Notes under the pieces: model-generated | The model's input: the letters and a program-made list of their open reading frames with translations, nothing else | The model's database searches: none | What the model was told of the DNA's origin: nothing | Shown: in pieces, positions 1 to 41,887 of the stretch | Position numbering within the stretch: position 1 is the stretch's first letter | Layout of the letters: each line of letters starts with the position of its first letter | Assembly (NCBI GenBank): GCA_013387205.1 | Contig: WARV01000014.1 | Location: 1-41,887, forward strand | DNA: 41,887 nt | Reading direction: 5' to 3' | DNA from: Patescibacteria group bacterium | GTDB taxonomy: Bacteria > Patescibacteriota > Doudnabacteria > UBA920 | Position numbers and translations under genes: made by a program

Positions 1-157
1 CGAGTGCAGCCGAGGAATCTCCCTTTTTTTGGCTACTTAAGAGATCCTTCGCCCTTCAGATGCACTTGGGCTCAGAGCCTGCCCCGGACTTGATCCGGGG
101 ATGACGCAAGAGCGTCGTTTTTGTCATTTATGTCATTTTTTTAATTTTTGTCATTAC
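1..157. repeat. Intergenic repeat mosaic at the left edge
   Basis: No gene is visible here. The stretch contains a hairpin with the arms CCCCGG and CCGGGG around acttgat (about 80-102), followed by GATGACG. This resembles the widespread 'CCGGACTTGATCCGGG' dispersed repeat, and a related copy lies near 33205-33230. Between 118 and 158 there is a T-rich run with several GTCATT units, shared with the mreB/mreC gap. The left end is cut by the window. Confidence 0.5.
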
Positions 158-919
158 TTATTGTTTTTGTTCACTTGCCAAAAAATTCTTAATGTCATTA
201 ATAGTGCTCATGAACTGGGCCGGGAAAATTATGGTTGAGTTCTTTTCAACGGCAATTTCTGTCATGGTCTGCAAATTGCGCAACTGCAGCGCTATCGGAT
301 GGGAAGCAATGACATCGGCCGCTTCCGAAAGCTTTTGCACGGAAAGGAATTCGCCTTCAGCGGCAATAATCTTGGCTCTCTTTTCTCTTTCCGCTTCTGC
401 CTGCCTGGCCATTGCCCTTTGCATGTTTTCCGGCAGTTCAATATCTTTAATCTCAACTACTGATACCACTACTCCCCAAGGCTCGGTATGGGTATCAAGT
501 ACTTTTCTTATTTCCGCGTTTATTACGTCACGTTCAGACAATACCTCATCGAGTTGGAACCTGCCGACAATATTCCTTATCGTAGTCTGGGCAATTTGGT
601 TTATCGCAGACATGACATTTTCTATCGCCACGATGCTCTTTACCGAATCAACAATCTGGTAATAAGCCACGGCGGAAATGTCTACGGACACGTTATCCTT
701 GGTGATAATCCTCTGCGGAGGAATGGGTAAGGTTATGGTCCTAAGGTCAACTTTCTTAACCCATTCTATGTAAGGAATAACCCATGCAAGACCCGGTTCT
801 TTTAGCCCTACAATCCTCCCAAACCTGAACACCACGCCTTTTTCATACTGCCGGACCACTCTAAAGCCAGGCAGGACGATAAAGACTAACACCAAAATCA
901 ATAAAATTAATATTGGCAT
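158..919 (-). CDS. Slipin / stomatin-like SPFH (band 7) membrane protein
   Basis: A 253-residue protein of the prohibitin-homology family, which forms oligomers on the inner face of membranes and often scaffolds membrane proteases. Residues 1-18 form one hydrophobic anchor (MPILILLILVLVFIVLPG). The SPFH core follows with the typical VVRQYEKGVVFRFGR and PGLAWVIPYIE signatures. An Ala/Glu-rich helix (about 165-200, QAEAEREKRAKIIAAEGE) is the usual coiled-coil oligomerisation segment. Length fits bacterial slipins. It is the last gene of the secE-nusG-rplK run and occupies the place where rplA normally sits. No NfeD partner gene is adjacent. The family call is firm; the cellular client is unknown. 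Confidence 0.93.
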   Translation of the reverse strand: MPILILLILVLVFIVLPGFRVVRQYEKGVVFRFGRIVGLKEPGLAWVIPYIEWVKKVDLRTITLPIPPQRIITKDNVSVDISAVAYYQIVDSVKSIVAIENVMSAINQIAQTTIRNIVGRFQLDEVLSERDVINAEIRKVLDTHTEPWGVVVSVVEIKDIELPENMQRAMARQAEAEREKRAKIIAAEGEFLSVQKLSEAADVIASHPIALQLRNLQTMTEIAVEKNSTIIFPAQFMSTINDIKNFLASEQKQ

Positions 920-938
920 ACGGTTTTTAATTAATGAT

Positions 939-1009
939 CATTTAAACATTTAAGCATATAAGCATTAAGCCTTCATGTTTATATATTTAGATGTTTTTAT
1001 GTTTAAATG
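939..1009. repeat. Inverted repeat between rplK and the slipin gene
   Basis: The arms CATTTAAACAT (939-949) and ATGTTTAAATG (999-1009) are exact complements around an AT-rich loop that is itself partly palindromic. It may act as an intercistronic RNA stem-loop. There is no clear T-tract, so it is not called a terminator. Confidence 0.55.
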
Positions 1010-1010
1010 A

Positions 1011-1433
1011 CTAATCAACAACTTCTACGCCCATGCTCCTGCAAGTGCCGCGGATGATTTTCTCAGCCGCTTCCAAAGTATTGGCGTTCAAATCCTGCAT
1101 TTTCTTTTCAGCAATTTCCTTAATCTGCTTGGAGGTAATCTTTCCTACTTTGTTAAGCAGGGGGTTAGAAGAACCTTTTTGCAAACCAATGGCTTTCATA
1201 ATCAAATTGGAAGCCGGAGGGGTTTTTAAGATAAAGCTGAACGAGCGATCCTCGAAAATGGTCATTTCGACCGGGATAATCATATCCCCGCCCGCTGTCC
1301 TATCGTTAAATTCCTTGACGAACTGGGCGATGTTTACGCCATGGGGGCCTAAGGCCGTACCAACCGGAGGAGCCGGAGTAGCCTTTCCAGCAGGAAGCTG
1401 GAGCTTTAACATTGTCTTGATTTTCTTTGCCAT
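1011..1433 (-). CDS. rplK: Large ribosomal subunit protein uL11
   Basis: A 140-residue ribosomal protein of the GTPase-associated centre on 23S rRNA, needed for EF-G and RelA-linked functions. The N-terminal domain shows [20 protein letters not shown], the proline-rich hinge contacted by thiopeptides. The C-terminal rRNA-binding domain carries [23 protein letters not shown] and ends near [12 protein letters not shown]. Length and both domains are complete. It lies downstream of nusG as in most bacteria, but the usual next gene rplA (uL1) is absent and a slipin gene takes its place. Identification is certain. Confidence 0.98.
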
Positions 1434-1546
1434 AAGATTATTTAAGATTTAAGATGTAAGATTTAGGATGTATTCCATCCAAAATTCATGAATCAAGAAG
1501 CGTGAATCATGAATCAGGGATAAAATAGTTAAACTATATTATATAT

Positions 1547-1577
1547 CCAACGGCTAAATCAGCGTTTTAGCCGTTGG
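1547..1577. repeat. Hairpin of the ACGGCTAAA family
   Basis: The arms CCAACGGCTAAA (1547-1558) and TTTAGCCGTTGG (ending 1577) pair perfectly around a short loop, between nusG and rplK. Related hairpins with the same core lie at 26713-26749 and 33272-33311. There is no run of T on the minus-strand 3' side, so it may be a dispersed palindrome rather than a terminator. Confidence 0.6.
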
Positions 1578-1589
1578 AGAACCTGTACC

Positions 1590-1622
1590 GTATCTGTGTT
1601 ATCCGCGATATCCGTGCATCTG
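1590..1622. repeat. Copy of the ATCTGTG repeat family
   Basis: Reads as imperfect units of about 10 nt: ATCTGTGTT, ATCCGCGAT, ATCCGTGC, ATCTGCG. It matches the style of the terminal inverted repeats that bracket the GxxExxY gene at 27397-27861, but here it stands alone between nusG and rplK. Confidence 0.5.
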
Positions 1623-1626
1623 CGAA

Positions 1627-2172
1627 TTATATCTTTTTTACCTGCAAGAAATCCAATTCCACGGGGGTCTCGCGGCCGAAGATGGTGACCATGACTTTAA
1701 CTTTGCCATGGGCTTCGTCCAAATCCCCGACTTTGCCTTCGTAATCCTTAAACGGCCCGTCGTTGATTTTGACCAAATCGCCAGTCGAAAATTCCACTTT
1801 GAACTTAGGCTCTTCCGCGCCCATGCGCTTCTTCAGATAATTCAATTCTTCTTCCGCTATCGGAGTCGGCACGGTCCCGGATCCTACGAACCCGGTGACG
1901 TTTGGGGTATTTCTTACCACATACCAGGAATCATCAGTCACAATCATGTCAACCAAAACATAACCAGGAAAAATCTTTTCTTCCACCGTTGTCCTCTTGC
2001 CGTCCTTAATCTTAATCTTTTTTTCCTTGGGCACGATGGCGTCAAAAATCTTGTCCTGCATATTCATGGACTCGATTCTTTGCTTTAAGTTGTAAGCGAC
2101 GCTGTCTTCGTATCCGCTATAGGTGTGGAGAACGTACCAATGCCGCTCCCCGGTGACTTGTTGTCTAGACAT
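1627..2172 (-). CDS. nusG: Transcription termination/antitermination factor NusG
   Basis: A 181-residue RNA-polymerase-binding elongation factor that suppresses pausing and links polymerase to Rho or the ribosome. The NGN domain starts at RHWYVLHTYSGYE and includes the IFPGYVLVDM strand. The KOW domain is at the C-terminus (GDLVKINDGPFKDYEGKVG). Standard length. It lies between the YdjM-like membrane gene and rplK, so the usual secE-nusG adjacency is broken by one inserted gene. The ATG start at 2172 places the NGN motif at the normal distance from the N-terminus. Confidence 0.98.
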   Translation of the reverse strand: MSRQQVTGERHWYVLHTYSGYEDSVAYNLKQRIESMNMQDKIFDAIVPKEKKIKIKDGKRTTVEEKIFPGYVLVDMIVTDDSWYVVRNTPNVTGFVGSGTVPTPIAEEELNYLKKRMGAEEPKFKVEFSTGDLVKINDGPFKDYEGKVGDLDEAHGKVKVMVTIFGRETPVELDFLQVKKI

Positions 2173-2214
2173 AAATTAGATTTAAGATATAAGAATTATA
2201 AGTTAAGATTTTAT

Positions 2215-2763
2215 CTAAATTCTAAAATAAATTATTATTGCTGTTAATATTAATAATACTTCTATATAAAATTCCGGTTTAGCCAGGTATTTTTTCGTAA
2301 ACTTCCACCAATATTCTACAAAACTTTCGGCAACAATTTCAGATTTAACGCCGCTGTTTTTTAACGCGCAAACTTTTTTTGAAAAAGGCCACAACCATTC
2401 AATACCGTATGCGGAAATACTATCGAGCAAAAAGTGCGACCAGCTGGCAACCCAGATAATTAGTCCAAAATACTTGTAATATTCGCTTTGCGCAAAGAAA
2501 TATACAGCAAGCCCGGCTAACATCCAGAGTATTGGAAAGTGGGTAAAAAACCTGCGGTGGATAGTATTATCCATCCCTTGCTTATACCACCAGGATTTTA
2601 CCTTGGCAAAAGCAAAAAAATTATCAATATCAGGAGCGAAGCCGAAAAACATGGCCCAGAAAAGCAGCTGATTATATTCTGCAGGCGCCAGTTCCGGCTT
2701 GGTTACTTTCAACAAAGCATACCCGGCCAAAAAGCCGCCTGCCACATGCCCTGGAGGCAACAT
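2215..2763 (-). CDS. YdjM/DUF457-like membrane metal-dependent hydrolase
   Basis: A 182-residue polytopic membrane protein of the YdjM (DUF457) group, whose members are predicted metal-dependent hydrolases of unknown substrate. Candidate metal ligands visible in order are His6 (PPGHVAGG), Asp45/Asp47 (APDIDNF), His69 and His75 (IHRRFFTHFP), and His110/Asp114 (WSHFLLDSISAYG). Four or five hydrophobic segments surround these motifs. It sits between secE and nusG with 5- and 42-nt gaps, so it is almost certainly co-transcribed with them. That position is unusual. Function remains unknown; phospholipid-related hydrolysis is only a guess. Confidence 0.8.
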   Translation of the reverse strand: MLPPGHVAGGFLAGYALLKVTKPELAPAEYNQLLFWAMFFGFAPDIDNFFAFAKVKSWWYKQGMDNTIHRRFFTHFPILWMLAGLAVYFFAQSEYYKYFGLIIWVASWSHFLLDSISAYGIEWLWPFSKKVCALKNSGVKSEIVAESFVEYWWKFTKKYLAKPEFYIEVLLILTAIIIYFRI

Positions 2764-2768
2764 AAACT

Positions 2769-2954
2769 TTATCGCTTGCTTACTATTATTTCAAAGACCT
2801 TGAGCAAACCGTAGTCAAAAGCGCCCAGAATAAAAGCGACAACTATGCTAAAAGCAATGACAGTAACCGTGTATTTCAAAGTTTCTGCCCTGCTTGGCCA
2901 AACCACTTTAACCAACTCCGCTTTGACTTCCCTTAAAAATTGCATGATACTCAT
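2769..2954 (-). CDS. secE: Preprotein translocase subunit SecE
   Basis: A 61-residue single-span SecE of the short bacterial type. It clamps SecY in the SecYEG translocon. The amphipathic segment FLREVKAELVKVVWPSRAET is the conserved cytoplasmic helix, followed by one membrane span (about residues 29-50). An AAAAAAGG stretch lies upstream of the ATG and may serve as ribosome binding site. It is the first gene of the minus-strand cluster, with a promoter-like site just upstream. Confidence 0.96.
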   Translation of the reverse strand: MSIMQFLREVKAELVKVVWPSRAETLKYTVTVIAFSIVVAFILGAFDYGLLKVFEIIVSKR

Positions 2955-2966
2955 TTTTTTCCTTTT

Positions 2967-2984
2967 TTAAAAGGCCCTCAGGCC
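2967..2984. terminator. Short hairpin upstream of secE
   Basis: AAAGGCC and GGCCTTT arms separated by a few bases, followed on the plus strand by ATTT. It lies between the secE promoter and the start codon, so in the secE mRNA it would be a leader hairpin. It could instead be an attenuator or a weak plus-strand terminator. Confidence 0.4.
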
Positions 2985-2997
2985 TTTATTTAGCTTA

Positions 2998-3026
2998 AGG
3001 ATACCAGATATCAATATATTTGTCAA
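2998..3026 (-). promoter_or_regulatory. Sigma-70-type promoter of the secE cluster
   Basis: On the minus strand a perfect -35 TTGACA (3026-3021) is followed after 17 nt by TATCCT (3003-2998). It sits about 45 nt upstream of the secE start, with no gene between. It is the only clear promoter seen upstream of the secE-nusG-rplK run. Confidence 0.65.
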
Positions 3027-3074
3027 ACTGCCGTCCTGTGCTGGATTACCTTAGTTTCACCTTCAAAAATGACG

Positions 3075-3932
3075 CTAATCGATGAAAAAATCCTGCGTAA
3101 TAGCCCTTTCCATCCCAACAGTCAAGTTCACTGTTTTAACTTCTTCCATTGCTCCCTGTAAATTTAAAATTCTGATCCTTAATATGTAATCTCCTTTTTG
3201 AACCCTCATAAAAAATTTACCGTCTTCAATCGTACTTGTCCTTGCGATTACGATGTTAGGCATGCGGGTGTGACTAAGCTCCAGTTCAACATCGGAAACT
3301 GAAGTGTTCCTGGATTTGGAAACAACCCTGCCCCACAACCTGTTTTTTGGAAGCAATATCGCTAACAAAATAACCGCTCCGTAAAAATAAAGGACGTATT
3401 TGGTCAGGAAAAATGGAAAATAAACCTTGCTGGCAATAAAAACCGCTAAGACTATCCAAAAAAGAGAAATGGTCAAGACCCGCAAAAAATTTTCCGTGCG
3501 CGGGGAATAATTAAACATTCTTTCTTTTTCCTGCTGGTTCCAGTCTTCCCTCTGGGGATCCATAGGAATATTAAACGCAATCACTTCCGCGTCCCCTAAA
3601 ACTTCAAAAAACTCGCCGCGGTATAAATTTTCATAAACGCTATCCTTATCACCTTCTATCAAATGGGAAGGAAAAGTATAATTGGTCTTCCTGGCAAAAA
3701 TTTTATATTTTCCCGGCCATGATAAAAACCCATAGCGTCCGGTTATGTCGGTTATGAAAGTTTGCGCTACCTTGCCGCTTTTTGCGTCAATCAGCTTAAC
3801 CACGACAGGGTCTAAAGACTGCTTGGTTTTGCTGTCATAGACAACTCCCCAGTGTTCCTGCCTGGCTCTTAACCCAAACAAAACCAGCATGCGGTTTAGC
3901 ATCAGGTTGACTTTTATGAAAAAATTTGACAT
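3075..3932 (-). CDS. Membrane protein with carboxypeptidase-regulatory-like domains
   Basis: A 285-residue protein with no enzyme motif. Residues about 28-95 look like a carboxypeptidase regulatory / transthyretin-type beta sandwich (GVVYDSKTKQSLDPVVVKLID, ITGRYGFLSWPGKYKI). Two hydrophobic spans follow at about 150-195, then a second similar beta domain (VSDVELELSHTRMP to GDYILRIRILN). The architecture suggests an envelope-anchored protein with one small sandwich before and one after a membrane hairpin. Such domains are usually structural or adhesive. No operon partner is evident. Domain call moderate, function unknown. Confidence 0.7.
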   Translation of the reverse strand: MSNFFIKVNLMLNRMLVLFGLRARQEHWGVVYDSKTKQSLDPVVVKLIDAKSGKVAQTFITDITGRYGFLSWPGKYKIFARKTNYTFPSHLIEGDKDSVYENLYRGEFFEVLGDAEVIAFNIPMDPQREDWNQQEKERMFNYSPRTENFLRVLTISLFWIVLAVFIASKVYFPFFLTKYVLYFYGAVILLAILLPKNRLWGRVVSKSRNTSVSDVELELSHTRMPNIVIARTSTIEDGKFFMRVQKGDYILRIRILNLQGAMEEVKTVNLTVGMERAITQDFFID

Positions 3933-4033
3933 TTATTATGAAAGGCCGAGCATCTAGCATCAAGATGCGAGATATGAGGCCAGATTAAGTGCGGAAGCGG
4001 AGCTTCCACTTTGATAAGGAAACTGCCCTGATG

Positions 4034-4053
4034 CCCCGCTGCTAGCAGCGGGG
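4034..4053. terminator. Palindrome downstream of the response regulator gene
   Basis: CCCCGCTGCTAGCAGCGGGG is a perfect 20-nt palindrome 7 nt beyond the stop of the minus-strand response regulator gene. Outer arms GAAACTG and CAGTTTC extend it. There is no strong T-tract on the minus strand, so termination is plausible but unproven. Confidence 0.45.
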
Positions 4054-4059
4054 TCAGTT

Positions 4060-4449
4060 TCATTTTTGTTCCGTTTTCTTTATAACAAAAACTTCGTCGA
4101 TTCTTTTTATAACATCTTCAATTTTAGTGTTGGCCTTAATGAAATATTCCTCAATTTTCAGGCCCTGCACCCTTAAAATATCCTTATTACTCCAAAGATT
4201 GCTAAAGACAATGACCGGCGTTCGGCTAATTGCCTCATCCGGATAGGAGCGCATGCGCTCTAGAACTTTTATCCCGTCAATTTTCGGCAAAAGCAGGTCT
4301 AAAAGCACCAGGTCGGGTCTTTTATCGAGCCACGAATTTATAGCCTCTTCCCCGTCCTCTGCTTGGAGGACATTATGGGTCCTGGTTAATTTTTCGGACA
4401 AAATAGCCCTTAACGAATTATCATCTTCCACTATTAATATTTTTTTCAT
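4060..4449 (-). CDS. Stand-alone response regulator receiver protein
   Basis: A 129-residue CheY-like receiver domain with no output domain. The acidic pocket is Asp9/Asp10 (VEDDNS), the phospho-acceptor is Asp51 (LVLLDLLLPKIDG), the switch Ser is 83 (VIVFSNL) and the conserved Lys is 105 (YFIKANT). All catalytic positions are intact, so it should be phosphorylatable. No histidine kinase is encoded nearby. In reduced genomes such orphan receivers often act by protein-protein contact. It ends 30 nt before folD begins on the same strand. Confidence 0.92.
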   Translation of the reverse strand: MKKILIVEDDNSLRAILSEKLTRTHNVLQAEDGEEAINSWLDKRPDLVLLDLLLPKIDGIKVLERMRSYPDEAISRTPVIVFSNLWSNKDILRVQGLKIEEYFIKANTKIEDVIKRIDEVFVIKKTEQK

Positions 4450-4479
4450 ATGTTTTTCATATGAGGCTGCCCAAATATT

Positions 4480-5310
4480 TTAAGCAGTCTTGTTTAATGC
4501 TACTTGTAAAATATTTTTTAATAACATGGCTACAGTAATAGGACCAATACCGCCCGGAACTGGAGTAACGGCAAACGCGACATCCTTTACCGATTCAAAA
4601 TCCACATCTCCCATTATTTGCCCGCTTGATTCCGCGGTGCCCGCATCAATTACCACCGAGCCCGGTTTAATCATTTCCGCCTTTATAAGTTTTGGACTGC
4701 CTGTTCCGGAAATTATTATATCCGCCTGCCTTGCCAGCGCGCCCAAATCTTTTACGTCTTTATCCGCGGTTGACACATCTAAACCTTTTGCCTTAAGCAA
4801 ATATGATACCGGCTTACCCACCAAAAAACCTTGCCCAATCACCAATATCTTTTTTCCTTCAATTCCTTGCGGGTTTTTTTCCAGAACCTGGAGAATCGAG
4901 CCGGCTGTCGGCGGAATGAATTTAGGGTTTCCCGAATAAAACTTTTGCAGATTTTTTTCACCGATGCAATCCACGTCAATTTCCGGATTAATAGCTTCAA
5001 GCACCGCTTCTTTGGAAAGATGTTCTGGCAGAGGAAGCTGGACAATAAGCCCGCAAATGTTTTTTACTGAATTTAGCCTGACAACCTCCTTGATTAAATC
5101 TTCCTGGCTAATACTCTCCGGAAATTGCGCTGGGTAAAAATCCATCCCGCATTTTTCTGCTGTCTTTGCCTTAATATTCACGTAAGATTGCGACACCGGA
5201 TCGCTGCCGACCAGAATATCGCAAAACACCGGCTTGAAATGCAGGCCTGAAACCGCAGACTTAACTTCATCCAGTATTCCTTTGGCTATTTCCCTGCCAT
5301 CAATTACCAT
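4480..5310 (-). CDS. folD: Methylenetetrahydrofolate dehydrogenase/cyclohydrolase
   Basis: A 276-residue FolD, which converts 5,10-methylene-THF to 10-formyl-THF. The active-site segment SQSYVNIKAKTAEKCG carries the conserved Tyr and Lys. QLPLPEHL and the C-terminal PGGIGPITVAMLLKN signature are present. The nucleotide-binding loop reads VIGQGFLVGKPV where many homologues have a GRS motif, and the usual DVDGF reads DVDCI. These departures could alter cofactor preference or efficiency. Length is normal. The family assignment is certain; cofactor preference is not. Confidence 0.95.
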   Translation of the reverse strand: MVIDGREIAKGILDEVKSAVSGLHFKPVFCDILVGSDPVSQSYVNIKAKTAEKCGMDFYPAQFPESISQEDLIKEVVRLNSVKNICGLIVQLPLPEHLSKEAVLEAINPEIDVDCIGEKNLQKFYSGNPKFIPPTAGSILQVLEKNPQGIEGKKILVIGQGFLVGKPVSYLLKAKGLDVSTADKDVKDLGALARQADIIISGTGSPKLIKAEMIKPGSVVIDAGTAESSGQIMGDVDFESVKDVAFAVTPVPGGIGPITVAMLLKNILQVALNKTA

Positions 5311-5353
5311 AATATAAGTTTATGATGAAAATAAAAAAAAGTAAAATAGTGAT

Positions 5354-5455
5354 ACCAATCTACAAATCCATACTAATAATAACTAATGACAACTAATTCC
5401 TTCTTTGCACGCATTAGTTGTCATTGGTAATATTCGTATGCATTAGTTTATTGGT
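5354..5455. repeat. ACCAAT/ATTGGT palindromic element, copy 1
   Basis: A 102-nt element bounded by ACCAAT and ATTGGT, with a central hairpin of AATGACAACTAAT (5385-5397) against ATTAGTTGTCATT (5413-5425). An inverted, closely similar copy lies at 26604-26704. It fills the gap between mrdA and folD. Confidence 0.75.
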
Positions 5456-5458
5456 TAA

Positions 5459-7411
5459 TTATTTGTTATACCTATTCTGTGCCCACCATTGCAGGGCTTT
5501 TTTAACCACAGGCACGGCAGCAATATGGCCTTCACCGCCGGCTTCAACCAAAACCGTCACGACAATTTGCGGGTCCTCAAACGGAGCATAAGCGGTAAAC
5601 CAGGCGTGAGTCCTGCTGGGATCTGCGCCGTCAAATTGTGAAGTTCCGGTTTTCCCGGCGGCAGATACAGGAAGGGTGGAAAGCTGCCTTCCGCTTCCTG
5701 AAGTGACCGTCTCCCGCATGCCTTCCTGGACAATCTTAAGATTTTTTGGGTCAATAAACCTGTTTACCAAAACTTCCGGATTGGTTTCGAAAACTGTTTT
5801 TCCCTTGCCGTCTATTACCCTGTTTAAAATTTTTGGTTTAAAACCTACCCCGTTATTGGCAATTATAGACGTCCATTCCGCAACCTGCAAAGGAGTTGCC
5901 AGCATGTCGCCCTGCCCAATCCCAATGTGGTATGTATCTCCCAAATACCACTTGCTTAAAATCGCATCATTTTTAAAATATAATCCTTTCCAGTTTGGGT
6001 CAGCTACAAGGCCAGATTTCTCTCCCTGCAAATCAATCCCGGTAGTTTTCCCTAAGTTGAACTTGCGGTAATAACTTGCTAATTTTTCCGCGCCCAAACC
6101 TTTTATCGATGAATTAGGATGGCCTCCGGCAACTGTATAAAAATATATGTCGCTGCTTTGGGCAATAGCGCTTCTTACGTCCATGGCGCCAAGGCCGTCC
6201 CTTTTCCAACCGTAAAAATTATAACTAATAGAAGGATTAAATTGGTTAGGGATTACCAGAACTCCCCTGTCCTGGATTTTAGTGCTTTCAGTAACAATGT
6301 TTTCCTGAAGGGCAGCTGCACCCACCATAGGCTTGACGGTTGAACCTGGCGGATAAGTTCCGGCTATCGCCCGGTTGAACAACGGCAAAGACTTATCTGA
6401 CAACAACTGGTTATAATCGTCCTTTTTAATTCCATGCGCGAACTTGTTATTGTCAAAACCGGGCAGGCTTACCAAAGCCAGCACCTGGCCATTTTTTGGG
6501 TTTATCGCGACAGCGGCTGCTTTGTTGGTGCTGGAAACTGACCCCTTTAGTTCCTGGTACAAAAGTTTTTGGAGCTCCTTATCAATGTTCAAAACTAAAG
6601 AATCGCCCGGCAGCGGATTATTATCCCCAAGCACGCTTAAAAGTTTTCCGGTTGCGTCTACCTCAACCAAATTCTGCCCGTTGGTTCCGTGCAGATATTG
6701 CTCGTATTGCATCTCTATCCCCGATTTGCCGATAAAATCCACGCTGTCATATTTGTTCTTGTCCAAAGTATTCAAATCATCAGGCCCGACCAGGCCGGTA
6801 TACCCCAAAACATGGGAAAAAACTTCCGGATCCAAATAGTCGCGGATGGGAATTTTTTGTACGGAAAAACCTACGAATTCGGACGCCCTTGTTTCAAAAA
6901 GAATGCTTTGCTCGACAGGGATGTCCTGCTTGACTATTATTGGCTCTAAGGAATTCTTGCTGACATTTTTCAGTTTTTGCCTTAGCTCCGTAGCGTCAAG
7001 GCCGAATACGGATGATACTTTCTCCAGCTGTTCATCAAGCTTTTCTTTGGGCAAATCAAACGGTATGGCGACGAGGTTAAAGCTGGCGGTGTTCTGGGCG
7101 AGCACTTCCCCGTTCCGGTCCTGGATGATGCCGCGCGGAGCTAAAATTGTTTGTTTTCTGATCCGGTTATTGTCGGAAAGTTCCCTAAATTGGGGACCTT
7201 TGATGATTTGCAAAAAAAACATCCGGGAAAAAATCACAAAAAAACAAGCGAACAAAACAATTAAAAGCCATTTTAGCGATGGCGCATGGCGTTCATAATC
7301 AAAAACTTCACCGACTTTGCTTTCGGTATCTGCGGCAGCTTCTTCCCAATCCAGCGAATTCTTGTTTGAGGGAGTTTTGTAAGTTGTGCTTATCTTAAAA
7401 GGATCTTTCAT
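5459..7411 (-). CDS. mrdA: Penicillin-binding protein 2 (elongasome transpeptidase)
   Basis: A 650-residue class B PBP that cross-links peptidoglycan during cell elongation. Start chosen at the ATG at 7411, because the longer reading begins with TTG inside an inverted repeat. Residue numbers refer to this start. A membrane anchor is at about 47-70. The dimerisation domain includes APRGIIQDRNGEVLA. The transpeptidase motifs are Ser357-Thr-Val-Lys360 (PPGSTVKP), Ser419-Ser-Asp421 in place of the usual SxN, and Lys587-Thr-Gly (AGKTGTSQFDG). Asp is common at that position in PBP2. It follows mreD, completing an mreBCD-mrdA cluster. No rodA is in the window. Confidence 0.97.
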   Translation of the reverse strand: MKDPFKISTTYKTPSNKNSLDWEEAAADTESKVGEVFDYERHAPSLKWLLIVLFACFFVIFSRMFFLQIIKGPQFRELSDNNRIRKQTILAPRGIIQDRNGEVLAQNTASFNLVAIPFDLPKEKLDEQLEKVSSVFGLDATELRQKLKNVSKNSLEPIIVKQDIPVEQSILFETRASEFVGFSVQKIPIRDYLDPEVFSHVLGYTGLVGPDDLNTLDKNKYDSVDFIGKSGIEMQYEQYLHGTNGQNLVEVDATGKLLSVLGDNNPLPGDSLVLNIDKELQKLLYQELKGSVSSTNKAAAVAINPKNGQVLALVSLPGFDNNKFAHGIKKDDYNQLLSDKSLPLFNRAIAGTYPPGSTVKPMVGAAALQENIVTESTKIQDRGVLVIPNQFNPSISYNFYGWKRDGLGAMDVRSAIAQSSDIYFYTVAGGHPNSSIKGLGAEKLASYYRKFNLGKTTGIDLQGEKSGLVADPNWKGLYFKNDAILSKWYLGDTYHIGIGQGDMLATPLQVAEWTSIIANNGVGFKPKILNRVIDGKGKTVFETNPEVLVNRFIDPKNLKIVQEGMRETVTSGSGRQLSTLPVSAAGKTGTSQFDGADPSRTHAWFTAYAPFEDPQIVVTVLVEAGGEGHIAAVPVVKKALQWWAQNRYNK

Positions 7412-7419
7412 GCTTTTTA

Positions 7420-7520
7420 CCCCCACACCAATTGCCGACAAGCGTTGTGCATATTGGACACTGCCCTATTATAATCAAACTGGTTAGATACCAAAACTTG
7501 TCGAGAATTGGTGTGGGGGT
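7420..7520. repeat. Inverted repeat between mreD and mrdA
   Basis: CCCCCACACCAATT (from about 7421) followed by CGACAAG faces CTTGTCG and AATTGGTGTGGGGG (ending about 7520). Roughly 20 of 23 positions pair across a 56-nt loop. It overlaps the TTG that would give a longer mrdA reading. Confidence 0.65.
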
Positions 7521-7524
7521 GAAT

Positions 7525-8049
7525 TTAAATCTTATTCCGCTGTCTCAACTGAAAATTTTCCACTACGCTTTTAATAAACCCTGCTAATAAATACATGGGA
7601 TACAATAACAATAAATTGCATACCAAGTCCACAAGAAACCTGTGCCTTAGCATGCTTATATCTATTAAATATTTGGCCCAGCCCAGCTTAAACGCGGACC
7701 AGCTGAAAAACCACACAAGGACATCTGTTAAGGCTAGCGTGGCCGCAGACAGCACTGCCATAATTTTCCAGTTTATTTCCAATACAATCACATTCGTCGC
7801 AAGCAAGTGCAGGATAAGGCCTACAATAAGAAAAGAGAGCATGAATGTTCCTGTAAAAGTTGCCGAATAAAAATCCAACAGCAGTCCGGATGCCAAAGCG
7901 ATAAAGAAAAAATCATTATTTTCTTTATCGAGGGAATGGAATATCAAAAAAATCAGCAATAAATTCGGCATCAGGTTTATGGTAGAAAAAAAACCTACAT
8001 TTATTGCCAGCAAGATAATTATTGTTAATGTATAGATTAAATATTTCAT
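7525..8049 (-). CDS. mreD: Rod shape-determining membrane protein MreD
   Basis: A 174-residue polytopic protein. Start taken at the ATG at 8049 (MKYLIYTLTIII), because the in-frame extension upstream runs through a dispersed repeat and overlaps mreC. Five hydrophobic segments are visible. The segment LLLIFLIFHSLDKENNDFF...GLLLDFYSATFTGTFMLSF matches the MreD pattern of a conserved acidic/Asp region after the second span. MreD links MreC to the PBP2/RodA synthase. Placement directly between mreC and mrdA supports the call, since MreD sequences themselves are poorly conserved. Confidence 0.88.
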   Translation of the reverse strand: MKYLIYTLTIIILLAINVGFFSTINLMPNLLLIFLIFHSLDKENNDFFFIALASGLLLDFYSATFTGTFMLSFLIVGLILHLLATNVIVLEINWKIMAVLSAATLALTDVLVWFFSWSAFKLGWAKYLIDISMLRHRFLVDLVCNLLLLYPMYLLAGFIKSVVENFQLRQRNKI

Positions 8050-8065
8050 ATTATAGCGATCCTGA

Positions 8066-8167
8066 TCTGCGAATACCCCGAAGGGGTCCCTTTGGGACAT
8101 CCGAATTATCCGAATGAGTTGCGAATATAATATTCGGGTCATTCGGATATAATTCGTTGATTCGGAT
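8066..8167. repeat. CCCCGAAGGG element, copy 1
   Basis: Contains GAATACCCCGAAGGGG, then TCCCTTTGGGACATCC and GAATTATCCGAATG, with inverted partners (CATTCGGAT, GATTCGGATC) at its right end. Closely related copies lie at 15696-15808 and 23488-23572. Confidence 0.65.
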
Positions 8168-8170
8168 CGG

Positions 8171-8968
8171 TTACTTGACCACGAACACAAACTCCAGGTT
8201 ATTGAAATCAATAGGGCTAAGTAAAGTTGTCTTTTTAAAAAGGTCGTTTGGGGTTGAGACAACATCTCCCACTTCCCCGATAATGATATTTTTTGGAATT
8301 TTTTCATTTATCCCAGCGGTAACAACCAACCAGCCTTTTTCAACCGGGATGTTCTGCGATAACTGGTCCAAAATCAGCCCCGAACCGAAAGACCCCCTGA
8401 CTACAGCGTCAGTGCTTATTTTGCTTAACCGCGCATCTGTTGAAAACCTGGAACTGGTAACCAGCAAAACAGTGCTAGTGTTCCGGTTGGCGTATATAAC
8501 CTTTCCAATCAAATGGCCCTGGGAAATTACCGCCTGCCCCTCGATAACTCCATGTTCAGTGCCGCAATTAAGGACTACCGCATCGCTAATTTCAAAAGAG
8601 TTCTGGGCCAAAACAGAACAGGATATTAGAGACATTTCATTGCTTCTGGCAAAACCCAACTCATTGCGCAACGCTTCATTTTCCTTTTTTTCCTGTTCGT
8701 AACCAACCAGATCCTGCTGCAATTTTATTACCTTGCTGCTTAAGGCAACATTTTCTTTGGTGATTTTGCGCAACTGGTAAAGTGTCGTGAAAAAATTTTT
8801 TACCGGCAAGGTAACATGTTTTACAACATAAACAACCGGCCTTGGCGACTGCAAAACGGCATTTTTAATAGGTCCGATCCACCCTTTAACCTGGAGCACG
8901 ACGAAAATCGAAATTATCACAAGGCACAATGAAAATATTGCAAAAGTTTTTGTATATATAAAACGCAT
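8171..8968 (-). CDS. mreC: Rod shape-determining protein MreC
   Basis: A 265-residue bitopic protein. The ATG at 8968 is preferred over a TTG at 9001 that lies in a TGACAAAAATGACA repeat. One membrane helix (about 4-26) is followed by a coiled coil (LYQLRKITKENVALSSKVIKLQQDL). The periplasmic/extracytoplasmic double beta-barrel domain contains AVVLNCGTEHGVIEGQAVIS and GHLIGKVIYANRNTSTVLLVT, the standard MreC signature. It couples MreB filaments to PBP2. It lies 119 nt downstream of mreB. Confidence 0.95.
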   Translation of the reverse strand: MRFIYTKTFAIFSLCLVIISIFVVLQVKGWIGPIKNAVLQSPRPVVYVVKHVTLPVKNFFTTLYQLRKITKENVALSSKVIKLQQDLVGYEQEKKENEALRNELGFARSNEMSLISCSVLAQNSFEISDAVVLNCGTEHGVIEGQAVISQGHLIGKVIYANRNTSTVLLVTSSRFSTDARLSKISTDAVVRGSFGSGLILDQLSQNIPVEKGWLVVTAGINEKIPKNIIIGEVGDVVSTPNDLFKKTTLLSPIDFNNLEFVFVVK

Positions 8969-8975
8969 AAAAAAT

Positions 8976-9087
8976 ATTGACAAAAATGACATAAATGACA
9001 AAATTGAACAAAAATTACTGCCCCAATGGGGCCCTTTCAGGGCAGTATCATTTCCGTCGTTTTTATCATTTTTTTAATTTTTGTCAT
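8976..9087. repeat. Long inverted repeat between mreB and mreC
   Basis: Outer arms are built from GACAAAAATGACATAAATGAC units on the left and the complementary ATCATT/GTCATT units on the right. The centre is a hairpin with the arms ACTGCCC and GGGCAGT. The same T-rich GTCATT units occur at 118-158 and 11508-11545, both at gene boundaries. Confidence 0.6.
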
Positions 9088-10140
9088 TTACTTTGGTATC
9101 CCTGCGTATTCAGTGGGCACTAAAACGTCTTTTAGGCTTTCCAAATCCTCAACAATGACGCCCGTGCCCCGGACTACGCAAGTCAAAGGATCCTCGGCGA
9201 CAGTAATCGGCATTTGCGTTGTTTCGTGCACTAATTTATCCAGATTCCTAAGCAGCGCGCCGCCGCCTGCCAGGACAATTCCTTTGTGCATAATATCAGA
9301 AATTAATTCCGGCGGTATTTCTTCCACCACGCTTTTTATATTATTCACGATAACTTTTAGGCTGTGCATAAGCGCGTCCCTTACCTGCGAATCGGATATA
9401 GTAACTTCCTTGGGAAGACCCGACACCAAATCACGACCCCTCATTTGGGCATACATCGGTTCGCTCAGCGGGTAAGCGCTGCCGATTTGGATTTTTACGT
9501 CCTCAGCTGTCCGTACGCCTAGCAGCAAATTAAAATTCTCCCTCGCGTACTGGATGATGTTTTCGTTCATCTCATCGCCGGCAATGCGCAAAGATTTGGA
9601 AATTACCACGCCTCCCAAAGAGATTACCGCGATTTCCGTGGTGCCGCCGCCAATGTCCACAATCATGGAGCCTTGGGCGTCCTGCACGTTAAGGCGACTG
9701 CCGATTGCCGCCGCCATAGGTTCTTCGATTAAAAATGCCTGGGACGCGCCGGCATTGATTGCCGCGTCCTGCACTGCGCGCTTTTCCACCTCTGTCACGC
9801 CGGAAGGAATGCCAATAACCACCCGGGGACGCCTCAAAAAAGCGTAAGTTTGGGCGTGGACCTTATCGATAAAATACCTGAGCATTGCTTCGGTAATTTC
9901 AAAATCCGAAATGACTCCGTCCACGAGCGGACGAGTGGCGATAATGTGCGGCGGGGTGCGGCCGACCATTCTCCTGGCATCATTGCCAATTGCCAAAATC
10001 TGCTTGGTGCGGGAATTAACAGCAACCACGGACGGCTCGTTAATCACAATCCCCTTGTCTTTGACATAAACCAAGGTATTAGCAGTACCAAGGTCAATGC
10101 CTATATCTTTGGAAAATTTTTGATAAACTCTATGAAGCAT
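9088..10140 (-). CDS. mreB: Rod shape-determining actin homologue MreB
   Basis: A 350-residue actin-fold ATPase whose membrane-bound filaments guide the elongation machinery. The phosphate-1 loop IGIDLGTANTLVYVKDKG is at residues 13-30. Phosphate-2 is IVDIGGGTTEIAVISLGG, and the adenosine motif is GIVLAGGGALLRNLDKLV. The N-terminus MLHRVYQKFSKDIGIDLG fits the short amphipathic membrane helix seen in many MreB proteins. Full length with no odd residues. It heads the mreBCD-mrdA cluster on the minus strand. Confidence 0.98.
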   Translation of the reverse strand: MLHRVYQKFSKDIGIDLGTANTLVYVKDKGIVINEPSVVAVNSRTKQILAIGNDARRMVGRTPPHIIATRPLVDGVISDFEITEAMLRYFIDKVHAQTYAFLRRPRVVIGIPSGVTEVEKRAVQDAAINAGASQAFLIEEPMAAAIGSRLNVQDAQGSMIVDIGGGTTEIAVISLGGVVISKSLRIAGDEMNENIIQYARENFNLLLGVRTAEDVKIQIGSAYPLSEPMYAQMRGRDLVSGLPKEVTISDSQVRDALMHSLKVIVNNIKSVVEEIPPELISDIMHKGIVLAGGGALLRNLDKLVHETTQMPITVAEDPLTCVVRGTGVIVEDLESLKDVLVPTEYAGIPK

Positions 10141-10145
10141 AAAAA

Positions 10146-10274
10146 AATCCGAAATTCTAAGTTCGAAATCCTAAACAAATTCCAATATCTAAATCCAAAT
10201 ATTTAAACCCTAAGGTTTACTATTTAAGATTTAGAATTTAAATATTGTTTAGAACTTAGATATTAGGATTTAGG
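10146..10274. repeat. Degenerate AT-rich palindrome between proS and mreB
   Basis: AAATCCTAAACAAATT and neighbouring ATATCTAAATCC units on the left face ATATTGTTTAGAACTTAGATATTAGGATTTAGG on the right. The centre is AAACCCTAAGGTTTA. The whole gap is occupied by this self-complementary sequence. Confidence 0.55.
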
Positions 10275-10277
10275 ATT

Positions 10278-11504
10278 TTATTTTATAACTGACGATAATT
10301 CTTTTATTTTAACTAAACCGACCTCAACTTCTGACCTCTTTTTCACTTCAACACTCTCTTGCGCCAAAGTTTTCTCCGAAACCACGATTCTATAAGGAAT
10401 TCCTATTAAATCCGCGTCCGCAAACTTGACTCCCGGGCTTACATCCCTGTCATCATATAATACCTCAATTCCGGCCTTAAGTAAATCATTGTAGATAATT
10501 TCGGCTTTCTCTTGCGCGCCTTTAAAAGCCAATAAATGCACCTTAAACGGCGCCACGCTCTCCGGCCAAATTATACCCTTGCCATCATGAAATTTTTCAA
10601 CAATCACGCCCATAAGGCGGGACGTGCCAATACCATAACAACCCATTATAACGTCTTTCTTATTTCCTTCCGCATCCGTGTATGTTAGATTGAAAGCCGA
10701 AGAATATTTGGTTTTTAATGGAAATATATTGCCGACTTCAGATGCGACTGTTTCACGATATTTGTCAGAGCCGCACTTGGTGCATTTTACGCCTTCCTCA
10801 AATATTTCTTTGTTCTTTGCCAATCCGCACTTCTCGCAAATATAAATTGTATCCTCCCCGTTTCCTATTTCCACCTGGAACTCGTGGGAAAACTTGCTGA
10901 ATGTTCCGCCTGAAGCTTCGGTTAAAATCGCATCAAGTCCCAAACGCTTGAAAACGTTTTGGTATGCAGGGATGGCAATCGTGTCATAAAACTCAAGCAA
11001 ATCCTGTTCGTCTGCATGGAAGCTATACAAATCTTTCATCCTGAATTCGCGTCCGCGCAACAGGCCGGATTTCGCGCGTGGCTCATCCCTAAACTTTGTT
11101 TGGATCTGATAGACAGCCAATGGTAAATCTTTATACGAGTTGATAACCGGCAATGCGGCTGGGGTGACAATTTCTTCATGAGTCGGGCCGAGCGCGTATT
11201 CATTGCCGTGCTGGGATTTTATCTTGAAAAGAATATCAAGACCTTCCCACCTGCCAGTGGCCTGCCAGTTATCCTTGGGATGAAGCGATGGCATAAACAT
11301 TTCCTGGCCTCCTATTGCACCCATTTCTTCCCTGACGATATTTTCGATTTTTGACAAAACCTTCCAGCCCAAAGGCAAGTAAGAATAAACTCCTGCTAAA
11401 ACTTTTTGCACGAATCCGCCCTGCTCAAGCAAAATAGCATTTACAGATACATCTTCCGCAGGTTTCGTTTTACTGGTTTTTAAAAAGTATCGTGATTGTC
11501 GCAT
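10278..11504 (-). CDS. proS: Prolyl-tRNA synthetase, short form without editing insert
   Basis: A 408-residue class II aminoacyl-tRNA synthetase. The ATG at 11504 is preferred over a TTG 21 nt upstream in a GTCATT repeat. Motif 2 is FRDEPRAKSGLLRGREFRMKD and motif 3 is MGCYGIGTSRLMG. The C-terminal anticodon domain includes VLYDDRDVSPGVKFADADLIGIP. The large INS editing domain usual in bacterial ProRS (total about 570 aa) is missing. In its place is a small Cys4 zinc-ribbon-like segment (Cys223, Cys226, Cys241, Cys244). Mischarged Ala-tRNA-Pro would need another corrector. It follows rseP as in frr-...-rseP-proS clusters. Confidence 0.96.
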   Translation of the reverse strand: MRQSRYFLKTSKTKPAEDVSVNAILLEQGGFVQKVLAGVYSYLPLGWKVLSKIENIVREEMGAIGGQEMFMPSLHPKDNWQATGRWEGLDILFKIKSQHGNEYALGPTHEEIVTPAALPVINSYKDLPLAVYQIQTKFRDEPRAKSGLLRGREFRMKDLYSFHADEQDLLEFYDTIAIPAYQNVFKRLGLDAILTEASGGTFSKFSHEFQVEIGNGEDTIYICEKCGLAKNKEIFEEGVKCTKCGSDKYRETVASEVGNIFPLKTKYSSAFNLTYTDAEGNKKDVIMGCYGIGTSRLMGVIVEKFHDGKGIIWPESVAPFKVHLLAFKGAQEKAEIIYNDLLKAGIEVLYDDRDVSPGVKFADADLIGIPYRIVVSEKTLAQESVEVKKRSEVEVGLVKIKELSSVIK

Positions 11505-11671
11505 AATTTTTGTCATTTTTGTCAATTATGTCATTCCTGTCATTACCCTTATTATACCCTAAAATTACGATTTAAAAAAGCCGTTTTTTCCAAGGAAAAA
11601 CCGCCTTTTAAGGCGGCAGTAAAAATGTATTTAGAAATCTTTTTATCAAAAAGATGCGAAAGTATCTTTTT

Positions 11672-11713
11672 GCTTAGGACCGTTTTTAACGGCCGTTAAA
11701 AACGGTCCTAAGC
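11672..11713. repeat. Perfect 42-nt palindrome between rseP and proS
   Basis: The left arm starts GCTTAGGACCGTTTTTAACGG and the right arm is its exact complement, with no loop. A second hairpin lies just left of it (about 11578-11623), with CCGCC/GGCGG arms. Both lie downstream of rseP on the minus strand and may terminate its transcript, although they are also typical of the palindromes scattered through this genome. Confidence 0.75.
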
Positions 11714-11735
11714 CCGACGGTTTCAGGCAACCCCT

Positions 11736-12881
11736 TTAGCCACCAAAAATACGACTGATAATTCCCGTGCCTTTAATGTCTTTTACGGTCACGGCAAGCA
11801 TTAGTAGCAGCAAGAACAGAAACCCGGCGGTGTTAACCGCTTGTTCGATTTTTTGGTTGTTCTTCTTGCCACGTATTTTTTCAATAATCAAGAATAAAAT
11901 CCTGCCGCCGTCCAATGCCGGAAATGGCAAAATGTTTAGAATCGCCAAATTCAAAGACAAAAAAGCGGTGAACTGCAACAGATAAACAAACCCAAGCTGG
12001 CTGGCTTCGCCGGTTAATTGCGCGATTTTTATCGGCCCTCCCAAACTTGAAAGCCCGAGTTTGGAGGTTAATAAAACATACAGCCCGGTCACGATGTTAA
12101 AAATTTGGATGCCAACTGTCTTCACGCCTTCAATAGGAGCCCAGTACCAGGGCACGGAATACTTTCCGACATTAGCCAAAGCGATCCCGGTCGGTCCCTG
12201 CCCGGCTTCCGGGTTTTTTATGGAATTAACGTTTAACGTCAAAATTTCCCTGCCGCGCTTGATTTGGAATTCCATCAATTTGCCGGAATTGTTTTTGATA
12301 TAATCCCTGAGTTCATCAATATTGCCAAAAGCTTTGGTATCCACTTTAACCACTTGGTCGCCCGGCTTAATTCCGGCTTTGTCTGCCGGGTAATTCGGCA
12401 CGACTTCAATAATCGCGACATGGTTGTCTTTCAGCCTAGCATACGGAGGAAGCTGGTCGGAGCTGTCTACGGCAGCCGGCAATCCTATTGCCAGGCCGAT
12501 TGACGTTAAAACCAGGGCCAAAACCACATTCATAGTAACGCCGGCAATTAAAGTTACAAAGCGCGACTTAAAAGGCCGATTGATAAAGCTTCTTGGATCC
12601 TCCTCATGCTCATTGTTCTCGCCCGTTATTTTGACGAATCCGCCAAGCGGTATCCAGTTTATGGAATAAACAGTCTGATCATTATCAAGAGGCGCTTTAT
12701 GGAACCAAACGAATTTCCATTTGCCCCCGGTTTTCTGTATGCCTGCCAAGCGCGGAGGGAAACCAAACCCGAATTCTTCCACTTTCATCCCGCTTCTTTT
12801 TGCGGCGATAAAATGCCCTAGCTCGTGAACAAAGACAAGCAGCCCTAAAATGATTAAAAAAATGAGGATGGTAGTTAACAT
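11736..12881 (-). CDS. rseP: Site-2 intramembrane zinc metalloprotease
   Basis: A 381-residue RseP/RasP-type protease. The start is the ATG at 12881; the longer TTG reading passes through an AT-rich repeat. The zinc motif His19-Glu-Leu-Gly-His23 lies in the first membrane span (VFVHELGHFIAAKR). One PDZ domain (about 160-225, NYPADKAGIKPGDQVVKVDT) follows. The second active-site motif NILPFPALDGGR lies in the C-terminal half. It cleaves membrane-embedded regulators or signal remnants. It lies between frr and proS, but the uppS-cdsA-dxr genes that often intervene are absent. Confidence 0.96.
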   Translation of the reverse strand: MLTTILIFLIILGLLVFVHELGHFIAAKRSGMKVEEFGFGFPPRLAGIQKTGGKWKFVWFHKAPLDNDQTVYSINWIPLGGFVKITGENNEHEEDPRSFINRPFKSRFVTLIAGVTMNVVLALVLTSIGLAIGLPAAVDSSDQLPPYARLKDNHVAIIEVVPNYPADKAGIKPGDQVVKVDTKAFGNIDELRDYIKNNSGKLMEFQIKRGREILTLNVNSIKNPEAGQGPTGIALANVGKYSVPWYWAPIEGVKTVGIQIFNIVTGLYVLLTSKLGLSSLGGPIKIAQLTGEASQLGFVYLLQFTAFLSLNLAILNILPFPALDGGRILFLIIEKIRGKKNNQKIEQAVNTAGFLFLLLLMLAVTVKDIKGTGIISRIFGG

Positions 12882-12883
12882 AA

Positions 12884-13026
12884 TTACTAAAATTATTCTA
12901 ATTGCTCTAATTAGTCTAATTATTCTAAACAAATCCCAATTCCTAATTTCTAATTCCCGAAATTTTAGACATTGGGTAATTAAATATTATTTAGGTCAAT
13001 TAGGTTAATTAGAATAATTAGGTCAA
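12884..13026. repeat. TAATTAG-type palindromic element, copy 1
   Basis: Left arm units (ATTCTAATTGCTCTAATTAG, TCTAATTATTCTAAACAAATCCCAATT) face right arm units (ATTATTTAGGTCAATTAGG, TTAATTAGAATAATTAGGTC). A copy with a nearly identical right arm lies at 23937-24077. It fills the frr-rseP gap. Confidence 0.65.
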
Positions 13027-13029
13027 TTT

Positions 13030-13587
13030 CTATACTGTCATAACTTCTTCTTCCTTTGCTTCCGCGTGCTGTTTTATTTCATCGTTTAACTTGTCGACTT
13101 GCTCCTGCAGTTTTTTCTGCCCGTGGACCAAATCATCCTTGCTGATTTCCCCGTCGCTTTCCGCTTTCTTCATCTCTTTAATAACGTCTTCGCGCACGTT
13201 CCTAACGCCAATCCTGGCCTTTTCCGCAATCTGCCCCACCAGTTTTACCATTTCTTTCCTGCGCTCCTCGTTTAAAGGCGGCAGGGTGATTCTTATAACA
13301 TTTCCGTCGTTACTTGGGTTAAAACCCAAGTTCGCCATCTGGATGGCTTTTTCAATGGACTGGAGCTGGCTTTTATCCCAGGGAGAAATTGCCAAAGTGC
13401 GGGCATCACTGACTGTTACCGAAGCTACGTGCTCAATAGGCATCCTGGAGCCATAGCTTTCCACCTGCACGGTGTTTAAAAGTGCTGGATTCGCTCTTCC
13501 GGTCCTGACTCCGGAAAGCTCGTGGAGATAATGCTCGATTACTTTGTTAAAACCGTCTTTGTGGTTGCTCAAAATATTTTCTACCAT
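13030..13587 (-). CDS. frr: Ribosome recycling factor
   Basis: A 185-residue RRF, which with EF-G splits post-termination ribosomes. The typical signatures are LSGVRTGRANPALL, VTVSDARTLAISPWDKSQ, GLNPSNDGN-like GFNPSNDGNVIRITLPPLNEERRKE, and the helical tail RIGVRNVREDVIKEMKKAE. Complete and of normal length. It lies just downstream of the Asp-box protein gene (30-nt gap) and upstream of rseP. Confidence 0.98.
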   Translation of the reverse strand: MVENILSNHKDGFNKVIEHYLHELSGVRTGRANPALLNTVQVESYGSRMPIEHVASVTVSDARTLAISPWDKSQLQSIEKAIQMANLGFNPSNDGNVIRITLPPLNEERRKEMVKLVGQIAEKARIGVRNVREDVIKEMKKAESDGEISKDDLVHGQKKLQEQVDKLNDEIKQHAEAKEEEVMTV

Positions 13588-13617
13588 GTTTTTCCTTTAA
13601 TTTCTTAATTTCTAAAA

Positions 13618-14682
13618 TTACTGTTCAATGTATATGCCGCCGTAAACTATCTGCGGCAATTGGGGATCTATTAAAATATAATTGATAAATCCCCTTGTGG
13701 CAATACTCTGTGTTTGGAAAGTAGAACCCCCGTCCGTAGATTTATACATAGTGGGGCCGACGCTGGCAAATACTATATTACTGCTGTTTTTCGCTACGGT
13801 CACTGCCCTGGCATTACTGTCTTCAGGTTTAAGCGGCAGGCTCTGGGGCGCCCATGTTTTGCCTTCATCAGTCGTCTTATAAAGTCCCTTGCTGGTTGCT
13901 AAATAAATCAAACTAGAGGAAACACTGTCAACATAAGCCTGGTTGAAAGATTCAATGCTTGTAGCGGATGCGCTATACCAGCTGCCCGGGGCCATGGTTA
14001 AGCTTGATGTCAAATCCGAAAAGTTTTCCCCAAAATCATTAGACTTAGACAAACCCTTAGTCTTAAGCAGCACGTAGAATCCGTTATTGGTCCATGTAAT
14101 CCTATTAACCCTGCTGTCAAAATTTTTCGCCAGCTTCCAGGAAATTCCTCCGTCAGCGCTTTTAATGATTTCGCCCGAAGCAGTGCCAATTACCACCTGG
14201 TTAGGCTGGGTAGGGTTTATTGCCACTGCCCTGACAATATTATCGCCGCTGCCTTCGTTGTAAATTTCCTGCCAGGTCGCGCCCTTGTCAACGGTCTTTA
14301 GCACCTTGCCGAAGCTGCCGTAATATCCTGCCACATAAATTATTTTAGGATCCTGGGGATTTATGGCAAAATCATAGACCAGAATTTTTGAAAGGATTAT
14401 TTTCCAGCTGCCTGCGGAATCTTCGGATTTATACAAGCCGCCATTGTATGAACTGGCATAAACTGTTTCCCTGTTGGTTGGGTCAAAATCAAGCTTGGAG
14501 ATATTTAAACTGCTTATACTGCCGCTCTTGGTGTCTTTTAAGACGTTTGAAAACTGCCAATCCATACCTCCATTTACTGTCTTTATTACCCCTGCCGGGG
14601 ACGGCTTCTTAAACAAATTCAAGCTGCACGCTTGGGCAGTGAAAAGCACTGGCACTAATAAAATTATTAATTTTTGTTTCAT
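13618..14682 (-). CDS. Exported Asp-box beta-propeller protein (Ycf48/sortilin-like)
   Basis: A 354-residue secreted or lipid-anchored protein. The N-terminus MKQKLIILLVPVLFTAQAC is a signal peptide with a Cys at 19; the lipobox is imperfect (Gln at -2). Seven S/T-x-D-x-G-x-x-W/F Asp-box motifs recur about every 45-50 residues (for example TVDKGATW, SADGGISW, SNDFGENF, TTDEGKTW, STDGGSTF), as in Ycf48, sortilin and BNR-repeat propellers. Such propellers bind peptides or glycans, or assist assembly. No catalytic sialidase residues were recognised. The gene is in line with frr, 30 nt upstream of it. Confidence 0.82.
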   Translation of the reverse strand: MKQKLIILLVPVLFTAQACSLNLFKKPSPAGVIKTVNGGMDWQFSNVLKDTKSGSISSLNISKLDFDPTNRETVYASSYNGGLYKSEDSAGSWKIILSKILVYDFAINPQDPKIIYVAGYYGSFGKVLKTVDKGATWQEIYNEGSGDNIVRAVAINPTQPNQVVIGTASGEIIKSADGGISWKLAKNFDSRVNRITWTNNGFYVLLKTKGLSKSNDFGENFSDLTSSLTMAPGSWYSASATSIESFNQAYVDSVSSSLIYLATSKGLYKTTDEGKTWAPQSLPLKPEDSNARAVTVAKNSSNIVFASVGPTMYKSTDGGSTFQTQSIATRGFINYILIDPQLPQIVYGGIYIEQ

Positions 14683-14699
14683 AATCTTACTATTCTCTA

Positions 14700-14808
14700 C
14701 TAAATACTAATTGATACTAAATATACTAAATATCATCAAATATACTTAATTGATATCACTATTGGTATAAAGCTTTAGTATATTTCGTACATTTTAGTAT
14801 TTAGTAGA
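14700..14808. repeat. AT-rich palindromic gap
   Basis: CTAAATACTAATTGATACTAAATATACTAAATATC units on the left face GTATATTTCGTAC..TTTTAGTATTTAG on the right, around TTGATATCA. No gene is visible. It is similar in style to the other intergenic palindromes. Confidence 0.45.
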
Positions 14809-14812
14809 AGGT

Positions 14813-15649
14813 TTATATTTTTAAGAATAATCCCTGTAAAACCATTTTTTTATTTTTATTGATTTTTAGGTCATTGATTGAATTGGACAATGCGGTTAGA
14901 GAACTGAATTCGTCCGGATTTTCTCTAAGTTTTTGGGCCTGATAGCGGTACCAAACCAAAAATGTATTTTCAAGGCCTTCGTTTTCCGCGTCCGCAAAGT
15001 CACTAATGGCTAAAATCCTGTCCAAAAGCTTTCCGCGCTTTATCTCTTCCAGTTTTTCAATAATCTGTTCCTGCTGCCGGAAAAATTCCTTATCCCCCGC
15101 AAGCTTTTCCATCCTTTCAATCGAGCCGAAGCTTAAATTTAAAATCTTGTCAGAAATTTTTAAATTAGAAAGCTTCGCGTATTCCTTAAGCTGGTTTTGG
15201 GTCAAGGCGTTGAAATTCACGGTCACGCATCTGGAAAAAATCGTCTGGAGCGGCTTGCTCGCGGCTATCAAAATAATAATCGTGCTCGGACTTGGCTCTT
15301 CCAAAGTTTTCAGCAAAGCGTTACTGCTTTGCACGTTCAAGTTGTGGGCATTATTTATGATGGCAATTTTTTTCTTTGCCACAAAAGGCTTAAAGCCCAG
15401 ATTCGCAATAAATTCCCTAATTCCAGCAACAGAAGATTCGGGACCAGTATCGATAATGGAAAAATCCGGATGACTGCTTAACTTTTCCGTTTGCAAAATT
15501 TTCCCTGCAAATTCCAAAGCCAGGGCTTTTTTACCCGTGCCAGCAGGCCCTAAAAATAAGTAAGCGTGGGGCAAAACCTCTTCGCTTAATTGTTTTGATA
15601 AAATTTGTTTCGCTCTTTCGTGGCCAAAAGCCCGCCAACCGCTTTCCAT
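14813..15649 (-). CDS. holB: DNA polymerase III delta'-like clamp-loader ATPase
   Basis: A 278-residue AAA+ protein of the delta'/HolB type. The P-loop GPAGTGKK is at 34-41. LKTLEEPSPSTIIILIA is the delta' SRC-region lead-in, and SRCVTVNF follows. The zinc-binding Cys cluster of tau/gamma subunits is absent, consistent with delta' rather than DnaX. It helps load the beta clamp. It is slightly shorter than the E. coli protein (334 aa), as is usual in reduced genomes. It is on the same strand as the Asp-box gene but separated by a 130-nt palindromic gap. Confidence 0.85.
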   Translation of the reverse strand: MESGWRAFGHERAKQILSKQLSEEVLPHAYLFLGPAGTGKKALALEFAGKILQTEKLSSHPDFSIIDTGPESSVAGIREFIANLGFKPFVAKKKIAIINNAHNLNVQSSNALLKTLEEPSPSTIIILIAASKPLQTIFSRCVTVNFNALTQNQLKEYAKLSNLKISDKILNLSFGSIERMEKLAGDKEFFRQQEQIIEKLEEIKRGKLLDRILAISDFADAENEGLENTFLVWYRYQAQKLRENPDEFSSLTALSNSINDLKINKNKKMVLQGLFLKI

Positions 15650-15695
15650 ACCGTCAAAATCTTTTAATTTCTATTTTAATTATAACATAATTAGC

Positions 15696-15808
15696 AATCC
15701 GAATCTACGAATACCCCGAAGGGATCCCTTTGGGACATCCGAATTATCCGAATGGACTGCGAATGAAATTTTCGGAGCATTCGGATGGTAATTCGGGGAA
15801 TTCGGATT
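15696..15808. repeat. CCCCGAAGGG element, copy 2
   Basis: Shares GAATACCCCGAAGGG, TCCCTTTGGGACATCC and GAATTATCCGAATG with the copy at 8066-8167, in the same orientation, and has an inverted GAATTCGGATTA end. It separates the cupredoxin-like gene from holB. Confidence 0.7.
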
Positions 15809-15813
15809 ACTAT

Positions 15814-16368
15814 CTATTTACTAACATTCACCACTCCGGTAATGGATGGGTTTAAATGGTTATGATAGCCCCAAGTTCCTGCCTTGGCAAACTGGAACTG
15901 GAATTTGCCACCGGCGGGGATTGGCTCTTTGGCATCAAATTCCGGATAAGCCGTATGGGTCGGGTGCGGATCGGATGCGGGCCAAAAACTCTGCGAGCTG
16001 TTGTTTTTGAAAATAATAATATCGCCGACTTTTATATCAACGCTTTGAGGCGAAAATCTCGAACCATCAAAAACAACTTCTTTTACTAAAACATCCGGAC
16101 CAAACGCATCCCCTTCTCCCGAACTATAGGTCGCATGCGAAGATTTTGTCGTTGTCTTGGCTGCTGTTTTAGCCGCAGGAGCGGATGATGTTGCAGCGGG
16201 TGTGCCAGCTGCTGTTTTGGCGTTTTCGGAAATCTCTTTTTGGTTTTGGCTGTTTGAAGAAGATTCAACAGCCGGAGCCTTAGCAGGTTTTGAAGTTTTA
16301 CCGTAATAATAAATCCCTGCTACGGCAATCATGCAAACTATTATGATGACGTATGGTATTTTTTTCAT
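15814..16368 (-). CDS. Membrane-anchored cupredoxin-fold protein
   Basis: A 184-residue protein. It has an N-terminal membrane anchor (about 5-22) and an Ala/Lys/Thr/Ser-rich linker to about residue 85. The C-terminal cupredoxin-like beta sandwich contains VVFDGSRFSPQSVDIKVGDIIIFKNNS and AGTWGYHNHLNPSITG. In classical blue-copper proteins the last loop carries Cys, His and Met. Here those positions read Asn, Asn and Ile. Four other histidines (DPHPTHTAYP and GYHNHLNP) could form a different metal site. An extracytoplasmic redox or metal-binding role is likely, but a type 1 copper centre is not supported. Confidence 0.78.
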   Translation of the reverse strand: MKKIPYVIIIVCMIAVAGIYYYGKTSKPAKAPAVESSSNSQNQKEISENAKTAAGTPAATSSAPAAKTAAKTTTKSSHATYSSGEGDAFGPDVLVKEVVFDGSRFSPQSVDIKVGDIIIFKNNSSQSFWPASDPHPTHTAYPEFDAKEPIPAGGKFQFQFAKAGTWGYHNHLNPSITGVVNVSK

Positions 16369-16430
16369 AATTTTTGTATTAATGATTATTCTTAAAAGTG
16401 TTTTATTATAGTATAATTATATCATGTGAC

Positions 16431-16593
16431 GAAGTGGTCTCAAAAGCTGCTTTTCAGGCGAAATTACAGAATGTTGGGCAGATTGGCACAAAGAATTTTT
16501 GATGTTTAGCTGGAAGCTAAGCAGAACAAAATTTTTGTGACAAGATGCCAATATTCTGGAATTGCAGCCAAAATGAGGTTTTGAGACCACTTC
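16431..16593. repeat. 163-nt imperfect hairpin
   Basis: The left arm begins GAAGTGGTCTCAAAA (16431-16445) and the right arm ends TTTTGAGACCACTTC (16579-16593). Pairing continues with mismatches almost to the centre (TTTAGCTGGAAGCTAA). Matching blocks include CAGAAT/ATTCTG, GGCA-CACAAA/TTTGTGACAAG and TTAGCT/AGCTAA. The structure could be a miniature inverted-repeat element or a transcribed hairpin RNA. Confidence 0.75.
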
Positions 16594-16671
16594 TACCATC
16601 ATTAATATTCATAAAAGACGATGAGAAAGCGAATTTTTGACGAGCCGTCCACAAAAGCCAAAAAAAGGGAT

Positions 16672-16704
16672 ATAAAAAAGCGCCCACGCATGAAAATGCG
16701 TGGG
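16672..16704 (-). terminator. Rho-independent terminator of the JAMM-type gene
   Basis: On the minus strand CCCACGCAT / ATGCGTGGG (16704-16683) forms a 9-bp stem with a 4-nt loop, followed by CGCTTTTTT. It lies about 40 nt beyond the stop codon at 16745. A second small palindrome, GGTTTGCGCAAACC, lies between. Confidence 0.85.
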
Positions 16705-16744
16705 GCTGGTTTGCGCAAACCCTCAGCTTTCGCAGGGCGGATAA

Positions 16745-17467
16745 TCACAAAACAATAATCCTGTCCCGAAGCGGCAGCGGCTTAAACAAGCGATTCAAAA
16801 AATTACGCCTGGCTTTCTCGGTCGGCATCCGGCAGGAGTCTTGGTTAGCGATCTTATTTATAGCCATGGACCGGAAAGACGGAAACGCAAGCTCCATAAA
16901 CAGCATTGAAGAACTGGTCGTGATACTCCCGTCATACCTAATGCCTTCCTTCAAGGGAATTCCGCTAATGTCAGGAATCTCATCCATGAATGACTCAAGG
17001 ATTTTAACATTTGAATCGATATTCCTACGGTCACCCGAAAAATGATATCCTGACATTACCCCGTCAAAATTGCCAATAACCATCCGAGGCGGAAAAAAGG
17101 CAGAGTGCGGGCACATTCTCACATGCCAACTCTTCCAGATTTTTGTCTGGTATAACCCGCCAAGAAAATCATGCCAAGAAGGCAAACATCCGCCACTCTC
17201 TTTACCTGTTGGATGGACATGAAAATCCATCGCGAGACCGCGGGGTATTTTGCCCATATTGGAATGAATGTCCTCTAAATTCCTTTTGGTATCTTCAGGA
17301 TCCCATGTCAGGCTATGTTCAGTGCCAAAAACCACCGGGGTCACTGCCAAGCAATAATCGTGGGTGATATACGCGCAAAAACCGGTTTCGCGTCTTTGCA
17401 GTTTTGATTGCTCTATACAAAGGCTAATTATGTAATTCAAATGAAGAAAAACTGAGTTAGGCAGCAT
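16745..17467 (-). CDS. Orphan protein with JAMM/MPN+-type metalloprotease motif
   Basis: A 240-residue protein not recognised as any named family. It contains an ordered JAMM-like set: Glu27 (RRETGF), His83-x-His85-Pro86 (DFHVHPTG), and Ser97-x-x-Asp100 (LPSWHDF). This matches the E...HxHP...SxxD zinc-site pattern of MPN+ isopeptidases and RadC-like proteins, although the HxHP-to-Ser spacing (10) is longer than usual (6). No membrane span or signal peptide is seen. It has a strong Shine-Dalgarno (AAGGAGGG), a near-consensus promoter and its own terminator, and starts 50 nt from the divergent miaA. No ubiquitin-like or E1-like partner was seen. JAMM assignment is an inference. Confidence 0.6.
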   Translation of the reverse strand: MLPNSVFLHLNYIISLCIEQSKLQRRETGFCAYITHDYCLAVTPVVFGTEHSLTWDPEDTKRNLEDIHSNMGKIPRGLAMDFHVHPTGKESGGCLPSWHDFLGGLYQTKIWKSWHVRMCPHSAFFPPRMVIGNFDGVMSGYHFSGDRRNIDSNVKILESFMDEIPDISGIPLKEGIRYDGSITTSSSMLFMELAFPSFRSMAINKIANQDSCRMPTEKARRNFLNRLFKPLPLRDRIIVL

Positions 17468-17494
17468 TATCCCTCCTTTTTCAACTGGCTAATT

Positions 17495-17523
17495 AGTATG
17501 CCAATAATCCAAAATTATGTCAA
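17495..17523 (-). promoter_or_regulatory. Near-consensus promoter of the JAMM-type gene
   Basis: On the minus strand TTGACA (17523-17518) is followed after 17 nt by CATACT (17500-17495). The -35 box overlaps the start codon of divergent miaA. The ribosome binding site AAGGAGGG lies a few bases before the ATG at 17467. Confidence 0.75.
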
Positions 17524-18470
17524 CAATAGATAAAATTTTAGTAATTGTCGGTCCGACATCGTCCGGCAAATCGGAACTGGCGGTCAAGCTTGCAAAGCGT
17601 TTTAAAGGCGAAATAATTTCCGCAGACAGCAGGCAGGTTTACAGAGACATGAACTTAGGAACCGGCAAGGTTGAAGGAAAATGGAAATTTTGTAAAAACC
17701 GCGGCCGCGGTTTTTACAAAACGAAAGTATACGTTTACAAAAACACCCCCCACTATTTAATTGATTTTGCCAATCCAAAGAAACAATATTCCGTATCGCA
17801 ATTCCAAAAACAGGCAAAAAAAACGATTGCGGATATTTTTAAGCGCGGCCGCTTGCCAATAATCTGCGGCGGCACCGGACATTTTATCGACGCGGTTGTT
17901 TATAACCAGAACTTGCCGGAAGTTCCGCCCAACCCTACACTCCGCAAAGAATTGGACAAGCAAAGCAACGAACAATTACTTGAATATTTAAAACAGCTCG
18001 ATCCTGACAGAGCCTCTGTTATAGATTGGCACAACAAGCGCCGTTTAATCCGCGCTTTGGAAATTATTATCACTACAGGCAAGCCCGTTCCGCCTGTAGG
18101 GGCGGATACTATCCGCCCTCTACAATATGATGTATTATGGCTCGGCATCAATCTTCCCCAAGACGATCTTTATAAAAAAATCGACAAGCGTTTAAAGCAA
18201 AGGCTAAAGGCCGGAATGATAAAAGAAGTCCAAAAATTGCGCAAGCAGGGGTTATCGTGGAAAAGATTGGATGATTTTGGATTGGAATACAGATACATAT
18301 CGCTTTATCTGCAAAAAAAATTATCTTACGATGAAATGTTTACCCAGCTCTCTTACGCGATTAAGCACTACTCCAAACGCCAGCTGACCTGGTGGAAAAG
18401 GAATAAAGAAATAAATTGGATTAGTAATTATAAACAAGCAGCGGGCACGGTTGCAAAATTTTTTAAATGA
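17517..18470 (+). CDS. miaA: tRNA dimethylallyltransferase, with two palindrome-derived inserts
   Basis: A 317-residue enzyme that transfers the isopentenyl group of DMAPP to A37 of tRNAs reading UNN codons. The P-loop is GPTSSGKSE (12-20). ISADSRQVYRDMNLGTGK and ICGGTGHFIDAV are diagnostic, and the C-terminal KHYSKRQLTWWKR matches the family. Two segments look inserted: residues 58-68 (FCKNRGRGFYK), encoded by a perfect 34-nt palindrome, and residues about 193-201 (PVGADTIRP), encoded by a GTAG-type REP. Both lie in loops between conserved motifs and keep the frame open. No methylthiotransferase gene is nearby. Confidence 0.96.
   Translation: MSTIDKILVIVGPTSSGKSELAVKLAKRFKGEIISADSRQVYRDMNLGTGKVEGKWKFCKNRGRGFYKTKVYVYKNTPHYLIDFANPKKQYSVSQFQKQAKKTIADIFKRGRLPIICGGTGHFIDAVVYNQNLPEVPPNPTLRKELDKQSNEQLLEYLKQLDPDRASVIDWHNKRRLIRALEIIITTGKPVPPVGADTIRPLQYDVLWLGINLPQDDLYKKIDKRLKQRLKAGMIKEVQKLRKQGLSWKRLDDFGLEYRYISLYLQKKLSYDEMFTQLSYAIKHYSKRQLTWWKRNKEINWISNYKQAAGTVAKFFK
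17688..17721. repeat. Perfect 34-nt palindrome inside miaA
   Basis: The left arm TTTTGTAAAAACCGCGG (17688-17704) is followed directly by its exact complement (17705-17721). It encodes residues 58-68 and starts on a codon boundary. Being palindromic, it encodes the same peptide on the opposite strand. Confidence 0.9.
18095..18124 (+). repeat. REP-type palindrome inside miaA
   Basis: TGTAG followed by GGGCGGAT-act-ATCCGCCC and then TCTACA. The 5' GTAG plus hairpin layout is that of REP sequences recognised by RAYT transposases. It is read in frame as Val-Gly-Ala-Asp-Thr-Ile-Arg-Pro. Confidence 0.85.
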
Positions 18471-18478
18471 TATATAAT
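18451..18478 (+). promoter_or_regulatory. Promoter of the 62-aa orphan gene
   Basis: TTGCAA (18451-18456), 16 nt, TATAAT (18473-18478). It overlaps the end of miaA and precedes an AAGGAGG site at 18488-18494. Confidence 0.7.
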
Positions 18479-18500
18479 AATCCCTGCAAGGAGGCAAAAC

Positions 18501-18689
18501 ATGGCAGGGACTAATTCGCCCCGTGTAAATGAACTGTTCGGCTGCATGAAAAATTCGTATCAACCCGAACGATTGGAGCTGTTCAAACAAACCCAAGAAG
18601 AATCGGGCAAGTCGGTACCAACCAAACCCCGCGGCCTTAGGCCACCCACGCCGGAAGAATTCAAGGATGCGCTGTTAGAAACCGTATGA
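18501..18689 (+). CDS. Small orphan protein (62 aa)
   Basis: A 62-residue hydrophilic protein with no recognised family. It is rich in Glu, Lys, Pro and Asn (KPRGLRPPTPEEFKDALLE near the C-terminus) and has no membrane span. Coding is supported by a strong AAGGAGG ribosome binding site 6 nt before the ATG, a consensus-like promoter upstream and an intrinsic terminator 22 nt downstream. It is a monocistronic unit between miaA and the next small gene. Function unknown. Confidence 0.75.
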   Translation: MAGTNSPRVNELFGCMKNSYQPERLELFKQTQEESGKSVPTKPRGLRPPTPEEFKDALLETV

Positions 18690-18710
18690 ACCAAAACGGC
18701 ACCGTCATAG

Positions 18711-18745
18711 CGAGGACCATCAACACTGGTCCTCGTGTTTTTTTA
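18711..18745 (+). terminator. Terminator after the 62-aa gene
   Basis: CGAGGACCA / TGGTCCTCG (18711-18735) with a 7-nt loop, followed by TGTTTTTTTA. A textbook intrinsic terminator on the plus strand. Confidence 0.92.
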
Positions 18746-18776
18746 TTTGAAAATATCCGCGTGTTTAAGCCAAGGG

Positions 18777-18805
18777 TTGATTTATCCTCAAAAACCTGCT
18801 AAAAT
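18777..18805 (+). promoter_or_regulatory. Promoter of the 77-aa/111-aa gene pair
   Basis: TTGATT (18777-18782), 17 nt, TAAAAT (18800-18805), upstream of an AAGGAGG ribosome binding site at 18821-18827. Confidence 0.65.
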
Positions 18806-18831
18806 TTTGCAAATCTATTTAAGGAGGTATT

Positions 18832-19065
18832 TTGGAAATACAAGGCTCAGTTTTGGCAGTGGTGGTGCGCATTGATACTGGCCCTAAAGGCCAGTTCGCA
18901 TTCTGCAAAGCAGACGGCTTTGAAAGATCTATCACCATTTCCCTATCTCCGGAATTTTGGGAAGTATCAAGAATGCCCAAACCCGGAGACATAGTAAGGC
19001 TTTCGGATGTAAAAAAATGCTGGCGCGGTTGGAGAGCGTTTAAAGGTAGTTTAAACTGCAGTTAG
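18832..19065 (+). CDS. Small basic protein, possible OB-like fold (77 aa)
   Basis: A 77-residue protein starting at TTG, chosen because AAGGAGG lies 4 nt upstream and no ATG or GTG gives a better spacing. The pattern GSVLAVVVRIDTGPKGQFAFCKADG...ISLSPEFWE...PKPGDIVRLSDVKKCWRGWRAF has alternating beta strands and a GDIVRLSDV segment, as in small OB-fold nucleic-acid-binding proteins. This is a resemblance only. It is probably co-transcribed with the 111-aa gene 32 nt downstream. Confidence 0.68.
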   Translation: MEIQGSVLAVVVRIDTGPKGQFAFCKADGFERSITISLSPEFWEVSRMPKPGDIVRLSDVKKCWRGWRAFKGSLNCS

Positions 19066-19097
19066 ATAAACCGACAGAAAAGGATAGAGCAATACAG

Positions 19098-19433
19098 ATG
19101 AAGAAAGCAGTTAAGCAGCAGAATGGTTTTGGGGTTTCGGAACTAATCAGGAAAGAGACAATGGAGTTGTTTAAAGCAGTCGGTTACGACCAGGTCATTC
19201 ATCTCGAATTCATCATACAGGAAGTAAGGCTGGTGATGGAAAGAATGATGCCTAAGCGCGGCTACAAAGGGTTCAGGCTGCACACAGATTTCATGCGCGT
19301 GGCATTGCTCGGCGGGGGTTCCAAGTTTGTCCTGTGCCAAAACATGGTGTGGATTATGGATACGCCGCCTGACATCACTTACAGAAGGCAGCAGCAGAGA
19401 AGGAAGAAAAAGAGAGCGGTAACAAGAGCCTAA
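19098..19433 (+). CDS. Small basic orphan protein (111 aa)
   Basis: A 111-residue protein with a mostly helical N-terminal half (SELIRKETMELFKAVGYDQVIHLEFIIQEVRLVMERMM) and a very basic C-terminus (RRQQQRRKKKRAVTRA), suggesting nucleic-acid contact. Not recognised. It has only a weak AGGATAG ribosome binding site and may be translationally coupled to the preceding 77-aa gene. An intrinsic terminator follows directly. Confidence 0.7.
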   Translation: MKKAVKQQNGFGVSELIRKETMELFKAVGYDQVIHLEFIIQEVRLVMERMMPKRGYKGFRLHTDFMRVALLGGGSKFVLCQNMVWIMDTPPDITYRRQQQRRKKKRAVTRA

Positions 19434-19444
19434 AGGTAGCATTG

Positions 19445-19491
19445 CAGGCAGGAACAGGGCTTATCCGTTCCTGCCTGTTTTCTTTTGTTTT
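19445..19491 (+). terminator. Terminator after the 111-aa gene
   Basis: CAGGCAGGAAC (19445-19455) pairs with GTTCCTGCCTG (19467-19477), followed by TTTTCTTTTG. Confidence 0.9.
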
Positions 19492-19517
19492 AAAATATGG
19501 CGTAAATAAGCCTAAAT

Positions 19518-19589
19518 GAATGGCTCAACCCACGGTTGAGCCATTCGTGATGTTACAAAGGGCATCCCCCATTGGGGGATGCCCTTTGT
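19518..19589. repeat. Two adjacent strong hairpins
   Basis: GAATGGCTCAACC / GGTTGAGCCATTC (19518-19546), then ACAAAGGGCATCCCCC / GGGGGATGCCCTTTGT (19555-19589). The second stem is perfect and GC-rich. Only short T-runs follow, so they may be RNA-stabilising hairpins or dispersed palindromes rather than terminators. Confidence 0.7.
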
Positions 19590-19642
19590 TTGATTGCTCC
19601 TAAATTTCACCATCACCCGAAGGGTGACTATATTCTGAATTC

Positions 19643-19671
19643 TTGCTTCTTATTTCCATTTAATTTATAAT
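19643..19671 (+). promoter_or_regulatory. Promoter of the 49-aa/50-aa gene pair
   Basis: TTGCTT (19643-19648), 17 nt, TATAAT (19666-19671), then GGAAGGAGG as ribosome binding site. Confidence 0.75.
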
Positions 19672-19696
19672 CTCTTGGAAGGAGGAAGTATAAAAG

Positions 19697-19846
19697 ATGG
19701 AGATTAACGGAATACCGTTCCTAACACAGGATGAGGAAAACCTCCAAAGCGAAACCAAATCCGACGAAGAAGTCGAATCGGTAGACCTCGGCGGCTTGGA
19801 ATTTCCCTCGCACGACAGCAATTTCGATTCTCACGGAGGTCGGTAA
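19697..19846 (+). CDS. Small acidic orphan protein (49 aa)
   Basis: A 49-residue very acidic protein (MEINGIPFLTQDEENLQ, then KSDEEVESVDLGGLEF, ending SHGGR). No family recognised and no membrane span. Support comes from the promoter, a strong AAGGAGG site about 10 nt upstream, and a second small gene beginning 2 nt after its stop, which gives a compact two-gene unit. Antisense readings over this stretch lack such signals. Confidence 0.68.
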   Translation: MEINGIPFLTQDEENLQSETKSDEEVESVDLGGLEFPSHDSNFDSHGGR

Positions 19847-19847
19847 T

Positions 19848-20000
19848 ATGTCGGCTGGTTTAGAAACAAGGTTGCTTTCAGATTTCGAAGAGACAGAAGG
19901 AGCAGAAAACTTCGAAAAAAACCTTTCCCAAACATCACCACCACCTCTGCCGGCAGAGGTCGTCGAAGGAATTCGGCAAGGCACATACCCGCCGTGGTAA
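19848..20000 (+). CDS. Small orphan protein (50 aa)
   Basis: A 50-residue protein (MSAGLETRLLSDFEETEGAE, then a proline-rich SPPPLPAEVVEG and C-terminal GTYPPW). Its ribosome binding site GGAGGT lies within the end of the preceding gene, 7 nt before the ATG, and the two genes are 1 nt apart, so translational coupling is likely. A strong hairpin follows the stop codon. Function unknown. The pair could be a small two-component unit, but no toxin or antitoxin motif was recognised. Confidence 0.68.
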   Translation: MSAGLETRLLSDFEETEGAENFEKNLSQTSPPPLPAEVVEGIRQGTYPPW

Positions 20001-20006
20001 AACAAA

Positions 20007-20037
20007 GACCGTTGGACAAGCAGCTTGTCCAACGGTC
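20007..20037. terminator. Hairpin after the 50-aa gene
   Basis: GACCGTTGGACAAG / CTTGTCCAACGGTC with a 3-nt loop, followed by GCATTATTTTAT. It likely ends the small plus-strand unit and may also serve the converging gatB transcript. Confidence 0.8.
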
Positions 20038-20064
20038 GCATTATTTTATCCATATTTATGTTAT

Positions 20065-21636
20065 TTACCCTTGCATTTTTTTCCTAAGCAAATCGTTTAT
20101 TACAGAAGGATTACCTTTTCCCTTTAATTCCTTCATTGCCTGACCGACTAAGAAGCCGAAAGATTTTTCCGCCCCGGCTTTAAAATCCGCTACGGCTTTG
20201 GGATTATCGGCAACCACTTTATCAATTACCGAAGATATCGCTCCTTCATCGCTAACCTGGTGCAATCCTAAATCTTCCACAATACTGGACGGCTCGCCGC
20301 CTTTTTCAAACATCACCTTAAACACCTGCTTGGCCGCGCTGCTAGAAATTTTTCCTTGTTGGATTAGTTTCATCAGTTCCGCCAAATTTTCCGCAACCAC
20401 ATTGGACTCCTGCGGATTCATCCCCGACCCATTAAGCAAAGCACTAAAATCCTGCAAGCACCAGTTGGCCGCGCTCTTAATAAGCTGGTTGCGGTCAAGA
20501 CCTTGCTCCTGCGTCATCCATTCGTCAATTTCACTGACCACTTCCTCAAAGTAGCAGGCCATTTCTTTCCAATTGATCAAATTCTCAACATCAATGGCAG
20601 GCAAACCATATTCTTCCAAAAATCTCTTTCTTTTTTGCGATGGCAATTCAGGCAAGCTGCGTTTGAGTTCGCTTAAATATTCCTGTGTAAATTGCAGAAC
20701 CGGCAAATCCGGATCCGGGAAGTAGCGATAGTCATTTGCCTCTTCTTTTGATCTCTGTTCCACTGTCACGCCCTGCTTTTCATTCCAGCCCATTGTCACC
20801 TGCTTGGGTATGCCACCTTCTTTCAAAATTTCCGTCTGACGGGCGATTTCGTAATTAATCGCAGCCTCGGCAAATTTGAAAGAGTTAATGTTCTTTACTT
20901 CAACTTTATATTTGGGCAAAGTGGTTTCGCCAGGCTTGCGCACGGAAATATTTGGCTCAACGCGCATGGTGCCTTTTTCCATATCAGCACTAGACGCTCC
21001 GACATAGCGGACAATATTTCTAAGCTCCTGCAAAAAGACGCGTGCCTCTTCCCCGCTCTCTATCTCCGGTTCAGTTACGATTTCCAAAAGAGCACAACCG
21101 GCGCGGTTATAATCTACCAAACTATAAGGTAATCCGTCAGGATGCACATTCTTTCCCGCGTCTTCTTCTAAATGAGCGCGTGTAATGCCAATACGTTTAA
21201 TGTGTTTTCCTGTCGGGGAAGATCCCATCTTCCCCTCTTCGGACTGGCGGATAAGATCCGCCCCTACATCGCTGATATCACCCAATATCTCAATATCCAA
21301 ATACCCATTTTTCGAAATCGGTTGGTCATACTGCGAAATTTGGTAGCCCTTTGGCAAATCCGGATAAAAATAATGCTTGCGGTCGAACTTGGACCATTCG
21401 TCAATCTGGCAATTCAAAGCCAGGCCAACCAAAGCAGCAAGCCTTATTGCCTCTTTATTCGCAACAGGCAAAGTTCCCGGCTGAGCCGTGACAATCTCAT
21501 CTATGTTAGTATTCGGATTCGTCTCGTCCGGATTAAACGGGGCAGGGCTGAACATCTTAGACTTGGTAGCAAGCTCTACATGTATCTCAAACCCAATCAC
21601 CGGCTTGTATTCATTTGATGGCTCAAAGTTTTTCAT
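20065..21636 (-). CDS. gatB: Asp/Glu-tRNA amidotransferase subunit B
   Basis: A 523-residue kinase/transamidase subunit of GatCAB, which makes Gln-tRNA-Gln and/or Asn-tRNA-Asn from mischarged precursors. Signatures are GFEIHVELATKSKMFS, PGTLPVANKEAI, DRKHYFYPDLPKGYQISQ, RAHLEEDAGKNVH and the C-terminal YqeY-like tail domain (VGQAMKELKGKGNPSVINDLL). Residues about 122-142 (DVGADLIR...GKMGSSPTG) are extra relative to the family. They are encoded by a pair of REP-type palindromes inserted just before the conserved KRIGITRAHLEEDAGK motif. The frame is intact. Confidence 0.97.
   Translation of the reverse strand: MKNFEPSNEYKPVIGFEIHVELATKSKMFSPAPFNPDETNPNTNIDEIVTAQPGTLPVANKEAIRLAALVGLALNCQIDEWSKFDRKHYFYPDLPKGYQISQYDQPISKNGYLDIEILGDISDVGADLIRQSEEGKMGSSPTGKHIKRIGITRAHLEEDAGKNVHPDGLPYSLVDYNRAGCALLEIVTEPEIESGEEARVFLQELRNIVRYVGASSADMEKGTMRVEPNISVRKPGETTLPKYKVEVKNINSFKFAEAAINYEIARQTEILKEGGIPKQVTMGWNEKQGVTVEQRSKEEANDYRYFPDPDLPVLQFTQEYLSELKRSLPELPSQKRKRFLEEYGLPAIDVENLINWKEMACYFEEVVSEIDEWMTQEQGLDRNQLIKSAANWCLQDFSALLNGSGMNPQESNVVAENLAELMKLIQQGKISSSAAKQVFKVMFEKGGEPSSIVEDLGLHQVSDEGAISSVIDKVVADNPKAVADFKAGAEKSFGFLVGQAMKELKGKGNPSVINDLLRKKMQG
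21211..21268. repeat. Inverted pair of REP palindromes inside gatB
   Basis: Plus strand: GTCGGGGAAGAT-ccc-ATCTTCCCC, a 10-nt spacer, then GGCGGAT-aag-ATCCGCC-CCTACA. The second unit is GTAG-GGGCGGAT... on the minus strand. Two convergent REPs with a short spacer resemble a bacterial interspersed mosaic element (BIME). Confidence 0.8.
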
Positions 21637-21641
21637 AAATA

Positions 21642-21938
21642 TTAGTAAAGCGCTTGATTTAATCCATAAACCATAATATCAAAACCCAAGCTTATTAGGA
21701 ACATAATAATAACCACTACAAACCCGATTATCCGACCAAAACTTTTAGGCATTTTATCAACTTTGTAGGCAAAGCTGTATATAAAGATAAAAACAATTAA
21801 GGGCAAAATCACCGCCCGGAACAAAAAAGCGGAATTAGAAACAAATATACTGTTCCTGCGGAGAAAGGAAAACCATAAATAATAAAGGGTTGGCAAAGCC
21901 ATTATTAAAGAAAATATGTGGGAAAAATATTTTTTCAT
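21642..21938 (-). CDS. Small three-span membrane protein
   Basis: A 98-residue hydrophobic protein. The ATG at 21938 (MKKYFSHIFSLIMALP) is preferred to a TTG 30 nt upstream. Three hydrophobic segments (about 5-22, 33-54, 67-90) with short Lys/Arg loops suggest an integral membrane protein. No family is recognised. It lies between gatA and gatB, ending 5 nt before the gatB start, so it is almost certainly part of the gatCAB transcript. Confidence 0.75.
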   Translation of the reverse strand: MKKYFSHIFSLIMALPTLYYLWFSFLRRNSIFVSNSAFLFRAVILPLIVFIFIYSFAYKVDKMPKSFGRIIGFVVVIIMFLISLGFDIMVYGLNQALY

Positions 21939-21994
21939 ATTTTGGGATTCTTCGTCTTCCGGTCGCAATTAAATCTCAGAATAACACCGTGAGA

Positions 21995-23482
21995 TTATAT
22001 TTGTGGGTGCTTGCGGTGCCAGTCTGTTAGTTGCTGATAAGCAAACCCGACATTGAAGATTTTTTGTTCGCCGAATTGCGGGCCGATGATTTGCAGGCCA
22101 ACGGGCAAGCCGTCCATGGACGGAGTTTCGCCATCGCTCGGACGGGCGAAGCCACACGGTATGGACAAAGCCGGAAGTCCTGCCAAAGCGCCTGGAATAT
22201 TCAACTGGTCTGCAATGTAACCGAACAGCGGATCATCAGCGGCTTTGCCGAGCTTTGGCGCCACGTTTGGCGTGGACGGACAAACTAAGACATCAACTTG
22301 CTTGAAAACTTCGGCAAATTCATTGACAATTAACCTTCTCACTTTTTGCGCTTTTTTATAATACGCGTCGTAATACCCGGCGGAGAGAACGTAAGTCCCG
22401 GTCATAATGCGGCGCTTGGCTTCGTCGCCAAAACCTTCTGCGCGGCTCTTGGTATACACTTCCATCAAATCTTTGCCATTGGCTACCGTATGGCCGTAGC
22501 GGATGCCGTCGTAACGGCCTAAATTAGAGGAAATCTCGCTCGGCGCGACAATTGCGTAAACCAAAGAGCCGTATTTGGTGTTTGGCAGGCTGACATCAAC
22601 AATTTCTGCACCGGCTTTTTTCAGTTCCTTAACGGCTTCCATCACTCTATGCCTGACACCTTCTTCCATCCCTTCCACAAAATATTCTTTAGGGATGCCG
22701 ATTTTCACTCCGTGCAAATCCGCTGATATTTTTTTTGCATATTCTTCAACAGGCGCATGCCCGGTTGTGGAATCCCTCTCGTCGCGGCCAGACATAATTT
22801 CCGCCAAGTGCGCCAAATCTTCCACGCTGTAAGCCATGGCTCCGGGGCTGTCCAAAGACGAACCCATGGCAATAATTCCATAACGGGATACTCGGCCGTA
22901 AGTCGGCTTCCAGCCGGAAATACCGCAAAGCGAAGACGGCTGGCGGATGCTTCCGCCTGTTTCGGTTGCTAAAGCCCAAGGGGACAGACCGGTGCCGACA
23001 GCAGCGGACGAGCCTCCAGAAGAGCCGCCCGGGATCCTATTTTTATCCCAAGGATTTTTTGAAGGGCCGTAAGCAGATGTTTCCGTGGAAGAACCGTGCG
23101 CGAACTGGTCCAAATTAGTCTTACCGAGCAATACCGATTTCTGGTCTTTGAGTTTTTTTATTACCGTAGAATCGTAAGGAGGGATATAGTTGTCTAAAAT
23201 TTTAGACGATGCGGTTGTCCTAATTCCTTTGGTGCAAAATAAATCTTTTGCCGCATACGGAATGCCGCACAAAAACGGATTCTCACCCGGGGAACTGATA
23301 AAATCATCCGCGTCTTTTGCGTTTTTCAAAGCCTCTTCTTCCGTAACCGTGACAAAAGAGTTATAATCCTTATCCAAATTTTTTATGCGCTCCAAAAAAT
23401 ACTTCGTCAGTTCAACCGAAGATACTTCTTTCTTATCCAGTTTTTCCCTTAGTTCAGTTAGAGTTAAAAATGCGAAATCCAT
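21995..23482 (-). CDS. gatA: Asp/Glu-tRNA amidotransferase subunit A
   Basis: A 495-residue amidase-signature enzyme that hydrolyses glutamine and channels ammonia to GatB. The Ser-cisSer-Lys triad is visible: the Lys in GIPYAAKDLFCTKG, the cis-Ser/Ser in PGGSSGGSSAAVGTG and TETGGSIRQPSSLCG. HGSSTETSAYGPSKNPWD is also typical of GatA. Length is normal. It follows gatC with a 94-nt gap filled by a dispersed repeat and precedes a small membrane-protein gene. Confidence 0.97.
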   Translation of the reverse strand: MDFAFLTLTELREKLDKKEVSSVELTKYFLERIKNLDKDYNSFVTVTEEEALKNAKDADDFISSPGENPFLCGIPYAAKDLFCTKGIRTTASSKILDNYIPPYDSTVIKKLKDQKSVLLGKTNLDQFAHGSSTETSAYGPSKNPWDKNRIPGGSSGGSSAAVGTGLSPWALATETGGSIRQPSSLCGISGWKPTYGRVSRYGIIAMGSSLDSPGAMAYSVEDLAHLAEIMSGRDERDSTTGHAPVEEYAKKISADLHGVKIGIPKEYFVEGMEEGVRHRVMEAVKELKKAGAEIVDVSLPNTKYGSLVYAIVAPSEISSNLGRYDGIRYGHTVANGKDLMEVYTKSRAEGFGDEAKRRIMTGTYVLSAGYYDAYYKKAQKVRRLIVNEFAEVFKQVDVLVCPSTPNVAPKLGKAADDPLFGYIADQLNIPGALAGLPALSIPCGFARPSDGETPSMDGLPVGLQIIGPQFGEQKIFNVGFAYQQLTDWHRKHPQI

Positions 23483-23487
23483 TTATG

Positions 23488-23572
23488 TAATCCTAATGCC
23501 CCGAATTAGCATCCGAATGCCCCAAATGATTCCCTTTTTGGGTCATTTGGATAGGATTCGGGTAATTCGGAT
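23488..23572. repeat. CCCCGAAGGG-family element, copy 3 (divergent)
   Basis: Contains GCCCCGAATTAGCATCCGAATG, then CCCAAATGATTCCCTTTTTGGGTCATTTGG and inverted GATTCGGGTAATTCGGATTA. It is the same style as the copies at 8066 and 15696. It separates gatC from gatA. Confidence 0.55.
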
Positions 23573-23576
23573 TATG

Positions 23577-23858
23577 TTACAATATTGCTTTTACTTTATA
23601 ATACCCATCCTTGATTTCCGGAGCCTGGGATAAAATCTGCTCGTGGTTGTCTGCCACTTCTATTCTGTCTTCGCGCTGGACATTGACTAATCCGGTAACC
23701 TGGGACACTTCTTCGAGACCATTTGTGTCGACTTTCTTTAATTCTTCAACATAATCCAAAACCGTGGAAAGCTGTTTTTGGAACTTTTCCACTTCCGCGT
23801 CGGTTAATTGGATTCTGGCCAATTGCGAGATTTTTACGACTTCTTCCTTAGTAAGCAT
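23577..23858 (-). CDS. gatC: Asp/Glu-tRNA amidotransferase subunit C
   Basis: A 93-residue helical stabiliser that wraps around the GatA-GatB interface. Signatures are VVKISQLARIQLTDAEVEKFQKQLSTVLDYVEELKKVD and the C-terminal REDRIEV...ILSQAPEIKDGYYKVKAIL. It is the first gene of the minus-strand gatCAB cluster. The ATG at 23858 gives the expected N-terminus (MLTKEEVVKISQLARI). Confidence 0.96.
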   Translation of the reverse strand: MLTKEEVVKISQLARIQLTDAEVEKFQKQLSTVLDYVEELKKVDTNGLEEVSQVTGLVNVQREDRIEVADNHEQILSQAPEIKDGYYKVKAIL

Positions 23859-23936
23859 AGGTAAATTATATAAGAAAACTTAATTTATGACAACACATTA
23901 AAAAAACCAAACTAGTCAGAAAAGTAAGTTTGTAAA

Positions 23937-24077
23937 TTAGTCTAATTGACCTAATTTCTAATTATTTTAAACAAATCCCAATATCCAATTACTAATGTCT
24001 AAATAGAAAGAAATTAGGAAATTGGGAAATTAGAAATTATTTAGGTCAATTAGGTTAATTAGAATAATTAGGTTAAT
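23937..24077. repeat. TAATTAG-type palindromic element, copy 2
   Basis: TCTAATTGACCTAATTTCTAATTATTTTAAACAAATCCCAAT on the left faces AATTGGGAAATTAGAAATTATTTAGGTCAATTAGG-type units on the right, in separate blocks. The right end is nearly identical to that of the copy at 12884-13026. It fills the secA-gatC gap. Confidence 0.65.
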
Positions 24078-24088
24078 TTATTTGCTTA

Positions 24089-26518
24089 TCACTCCAACAA
24101 ACCTTTTCTTTCCAAATTCTTGAACACCATTTTGAAAAATTCCGTTTTTATATCCAGCAGCATATTTTCAAAAAGCTTCTTGCTTTCCAAAATATAATCT
24201 ATCAGGGGATCTTCCGAAGCGTAAGACAAAAGTCCGGCCTCTTCCTTAAGCACGTCTACCAGTTCCAAATGATCACCCCAGTGCTTGTCTATAATTTCCA
24301 AAATCAAATTTTGCGCTGCCTGGTAAACCTCTGCGTCCTTTTTAATTTTTGCCAGCTGGCTTGCCAAGAATCCGGAAATTTTTCCCCGCGCTTCGTCTAA
24401 AGAATAAGCCTGTCCGGTTTTTTTATAAAACGGGTTCAGCAGCTCGCCTAAAGTTTCGCGCAAAGTTTTTTCCTTGCCGGCATTTTTCAAATTTTTTATC
24501 TGTTCCAGCTCTTCCGGCTTAATGGTCACTGAAAAAGTCTTCTCAAATTCCTTGGCCACCATTAAAGGATCGCTAAGCGATAAAATATAATCCACAACTT
24601 CGGACAAAGATTTTTTAATGAACTTTTCAAATCCTTCTTCGTTTTCCAAAAGGCTATCCCTTAACTCATACAAAGTTTCGCGCTGGAAACTGGTGACGCT
24701 GTCATATTTATACAAATAGATTCTAGTGTCGTAATTTTTGCTTTCTACCATTTTTTGGGCGCTGTCAAAAGCTTCGTCCAAACTTTTGCCCGAAATGTAT
24801 TCGTCCTCCGGAATATCATACTGCTCCATCACGTCAATAATCCGCTCGCTGCCGAACAGCTGCATAATTTCGTCTTCCATGGAAATTAGAAATTGTGACG
24901 TGCCCGGATCGCCCTGTCTGCCGGCCCGGCCAACCAGCTGGTCGTCGATTCTCCGCGATTCATGCCTCTCTGTGCCAAGTACGAACAAGCCGCCGAGCTC
25001 GGCAACACCGGCCCCAAGCATTATATCCGTTCCCCTGCCTGCCATGTTGGTTGCTATGGTTATCATCCCTTCCTGCCCGGCTTTGGCGATTTTTTCCGCT
25101 TCCGCCCTGTTGTCCGAAGCGGTCAAAAGCTGAAAAGGCAAATGCAAATTTTCCAGAATGCCGGCTACGTCATGGGCAGTCTCCACATTGCGCGCGCCGA
25201 TTAAAAGCGGCTGGCCTCTTTTGTGTATCTGGTTGATTTTTTTAGCCATCCCCAAAAATTTTCCTTTTTGGGTTTTAAAATACAAATTACCCAAGTCTTT
25301 GCGGGCCAACGGCCTATTAGTCGGCACCTGCACCACGTCCAGCTTGTAAACCTGGTTAAATTCTTCCCGCGCGCCCATCACCGTGCCGCTCATCCCCGAC
25401 AATTTTTCGTACATCGGAAAAAAATTCTGGAACGTGATGGCCGCCTGGGTCTTATCCGATTCTTTGATTTTGACTTTTTCTTTTGCCTCAATGGCCTGGT
25501 GCACGCCGTCGGTAAACCTGCGGCCCGGCAAAACCCTTCCTGTGAACTCATCCACAATTTCAATGCCGCCCGCCGTAACTATATAGTCGCGATCCCTTTC
25601 AAACAAAACTTTGGCCTTAAGGCACACGTCCAGATAAAACGCATACATAGGGTTGTCTTTGGAAAAAATCGGGCTATTTAAAATCTGCTCCACTTTATCC
25701 AAACCGGCGTTAGTCATAGTGATATTCTTGTGGACGTAATCAACTGTATAATGCCTGTCCTCCTCAAGCTGCTCGACAATTTTGTTGAACTGGAAATAAA
25801 AATCCTTTTTGTCTTTGACAGGCTCGGCGATTATTAAAGGAGTGCGCGATTCATCTATTAATATACTGTCAATTTCATCCACAATGCCAAAATGTAAAGG
25901 ATGACCTGCCCGCAGCACCCTGTCCGCGCGCGAATAAACCAAATTGTCACGCAAATAATCGAATCCGATTTCCTGGTTAGAAACGTAAGTTATGTCGCAC
26001 GCATAAGCTTTGCGATGCTGGTCGCTTTTCATTTCCGACGTGACATGTCCGACCGTGAGCCCCAAAAAGTCAAACAGCTTGCCGTTGATTTTTGCATCCC
26101 TTTCCGCCAAATAATCATTGGTAGTCACCAAGTGCACGCCTAAAGCTTCAAGCGCATTTAAATACACGGGCATAGTTTCGGTCAAGGTTTTTCCTTCTCC
26201 GGCTTTCATCTCAACAACTTTTCCCTGGTGGATTACCAAGCCGGCCAAAATCTGCACCGGATACGGCACCTGGTTCATCACCCTCCTAGCCGCCTCGTTT
26301 ATCAAAGCAAAAGCAGGCACCAGCAGAGAATCCAAACTGGCGCCTTTTTTTAAATCATCCCTAAAAGCCAAAGTGGAAAGCCGAAGTTCCCTGTCAGTCC
26401 AGCCTTTTAACTCTTCCCTTTCTTTTATAACCCACTTAACCTTGTCTTCCAGCTTGGCAATTTCCAAGTTGTCTATATATTTATTGGCTTTTGATTTTAT
26501 TTCTTCCTCAAAATGCAT
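24089..26518 (-). CDS. secA: Preprotein translocase ATPase SecA
   Basis: An 809-residue motor that drives proteins through SecYEG. The Walker A motif is MKAGEGKTLTE, the DEAD-like box is VDEIDSILIDESRTPLII, and the second NBD carries IATNMAGRGTDIMLG and GRAGRQGDPG. The helical wing and two-helix finger region ends with KHWGDHLELVDVLKEEAGL. The protein stops soon after (FKNLERKGLLE), without the flexible linker and Cys-rich zinc tail that contacts SecB in many bacteria. This is consistent with a SecB-less organism. The gene stands alone upstream of gatC. Confidence 0.98.
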   Translation of the reverse strand: MHFEEEIKSKANKYIDNLEIAKLEDKVKWVIKEREELKGWTDRELRLSTLAFRDDLKKGASLDSLLVPAFALINEAARRVMNQVPYPVQILAGLVIHQGKVVEMKAGEGKTLTETMPVYLNALEALGVHLVTTNDYLAERDAKINGKLFDFLGLTVGHVTSEMKSDQHRKAYACDITYVSNQEIGFDYLRDNLVYSRADRVLRAGHPLHFGIVDEIDSILIDESRTPLIIAEPVKDKKDFYFQFNKIVEQLEEDRHYTVDYVHKNITMTNAGLDKVEQILNSPIFSKDNPMYAFYLDVCLKAKVLFERDRDYIVTAGGIEIVDEFTGRVLPGRRFTDGVHQAIEAKEKVKIKESDKTQAAITFQNFFPMYEKLSGMSGTVMGAREEFNQVYKLDVVQVPTNRPLARKDLGNLYFKTQKGKFLGMAKKINQIHKRGQPLLIGARNVETAHDVAGILENLHLPFQLLTASDNRAEAEKIAKAGQEGMITIATNMAGRGTDIMLGAGVAELGGLFVLGTERHESRRIDDQLVGRAGRQGDPGTSQFLISMEDEIMQLFGSERIIDVMEQYDIPEDEYISGKSLDEAFDSAQKMVESKNYDTRIYLYKYDSVTSFQRETLYELRDSLLENEEGFEKFIKKSLSEVVDYILSLSDPLMVAKEFEKTFSVTIKPEELEQIKNLKNAGKEKTLRETLGELLNPFYKKTGQAYSLDEARGKISGFLASQLAKIKKDAEVYQAAQNLILEIIDKHWGDHLELVDVLKEEAGLLSYASEDPLIDYILESKKLFENMLLDIKTEFFKMVFKNLERKGLLE

Positions 26519-26603
26519 TTTTGTTTCTTTTTGCTATTTTGCGATACAAATTTACGCATTAATTATAACATAAAACCACATATTACTACAGATCTATGGT
26601 TTG

Positions 26604-26704
26604 ACCAATCTGCTAATGTAATGAATATTACCAATGACAACTAATGCGTACTAAGGTAGCATTAGTTGTCATTAGTTATTATTAGTATGGATTCGTAGAT
26701 TAGT
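26604..26704. repeat. ACCAAT/ATTGGT palindromic element, copy 2 (inverted)
   Basis: AATGACAACTAATGC (26633-26647) pairs with GCATTAGTTGTCATT (26659-26673). The flanking ATTAGTATGGATTCGTAGATTAGT is the reverse complement of the left end of the copy at 5354-5455. The two copies are therefore the same element in opposite orientation. Confidence 0.8.
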
Positions 26705-26712
26705 TAATATTA

Positions 26713-26749
26713 AACGGCTAAAACGTAGTATTTTTACGTTTTAGCCGTT
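26713..26749. repeat. Hairpin of the ACGGCTAAA family
   Basis: AACGGCTAAAACGTA (26713-26727) pairs perfectly with TACGTTTTAGCCGTT (26735-26749). Related hairpins are at 1547 and 33272. Confidence 0.75.
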
Positions 26750-26801
26750 AAGGCACAATAAAGGGTCTCTTTGTCAGTAATGAAAGTTTTTCCGTCAGAT
26801 A

Positions 26802-26810
26802 TGGTATAAT
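26802..26810 (+). promoter_or_regulatory. Extended -10 promoter of lemA
   Basis: TGG followed by TATAAT (26805-26810) forms an extended -10 element. There is no good -35 at the expected distance. It is about 39 nt upstream of the lemA ATG. Confidence 0.55.
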
Positions 26811-26848
26811 TAGTAAGATAACGTAAATAACAATTAATTAAGAAACAA

Positions 26849-27394
26849 ATGATATTTGTTTACATTATTTTAATACTAGCGGTAATTGCGGTTATTCTTT
26901 ACAACTCGCTTGTAAGGAGCCGTAACCAGGTTGATGAAGCCTGGAGCGATATTGAAGTGCAATTGAAAAGAAGGTACGATCTTATCCCTAATTTGGTGGA
27001 AACCGTAAAAGGATACGCGGCGCACGAATCAAAAGTGTTTGAAAACGTGACCGCGGCCAGAAGCGCGGCCATGGGCGCTGGCACTATGCAGGAAAGATTG
27101 AAAGATGAAAACCAACTAACCGGAGCCTTGCGCCAGCTGTTTGCAGTGGCGGAAAGCTACCCAGATTTAAAAGCCAACCAAAACTTCATGCAGCTGCAAT
27201 CGGATATAACCGACACCGAAGATAAGATCCAGGCAGCCCGAAGGTTTTACAATGGCAACGTGCGCGACTACAACACCAGGATGCAGCAGTTCCCGGGAAA
27301 TATTTTTGCTTCCATGTTCGGCTTTAAGCCCCGCGAATTCTTTGACATAGACGACAAAGGCCCCGAATCCCAGCCGGTAAAAGTCCAGTTCTAA
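26849..27394 (+). CDS. lemA: LemA family membrane protein
   Basis: A 181-residue protein with one N-terminal span (about 1-19) and a long helical bundle. The family signature is [42 protein letters not shown], followed by [20 protein letters not shown] and [15 protein letters not shown]. The family often sits beside htpX or a TPM-domain gene and is thought to act in envelope quality control. Here htpX lies downstream, but a GxxExxY gene bracketed by inverted repeats separates the two. The sequence is complete and typical. Confidence 0.95.
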
Positions 27395-27396
27395 CT

Positions 27397-27428
27397 CCAC
27401 AGATACACAGATGGCACAGATAACACAG
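27397..27428. repeat. Left terminal inverted repeat of the GxxExxY unit
   Basis: A 32-nt sequence beginning CCACAGATACACAGAT, matching the complement of 27830-27861 at 27 of 32 positions. It begins 3 nt after the lemA stop codon and contains the ATG of the GxxExxY gene. Confidence 0.85.
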
Positions 27429-27821
27429 CCACAACAAAAGCAAGCTAACTTGCCTCCACCTGAGTTATCCGGGAGTGTTATTAAAACTCTTTTCGAGGTA
27501 TACAATGAACTTGGTTTCGGCTACCAAGAAAAGTATTATTATCGCGCAATAAAACAAAAACTTCTGGCGTTAGGATACAAAGTTTCAGAACAGCTCCTAA
27601 CGAAAATTATTGTTAGTGGCGCCGTCATCGGAAGATATTTCTTAGACTTCCTAATATCTGATGGTAAAAATTTTATTGTACTGGAGCTAAAAGTTGCCGA
27701 AGATGTATACCCTAAGCACATTCATCAAGTACTAGGATATCTTAAGGCAAACAATTTGAAGCTCGGGATAATAGGAATATTTTCGACCCACGGAGTTATA
27801 GTTAAGCGCGTTATTAATTAA
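27411..27821 (+). CDS. GxxExxY family protein (PD-(D/E)XK nuclease-like)
   Basis: A 136-residue protein. The family motif is Gly37-Tyr-Gln-Glu40-Lys-Tyr-Tyr43 (ELGFGYQEKYY). A PD-(D/E)XK-like core follows: Asp79 (GRYFLDFLI) and Glu92-Leu-Lys94 (IVLELKVAED), then a helix with a conserved Gln (IHQVLGYLKANN). GxxExxY proteins are common, uncharacterised and predicted nuclease-like. The first nine codons (MAQITQPQQ) lie inside a terminal repeat, so a later start is possible. The gene is bracketed by 32-nt inverted repeats and looks inserted between lemA and htpX. Confidence 0.88.
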   Translation: MAQITQPQQKQANLPPPELSGSVIKTLFEVYNELGFGYQEKYYYRAIKQKLLALGYKVSEQLLTKIIVSGAVIGRYFLDFLISDGKNFIVLELKVAEDVYPKHIHQVLGYLKANNLKLGIIGIFSTHGVIVKRVIN

Positions 27822-27829
27822 CTGACAAA

Positions 27830-27861
27830 CTGTGATATCAGTGTTATCTGTGTATCAGTGG
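27830..27861. repeat. Right terminal inverted repeat of the GxxExxY unit
   Basis: Ends GTGTTATCTGTGTATCAGTGG and is complementary to 27397-27428 with five mismatches. It starts 9 nt after the GxxExxY stop and ends 20 nt before htpX. Confidence 0.85.
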
Positions 27862-27881
27862 ATAAAGGAATCTAAAAGTAC

Positions 27882-28826
27882 ATGATCACCTACCAAGCCA
27901 TCGGCAAAAATAAGGCAGAAAGCTGGGTGCTGATTTTCCTGTTTTTGATAATCATTATCGCTCTAGGCTTCCTGTTTTCCCAGGCTTACCAGAATCCACA
28001 AATACTTTATTTTGCGGTCGGTTTTAGCGTTATCTCCAGTTTAATTTCATATTATTTTTCCGATTCCATCACGCTGGCGATATCCAAGGCACAGGAAATT
28101 AACAGGCAAGATAATCAGCAGCTATATAACATAGTGGAAAATTTATGCATCGCAGCCGGATTGCCTATGCCGAAAATCTATATTATAGAAGACAGCGCAC
28201 CCAACGCCTTTGCCACGGGCCGCGACCCCAAGCATGCGGTAATCTGCTACACGACCGGCATTTTGCAAAAACTTAACAAAACTGAATTAGAAGGCGTAAC
28301 GGCGCACGAACTTTCACACATTGGCAATTACGACATCCGCGTTATGACTTTGGTTGTGGTTTTAGTCGGCACATTAACTTTGTTGGCGGATTTCTTTTTA
28401 AGAGCCTCGTGGTTCGGCGGCAGAAGAAGATCGAATGACCGCGATGGCGGCATTGGGCAATGGCTGTTTTTAATCGGCATTCTTCTGGCACTTATTTCCC
28501 CGATTATCGCTACTTTGATAAAACTCGCGGTCTCGCGCCAGCGCGAATACTTGGCAGATGCATCCGGCGCTTTGCTTACGCGCTACCCCGAAGGCTTAGC
28601 CAGCGCTTTGGAAAAAATAAGCGCGGACTCAACTCCTTTGGCAGAAGCTAACAAAGCGACTGCCCACCTATATATTGCAAATCCATTTCATCAAGACATT
28701 GACGAAAATTCTCCCCGCGCACAGGCCTCAGATTCCCACGGAAGCAGAAGCTGGTTTGCCAATATGTTTAACACCCACCCGCCGATTGAAGACAGGATAA
28801 AAAGATTGCGCGAGATGAATTTGTAA
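27882..28826 (+). CDS. htpX: Membrane zinc metalloprotease HtpX (M48)
   Basis: A 314-residue protease of membrane-protein quality control. Two N-terminal spans (about 17-33 and 38-55) precede the zinc site HELSH in GVTAHELSHIGNYD. Two further spans follow (about 148-170 and 195-215), then the third ligand region RQREYLADASGALLTR. The C-terminal NTHPPIEDRIKRLREM is the standard HtpX ending. An AAAGGA site lies upstream of the ATG. It probably shares the lemA transcript. Confidence 0.97.
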   Translation: MITYQAIGKNKAESWVLIFLFLIIIIALGFLFSQAYQNPQILYFAVGFSVISSLISYYFSDSITLAISKAQEINRQDNQQLYNIVENLCIAAGLPMPKIYIIEDSAPNAFATGRDPKHAVICYTTGILQKLNKTELEGVTAHELSHIGNYDIRVMTLVVVLVGTLTLLADFFLRASWFGGRRRSNDRDGGIGQWLFLIGILLALISPIIATLIKLAVSRQREYLADASGALLTRYPEGLASALEKISADSTPLAEANKATAHLYIANPFHQDIDENSPRAQASDSHGSRSWFANMFNTHPPIEDRIKRLREMNL

Positions 28827-28842
28827 TGTTATTCGACGGTGA

Positions 28843-28867
28843 TGTAGGGGAAGATCCCATCTTCCCT
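28843..28867 (+). repeat. REP-type palindrome upstream of the RAYT gene
   Basis: TGTAG then GGGAAGAT-ccc-ATCTTCCC. It lies in the 84-nt gap between htpX and the transposase gene, just before its promoter. It has the same loop and stem as the first half of the pair inside gatB. Confidence 0.85.
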
Positions 28868-28870
28868 CCT

Positions 28871-28900
28871 TTGAACAATATCAAATTAGAAGGATATAAT
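28871..28900 (+). promoter_or_regulatory. Promoter of the RAYT gene
   Basis: TTGAAC (28871-28876), 18 nt, TATAAT (28895-28900). The ATG at 28911 lies only 11 nt beyond the -10 box, so the transcript would be leaderless or nearly so. Confidence 0.65.
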
Positions 28901-28910
28901 CCTCTCGCAA

Positions 28911-29402
28911 ATGCAAACACGAAAACAAAATAGGTTGGTTAATTACGACTATTCCACGCCAGGATACTATTTTGTAACCGCATGTGTTCAGAATCGCACA
29001 TGCTGTTTTGGCAATATAGTCAACAATAAAATTATACTGAACAACCTTGGAAAAATCATAGAACAAGCTTGGGCAGACACACCAAACCATTATCAAAATG
29101 CAACCATTGATCCTGTTTATATTATTATGCCGAATCATTTTCACGGAATTGTAATAATTACACCTCCGCGGGCGGATGAGATCCGCCCCTACACCAGTCT
29201 TAATACTATAATTGGATCTTTTAAACGCAAAGCTTCCAATTTAATCCACCAATCCGGTTTTCCTAATTTTCAATGGCAAAAATCTTTCTTCGACCACGTA
29301 ATCCGTAAAGACGAATCGCTGGAAAAAATCCGGGAATACATACAAAACAATCCTTTAAAATGGGAATTGGACAAGAATAACCCTTCCAACCTATGGATGT
29401 AG
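28911..29402 (+). CDS. REP-associated tyrosine transposase (Y1 HUH, RAYT)
   Basis: A 163-residue Y1_Tnp-family single-strand transposase. The N-terminal strand YYFVTACVQNRTCCFG, the metal-binding His76-x-His78 (MPNHFHGIVII) and the catalytic Tyr143 (EKIREYIQNNPLKW) are all present, so it looks active. RAYTs cut at REP hairpins next to a GTAG/GTGG tetranucleotide and are usually single-copy. REPs with GTAG lie upstream (28843) and overlap its stop codon (29399). A third lies inside the gene, encoding Ala88-Asp-Glu-Ile-Arg-Pro just after the HUH strand. Length is typical. It is the probable driver of the REP family here. Confidence 0.92.
   Translation: MQTRKQNRLVNYDYSTPGYYFVTACVQNRTCCFGNIVNNKIILNNLGKIIEQAWADTPNHYQNATIDPVYIIMPNHFHGIVIITPPRADEIRPYTSLNTIIGSFKRKASNLIHQSGFPNFQWQKSFFDHVIRKDESLEKIREYIQNNPLKWELDKNNPSNLWM
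29170..29193 (-). repeat. REP-type palindrome inside the RAYT gene
   Basis: GGGCGGAT-gag-ATCCGCCC-CTACA on the plus strand, so GTAG is 5' on the minus strand. It is read in frame as Ala-Asp-Glu-Ile-Arg-Pro-Tyr. Confidence 0.85.
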
Positions 29403-29422
29403 CGGCACGCCACGGCGTGCCG
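29399..29422 (+). repeat. REP-like hairpin overlapping the RAYT stop codon
   Basis: GTAG (29399-29402, containing the TAG stop) followed by CGGCACGCC-ac-GGCGTGCCG. It has the same 5' GTAG layout with a different stem sequence. Confidence 0.75.
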
Positions 29423-29511
29423 TTTCGTACAATAACGATCAACTCTGATATTTCTTCAATACATATATAGCATTGAACTTTTGTCTGAGATTGGTAATTG
29501 TAAAAAGTTAA

Positions 29512-29547
29512 ACAAAACTTCACTACTTCGAAGTAGTGAAGTTTTGT
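29512..29547 (-). terminator. Perfect 36-nt palindrome, likely recX terminator
   Basis: ACAAAACTTCACTACTTC (29512-29529) followed directly by its exact complement. On the minus strand it ends in TTTTGT followed by TTAACTTTTT, suiting termination of recX. It may also stop RAYT transcription from the other side. Confidence 0.8.
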
Positions 29548-29566
29548 CCAAAATCAAAGACGCTAT

Positions 29567-30088
29567 TTAAAACACCAATTTGGCGATTACATCGCTTCTA
29601 AAGCCGCGGGACTTTAGGCGATTAGCTATTTTTTGTTTTTCCTTTCCCGCCTCTCCCAAGTCGTAACTGCTGTATGTTATATTATCATCCTTTTCGCTAT
29701 CCTTTACAGCATAGCCTTCTTTCTTTAAAAGCCTTTTGCCGATTTCCAATTCTTCTTCTTTGCTCAAACCTTCTTCCAAAGTTTTATCAATAAGGTCGTT
29801 CGGCAATTTTTTTTGCATCAGCTTTTTTTTAATGCCATAATACCCTAAATTCCTGTACCGCTTTAAATTGTCCAAAAAAATTTCCGCATACCTTCGGTCA
29901 TCAAGATACTTTTGTTGGTAAAGCCTTTCCACCGTTTGCTCAATGACAGATGGAAGGTATCCGCGCTTTTCCATTTTCTCCCTCAGCTCGCCGATTGTCC
30001 TAAGCCTTAAAGACAGCAGAAAAACCGCATACTCGTATGCCTTATCCAAATTATCCGGCTCCTTGGTCTTGCTTGTGGTCTTAAACAT
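29567..30088 (-). CDS. recX: Regulatory protein RecX
   Basis: A 173-residue modulator of RecA filaments built of three-helix repeats. The signatures are AVFLLSLRLRTIGELREKMEKRGY, then YLDDRRYAEIFLDNLKRYRNLGYYGIKKKLMQKKL, and the C-terminal KIANRLKSRGFRSDVIAKLV. Each is a RecX repeat with the (K/R)G(Y/F) turn. Length is normal. It is not next to recA in this window. The call rests on the repeat pattern. Confidence 0.92.
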   Translation of the reverse strand: MFKTTSKTKEPDNLDKAYEYAVFLLSLRLRTIGELREKMEKRGYLPSVIEQTVERLYQQKYLDDRRYAEIFLDNLKRYRNLGYYGIKKKLMQKKLPNDLIDKTLEEGLSKEEELEIGKRLLKKEGYAVKDSEKDDNITYSSYDLGEAGKEKQKIANRLKSRGFRSDVIAKLVF

Positions 30089-30163
30089 GAAAAATATTTA
30101 TTGATAATTTCCGCGAGCGATCCGCGTACCAATCAGCGTCTTTTCAGCGGCTTTAGCAGACCG

Positions 30164-30210
30164 TTGACTAGAGTGCTAATCATGTTATACTATAATTAGT
30201 ATAGCACTAA
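30164..30210 (+). promoter_or_regulatory. Promoter with CIRCE-like half-sites upstream of clpC
   Basis: TTGACT (30164-30169), 16 nt, TATACT (30186-30191). The spacer holds GAGTGCTAA (30171-30179), identical to one CIRCE half-site. The reversed partner ATAGCACTAA (30201-30210) lies just downstream of the -10 box. The half-sites are in the opposite order and spacing to a classical CIRCE (TTAGCACTC-N9-GAGTGCTAA), so control by an HrcA-type repressor is only suggested. Confidence 0.5.
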
Positions 30211-30375
30211 TAATTTAAGGATTGGAAAACATCTTAAAAACCAGCCTTATTTATGTAACCTTATTAAAATAATAATAGCTAAAAGTTCGGTTAAGAATCT
30301 TAAAAACACATAATAATATAGTTGATAACCCGTCAAATAAATTGCTTGACAACCACATTTTATTGATACCTTATG

Positions 30376-30522
30376 CCCTGTAGAGCTTCTTTGAGAACTT
30401 AAGAATGATGCCCAAAAATTCAAAGATGATTCTTCATAGGCATAAATATCGTTAATTAACATCTAATCGTTATCGTGTTACCTGCCTTAGGCAGGTAACA
30501 ATCTCAAAGAAATTCTACAGGG
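30376..30522 (+). promoter_or_regulatory. clpC leader structure masking the start region
   Basis: CCCTGTAGAGCTTCTTTGAGA (30376-30396) can pair with TCTCAAAGAAATTCTACAGGG (30502-30522), which ends 1 nt before the clpC ATG. Only two positions mismatch. Inside it is a perfect hairpin, GTTACCTGCC-tta-GGCAGGTAAC (30477-30499), and a weaker AAGAATGATG/GATGATTCTT pair. In the mRNA this would sequester the translation start. It could be an RNA thermometer or cis-regulatory switch, or another dispersed palindrome. Confidence 0.55.
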
Positions 30523-30523
30523 T

Positions 30524-33067
30524 ATGACAAACTTTACTTACATTTTAGAAAGGCTTTCAAGCCGCGCGAAAAACGCGCTGATTATGGCTCAGCTGGTTTC
30601 CGAGGAATTAAAGCACGACCATATCGGCACTGAGCATTTGCTTTTTGGAGTCATCTCTGAAAAGAGTTCTTTTGCCGCGGAAATTTTGACCAAGACCAAG
30701 CTGACCGCGGACACGGTCAAGCTGGAACTGGCTTCCGTAAACAGCAATAATACCGTTTCCAACTGGAAGCCGGTTTTGTCCGAAAACCTGAAATCCGTAA
30801 TTGAAAAATCCGCCATTGTCGCCAGCCAATACGGCTACCAGTTCATCGGCACCGAGCATTTCCTCTACGGGTTATTGTCCGGCAACCAAAACAGGGCCAA
30901 GGTAATCCTTTCCAAGCTTGGTGTGGACATTTTTGAGCTTGAACAAAACCTGATTGGTGTTTTTGAAAACATCTCCAAATTCCCGGAAATGCCCGGTGAA
31001 GGCGTTTCTCCCCAGCCAATGGACAACGGACCAGCCTCGTCAGGCAGCCCCAGGCTCGACAATAAAAAAGGCGGGCTCTTGGAATACTTTACGACAGATG
31101 TCACCAAGCGGGCCAAAGACGGGCTTATTGATCCGGTCATTGGCAGGAAAACTGAAATTGAAAGATTAATTTCTATTTTAAACAGGCGCACCAAGAATAA
31201 CCCCATTCTAATCGGCGAAGCCGGAGTCGGAAAAACTGCTATTGTCGAAGGTTTGGCTTTAGCCATTGCCAAGCGCGAAGTCCCCGATTCCCTTTTGGAT
31301 AAAAAAATCTTAAGCCTGGATTTGGCATTAATTGTTGCCGGCAGCATGTTTCGCGGCGAATTCGAAAACCGCTTAAAGCAGATTATTGAAGAAGTCAAAG
31401 ACAACAAGAATGTCATTTTGTTCATTGACGAGCTCCATACCATGGTAGGCGCAGGCGCGACTACGGGCTCGCTTGATGCGGCCAACATTTTAAAACCTGC
31501 TTTGGCCAGAGGCGAGCTTAGGGCCATTGGTGCAACAACTTTGTCCGAATACAAAAAATACATAGAAGCGGATGCGGCTTTAGAACGCAGGTTCCAGCCA
31601 ATATTGGTGGATGAGCCGAGCAAGGAAGAAACTGTGGAAATATTAAAAGGCTTAAAGCCCAACTACGAAAAGCACCACAACGTAACCATTACTGACGAAG
31701 CAATAAAATCGGCCGTCGAGCTTTCCTCCCGCTACATCCAGGACCGCTTTTTGCCTGACAAAGCAGTGGACTTAATAGATGAAACCGCGGCATTTTTGCG
31801 CAGCATCAACAGCAACAGCAAACTTTTGCGCGCTACGAAGAAGATAGAAGCCGACCTTTTGTCTTTGGAAGAAGAGAAAACCAAAGCGGTTTTAGCGCAG
31901 GATTTTACCACAGCATTGCACTTAAGGGCACAGGAAGAAAAATTGCTCAAACAGAAGAACGAACTGTCCAAGAGTTTAGCTGTGGAAACCCAGACCACAA
32001 AGCACGTTATCGGCTCTGAAGATATTGCCCACACCGTTTCCATGATGACTAAAATCCCCTTGTCAAAAGTTGCCAAAACCGAAATTGGCAAGCTGGCTAA
32101 TTTGGACAAGATTTTGAAAAACAAGATTATCGGCCAGGATGAAGCAGTGGAAGAAGTCGCCAAATCCATAAGGCGCTCACGGGCTGGCATTACTGATCCA
32201 AGAAGGCCGCTTGGTTCGTTCATCTTTTTGGGACCGACCGGTGTCGGCAAAACCGAAACCGCCAAAATTTTGGCATCTGAAGTTTTTGAAGACGAAGATG
32301 CCCTTATCCGCGTGGACATGTCGGAATTCATGGAAAGGCATAATGTGGCGCGGCTCATTGGCGCCCCAGCCGGTTACGTAGGCTACGAAGAAGGCGGCAG
32401 GCTGACTGAAGCGGTCAGGAGAAAACCTTACGCCGTGGTCTTGTTCGATGAAATTGAAAAAGCCAACCCGGACGTGTTTAACATCTTGCTGCAAATTTTG
32501 GAAGACGGGCAGCTGACTGACGCAGCCGGCAAAAAAGTGAATTTCCGTAACACTATTGTCATAATGACATCCAATTTGGGCATGCAGGAACTTACCACCC
32601 AGGCAGCCAAAATCGGCTTTGCGGAACAAACCGAAGAAGAGACCGACCAAAAGTCAAAACTGGAAAAGGAATACGAAAATATCAAAGGCACGGTACTGGA
32701 TACTTTAAAGACCGAATTCCGTCCGGAATTTTTGAACAGGATAGACAAAATTATTGTCTTTAAGCCTTTGGGATTAGAAGAACTGAAGAAAATCACCCAG
32801 CTGCAAATTTCTTATTTGCAGGAAAGGCTGCTGGCCCAAGAAGTCCAGTTTACCGTCAACCCGGCTGTGATTAAATTCATCACTGATAAAAGTTTCGATC
32901 CTGCCCAGGGAGCCAGATTTGTCAGAAAAAACATCCAAGACTTTTTGGAAGATCCGCTGGCGGAAAAAATAATTTCCGGCGGAGCTAAGGAAGGCATGGC
33001 AATAACGGCAGACGTGAAAAAAGACAAAATTGTCTTTACCGTGGAAAAACAACCAGTTCCTGCGTAA
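30524..33067 (+). CDS. clpC: ClpC-type AAA+ unfoldase (Clp ATP-binding subunit)
   Basis: An 847-residue Hsp100 unfoldase. The double Clp-N domain occupies about 1-150. AAA-1 has GEAGVGKTAIVEG and LFIDELHTMVGAG. A short middle region with a UVR-like segment (TKAVLAQDFTTALHLRAQEEKL) marks ClpC rather than ClpB. AAA-2 has GPTGVGKTETAK and VVLFDEIEKANPDVFN. The ClpP-docking loop is AKIGFAEQ, so it should feed the ClpP protease. clpP is not in this window. The long structured 5' leader suggests post-transcriptional control. Identification is certain. Confidence 0.96.
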   Translation: MTNFTYILERLSSRAKNALIMAQLVSEELKHDHIGTEHLLFGVISEKSSFAAEILTKTKLTADTVKLELASVNSNNTVSNWKPVLSENLKSVIEKSAIVASQYGYQFIGTEHFLYGLLSGNQNRAKVILSKLGVDIFELEQNLIGVFENISKFPEMPGEGVSPQPMDNGPASSGSPRLDNKKGGLLEYFTTDVTKRAKDGLIDPVIGRKTEIERLISILNRRTKNNPILIGEAGVGKTAIVEGLALAIAKREVPDSLLDKKILSLDLALIVAGSMFRGEFENRLKQIIEEVKDNKNVILFIDELHTMVGAGATTGSLDAANILKPALARGELRAIGATTLSEYKKYIEADAALERRFQPILVDEPSKEETVEILKGLKPNYEKHHNVTITDEAIKSAVELSSRYIQDRFLPDKAVDLIDETAAFLRSINSNSKLLRATKKIEADLLSLEEEKTKAVLAQDFTTALHLRAQEEKLLKQKNELSKSLAVETQTTKHVIGSEDIAHTVSMMTKIPLSKVAKTEIGKLANLDKILKNKIIGQDEAVEEVAKSIRRSRAGITDPRRPLGSFIFLGPTGVGKTETAKILASEVFEDEDALIRVDMSEFMERHNVARLIGAPAGYVGYEEGGRLTEAVRRKPYAVVLFDEIEKANPDVFNILLQILEDGQLTDAAGKKVNFRNTIVIMTSNLGMQELTTQAAKIGFAEQTEEETDQKSKLEKEYENIKGTVLDTLKTEFRPEFLNRIDKIIVFKPLGLEELKKITQLQISYLQERLLAQEVQFTVNPAVIKFITDKSFDPAQGARFVRKNIQDFLEDPLAEKIISGGAKEGMAITADVKKDKIVFTVEKQPVPA

Positions 33068-33145
33068 ACAGGAATCCTGAGCGAAGTCTAAGGGTACCTA
33101 GTGTAGATGAAATCACCCGCCTTCGCTTATGCTACGGCGAGGTAC

Positions 33146-33169
33146 TGTAGGGGCGGATATTATCCGCCC
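33146..33169 (+). repeat. REP-type palindrome downstream of clpC
   Basis: TGTAG then GGGCGGAT-att-ATCCGCCC, the same stem as the REPs in miaA, gatB and the RAYT gene, followed by TTTTATT. Confidence 0.88.
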
Positions 33170-33271
33170 TTTTATTATCCCATAAGTATTATGTTATTGT
33201 CCCATCCTGGACTTGATCCGGGATCCAGAACCAAGGCATTAATATCAATGATCATCTTTGACGCAACAAAA

Positions 33272-33318
33272 GAACGGCCAAAACCTAAGAATATTAGGAT
33301 TTAGCCGTTCTTTTAAAG
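33272..33318 (+). terminator. ACGGC-family hairpin, possible clpC terminator
   Basis: GAACGGCCAAAACCTAA pairs with TTAGGATTTAGCCGTTC around a short loop, followed by TTTTAAAG. It could terminate clpC transcription 200 nt after the stop. It belongs to the family also seen at 1547 and 26713. Confidence 0.55.
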
Positions 33319-33347
33319 TTGAACAGTTCGTTTTTTACCTATATAAT
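33319..33347 (+). promoter_or_regulatory. Promoter of the 88-aa orphan gene
   Basis: TTGAAC (33319-33324), 17 nt, TATAAT (33342-33347). It is followed by an AGGAGG ribosome binding site at 33367-33372. Confidence 0.75.
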
Positions 33348-33376
33348 AATTTAGATCGTATCCTTTAGGAGGACTC

Positions 33377-33643
33377 ATGACCAAAGGGGAGTTTGTGAAC
33401 AGATGTATTGAGATGAAACCGGGAACCATGGCATTATTAGTGCCTTCTGAGTTTAAAGGGCTTCCCGAGGAAGAAAAGGATAAAGAAGTTTACGATATGA
33501 TAAAAGAAGCCCGCGGACGCCGGCCTGGCCCTTGGTACAATTTGAAATACACAAGACGCGGTGACATTGTAGATTTCACCTGCCATCCTGATCCTGTCCT
33601 GCCCAAAGGACCCCATCGCCCGCAATCCTCGCAATACGCATAA
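33377..33643 (+). CDS. Small orphan protein (88 aa)
   Basis: An 88-residue soluble protein, not recognised. It has an acidic middle (GLPEEEKDKEVYDMIKEARG) and a basic, Pro/His-rich C-terminus (HPDPVLPKGPHRPQSSQ). A strong AGGAGG site lies 4 nt before the ATG, a consensus-like promoter lies upstream and an intrinsic terminator downstream. This is the same design as the small genes at 18501-20000, so it probably belongs to the same class of independently expressed small genes. Confidence 0.75.
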   Translation: MTKGEFVNRCIEMKPGTMALLVPSEFKGLPEEEKDKEVYDMIKEARGRRPGPWYNLKYTRRGDIVDFTCHPDPVLPKGPHRPQSSQYA

Positions 33644-33669
33644 GGAAAAATCTTGTGCAAAACGCCTAA

Positions 33670-33715
33670 GACGGAAGTTTCGATGTTCGAAACTTCCGTC
33701 TCACTTTTTATTTGC
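33670..33715 (+). terminator. Terminator after the 88-aa gene
   Basis: GACGGAAGTTTCGA (33670-33683) and TCGAAACTTCCGTC (33687-33700) with a 3-nt loop, followed by TCACTTTTTATTTG. Confidence 0.92.
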
Positions 33716-33758
33716 TTAAAAATATTTTTGGCGATATCATAAAAACATAAACTTGAAT

Positions 33759-33854
33759 CGGCGTCATCCTGAGTCCGAGTGCATCCGAGGGCGAAGGATC
33801 TCATTATGAATTAAGGATGCTTCGGTCGGATGCACTCCCTTAGGCATGACGCCG
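33759..33854. repeat. 96-nt stem-loop of the GTCATCCTGAG repeat type
   Basis: The outer arms CGGCGTCAT and ATGACGCCG pair exactly. Inside, GAGTGCATCCGAGG faces CGGTCGGATGCACTC, and GAAGGATC lies near the loop. GTCATCCTGAG...GAAGGATCTC is a dispersed repeat type found in many bacterial genomes. Related pieces lie at 1-70. Confidence 0.7.
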
Positions 33855-33886
33855 GAAGAGAGAAATGATGCTATAAAACCAAAATT

Positions 33887-34612
33887 ATGAACCTTTTTAG
33901 AGACTTGGTAAGTCCGTTTGCAACTGACATTAAAAATTTATTTTTAGACACAATTTTTCCAATAACCTGCCTGGTATGCAAAAAGGAGGGCCGGTTTATT
34001 TGCATTGACTGCAAAATGGGATTAAAGCGGCAAAGCAGCCAGCACTGCATTATGTGCGAAGGTAAATCCCCTTTTGGCTTTACCCATTCAGGCTGCCAAA
34101 CTCCTTTTGGCGCGGATGGGTTATTTTCTATTTTTGATTATCACGATGAAAACATTGCCAAAATAATCATCAATGGGAAATATGGATTTTTGCCAGGAGT
34201 GTTTAAGGAACTGGGAATAATTTTGGCCAGTGAAATAAAAAATAACAATCAGTTGATGGATAAAAACACATATTTGGTGCCAATCCCCCTTTCTAAACCT
34301 AGGAAACGCTGGCGCGGGTTCAACCAAGCGGAAATTTTATGCAAAACAATTTCCAAAGAACTGAATATGCCGTATGGCGATTTGCTCGTTAGGGCAAAAT
34401 CAACAAAGACACAAAAAGATTTGAAAAAGGAAGAACGGATAAAAAACGTGGAGGGGTGTTTTAAGCTTAAAAAAGGCATCAACCCTCACGGCGCAAATAT
34501 TATATTAATTGATGACGTAGTAACTACCGGCAGCACCCTGCTTGAAGCTGTCAAAGTCCTAAAAAGAAACGGCGCCGCAAAAGTCTGGTGCCTGACAGTT
34601 GCCAGGGATTGA
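33887..34612 (+). CDS. comF: ComF-family phosphoribosyltransferase-like protein
   Basis: A 241-residue protein. The N-terminal double zinc ribbon is CLVCKKEGRFICIDC and CIMCEGKSPFGFTHSGC. The type I phosphoribosyltransferase domain ends with the PRPP loop ILIDDVVTTGSTLLEAV, and RGFNQAEILCKTISKEL is the typical ComF segment. In naturally competent bacteria ComF acts with single-stranded DNA after uptake. DNA uptake fits the lifestyle proposed for these bacteria, but no other competence gene is in the window. Family assignment is firm. Confidence 0.93.
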   Translation: MNLFRDLVSPFATDIKNLFLDTIFPITCLVCKKEGRFICIDCKMGLKRQSSQHCIMCEGKSPFGFTHSGCQTPFGADGLFSIFDYHDENIAKIIINGKYGFLPGVFKELGIILASEIKNNNQLMDKNTYLVPIPLSKPRKRWRGFNQAEILCKTISKELNMPYGDLLVRAKSTKTQKDLKKEERIKNVEGCFKLKKGINPHGANIILIDDVVTTGSTLLEAVKVLKRNGAAKVWCLTVARD

Positions 34613-34614
34613 CC

Positions 34615-34648
34615 CCTCACTGTCCAATTCTATAGAATTGGACAGTGA
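34615..34648. repeat. CCAATTCTATAGAATTGG palindrome, copy 1
   Basis: A perfect palindrome of about 34 nt: CTCACTGTCC-AATTCTATAGAATT-GGACAGTGAG. It lies between the converging ends of comF and the arsR-type gene. It can act as a terminator stem or as a regulator-binding site. Confidence 0.8.
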
Positions 34649-34649
34649 G

Positions 34650-34931
34650 TTATTTGCAGAATAATCTCAAAATCTGATTTATTTCCCCATCTATCTTTGC
34701 GTTGACGCTATAAAAAACATGATCTGTTTTTCCCAAAGACTCCAAAATTTCCAAATCGTGGAGAATCCTTAAGTTACGAGAAGTGTTTTTTATTGATATC
34801 CCAATTTTATCTGCCAATTCTGATACTGCCGTTTTTCCATTATCATGCAAATGTTTAACAATTTGCAGACGATAAGGATTCGCCAATCCCCTAAAAATTT
34901 TCGCCCACTGGCTTATGTTTTTGTTACCCAT
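34650..34931 (-). CDS. ArsR-family winged-helix regulator
   Basis: A 93-residue single-domain transcription factor. The winged helix-turn-helix shows FRGLANPYRLQIVKHLHDNGKTAVSELADKIGISIKNTSRNLRILHDLEILESLGK, close to the ArsR/SmtB pattern. The metal-sensing Cys motif of ArsR (ELCVCDL) is replaced by TAVSELAD, so it is probably not a thiol-metal sensor. An 18-nt palindrome lies in its upstream region, upstream of the next gene and downstream of its own stop, making autoregulation through that site possible. Confidence 0.85.
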   Translation of the reverse strand: MGNKNISQWAKIFRGLANPYRLQIVKHLHDNGKTAVSELADKIGISIKNTSRNLRILHDLEILESLGKTDHVFYSVNAKIDGEINQILRLFCK

Positions 34932-34937
34932 ATTTTT

Positions 34938-34963
34938 CCGGTGTCCAATTCTATAGAATTGGA
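34938..34963. repeat. CCAATTCTATAGAATTGG palindrome, copy 2
   Basis: GTGTCCAATT-ctatag-AATTGGACAC, a perfect 26-nt palindrome directly upstream of the ArsR-type gene start (34931) and just downstream of the 251-aa gene. Its position suits an operator of the regulator or a terminator. Confidence 0.75.
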
Positions 34964-34978
34964 CACATGATAATTTAA

Positions 34979-35734
34979 TTATTCTTTTAAATGCAGATAT
35001 TTAATATTCAAAATATCTATCCTATCTATTAATTCTTTTTGTATCACCAGCGCATTGGATATAAACTTGTCGATTTTATCGTTTCGTTCCAGCTTGCGAA
35101 ATGACTCTATGCATCTTTGCAGCGAAGCTAATGACAAAATATATCCAATTCTATCAGTCCGCCATAAAAAATCCTCTTTTGTGCTGTAAAAATCATCATT
35201 TGGTTCATTGCTAGCAAATACGATTTTCCCAGAAACTGGCAAACAATTGGTCGAAATCCTAAACAAATTTAGATCTTTTGTCTTTTCATATTCCTCACTC
35301 GCAACTACAAGAACGTCCTGGCTCCATTTTTTTGCCATATGATATAATTTATCGCTTTCCAGTCTCTTCTCGTTAGGGTCTTCGTATTCTTCCATTTCTT
35401 TTTGAAGCTGCTGCCGTTCGAACCACCTTGACTTGGCAATATACGATTCATCAGGATCCCCAAAAAGCGTTTCTTCAAATATCGCCATTTCATGCATCCT
35501 GTTAGCATATTCTGGATTAGTTCTCATATTGTATTCAATTTTTTCCTGAATCTCTTTTTCTCTTTCTTTCTCCCGTTTTTCCCAATATTTTTCATCCAAA
35601 GTACCTTTGAAATATTCCTCGAAATTATCGTACCACATTGAACGAAATCCGGGATTATACATAAAATACGTATATTCAAACTCCCTCATTACATCTTTTT
35701 CTTCTGGAGTTAAATTTTTATCAGAATTCCACAT
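34979..35734 (-). CDS. Charged coiled-coil protein of unknown function (251 aa)
   Basis: A 251-residue soluble protein, not recognised. Its centre (about 45-130) is a highly charged helical stretch (EKYWEKREKEREKEIQEKIE and similar), likely coiled coil. The C-terminal third (WRTDRIGYILSLASLQRCIESFRKLERNDKID) looks globular and helical. No signal peptide or catalytic motif was seen. It is upstream of the ArsR-type gene on the same strand with a 47-nt gap, and both genes are preceded by the same palindrome, so they may be co-regulated. Confidence 0.7.
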   Translation of the reverse strand: MWNSDKNLTPEEKDVMREFEYTYFMYNPGFRSMWYDNFEEYFKGTLDEKYWEKREKEREKEIQEKIEYNMRTNPEYANRMHEMAIFEETLFGDPDESYIAKSRWFERQQLQKEMEEYEDPNEKRLESDKLYHMAKKWSQDVLVVASEEYEKTKDLNLFRISTNCLPVSGKIVFASNEPNDDFYSTKEDFLWRTDRIGYILSLASLQRCIESFRKLERNDKIDKFISNALVIQKELIDRIDILNIKYLHLKE

Positions 35735-35744
35735 TTATTTCGAC

Positions 35745-35772
35745 TATCCAATTCTATAGAATTGGATAGTGG
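35745..35772. repeat. CCAATTCTATAGAATTGG palindrome, copy 3
   Basis: ACTATCCAATT-ctatag-AATTGGATAGT, a perfect 28-nt palindrome just upstream of the 251-aa gene. Relative to the other copies the outer arm bases differ on both sides in a compensating way (TGTCC/GGACA versus TATCC/GGATA). Confidence 0.8.
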
Positions 35773-35850
35773 GTGTGTTTAATTTTGATTTCTTTTCAAA
35801 AATAGCTTTCTAACACTATTCTAATACAAATGTAATTTTATGCAAATATC

Positions 35851-35880
35851 AAAAATACCCATCTTTTGATGGGTATTTTT
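35851..35880 (-). terminator. Terminator of tRNA-Ser
   Basis: AAAAATACCCATC / GATGGGTATTTTT with a 4-nt loop, immediately 3' of the tRNA on the minus strand and sharing one base with its CCA end. It ends in a T-run on either strand. Confidence 0.85.
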
Positions 35881-35971
35881 GGCGGAGAGGGAGGGATTCG
35901 AACCCTCGGAACGATTTGACTCGTTCACCGGTTTAGCAAACCAGCGCACTAGGCCACTATGCGACCTCTCC
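35880..35971 (-). tRNA. tRNA-Ser (anticodon GCU)
   Basis: A 92-nt class II tRNA. The acceptor stem GGAGAGG pairs with CCTCTCC, and the 3' end is encoded as GCCA. The anticodon stem-loop CTGGTTTGCTAAACCGG gives anticodon GCT, reading AGC/AGU serine codons. The T-loop is GGTTCGAATCC, and a long variable arm (GAACGAGTC...GTTC) is typical of tRNA-Ser. The T stem and acceptor stem are fully paired. Confidence 0.96.
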
Positions 35972-36073
35972 AAATTTTTGGTATAATATTCTGCCTTATT
36001 ATTTTACATAAAAAAACCTTACTGGTCAATTATTAAAAATTTTTGATATACTAAAAGAAATATTTAGAATTTT

Positions 36074-37561
36074 ATGCAAAACCACTACCTTAAAACCAAA
36101 ATTGTCAAAATGGGCAAATGGGCCCTGTTGCCTTTGGATAGTGAAACTTGGAACAGCGAACGTACCAACAGATATTTTAAACAGCATTTTGGTATCCCTA
36201 AAGGTATTCTTTGTATACATACATTAGAAAACGATTTCCATTACCAGTACCCTTGCGCTCCATCCTGGTATTTTAATTTACTCTACACGCAAATTGAAAA
36301 AATTACCAAAACCGACAAAAAGGCTCTAGAAAAAAAATTAAAGGTCTTTTACAAATTAGCCGATAGAGCCAGGAGAGAAGTTTCGAAACAAAAAGTGAAA
36401 AATTACCAAAAGCTTTCCAATCGGTCTTTGGTAAAATTATATAGTAATATCCGCGGCTGGATTCAGCGCCTGGCAATTTTTGACCAATTTGCCTGGTTAG
36501 GGGAAGAATATTGGAATCCTTTAATGGAAAATATCTTGGCTAACAAGTTAGGGCTCGAGAAAAATTCTACAGAATATAATCGCGTATTATTTACGTTAAC
36601 TAAGCCCGAAGAAATTTCAACAACCTTAAAAGAAAAAAGAGATGTTGCCCTGGCGGCTTTGAATATTAAAAATAATAAAATCTCTTTGGGGCAAGCTGCA
36701 AAAATTCTGGCAAAAAAATTTGGCTGGATGCCAGTGTTCACTTATGGCAACCCTTGGCTGTCTCATTATTATATAGACGAGCTAAAAATCGCAATAAAAA
36801 AACCGACTAAAAAACTTCAGCAGGAATACTTAGATTTAAAAAATCACCAACAAATCCGCAACCGAGAATTGTCTGATATTGTTAAACGCTATAAAATCCA
36901 ACTTGATGTTTTACAAGTCTTTATTGATTTTGGTTTGGCTTTAGATACGCGCAATGAAGCGGAATATTTTGTCGGGTTCGGCGGATTTTATCTTTTGCCA
37001 ATATATAAAGAAATGGCCAGGCGGCTCACTATTTCCATTAACCAGCTTAGGAGCTTTACGGAAAAAGAATTAATTTCTGCCGTGCTTGGGCAAAAAAATC
37101 CGGAAACCATCTTGGCTCAAAAAGGCAAATATGTGGCGTGGGGTTATGATGAAAAAATGAAAAAGCGGATAGATTTTTCAACCAAAGAAGCGGAGAGACT
37201 TTATAAATATATAGATAAGAAAGCCAATTACGTGCAAGGGCATGATGAAGAAAAAGGAATCTGCGCCAGCTCTGGAAAAACAAAAGGCAGAATTAGGATT
37301 ATTCCATCTCCCAGCGATAACTATAAAGTCAAAGATGGCGATATTTTGGTGACTTACGCCACAACGACAGATTATTTGCCTGCCATGAAGCGCGCTTCTG
37401 CTATAATCACCGAAGTCGGCGGCCTCACCTGCCACGCCGCTGTGGTTTCCAGGGAATTTAACATTCCTTGCATTGTTGCTCTAAAAAACGCCATGACAAA
37501 CTTTAAAGATGGTGAATCAGTCGAAGTGGATGCGGATAAAGGGATAATCAAAAGAATATAG
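36074..37561 (+). CDS. PEP-utiliser phosphohistidine-domain protein 1
   Basis: A 495-residue protein. The C-terminal about 90 residues are the swivelling phosphohistidine domain of PEP-utilising enzymes (GDILVTYATTTDYLPAMKRASAIITEVGGLTCHAAVVSRE), with the catalytic His at 454. The preceding about 360 residues are helical and aromatic-rich, with blocks seen in PEP-synthase-like central regions (KKFGWMPVFTYGNPW). There is no ATP-grasp domain and no PEP/pyruvate TIM barrel, so the protein cannot on its own charge the His as PEP synthase or PPDK do. It is the first of three tandem paralogues and the most divergent (Cys in TCHAA). Substrate unknown. Confidence 0.85.
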   Translation: MQNHYLKTKIVKMGKWALLPLDSETWNSERTNRYFKQHFGIPKGILCIHTLENDFHYQYPCAPSWYFNLLYTQIEKITKTDKKALEKKLKVFYKLADRARREVSKQKVKNYQKLSNRSLVKLYSNIRGWIQRLAIFDQFAWLGEEYWNPLMENILANKLGLEKNSTEYNRVLFTLTKPEEISTTLKEKRDVALAALNIKNNKISLGQAAKILAKKFGWMPVFTYGNPWLSHYYIDELKIAIKKPTKKLQQEYLDLKNHQQIRNRELSDIVKRYKIQLDVLQVFIDFGLALDTRNEAEYFVGFGGFYLLPIYKEMARRLTISINQLRSFTEKELISAVLGQKNPETILAQKGKYVAWGYDEKMKKRIDFSTKEAERLYKYIDKKANYVQGHDEEKGICASSGKTKGRIRIIPSPSDNYKVKDGDILVTYATTTDYLPAMKRASAIITEVGGLTCHAAVVSREFNIPCIVALKNAMTNFKDGESVEVDADKGIIKRI

Positions 37562-37622
37562 GAAAAAGTTTGCAAATACGGCTTAAATATGGCAATATTA
37601 AAACAAGCAACAAACTTTAAAT

Positions 37623-39122
37623 ATGAAAAAAAGCCGAGTTCTATTTAAAAAATTCCAAAAAAGATTAAGCGGCAAGGAATGGTATCACCAAAGGTTCGAT
37701 GGCAGCCCCATGTTTATTTTTGCCATTGCCGAAGCGGAAACAAAAAAGGAAAAAAGAAAACCCAAAGGCACGGAGGCCGATATCCGTGTTTGTTTTTTTG
37801 GTGATGGCAAAAGCGACTGGTATTTGGAAATGGGCGATGTAAAAAGAGGCGCAAACAAAATTATCAGCCTAGCTAAAAAAAACCCGAATATCTCGAAAAA
37901 ATTATTAAGAGCGTGGAAAAAAGACGAGAAAAAATTTGATGATTATTTCCACAAAATTTTTCCGAAAATAGATCTAGAAAGACTTACTGATGAAGAGCTG
38001 GTCAAAACCTGGCACTATTCATACTACTTGTTCGAAAACCGCACAACATCTTCGGCGATTATTGACCATTTTGCCCTTGGCTCTGACCAGCTAATAAGCG
38101 ACATGCTGCGCAAAGAAATTTTTGGCAAAAAAACATCGGCAGGGTTTAAAGAATCCCAGTTCACGGAAATCTTCAGCATAGCCACAGCGCCTGTCCATCA
38201 ATCTTTTATCAACCAGGCAGAAATTGAATTGCTTAAAATAATTTTAGGCAAATTAAAGGAAACCTTAGCGCAATATCAAAAACGCTGGTATTGGAGCAAA
38301 AACAATTACGTCACTGCCCAAATTTTAGATATCAAGCATTTTCAGGAAGAAATAAAAGCCTGGAAACAAAGCGGTAAGAACCTGGCAGCGGAACTCAAGC
38401 GGATTGAGGGAACTCCTTGTTTGAATAAATTAAAAAAGCAAGCGCTTTTAAGCAAGATAAAACTGTCTCCCCTTCTAAAAACTCTTCTTAAGATTTCCGA
38501 AGATTTTACCTGGTGGCAGGACGAACGCAAGCGCGCGACTTATTTCAATATTGATATCGGCTGCAAGATATTAAGCGAAATAGGCCGACGCACGGGATAC
38601 GAATTGGAAGAATTAAAATACGCTTATCCGGCGGAGGCTAAAGGTATCCTTTTTGGCCAATCTCCTTCCCGAAAAGAATTACAGGAAAGGCAGAAAAGCT
38701 CAGCTTTAATTTCAGTAGAAAGCGCTTTTCAGGTTTTAACCGGTAAAGAGGTACAAAAGCTTAAGGATTTAGTATTGGGTAAAAAATCCTATAACAATAT
38801 TAATGATTTCCGCGGACTCTCCGCTTCAACCGGAAAAGCGATCGGTTCGGTAAAAATTGTCAAATCCGCCACAGAAGTTAGCAAAGTCAACCCCGGTGAT
38901 ATTTTAGTGGCCGTAATGACCAGGCCGGATTACGTAACTGCCATGAAAAAAGCCGCGGCCATTGTCACCAATGAGGGAGGCATAACTTCCCATGCGGCGA
39001 TTGTCAGCCGGGAACTCGGCATCCCCTGCATCATCGGCACCAAAATCGCCACTGAGGTTTTGCGCGACGGTGATCTTGTGGAAGTTAACGCCAACCATGG
39101 TTGGGTAAGAAAATTAAAGTAA
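37623..39122 (+). CDS. PEP-utiliser phosphohistidine-domain protein 2
   Basis: A 499-residue paralogue of its two neighbours. The swivelling domain is canonical ([49 protein letters not shown]), with the catalytic His at 457. The central region has the segment WWQDERKRATYFNIDIGCKILSEIGRRTGYELEELKYAYPAEAKGILFG, resembling the substrate-binding helical domain that precedes the His domain in PEP-synthase-like and rifampin-phosphotransferase-like enzymes. No ATP-grasp motif was found. It starts 61 nt after gene 1 on the same strand. It could work with an ATP-grasp partner encoded elsewhere; that is conjecture. Confidence 0.87.
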   Translation: MKKSRVLFKKFQKRLSGKEWYHQRFDGSPMFIFAIAEAETKKEKRKPKGTEADIRVCFFGDGKSDWYLEMGDVKRGANKIISLAKKNPNISKKLLRAWKKDEKKFDDYFHKIFPKIDLERLTDEELVKTWHYSYYLFENRTTSSAIIDHFALGSDQLISDMLRKEIFGKKTSAGFKESQFTEIFSIATAPVHQSFINQAEIELLKIILGKLKETLAQYQKRWYWSKNNYVTAQILDIKHFQEEIKAWKQSGKNLAAELKRIEGTPCLNKLKKQALLSKIKLSPLLKTLLKISEDFTWWQDERKRATYFNIDIGCKILSEIGRRTGYELEELKYAYPAEAKGILFGQSPSRKELQERQKSSALISVESAFQVLTGKEVQKLKDLVLGKKSYNNINDFRGLSASTGKAIGSVKIVKSATEVSKVNPGDILVAVMTRPDYVTAMKKAAAIVTNEGGITSHAAIVSRELGIPCIIGTKIATEVLRDGDLVEVNANHGWVRKLK

Positions 39123-39132
39123 TCCGGTAAGT

Positions 39133-39152
39133 CATTTCGCAATTGCGAAATG
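39133..39152. repeat. Palindrome between paralogues 2 and 3
   Basis: CATTTCGCAATTGCGAAATG is a perfect 20-nt palindrome, extended by GGTAA (39126) and TTACC (39158). It overlaps the start region of paralogue 3. Its core recurs at 40918-40949. Confidence 0.75.
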
Positions 39153-40610
39153 GTTTACCCAACAAATATGGCAGAATCTAAATACCAAGTTTATATAAGA
39201 AATAATTGGCCGCTGCCTTTTGTGCAGCCTTGGGCTTTTGGTCCGACCAATTTAGCCAAGCCTCCATTTAGATGGAAGGTTATTTTGGTTGCCAATTTGG
39301 GATATAAATATGCTTGGGCTTACGAAGCAAAAGACCTGTTCAAGACCGGACATGAAATAGATTCCTTTCTGATGAACTTAAAAAACTTAAAGCAATTTGA
39401 GCACCAGGCCAAGCAAATTGAGATTGAGAATAGAAAATTTGCGCAGAATATTTCCAAGATAAATTTGGCAAAATTATCGATTAAAGAACTGGTTGACCTA
39501 CTTAAAAAATGGTACAACACTCATAATTGCTTTGCTAAAGTATTTATGTCTATCGATGCCACGGATGAAACATTGGAAAACGATATAAAATCAGAGTTGG
39601 TCAAAAATGGAAATAGCTTAAGCATACACGACTTTGCGGCTTTACTGACACCGGATGCCGCAACTTATGTACAAAGAGAACATAAGGATTTTTGCCTGCT
39701 TGCGAAAAGATATTGGAAAAAATTCCGCTCTCCCGCTGCGCGAAAAGCAATTGCCAATCATAAAGCCAAATGGTGGTGGACAAACATGGGCTGGGGCCAG
39801 CATAAACCCATGAATGAAAAAGAAATTATAAAAAATCTTTTAAACATCAAAGACTTAAACGCGCTTTTAACTTCACAAAAACACGAAGAATATTCCCGCA
39901 ATGAAAATTTAAAATTAAAGAGAACAATTGTAAAAAAACTCCCAATCAAAGCCAAAAGGCTTTTAAACGCATTTGAGGTCTTGGCGGAAATGCACGACAC
40001 CAGAAAAGAAATCCAAATGAGGATGATGAGCGAAGGCCTAAAAATAACAAAACAATTGCTTAATAAGTCTAATTTGCCATTTAAGTTTAGAGACTTTCTC
40101 TTAATGGAAGAATACTTCAATTTGGCAATCGGTAAAAAGCCTGCGCTTTTGGAATTGGAGAGAAGGGAAAAAATTTACTGGTGCGAATTTAAAGCAGGGG
40201 AAAAATTCTTGATGCTATCCGGTAAAAAAGCTTTGGGGAAAATTAAGAAATATGACATAGAAGGGTTAAAAAACAAACAAGATTCAAAAACCTTAACCGG
40301 CCTCCCCGCCAGCCCCGGCATCGCCAAGGGAAAAGCGCGGGTTGAGCTTAACGCGAAAATTTTAAACCGCACCATAAAGCCAGGTGAGATTTTAGTGACA
40401 AGCCAGACTACGCCGGAATTCGCCCCGGCCATGAAAAAAGCCGCAGCTATTATAACCGACGAAGGCGGAATAACGTCTCATGCGGCAATTGTCTCCCGCG
40501 AGCTCGGCATCCCCTGCGTGATTGGCACTAAAGTCGCGACTAAGGTTTTTAAGGATGGTGATATAATAGAAGTAGATGCTAATAAGGGAATTGTAAGAAA
40601 AATTAAGTGA
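39150..40610 (+). CDS. PEP-utiliser phosphohistidine-domain protein 3
   Basis: A 486-residue third paralogue. The swivelling domain ([49 protein letters not shown]) has its catalytic His at 444. It is nearly identical in this domain to paralogue 2, while the N-terminal about 350 residues differ strongly, suggesting divergent substrate or partner recognition after duplication. The aromatic helical block [16 protein letters not shown] corresponds in position to similar blocks in the other two. The ATG at 39150 lies in an intercistronic palindrome; a second Met ([15 protein letters not shown], 39168) is an alternative start. Confidence 0.87.
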
Positions 40611-40645
40611 TATTTGTTTACGTAATAAGTTACGTAAACAAATAT
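40610..40645. repeat. Hairpin between paralogue 3 and the 87-aa gene
   Basis: ATATTTGTTTACGTAA (40610-40625) and TTACGTAAACAAATAT (40630-40645) pair perfectly around TAAG. The left arm starts at the last base of the stop codon of paralogue 3. Confidence 0.85.
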
Positions 40646-40653
40646 AATTATAT

Positions 40654-40917
40654 ATGAGAGAACAAGATTTATCTGAATACAATTCAGGCAGCGAGCAGGA
40701 AAATTTAGCTTTTGTTAAAAGCAAATCGGAAGAGTACCTTAATGAATGGAAAGGTAGATCGAATGAGGAAATCACGCAAGAACTTTCCCGGCTGAAAGCA
40801 GAAAAAAATGCCATGGAAAGCGAGATGGCAGATTCTCCTGCTAATAACGATAATCAAATGGACTACTGGCTAATAAGGGGAAAAATCAAAAGCTTGGAAA
40901 AAATGATATACACTTAG
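40654..40917 (+). CDS. Small coiled-coil protein (87 aa)
   Basis: An 87-residue charged helical protein (EEITQELSRLKAEKNAMESEM, and C-terminal YWLIRGKIKSLEKMIYT), likely a coiled coil. Not recognised. No clear ribosome binding site is seen; a palindrome ends 8 nt before the ATG. It is on the same strand between the phosphohistidine-domain paralogues and a histidine-phosphatase-like gene. It may be an adaptor, but nothing in the sequence shows this. Confidence 0.65.
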   Translation: MREQDLSEYNSGSEQENLAFVKSKSEEYLNEWKGRSNEEITQELSRLKAEKNAMESEMADSPANNDNQMDYWLIRGKIKSLEKMIYT

Positions 40918-40949
40918 GTAAACATTTCCGCAATTGCGGAAATGTTTAC
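40918..40949. repeat. Perfect 32-nt palindrome
   Basis: GTAAACATTTCCGCAA (40918-40933) followed by its exact complement. The core is close to the palindrome at 39133 (CATTTCGCAATTGCGAAATG) with one extra base pair. It starts at the first base after the stop codon of the 87-aa gene. Confidence 0.85.
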
Positions 40950-40979
40950 ATGGAATAATTATTCAGATAAAAAACATAT

Positions 40980-41887
40980 ATGGAAAATGAATTTGGAGAA
41001 ACAAGTTTTTTAATCCACCGCCATACCAAAAAAGGGCCGACGGAAACCGGGATAACTCCAGAAGGCGAAGAGATTGTCAGAGAACAGACAAAAAAGCACA
41101 TTTTAGAAATGTTGGAAAAGGCCGAACCGGGAACAATACTGGCTATGATCGGCTCATCGGATGCCATTAGGACAAAATCTACCAGCAGACTCAGTGGGCA
41201 GGAAATAAAAACTTTACTGGCAGACAAACAAGATGAATATTTGTTTTTGGGCGAAACTGAAATTAATTCTTTGACTGAAGATAAAAGCCAAGAAAGCACT
41301 ATCCATAAATTACAAGAACAGGTCGCACAGAATCAAGATAAAAAAATTGTCATCAACTATCCATTATATTTAAAAGAACTGTCCATTATTCAAGGAGAGG
41401 CAAAGAATATAGAAAATAAGCCGGAATGGAAATATAATAAGAAAAAAGAAACAGCATCGCCTTACACCAATGAACTAATGGAAATGAATAATAATAATGA
41501 ATACGAAGCTGTAAAAAACTGGATTCGAAATGAGGGAAAAATCGCAACACCAGACGGCCAAATATTAGAAGGACCAAACCCGCAAGGGGTGGTAAAAGAA
41601 TACCGCCAATCCCTGCAACGTCTTAATAATATCTGCCAAAAGCTTTTTCCAGGAAGGCCGCTGATTATCCAAGAAACCGGTCACAGCTGGGAAATTGATG
41701 TGTTTATAGATTATCTGACGCATGAAGGAAAGATTAGCGAACAAGGATTTGAAGAAATCGCCAAAGGAAACGAAGGCAAGGAGACAATTATTTTAGAATT
41801 TGAATCACCAGTGATAAAACTTTCCGGCAATACAGCGAGTATAACCTATCGCGGGAAAACTTATAATTTTAACCCTGAATTGTTATG
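40980..41887 (+). CDS. Histidine-phosphatase-like protein, truncated by the window end
   Basis: An open frame of 302 codons from the ATG at 40980, still open at 41887. The N-terminus carries Arg14-His15 (FLIHRHTKKGPTETGITPEGEE), which matches the RH(x)xK...LT-x-G pattern of the phosphoglycerate-mutase/histidine phosphatase superfamily. A later His in IIQETGHSWEIDVFIDYL could be the second catalytic His. The middle part is long and charged. It follows three phosphohistidine-domain genes, a suggestive but unproven link. The 3' part is missing, so length cannot be compared. Confidence 0.6.
   Translation, partial: MENEFGETSFLIHRHTKKGPTETGITPEGEEIVREQTKKHILEMLEKAEPGTILAMIGSSDAIRTKSTSRLSGQEIKTLLADKQDEYLFLGETEINSLTEDKSQESTIHKLQEQVAQNQDKKIVINYPLYLKELSIIQGEAKNIENKPEWKYNKKKETASPYTNELMEMNNNNEYEAVKNWIRNEGKIATPDGQILEGPNPQGVVKEYRQSLQRLNNICQKLFPGRPLIIQETGHSWEIDVFIDYLTHEGKISEQGFEEIAKGNEGKETIILEFESPVIKLSGNTASITYRGKTYNFNPELL

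Follow-up and report, generated by a model that had tools for sequence, protein, structure and literature searches.

Within the window, by which we mean the whole 41,887-nt stretch of DNA analysed here, the gene for subunit B of the Asp/Glu-tRNA amidotransferase contains two REP hairpins in opposite orientation. The gene, its REP pair and the related features of the window are as follows.

20065..21636 (−): gatB, Asp/Glu-tRNA amidotransferase subunit B, intact ORF of 523 aa (NCBIfam TIGR00133, 530 bits)
21212..21267 (−): composite element in gatB, a convergent REP pair of 56 nt coding for VGADLIRQSEEGKMGSSPT, residues 124-142
21246..21267 (−): first REP of the pair in gene sense, CGGAT type with GTAG head, read GTA GGG GCG GAT CTT ATC CGC
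21212..21234 (+): second REP of the pair, AAGAT type, head GTCG, pointing outward
18096..18123 (+): single closed REP (GTAG...CTAC) inside miaA (17517-18470, +), coding for VGADTIRPL in the same phase as the gatB copy
28844..28866 (+): AAGAT-type REP, 44 nt upstream of the transposase ORF, with the loop bases of the gatB copy
28911..29402 (+): RAYT-like Y1/HUH transposase ORF, 163 aa, HFH motif, Y at YIQNNP
29170..29192 (−): CGGAT REP within the transposase ORF, directly following the HUH motif, ADEIRPY in gene sense, same core phase
33147..33169 (+): intergenic single CGGAT REP with a T-rich tail, downstream of ORF 30524-33067

The initial annotation had described a convergent REP hairpin pair with a 10-nt spacer inside gatB, and both the pair and its coordinates proved correct. 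The REPs read GTCGGGGAAGATCCCATCTTCCC (21212-21234, +) and GTAGGGGCGGATCTTATCCGCC (21267-21246, −). They form hairpins with three-base loops and stems of 9 bp (21215-21235) and 7 bp (21246-21262) that lie 10 nt apart with their heads outward, the GTCG head of the second REP being GTAG with one change. The folding z of the element is −4.4 as DNA and −2.8 as RNA. On the minus strand, which is the gene strand, the element follows GGT GAT ATC AGC GAT and reads GTA GGG GCG GAT CTT ATC CGC CAG TCC GAA GAG GGG AAG ATG GGA TCT TCC CCG AC, the last codon being completed by the A that precedes GGA AAA CAC. Between the KGYQI and EEDAGK motifs, GatB has 67 aa here versus 42-43 aa in most GatBs of the order. 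The earlier estimate of about 20 extra residues (about 122-142) holds for the REP pair, which codes for 19, but not for the whole excess over the empty site, which is 25 residues. A conserved loop of equal length in REP-free homologues was looked for, and most relatives have the short form. An assembly artefact was rejected in view of the intact ORF and of the recurrence of this element type across many genes and genomes.

The REP census was made by pattern searches of the genome and the loci found, and copies in an ORF of at least 150 aa were counted as genic. The 22-mer GTAGGGGCGGATNNNATCCGCC occurs in 19 exact copies in the 1.30 Mb genome, whose size and gene content suggest a Patescibacterium, compared with none for the reversed control. 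At up to three mismatches, there are 39 matches genome-wide (reversed control, 0) and four in the window, where 0.01 are expected. These controls reject chance hairpins. The partner (AAGAT) type GTAGGGGAAGATNNNATCTTCC has about eight copies. With 23 CGGAT and about eight AAGAT sites, imperfect palindromes in the range of 20-40 nt with GTAG at one end (GTCG in the second gatB REP), the elements form a dispersed multi-copy family of the GTAG REP superfamily. Thirteen of the 23 CGGAT sites lie in ORFs and ten are intergenic. In seven places the CGGAT and AAGAT types are combined into one and the same convergent composite, which measures 53 or 56 nt head to head and has a constant offset that differs by 3 nt. 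All seven are genic, in uvrA, gatB, a PHP/TIGR00375-like protein, an S74 chaperone domain protein (twice), a family 2 glycosyltransferase and a UvrD/PcrA-like helicase. Four single REPs closed by CTAC are also genic (twice in the transketolase gene tkt, once each in miaA and tgt), and one further single lies in the transposase ORF. Composites and singles differ in being genic or not (Fisher p = 0.007). As nearly all copies have a T directly before GTAG and an A directly after CTAC, the REP unit probably includes these flanking bases. Composites were found only in genes, unlike the intergenic CGGAT singles (33147-33169 and four further loci), which mostly lack the CTAC end, carry a TTT(T) tail and could serve as terminators.

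The genic copies are strongly biased towards one codon phase. Twelve of the 13 read GCG-GAT-NNN-ATC-CGC, encoding (V-G)-A-D-x-I-R, and only a degenerate copy (at C11) departs from this. The common phase noted initially for GatB (VGADLIR) and MiaA (VGADTIR, REP at 18096) thus extends to nearly the entire genic set. In sister genomes, the core stands in the same phase in gatB, folA (with one base changed) and the transposase gene of genome G009 and in atpH of G018; trmD of G018 is the exception. Taken together, the A-D-x-I-R phase is found in 16 of 18 genic copies (binomial p about 2e-6 if each phase has a chance of 1/3), two G009 copies near one ORF start (L338, L339) having been left out because this start is uncertain. 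When only the open frames of each element are counted (11 elements), p is about 5e-6; both values are weakened in so far as copies that share a gene (tkt, S74 protein) may depend on one another. At least two frames are open in every element, so that stop codons alone do not impose the phase. Part of the bias could come from the T-GTAG terminus falling at codon ends instead of from selection.

The transposase of the window scores above the Pfam Y1_Tnp cut-off, and its REP_Tyr_transpos match reaches 60 bits, under the NCBIfam RAYT cut-off of 80, so that it is linked to REP mobilisation by association. RAYT-like transposases of two genera (28911-29402, +, in this genome; L332, 1288-1788, −, in G009) carry an in-frame REP directly after the HUH motif, in the phase seen in host genes, and these sequences suggest a joint evolution of the REP family and its open frame. 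A plasmid-borne RAYT relative from Leptolinea has no REP at that place, indicating that RAYTs do not generally contain an in-frame REP. A more far-reaching reading is that the REP families here are adapted to life inside proteins, that element-level selection keeps one hydrophilic frame open, that the frame was fixed by carriage of a REP in the transposase ORF and that dimers spread only as protein-coding inserts. We regard this as conceivable, with the odds rather against it.

Comparison with relatives supports insertion at sites otherwise free of the element. For TKT, UvrA, the PHP-like protein, Tgt and the glycosyltransferase, at least one relative has nothing at the position of the insert, and others have a different filling there. 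MiaA and PcrA have relatives without the element, but loop lengths vary. Among the relatives, where loop flanks have diverged, no exact empty-site sequence near enough for reading junctions was found. The CGGAT REP type is present in only three of 49 genomes of the order, which suggests a recent gain. The exact 22-mer is also widespread in taxa outside the order, chiefly Clostridia, with six of 46 sites in ORFs of at least 150 aa, some of which look spurious (p = 0.0003 versus this genome). The mostly intergenic loci with exact copies of GTAGGGGCGGATNNNATCCGCC belong to Clostridia, SR1, Patescibacteria and Anaerolineaceae, a recurrence that suggests either wide horizontal spread or convergence.

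The gatB loop has repeatedly taken up unrelated palindromes in sister genomes. In the sister genus represented by G009 it contains a pair of another GTAG REP family (GTAGYYAGCCSATTTATSGGCT, 35 matches in G009), both heads outward. In the sisters G018 and G019 it contains a third palindrome family, of the TCTCCCCCAGAGGGGGAGA type, which is common to both and repeated in both genomes. Two more distant genomes, G036 and G033, have further palindromic inserts; the mobile origin of the G033 insert is unproven, as no second copy with up to three mismatches was found in the G033 genome. A single ancestral event was rejected, because a GatB tree built without the loop implies five changes, of which supported branches force at least three, and because the insert sequences differ. 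Housekeeping proteins of these genomes would thus gain mobile-element peptides repeatedly and in one preferred frame. A G000-type composite occupies a second site in G009 gatB, at residue 372 (VGADTIRPDDGKMVSSPT).

An AlphaFold model of GatB (28 sequences, mean pLDDT 81) agrees in fold with solved GatB chains. Residues 121-142 have pLDDT values below 50 and lack secondary structure, lying between strands 108-118 and 144-158. GatB of T. maritima has a much shorter turn at the position of the insert. The insert is thus predicted to be a disordered turn between two strands. Together with the intact ORF and the short loop of most relatives, this supports the initial proposal that an essential GatCAB gene absorbed a composite element.

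On this evidence, the gatB feature is very probably a mobile, GTAG-headed REP dimer that was inserted in frame, probably moved by a RAYT, and is apparently translated, tolerated in a putative surface loop and near neutral. The RAYT/IS200-like HUH transposase, of which the window holds one copy, would move the dimer as single-stranded hairpins. Once in frame, the REP pair is apparently translated with the host protein as a floppy extra loop. It may persist because the peptide VGADxIRPxxGKxxSSPT is open and hydrophilic and because the putative surface loop tolerates extra length. Selection would remove inserts in other phases or places, and on balance the insert probably makes little difference to GatCAB.

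The best of the remaining explanations sees in the insert a functional module of GatB that is under selection, for instance an extra contact to tRNA or a partner or a regulator at the mRNA level, instead of a tolerated parasite. The same loop is indeed longer in several lineages, but the inserts are unrelated in sequence, the same peptide occurs in unrelated enzymes, the loop is predicted to be disordered and most relatives do without it, so that we consider this improbable. Even less probable is that the insert is present in the mRNA and then skipped by the ribosome or spliced out, leaving a normal protein. Programmed bypassing is exemplified by the mitochondrial byp elements and T4 gene 60, and the RNA of the gatB element does form two strong hairpins as bypass elements do. 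However, an element that is skipped is free of the codon rule in its length, whereas the copies here fall into constant length classes (53/56 nt and 28 nt), keep one codon phase and contain no stop codon, all of which would be needless. Ordinary sequence drift in a merely variable loop can practically be dismissed, for although a few relatives hold loops of 45-53 aa without palindromes, the exact 22-mer family membership against a reversed control of zero and the recurrence of the partner hairpin at matching spacing in seven places refute it at gatB.

The preferred reading, a translated and tolerated REP dimer, has several known counterparts. BIMEs or REPINs of gamma-proteobacteria consist of two opposite REPs acting as a unit in genomes with a RAYT-like gene, and BIMEs are mainly extragenic. 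Seven opposite-orientation pairs and a RAYT-like gene are likewise found here; in contrast, all seven composites lie in ORFs. Intragenic REP dimers as such are already known. According to the main text of Di Nocera et al. 2013 (PMC3733652), GTAG/CGTC REPs and REP dimers occur within genes, dimers inside ORFs code for 20-30 aa, the hosts include uvrA and a UvrD-type helicase, and the REPs are associated with RAYTs. GTAG heads, opposite-orientation hairpin pairs, dimers in ORFs, uvrA and UvrD-type hosts and a putative RAYT association are shared with our elements. In that account, most REPs are intergenic and the sole same-site case is recB in two Xanthomonas, whereas here 13 of 23 are genic, 12 of them in one phase, and several unrelated families occupy one loop. 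No fixed reading phase was found in the main text of PMC3733652, which does not mention gatB. The classic parallel is provided by the Rickettsia palindromic elements (Ogata 2000, as reviewed in PMC2229807 and PMC10969869), in-frame palindromes of 105-146 bp in conserved proteins that encode a conserved peptide and are apparently tolerated. The likeness to our elements concerns the way of working, in-frame insertion into conserved proteins with a constant encoded peptide; the units here are 28-56 nt long, have GTAG heads and go with a RAYT-like gene. A literature search of partial coverage found no reports of intragenic REP elements in small-genome lineages like this one. New are the phase bias, the shared gatB loop and a RAYT that carries its own REP in the same frame.

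Bacteria with tiny genomes would accordingly keep adding mobile-element peptides to core enzymes of translation, repair and metabolism at repeatable permissive loops, a natural insertion scanning of essential proteins. Odd loops in proteins from such genomes may be mobile DNA, which is a warning for their interpretation. Moreover, the strong frame signal makes this a system in which it can be tested how REPs move and why they persist.

Further palindromes accompany these elements. The G009 REP family is mostly intergenic, with genic copies in a Mur ligase, GlpX, a LigT-like protein and methionyl-tRNA synthetase, several of which read ADKSANY. In the present genome, a second in-frame two-hairpin element encodes STTPxANAATPP at only two sites, in tkt and the glycosyltransferase gene (L001, L015), both of which also carry CGGAT elements. 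A third palindrome, CKNRGR(G/D)FYK, is perfect over 34 nt in miaA (17688-17721, FCKNRGRGFYK), and a near copy ends the same glycosyltransferase (L015, around 2210-2245, VCKNRGRDFYK). A MITE-like 82-nt inverted repeat occurs in the window at 5354-5435 and 26623-26704 (90% alike). Finally, the TCCAATTCTATAGAATTGGA palindrome is present in three copies (34616-34649, 34941-34966 and 35743-35770) between and around ORFs 33887-34612 and 34979-35734.

Follow-up and report, generated by a model that had tools for sequence, protein, structure and literature searches.

The question raised by this locus is whether a small transposase gene in a Patescibacteria genome and the GTAG hairpins found around it belong together as enzyme and substrate, or whether the hairpins have another origin. 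The window, that is, the whole stretch of DNA analysed, is a contig of 41,887 nt whose features are collected in Table 1. Our reading, which we hold to be very probable, is that the locus is part of a REPtron, consisting of a single-copy RAYT/TnpAREP of subclass 2.4 (group 4)—a class assigned here by features—and its cognate REP/REPIN family. An earlier note on this DNA had described an intact Y1/HUH transposase, and this description holds, with H76, H78, and Y143 all present and the coordinates given for gene and hairpins correct within one base. The HUH motif and the single catalytic Tyr lie within a Y1_Tnp domain (Pfam, 26.9 bits compared to a cut-off of 23), and all 30 homologues in an alignment keep H76, H78, W122, and Y143. 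The AlphaFold model (pLDDT 92) finds its top solved fold match, among 350,542 chains, in 4er8 (E = 5e-7), the E. coli TnpAREP (RAYT) bound to a REP hairpin, and a chain of 4er8 is also the sole match in PDB by sequence, a weak one (E = 0.11). Counted against our reading is the match to NCBIfam REP_Tyr_transpos (NF047646), which at 60.2 bits (E = 2e-16) stays under the cut-off of 80.

The same catalytic fold is shared by IS200/IS605 elements, and the structural runners-up to the RAYT model are the IS608 and ISDra2 transposases, as would suit an ordinary autonomous element of this type with the hairpins as its own ends. Yet the best solved match is a TnpAREP, the gene is present once compared to 31 copies of the hairpin alone, and these hairpins carry a GTAG foot and are paired as REPINs. 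Multiple gene copies with conserved ends were not found in the genome, which contradicts an IS200/IS605 insertion sequence, and we regard this explanation as very improbable.

Table 1. Features of the window around the RAYT gene and at the REP units (positions in the 41,887-nt window)
Feature	Position	Strand	Remarks
miaA (IPP transferase) with in-frame REP	17517..18470	+	
Double-foot REP unit	18096..18123	+	in frame in miaA (VGADTIRPLQ)
gatB with in-frame REPIN	20065..21636	-	
REPIN, two inverted units (21212-21234, 21245-21267)	21212..21267	-	in frame in gatB (VGADLIRQSEEGKMGSSPT)
REP unit GTAG+GGGAAGAT-CCC-ATCTTCCC	28844..28866	+	44 nt before RAYT ATG (28911), 18 nt past M48 peptidase stop; covariance model 37 bits
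Possible promoter TTGAAC-18-TATAAT	28871..28900	+	consensus match only; between upstream REP and RAYT start
RAYT/TnpAREP (HUH/Y1 transposase), 163 aa	28911..29402	+	H76, H78 (HUH), W122, Y143
REP unit GTAG+GGGCGGAT-CTC-ATCCGCCC	29170..29192	-	in RAYT ORF; covariance model 39.4 bits
GTAG hairpin CGGCACGC-CACG-GCGTGCCG	29399..29422	+	own TAG is the RAYT stop codon; other stem family, single copy
REP unit	33147..33169	+	80 nt past clpC, then TTTTATT (terminator-like)
tRNA gene	35883..35971	-	Rfam RF00005, 54 bits

Hairpins with a GT[AG]G foot that are repeated in the genome adjoin the RAYT gene, and the hairpins fold far better than shuffled sequence (z of -3.5 to -5.7). The earlier note had taken both flanking hairpins for REPs; this is borne out for the upstream one, which belongs to the REP family, and not for the hairpin at the 3' end, whose GTAG does hold the stop codon of the RAYT, as the note had said, and whose stem (CGGCACGCC) is of another family. 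No second copy of this stop-codon hairpin was found in the genome, so the three hairpins of the locus cannot be treated as one family. The same stem type also surrounds the RAYT of a relative (G019:C19), and the stop-codon hairpin may thus represent an earlier REP type that came down with the gene. Among 68 homologous RAYT ORFs, 12 end in a stop codon supplied by GTAG. The two flanking hairpins (28844 and 29399) share the + strand but not the stem family, which we count against our reading; the only inverted pair at the RAYT is the upstream unit and the one inside the ORF. Their shared strand and different stems rule out a gammaproteobacterial RAYT sensu Nunvar 2010 (PMC2817692), in which the two flanking REPs are inverted. 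The REP inside the ORF encodes RADEIRPY, residues 87-94, in a loop between the HUH strand (76-83) and a helix (97-114). Further downstream, between the RAYT gene and a convergent RecX-like ORF, lies a near-perfect long hairpin with a T-rich tail (29508-29551), likely a terminator.

The upstream and in-ORF units belong to a family of GGGCGGAT/GGGAAGAT hairpins of the GGG(CG/AA)GAT type with 31 distinct units in the 1.30-Mb genome (one assembly), to which 55 rows of a covariance model built from the family, on both strands, collapse; the counts cover those copies that are still recognisable by pattern or covariance model. The genome-wide excess of hairpins that the earlier note had proposed to look for is thus present. 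A strict pattern is found at 24 places in the whole genome, one of them (C11:56881) a loose match, compared to 0 in a reversed control. In the window, the five further units that the earlier note had announced are there (18096-18123, 21212-21234, 21245-21267, 29170-29192, and 33147-33169), spread over 15 kb and not 11 kb. The REPs are built as GTAG followed by an 8-bp stem with a 3-nt loop, and GTAG follows a T in 21 of 23 cases. Fourteen of the 31 units pair as seven head-to-head REPINs, TGTAG-[GGGCGGAT hairpin]-spacer-[GGGAAGAT hairpin]-CTACA, in which the GGGCGGAT arm always comes first on the coding strand and the arms lie 3-8 nt apart between collapsed model matches. Most REPINs, with spacers of 7 nt, are insertions of 54 nt; their stems are near identical among REPINs, and their spacers differ. 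Among the solitary intergenic units, six of eight have a TTT or TTTT run directly after the stem or close to it.

One member of the family, the unit after clpC (33147-33169), scores as a terminator, which would be expected if the hairpins were ordinary terminators or chance palindromes. Against this stand the 24 pattern places compared to none in the reversed control, the near absence of the hairpin from 58 of 59 relatives, and the position of 12 of 24 loci in frame in convincing ORFs. Chance and plain terminators are rejected by the reversed control, by codon-shuffled ORFs, and by the relatives' counts, and we consider this explanation extremely improbable. A search of the window with Rfam returned only a tRNA. 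Two other Y1 transposase genes are present in the genome (C17 and C3), and these are not evident movers of the GGGCGGAT/GGGAAGAT family, since their own palindromes are confined to their loci and not amplified. The former (L001, G000:C17:85648-86196) has a CCCAGAGG-N5-CCTCTGGG palindrome beside and inside its ORF, of which no other copies were found in the genome; the latter (L002, G000:C3:16851-18438) has flanking GAGGGTTCCCCTC palindromes at five places within 1.6 kb and resembles the TIR-flanked genes of Di Nocera et al. A local gene family is seen elsewhere in the window, at 36074-40610, where three consecutive ORFs of 486-499 aa have similar C-terminal ends (...GGLTCHAAVVSREFNIPC), like a PEP-utilising enzyme swivel domain.

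We compared the genome of the window (G000) with 59 relatives across the phylum, its class comprising 49 genomes. All 59 relatives are of 0.5-1.5 Mb, and these sizes of the phylum sample are the one basis on which we call the host a CPR-type reduced genome. The relatives carry 15 units in G009, a member of the same taxonomic family, 3 in G018, and 0-2 in the rest. Within the class, a close RAYT is found in G000, G009, G014, G017, and G019, and at least 10 units are found only in G000 and G009, whose RAYT ORFs both contain a GGGCGGAT hairpin. A relative with as many hairpins and no RAYT, the pattern that the earlier note had held against a link between the two, was not found. Both genomes with a GGGCGGAT-bearing RAYT, compared to none of the 47 others, have at least 10 units (Fisher p = 0.0009, for a grouping chosen after the fact). 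The RAYT of G019 and a second RAYT of G009 have other stems around and inside them, and because only the GGGCGGAT-bearing G000 and G009 are repeat rich, the pairing of RAYT and hairpin looks stem specific. Counted against the REPtron are the 3 units of G018, which has no close RAYT. The RAYT of the window groups with those of its own taxonomic family (SH-aLRT 92); its gene shares 61% DNA identity with that of G009, and the hairpin inside the ORF differs in the loop only.

What the earlier note did not contain is that most copies of the family are translated: 19 of the 31 units, including all seven REPINs, are in ORFs and in frame. Counted as 24 loci (units or REPINs), 12 are in frame in convincing ORFs, 1 is in a doubtful ORF (C11:208), and 11 are outside genes. 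Eleven of the 12 coding loci lie in genes recognisable by Pfam, many of them conserved and the RAYT gene itself among them. REPINs are found in uvrA, a UvrD-family helicase-nuclease gene, gatB, a glycosyltransferase gene, the gene of a large Peptidase_S74-domain protein (two REPINs), and one ORF without a family, and single units in transketolase (two), miaA, tgt, and the RAYT gene. One frame is shared by all 12 coding loci, VGAD-x-IRP (RAD-x-IRPY in the RAYT), with the consensus peptide VGADxIRPxxGKxxSSPT. Each coding insertion tested leaves two to four frames open, and the naive chance that 12 insertions (11 here and 1 in G009, the RAYT excluded) fall in one given open frame is 1.6e-6. Despite the differing sequence of the spacers, 17 of 18 residues encoded by them are polar or glycine. 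This frame is not universal to all REP families, an idea we rejected because the GGGAGGGT family of G009 is in other frames. That second family (L203, L210, L211, L212) is largely in ORFs, its other frame reading GGSRPSPT.

The gatB gene offers a clean case, with the same element entering a conserved gene at two sites in two relatives and empty sites in others. The site occupied in the window is empty in most relatives, which can be aligned on both sides of the insertion (empty sites are shown for gatB only), and a separate REPIN is found in gatB of G009 at a different loop, in the same frame, and is thus an independent insertion. In G018 and G009 (L175, L176), the loop occupied by the window's REPIN is longer and of unrelated sequence, perhaps through decayed insertions. 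These insertions bear on a rival explanation, in which the RAYT is domesticated and its REPs are no longer mobile, the hairpins being kept for host functions such as transcription terminators or mRNA 3' ends and the coding copies being old relics. The T runs after most solitary intergenic units, the single copy of the RAYT, and the description of RAYTs as domesticated, slowly acting transposases (PMC8049555) all agree with it. What makes it rather doubtful is that all seven REPINs are coding, where a terminator would do harm, that their stems are near identical while the spacers differ, and that gatB was entered independently at different sites in G000 and G009. A bolder view of the same coding copies takes the REPIN of this lineage as a coding cassette: selection or target choice would fix one frame and orientation, the RAYT would spread a polar peptide of 18 residues to loops of GatB, UvrA, and other conserved proteins, and the transposase gene would hold its own substrate in a fixed loop common to most homologues across phyla. 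We put this forward only tentatively; the inserted peptides are probably tolerated rather than useful.

The REP inside the RAYT gene can be followed through homologues, 70 loci of which were retrieved from public genomes of many phyla, the nearest including Cyanobacteria and Bacteroidetes, as expected for subclass 2.4. A perfect GT[AG]G hairpin is present in 42 of 68 intact ORFs, placed after the HUH motif and before the W of the Tyr region, compared to 0.06 expected from codon shuffling; no perfect in-ORF hairpin was scored in the other 26, and further homologues may have decayed or shifted copies. Twenty loci have both; there, the in-ORF stem is far more like the flanking stems of its own locus than like those of other loci (0 of 5,000 permutations, with kinship ignored), and the own flank is the best or tied match in 17. 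In some Bacteroidota and other homologues (L094, L068, L091, L062), the in-ORF region has grown into repeated peptides (such as VRPYVRPYVRPY, NPCIRPFNPCIRPF, GEDQKQGEDQKQ), as though by repeat expansion, and in L097 and L098, REP-like hairpins lie elsewhere in the RAYT ORF, upstream of the HUH motif. That homologues from different phyla mostly place the hairpin in this one loop, and give it the stem of their local REP family, could mean that the REP in the gene is functional, the enzyme binding its own mRNA or gene there and limiting its own synthesis, which would add to the REPtron and not replace it. We think this unlikely, as the loop is peripheral and tolerant (PMC6006769; AlphaFold model), the 26 homologues above do without a perfect hairpin there, the orientation of the hairpin varies among homologues, and RAYTs are known to act on single-stranded DNA.

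Compared to known systems, the REPtron of the window comes closest in features to TnpAREP subclass 2.4 (Quentin et al. 2018, PMC6006769), which equals RAYT group 4 (Bertels et al. 2017, cited there) and has as its hallmark, described as unique to it, in-frame REPs in the transposase gene between HUH and Tyr. We therefore dropped the idea that the in-ORF REP is a new phenomenon. Shared with this subclass are the in-frame REP itself (here 29170-29192), its place after strand beta3 and before helix alphaC, long canonical REPs whose stem base consists of three G-C pairs (GGG...CCC here), and double-foot REPs such as 18096-18123. The HUH-Tyr distance, reported to be variable in the subclass, is 65 residues compared to a median there of 88 aa, and the host, a CPR-type reduced genome, belongs to a group absent from PMC6006769. 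The GTAG REPs described by Di Nocera et al. 2013 (PMC3733652) in Opitutus terrae and others, intragenic ones among them, have in common with ours the GTAG foot, a 6-9 bp stem with a 2-3 nt loop, head-to-head dimers, TAG stops supplied by REP termini, and insertions in uvrA and UvrD/Rep helicase genes, in line with the leaning of intragenic GTAG REPs to DNA repair genes (including these) seen there. Those REPs are mostly intergenic, whereas here most units and every dimer are in ORFs, in one frame.

Different hosts offer further parallels, and no paper naming RAYTs together with CPR genomes was found within the literature collection searched. The REPtron Sm of Stenotrophomonas maltophilia has a RAYT of group 3, and its copies are abundant and mostly extragenic; for the Rickettsia palindromic elements (RPEs), no dedicated transposase is known, whereas a candidate enzyme is present here. 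The S. maltophilia REP, of 23 nt and cut as single-stranded DNA by its TnpAREP, is identical in architecture to the REPs studied here, with GTAG, an 8-bp perfect stem, and a 3-nt loop (PMC8266576). Like our units, RPEs (cited in PMC3733652) are palindromic repeats in frame in conserved protein genes of a reduced genome, but the intragenic ones treated in that paper are CGTC-type or longer elements. What the present case adds to the known ones is the type of host, the high coding share, the single frame, and the paired gatB insertions.

These parallels suggest how the REPtron might work. By analogy with solved and tested TnpAREPs (PMC8266576), the RAYT most likely recognises its own REPs as single strands, binding the 5'-GTAG foot and the hairpin of 8-bp stem and 3-nt loop, and Tyr143 would cleave near the GTAG foot, after which the REP would be joined elsewhere; it is on this analogy that we infer that the RAYT binds, cleaves, and mobilises REPs. 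Known TnpAREPs cleave at CT or CA (PMC8266576), so the T before GTAG may belong to the cleavage site. The REPINs (GTAG-[GGGCGGAT hairpin]-spacer-[GGGAAGAT hairpin]-CTAC) would be moved as single-stranded DNA, usually to sites after T, and their unequal arms may prevent collapse into one long hairpin. Since most add 54 nt, a REPIN in a gene can be kept, and an intragenic insertion would be retained if it keeps the frame and lies in an exposed loop, the protein then gaining a polar peptide of 18 residues; surviving insertions in a gene-dense genome would then mostly be multiples of three in exposed loops. Single units may be remnants or deletion products; the intergenic ones mostly lie close to the ends of genes, and several of them resemble terminators. 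The RAYT's own REP sits, as in most homologues, in the loop after the HUH strand. The conserved catalytic residues and the near-identical stems are consistent with the earlier note's view of a RAYT/REP system that works or did so recently.

The RAYT/REP partnership, including REPs in the transposase gene, would thereby be extended to a CPR-type genome of ∼1.3 Mb, where extra DNA is expected to be purged. Because the repeats are mostly coding, one can test whether REPs are parasites that the host tolerates or insertions of use to it, and whether a little-studied group of RAYTs is active or not.
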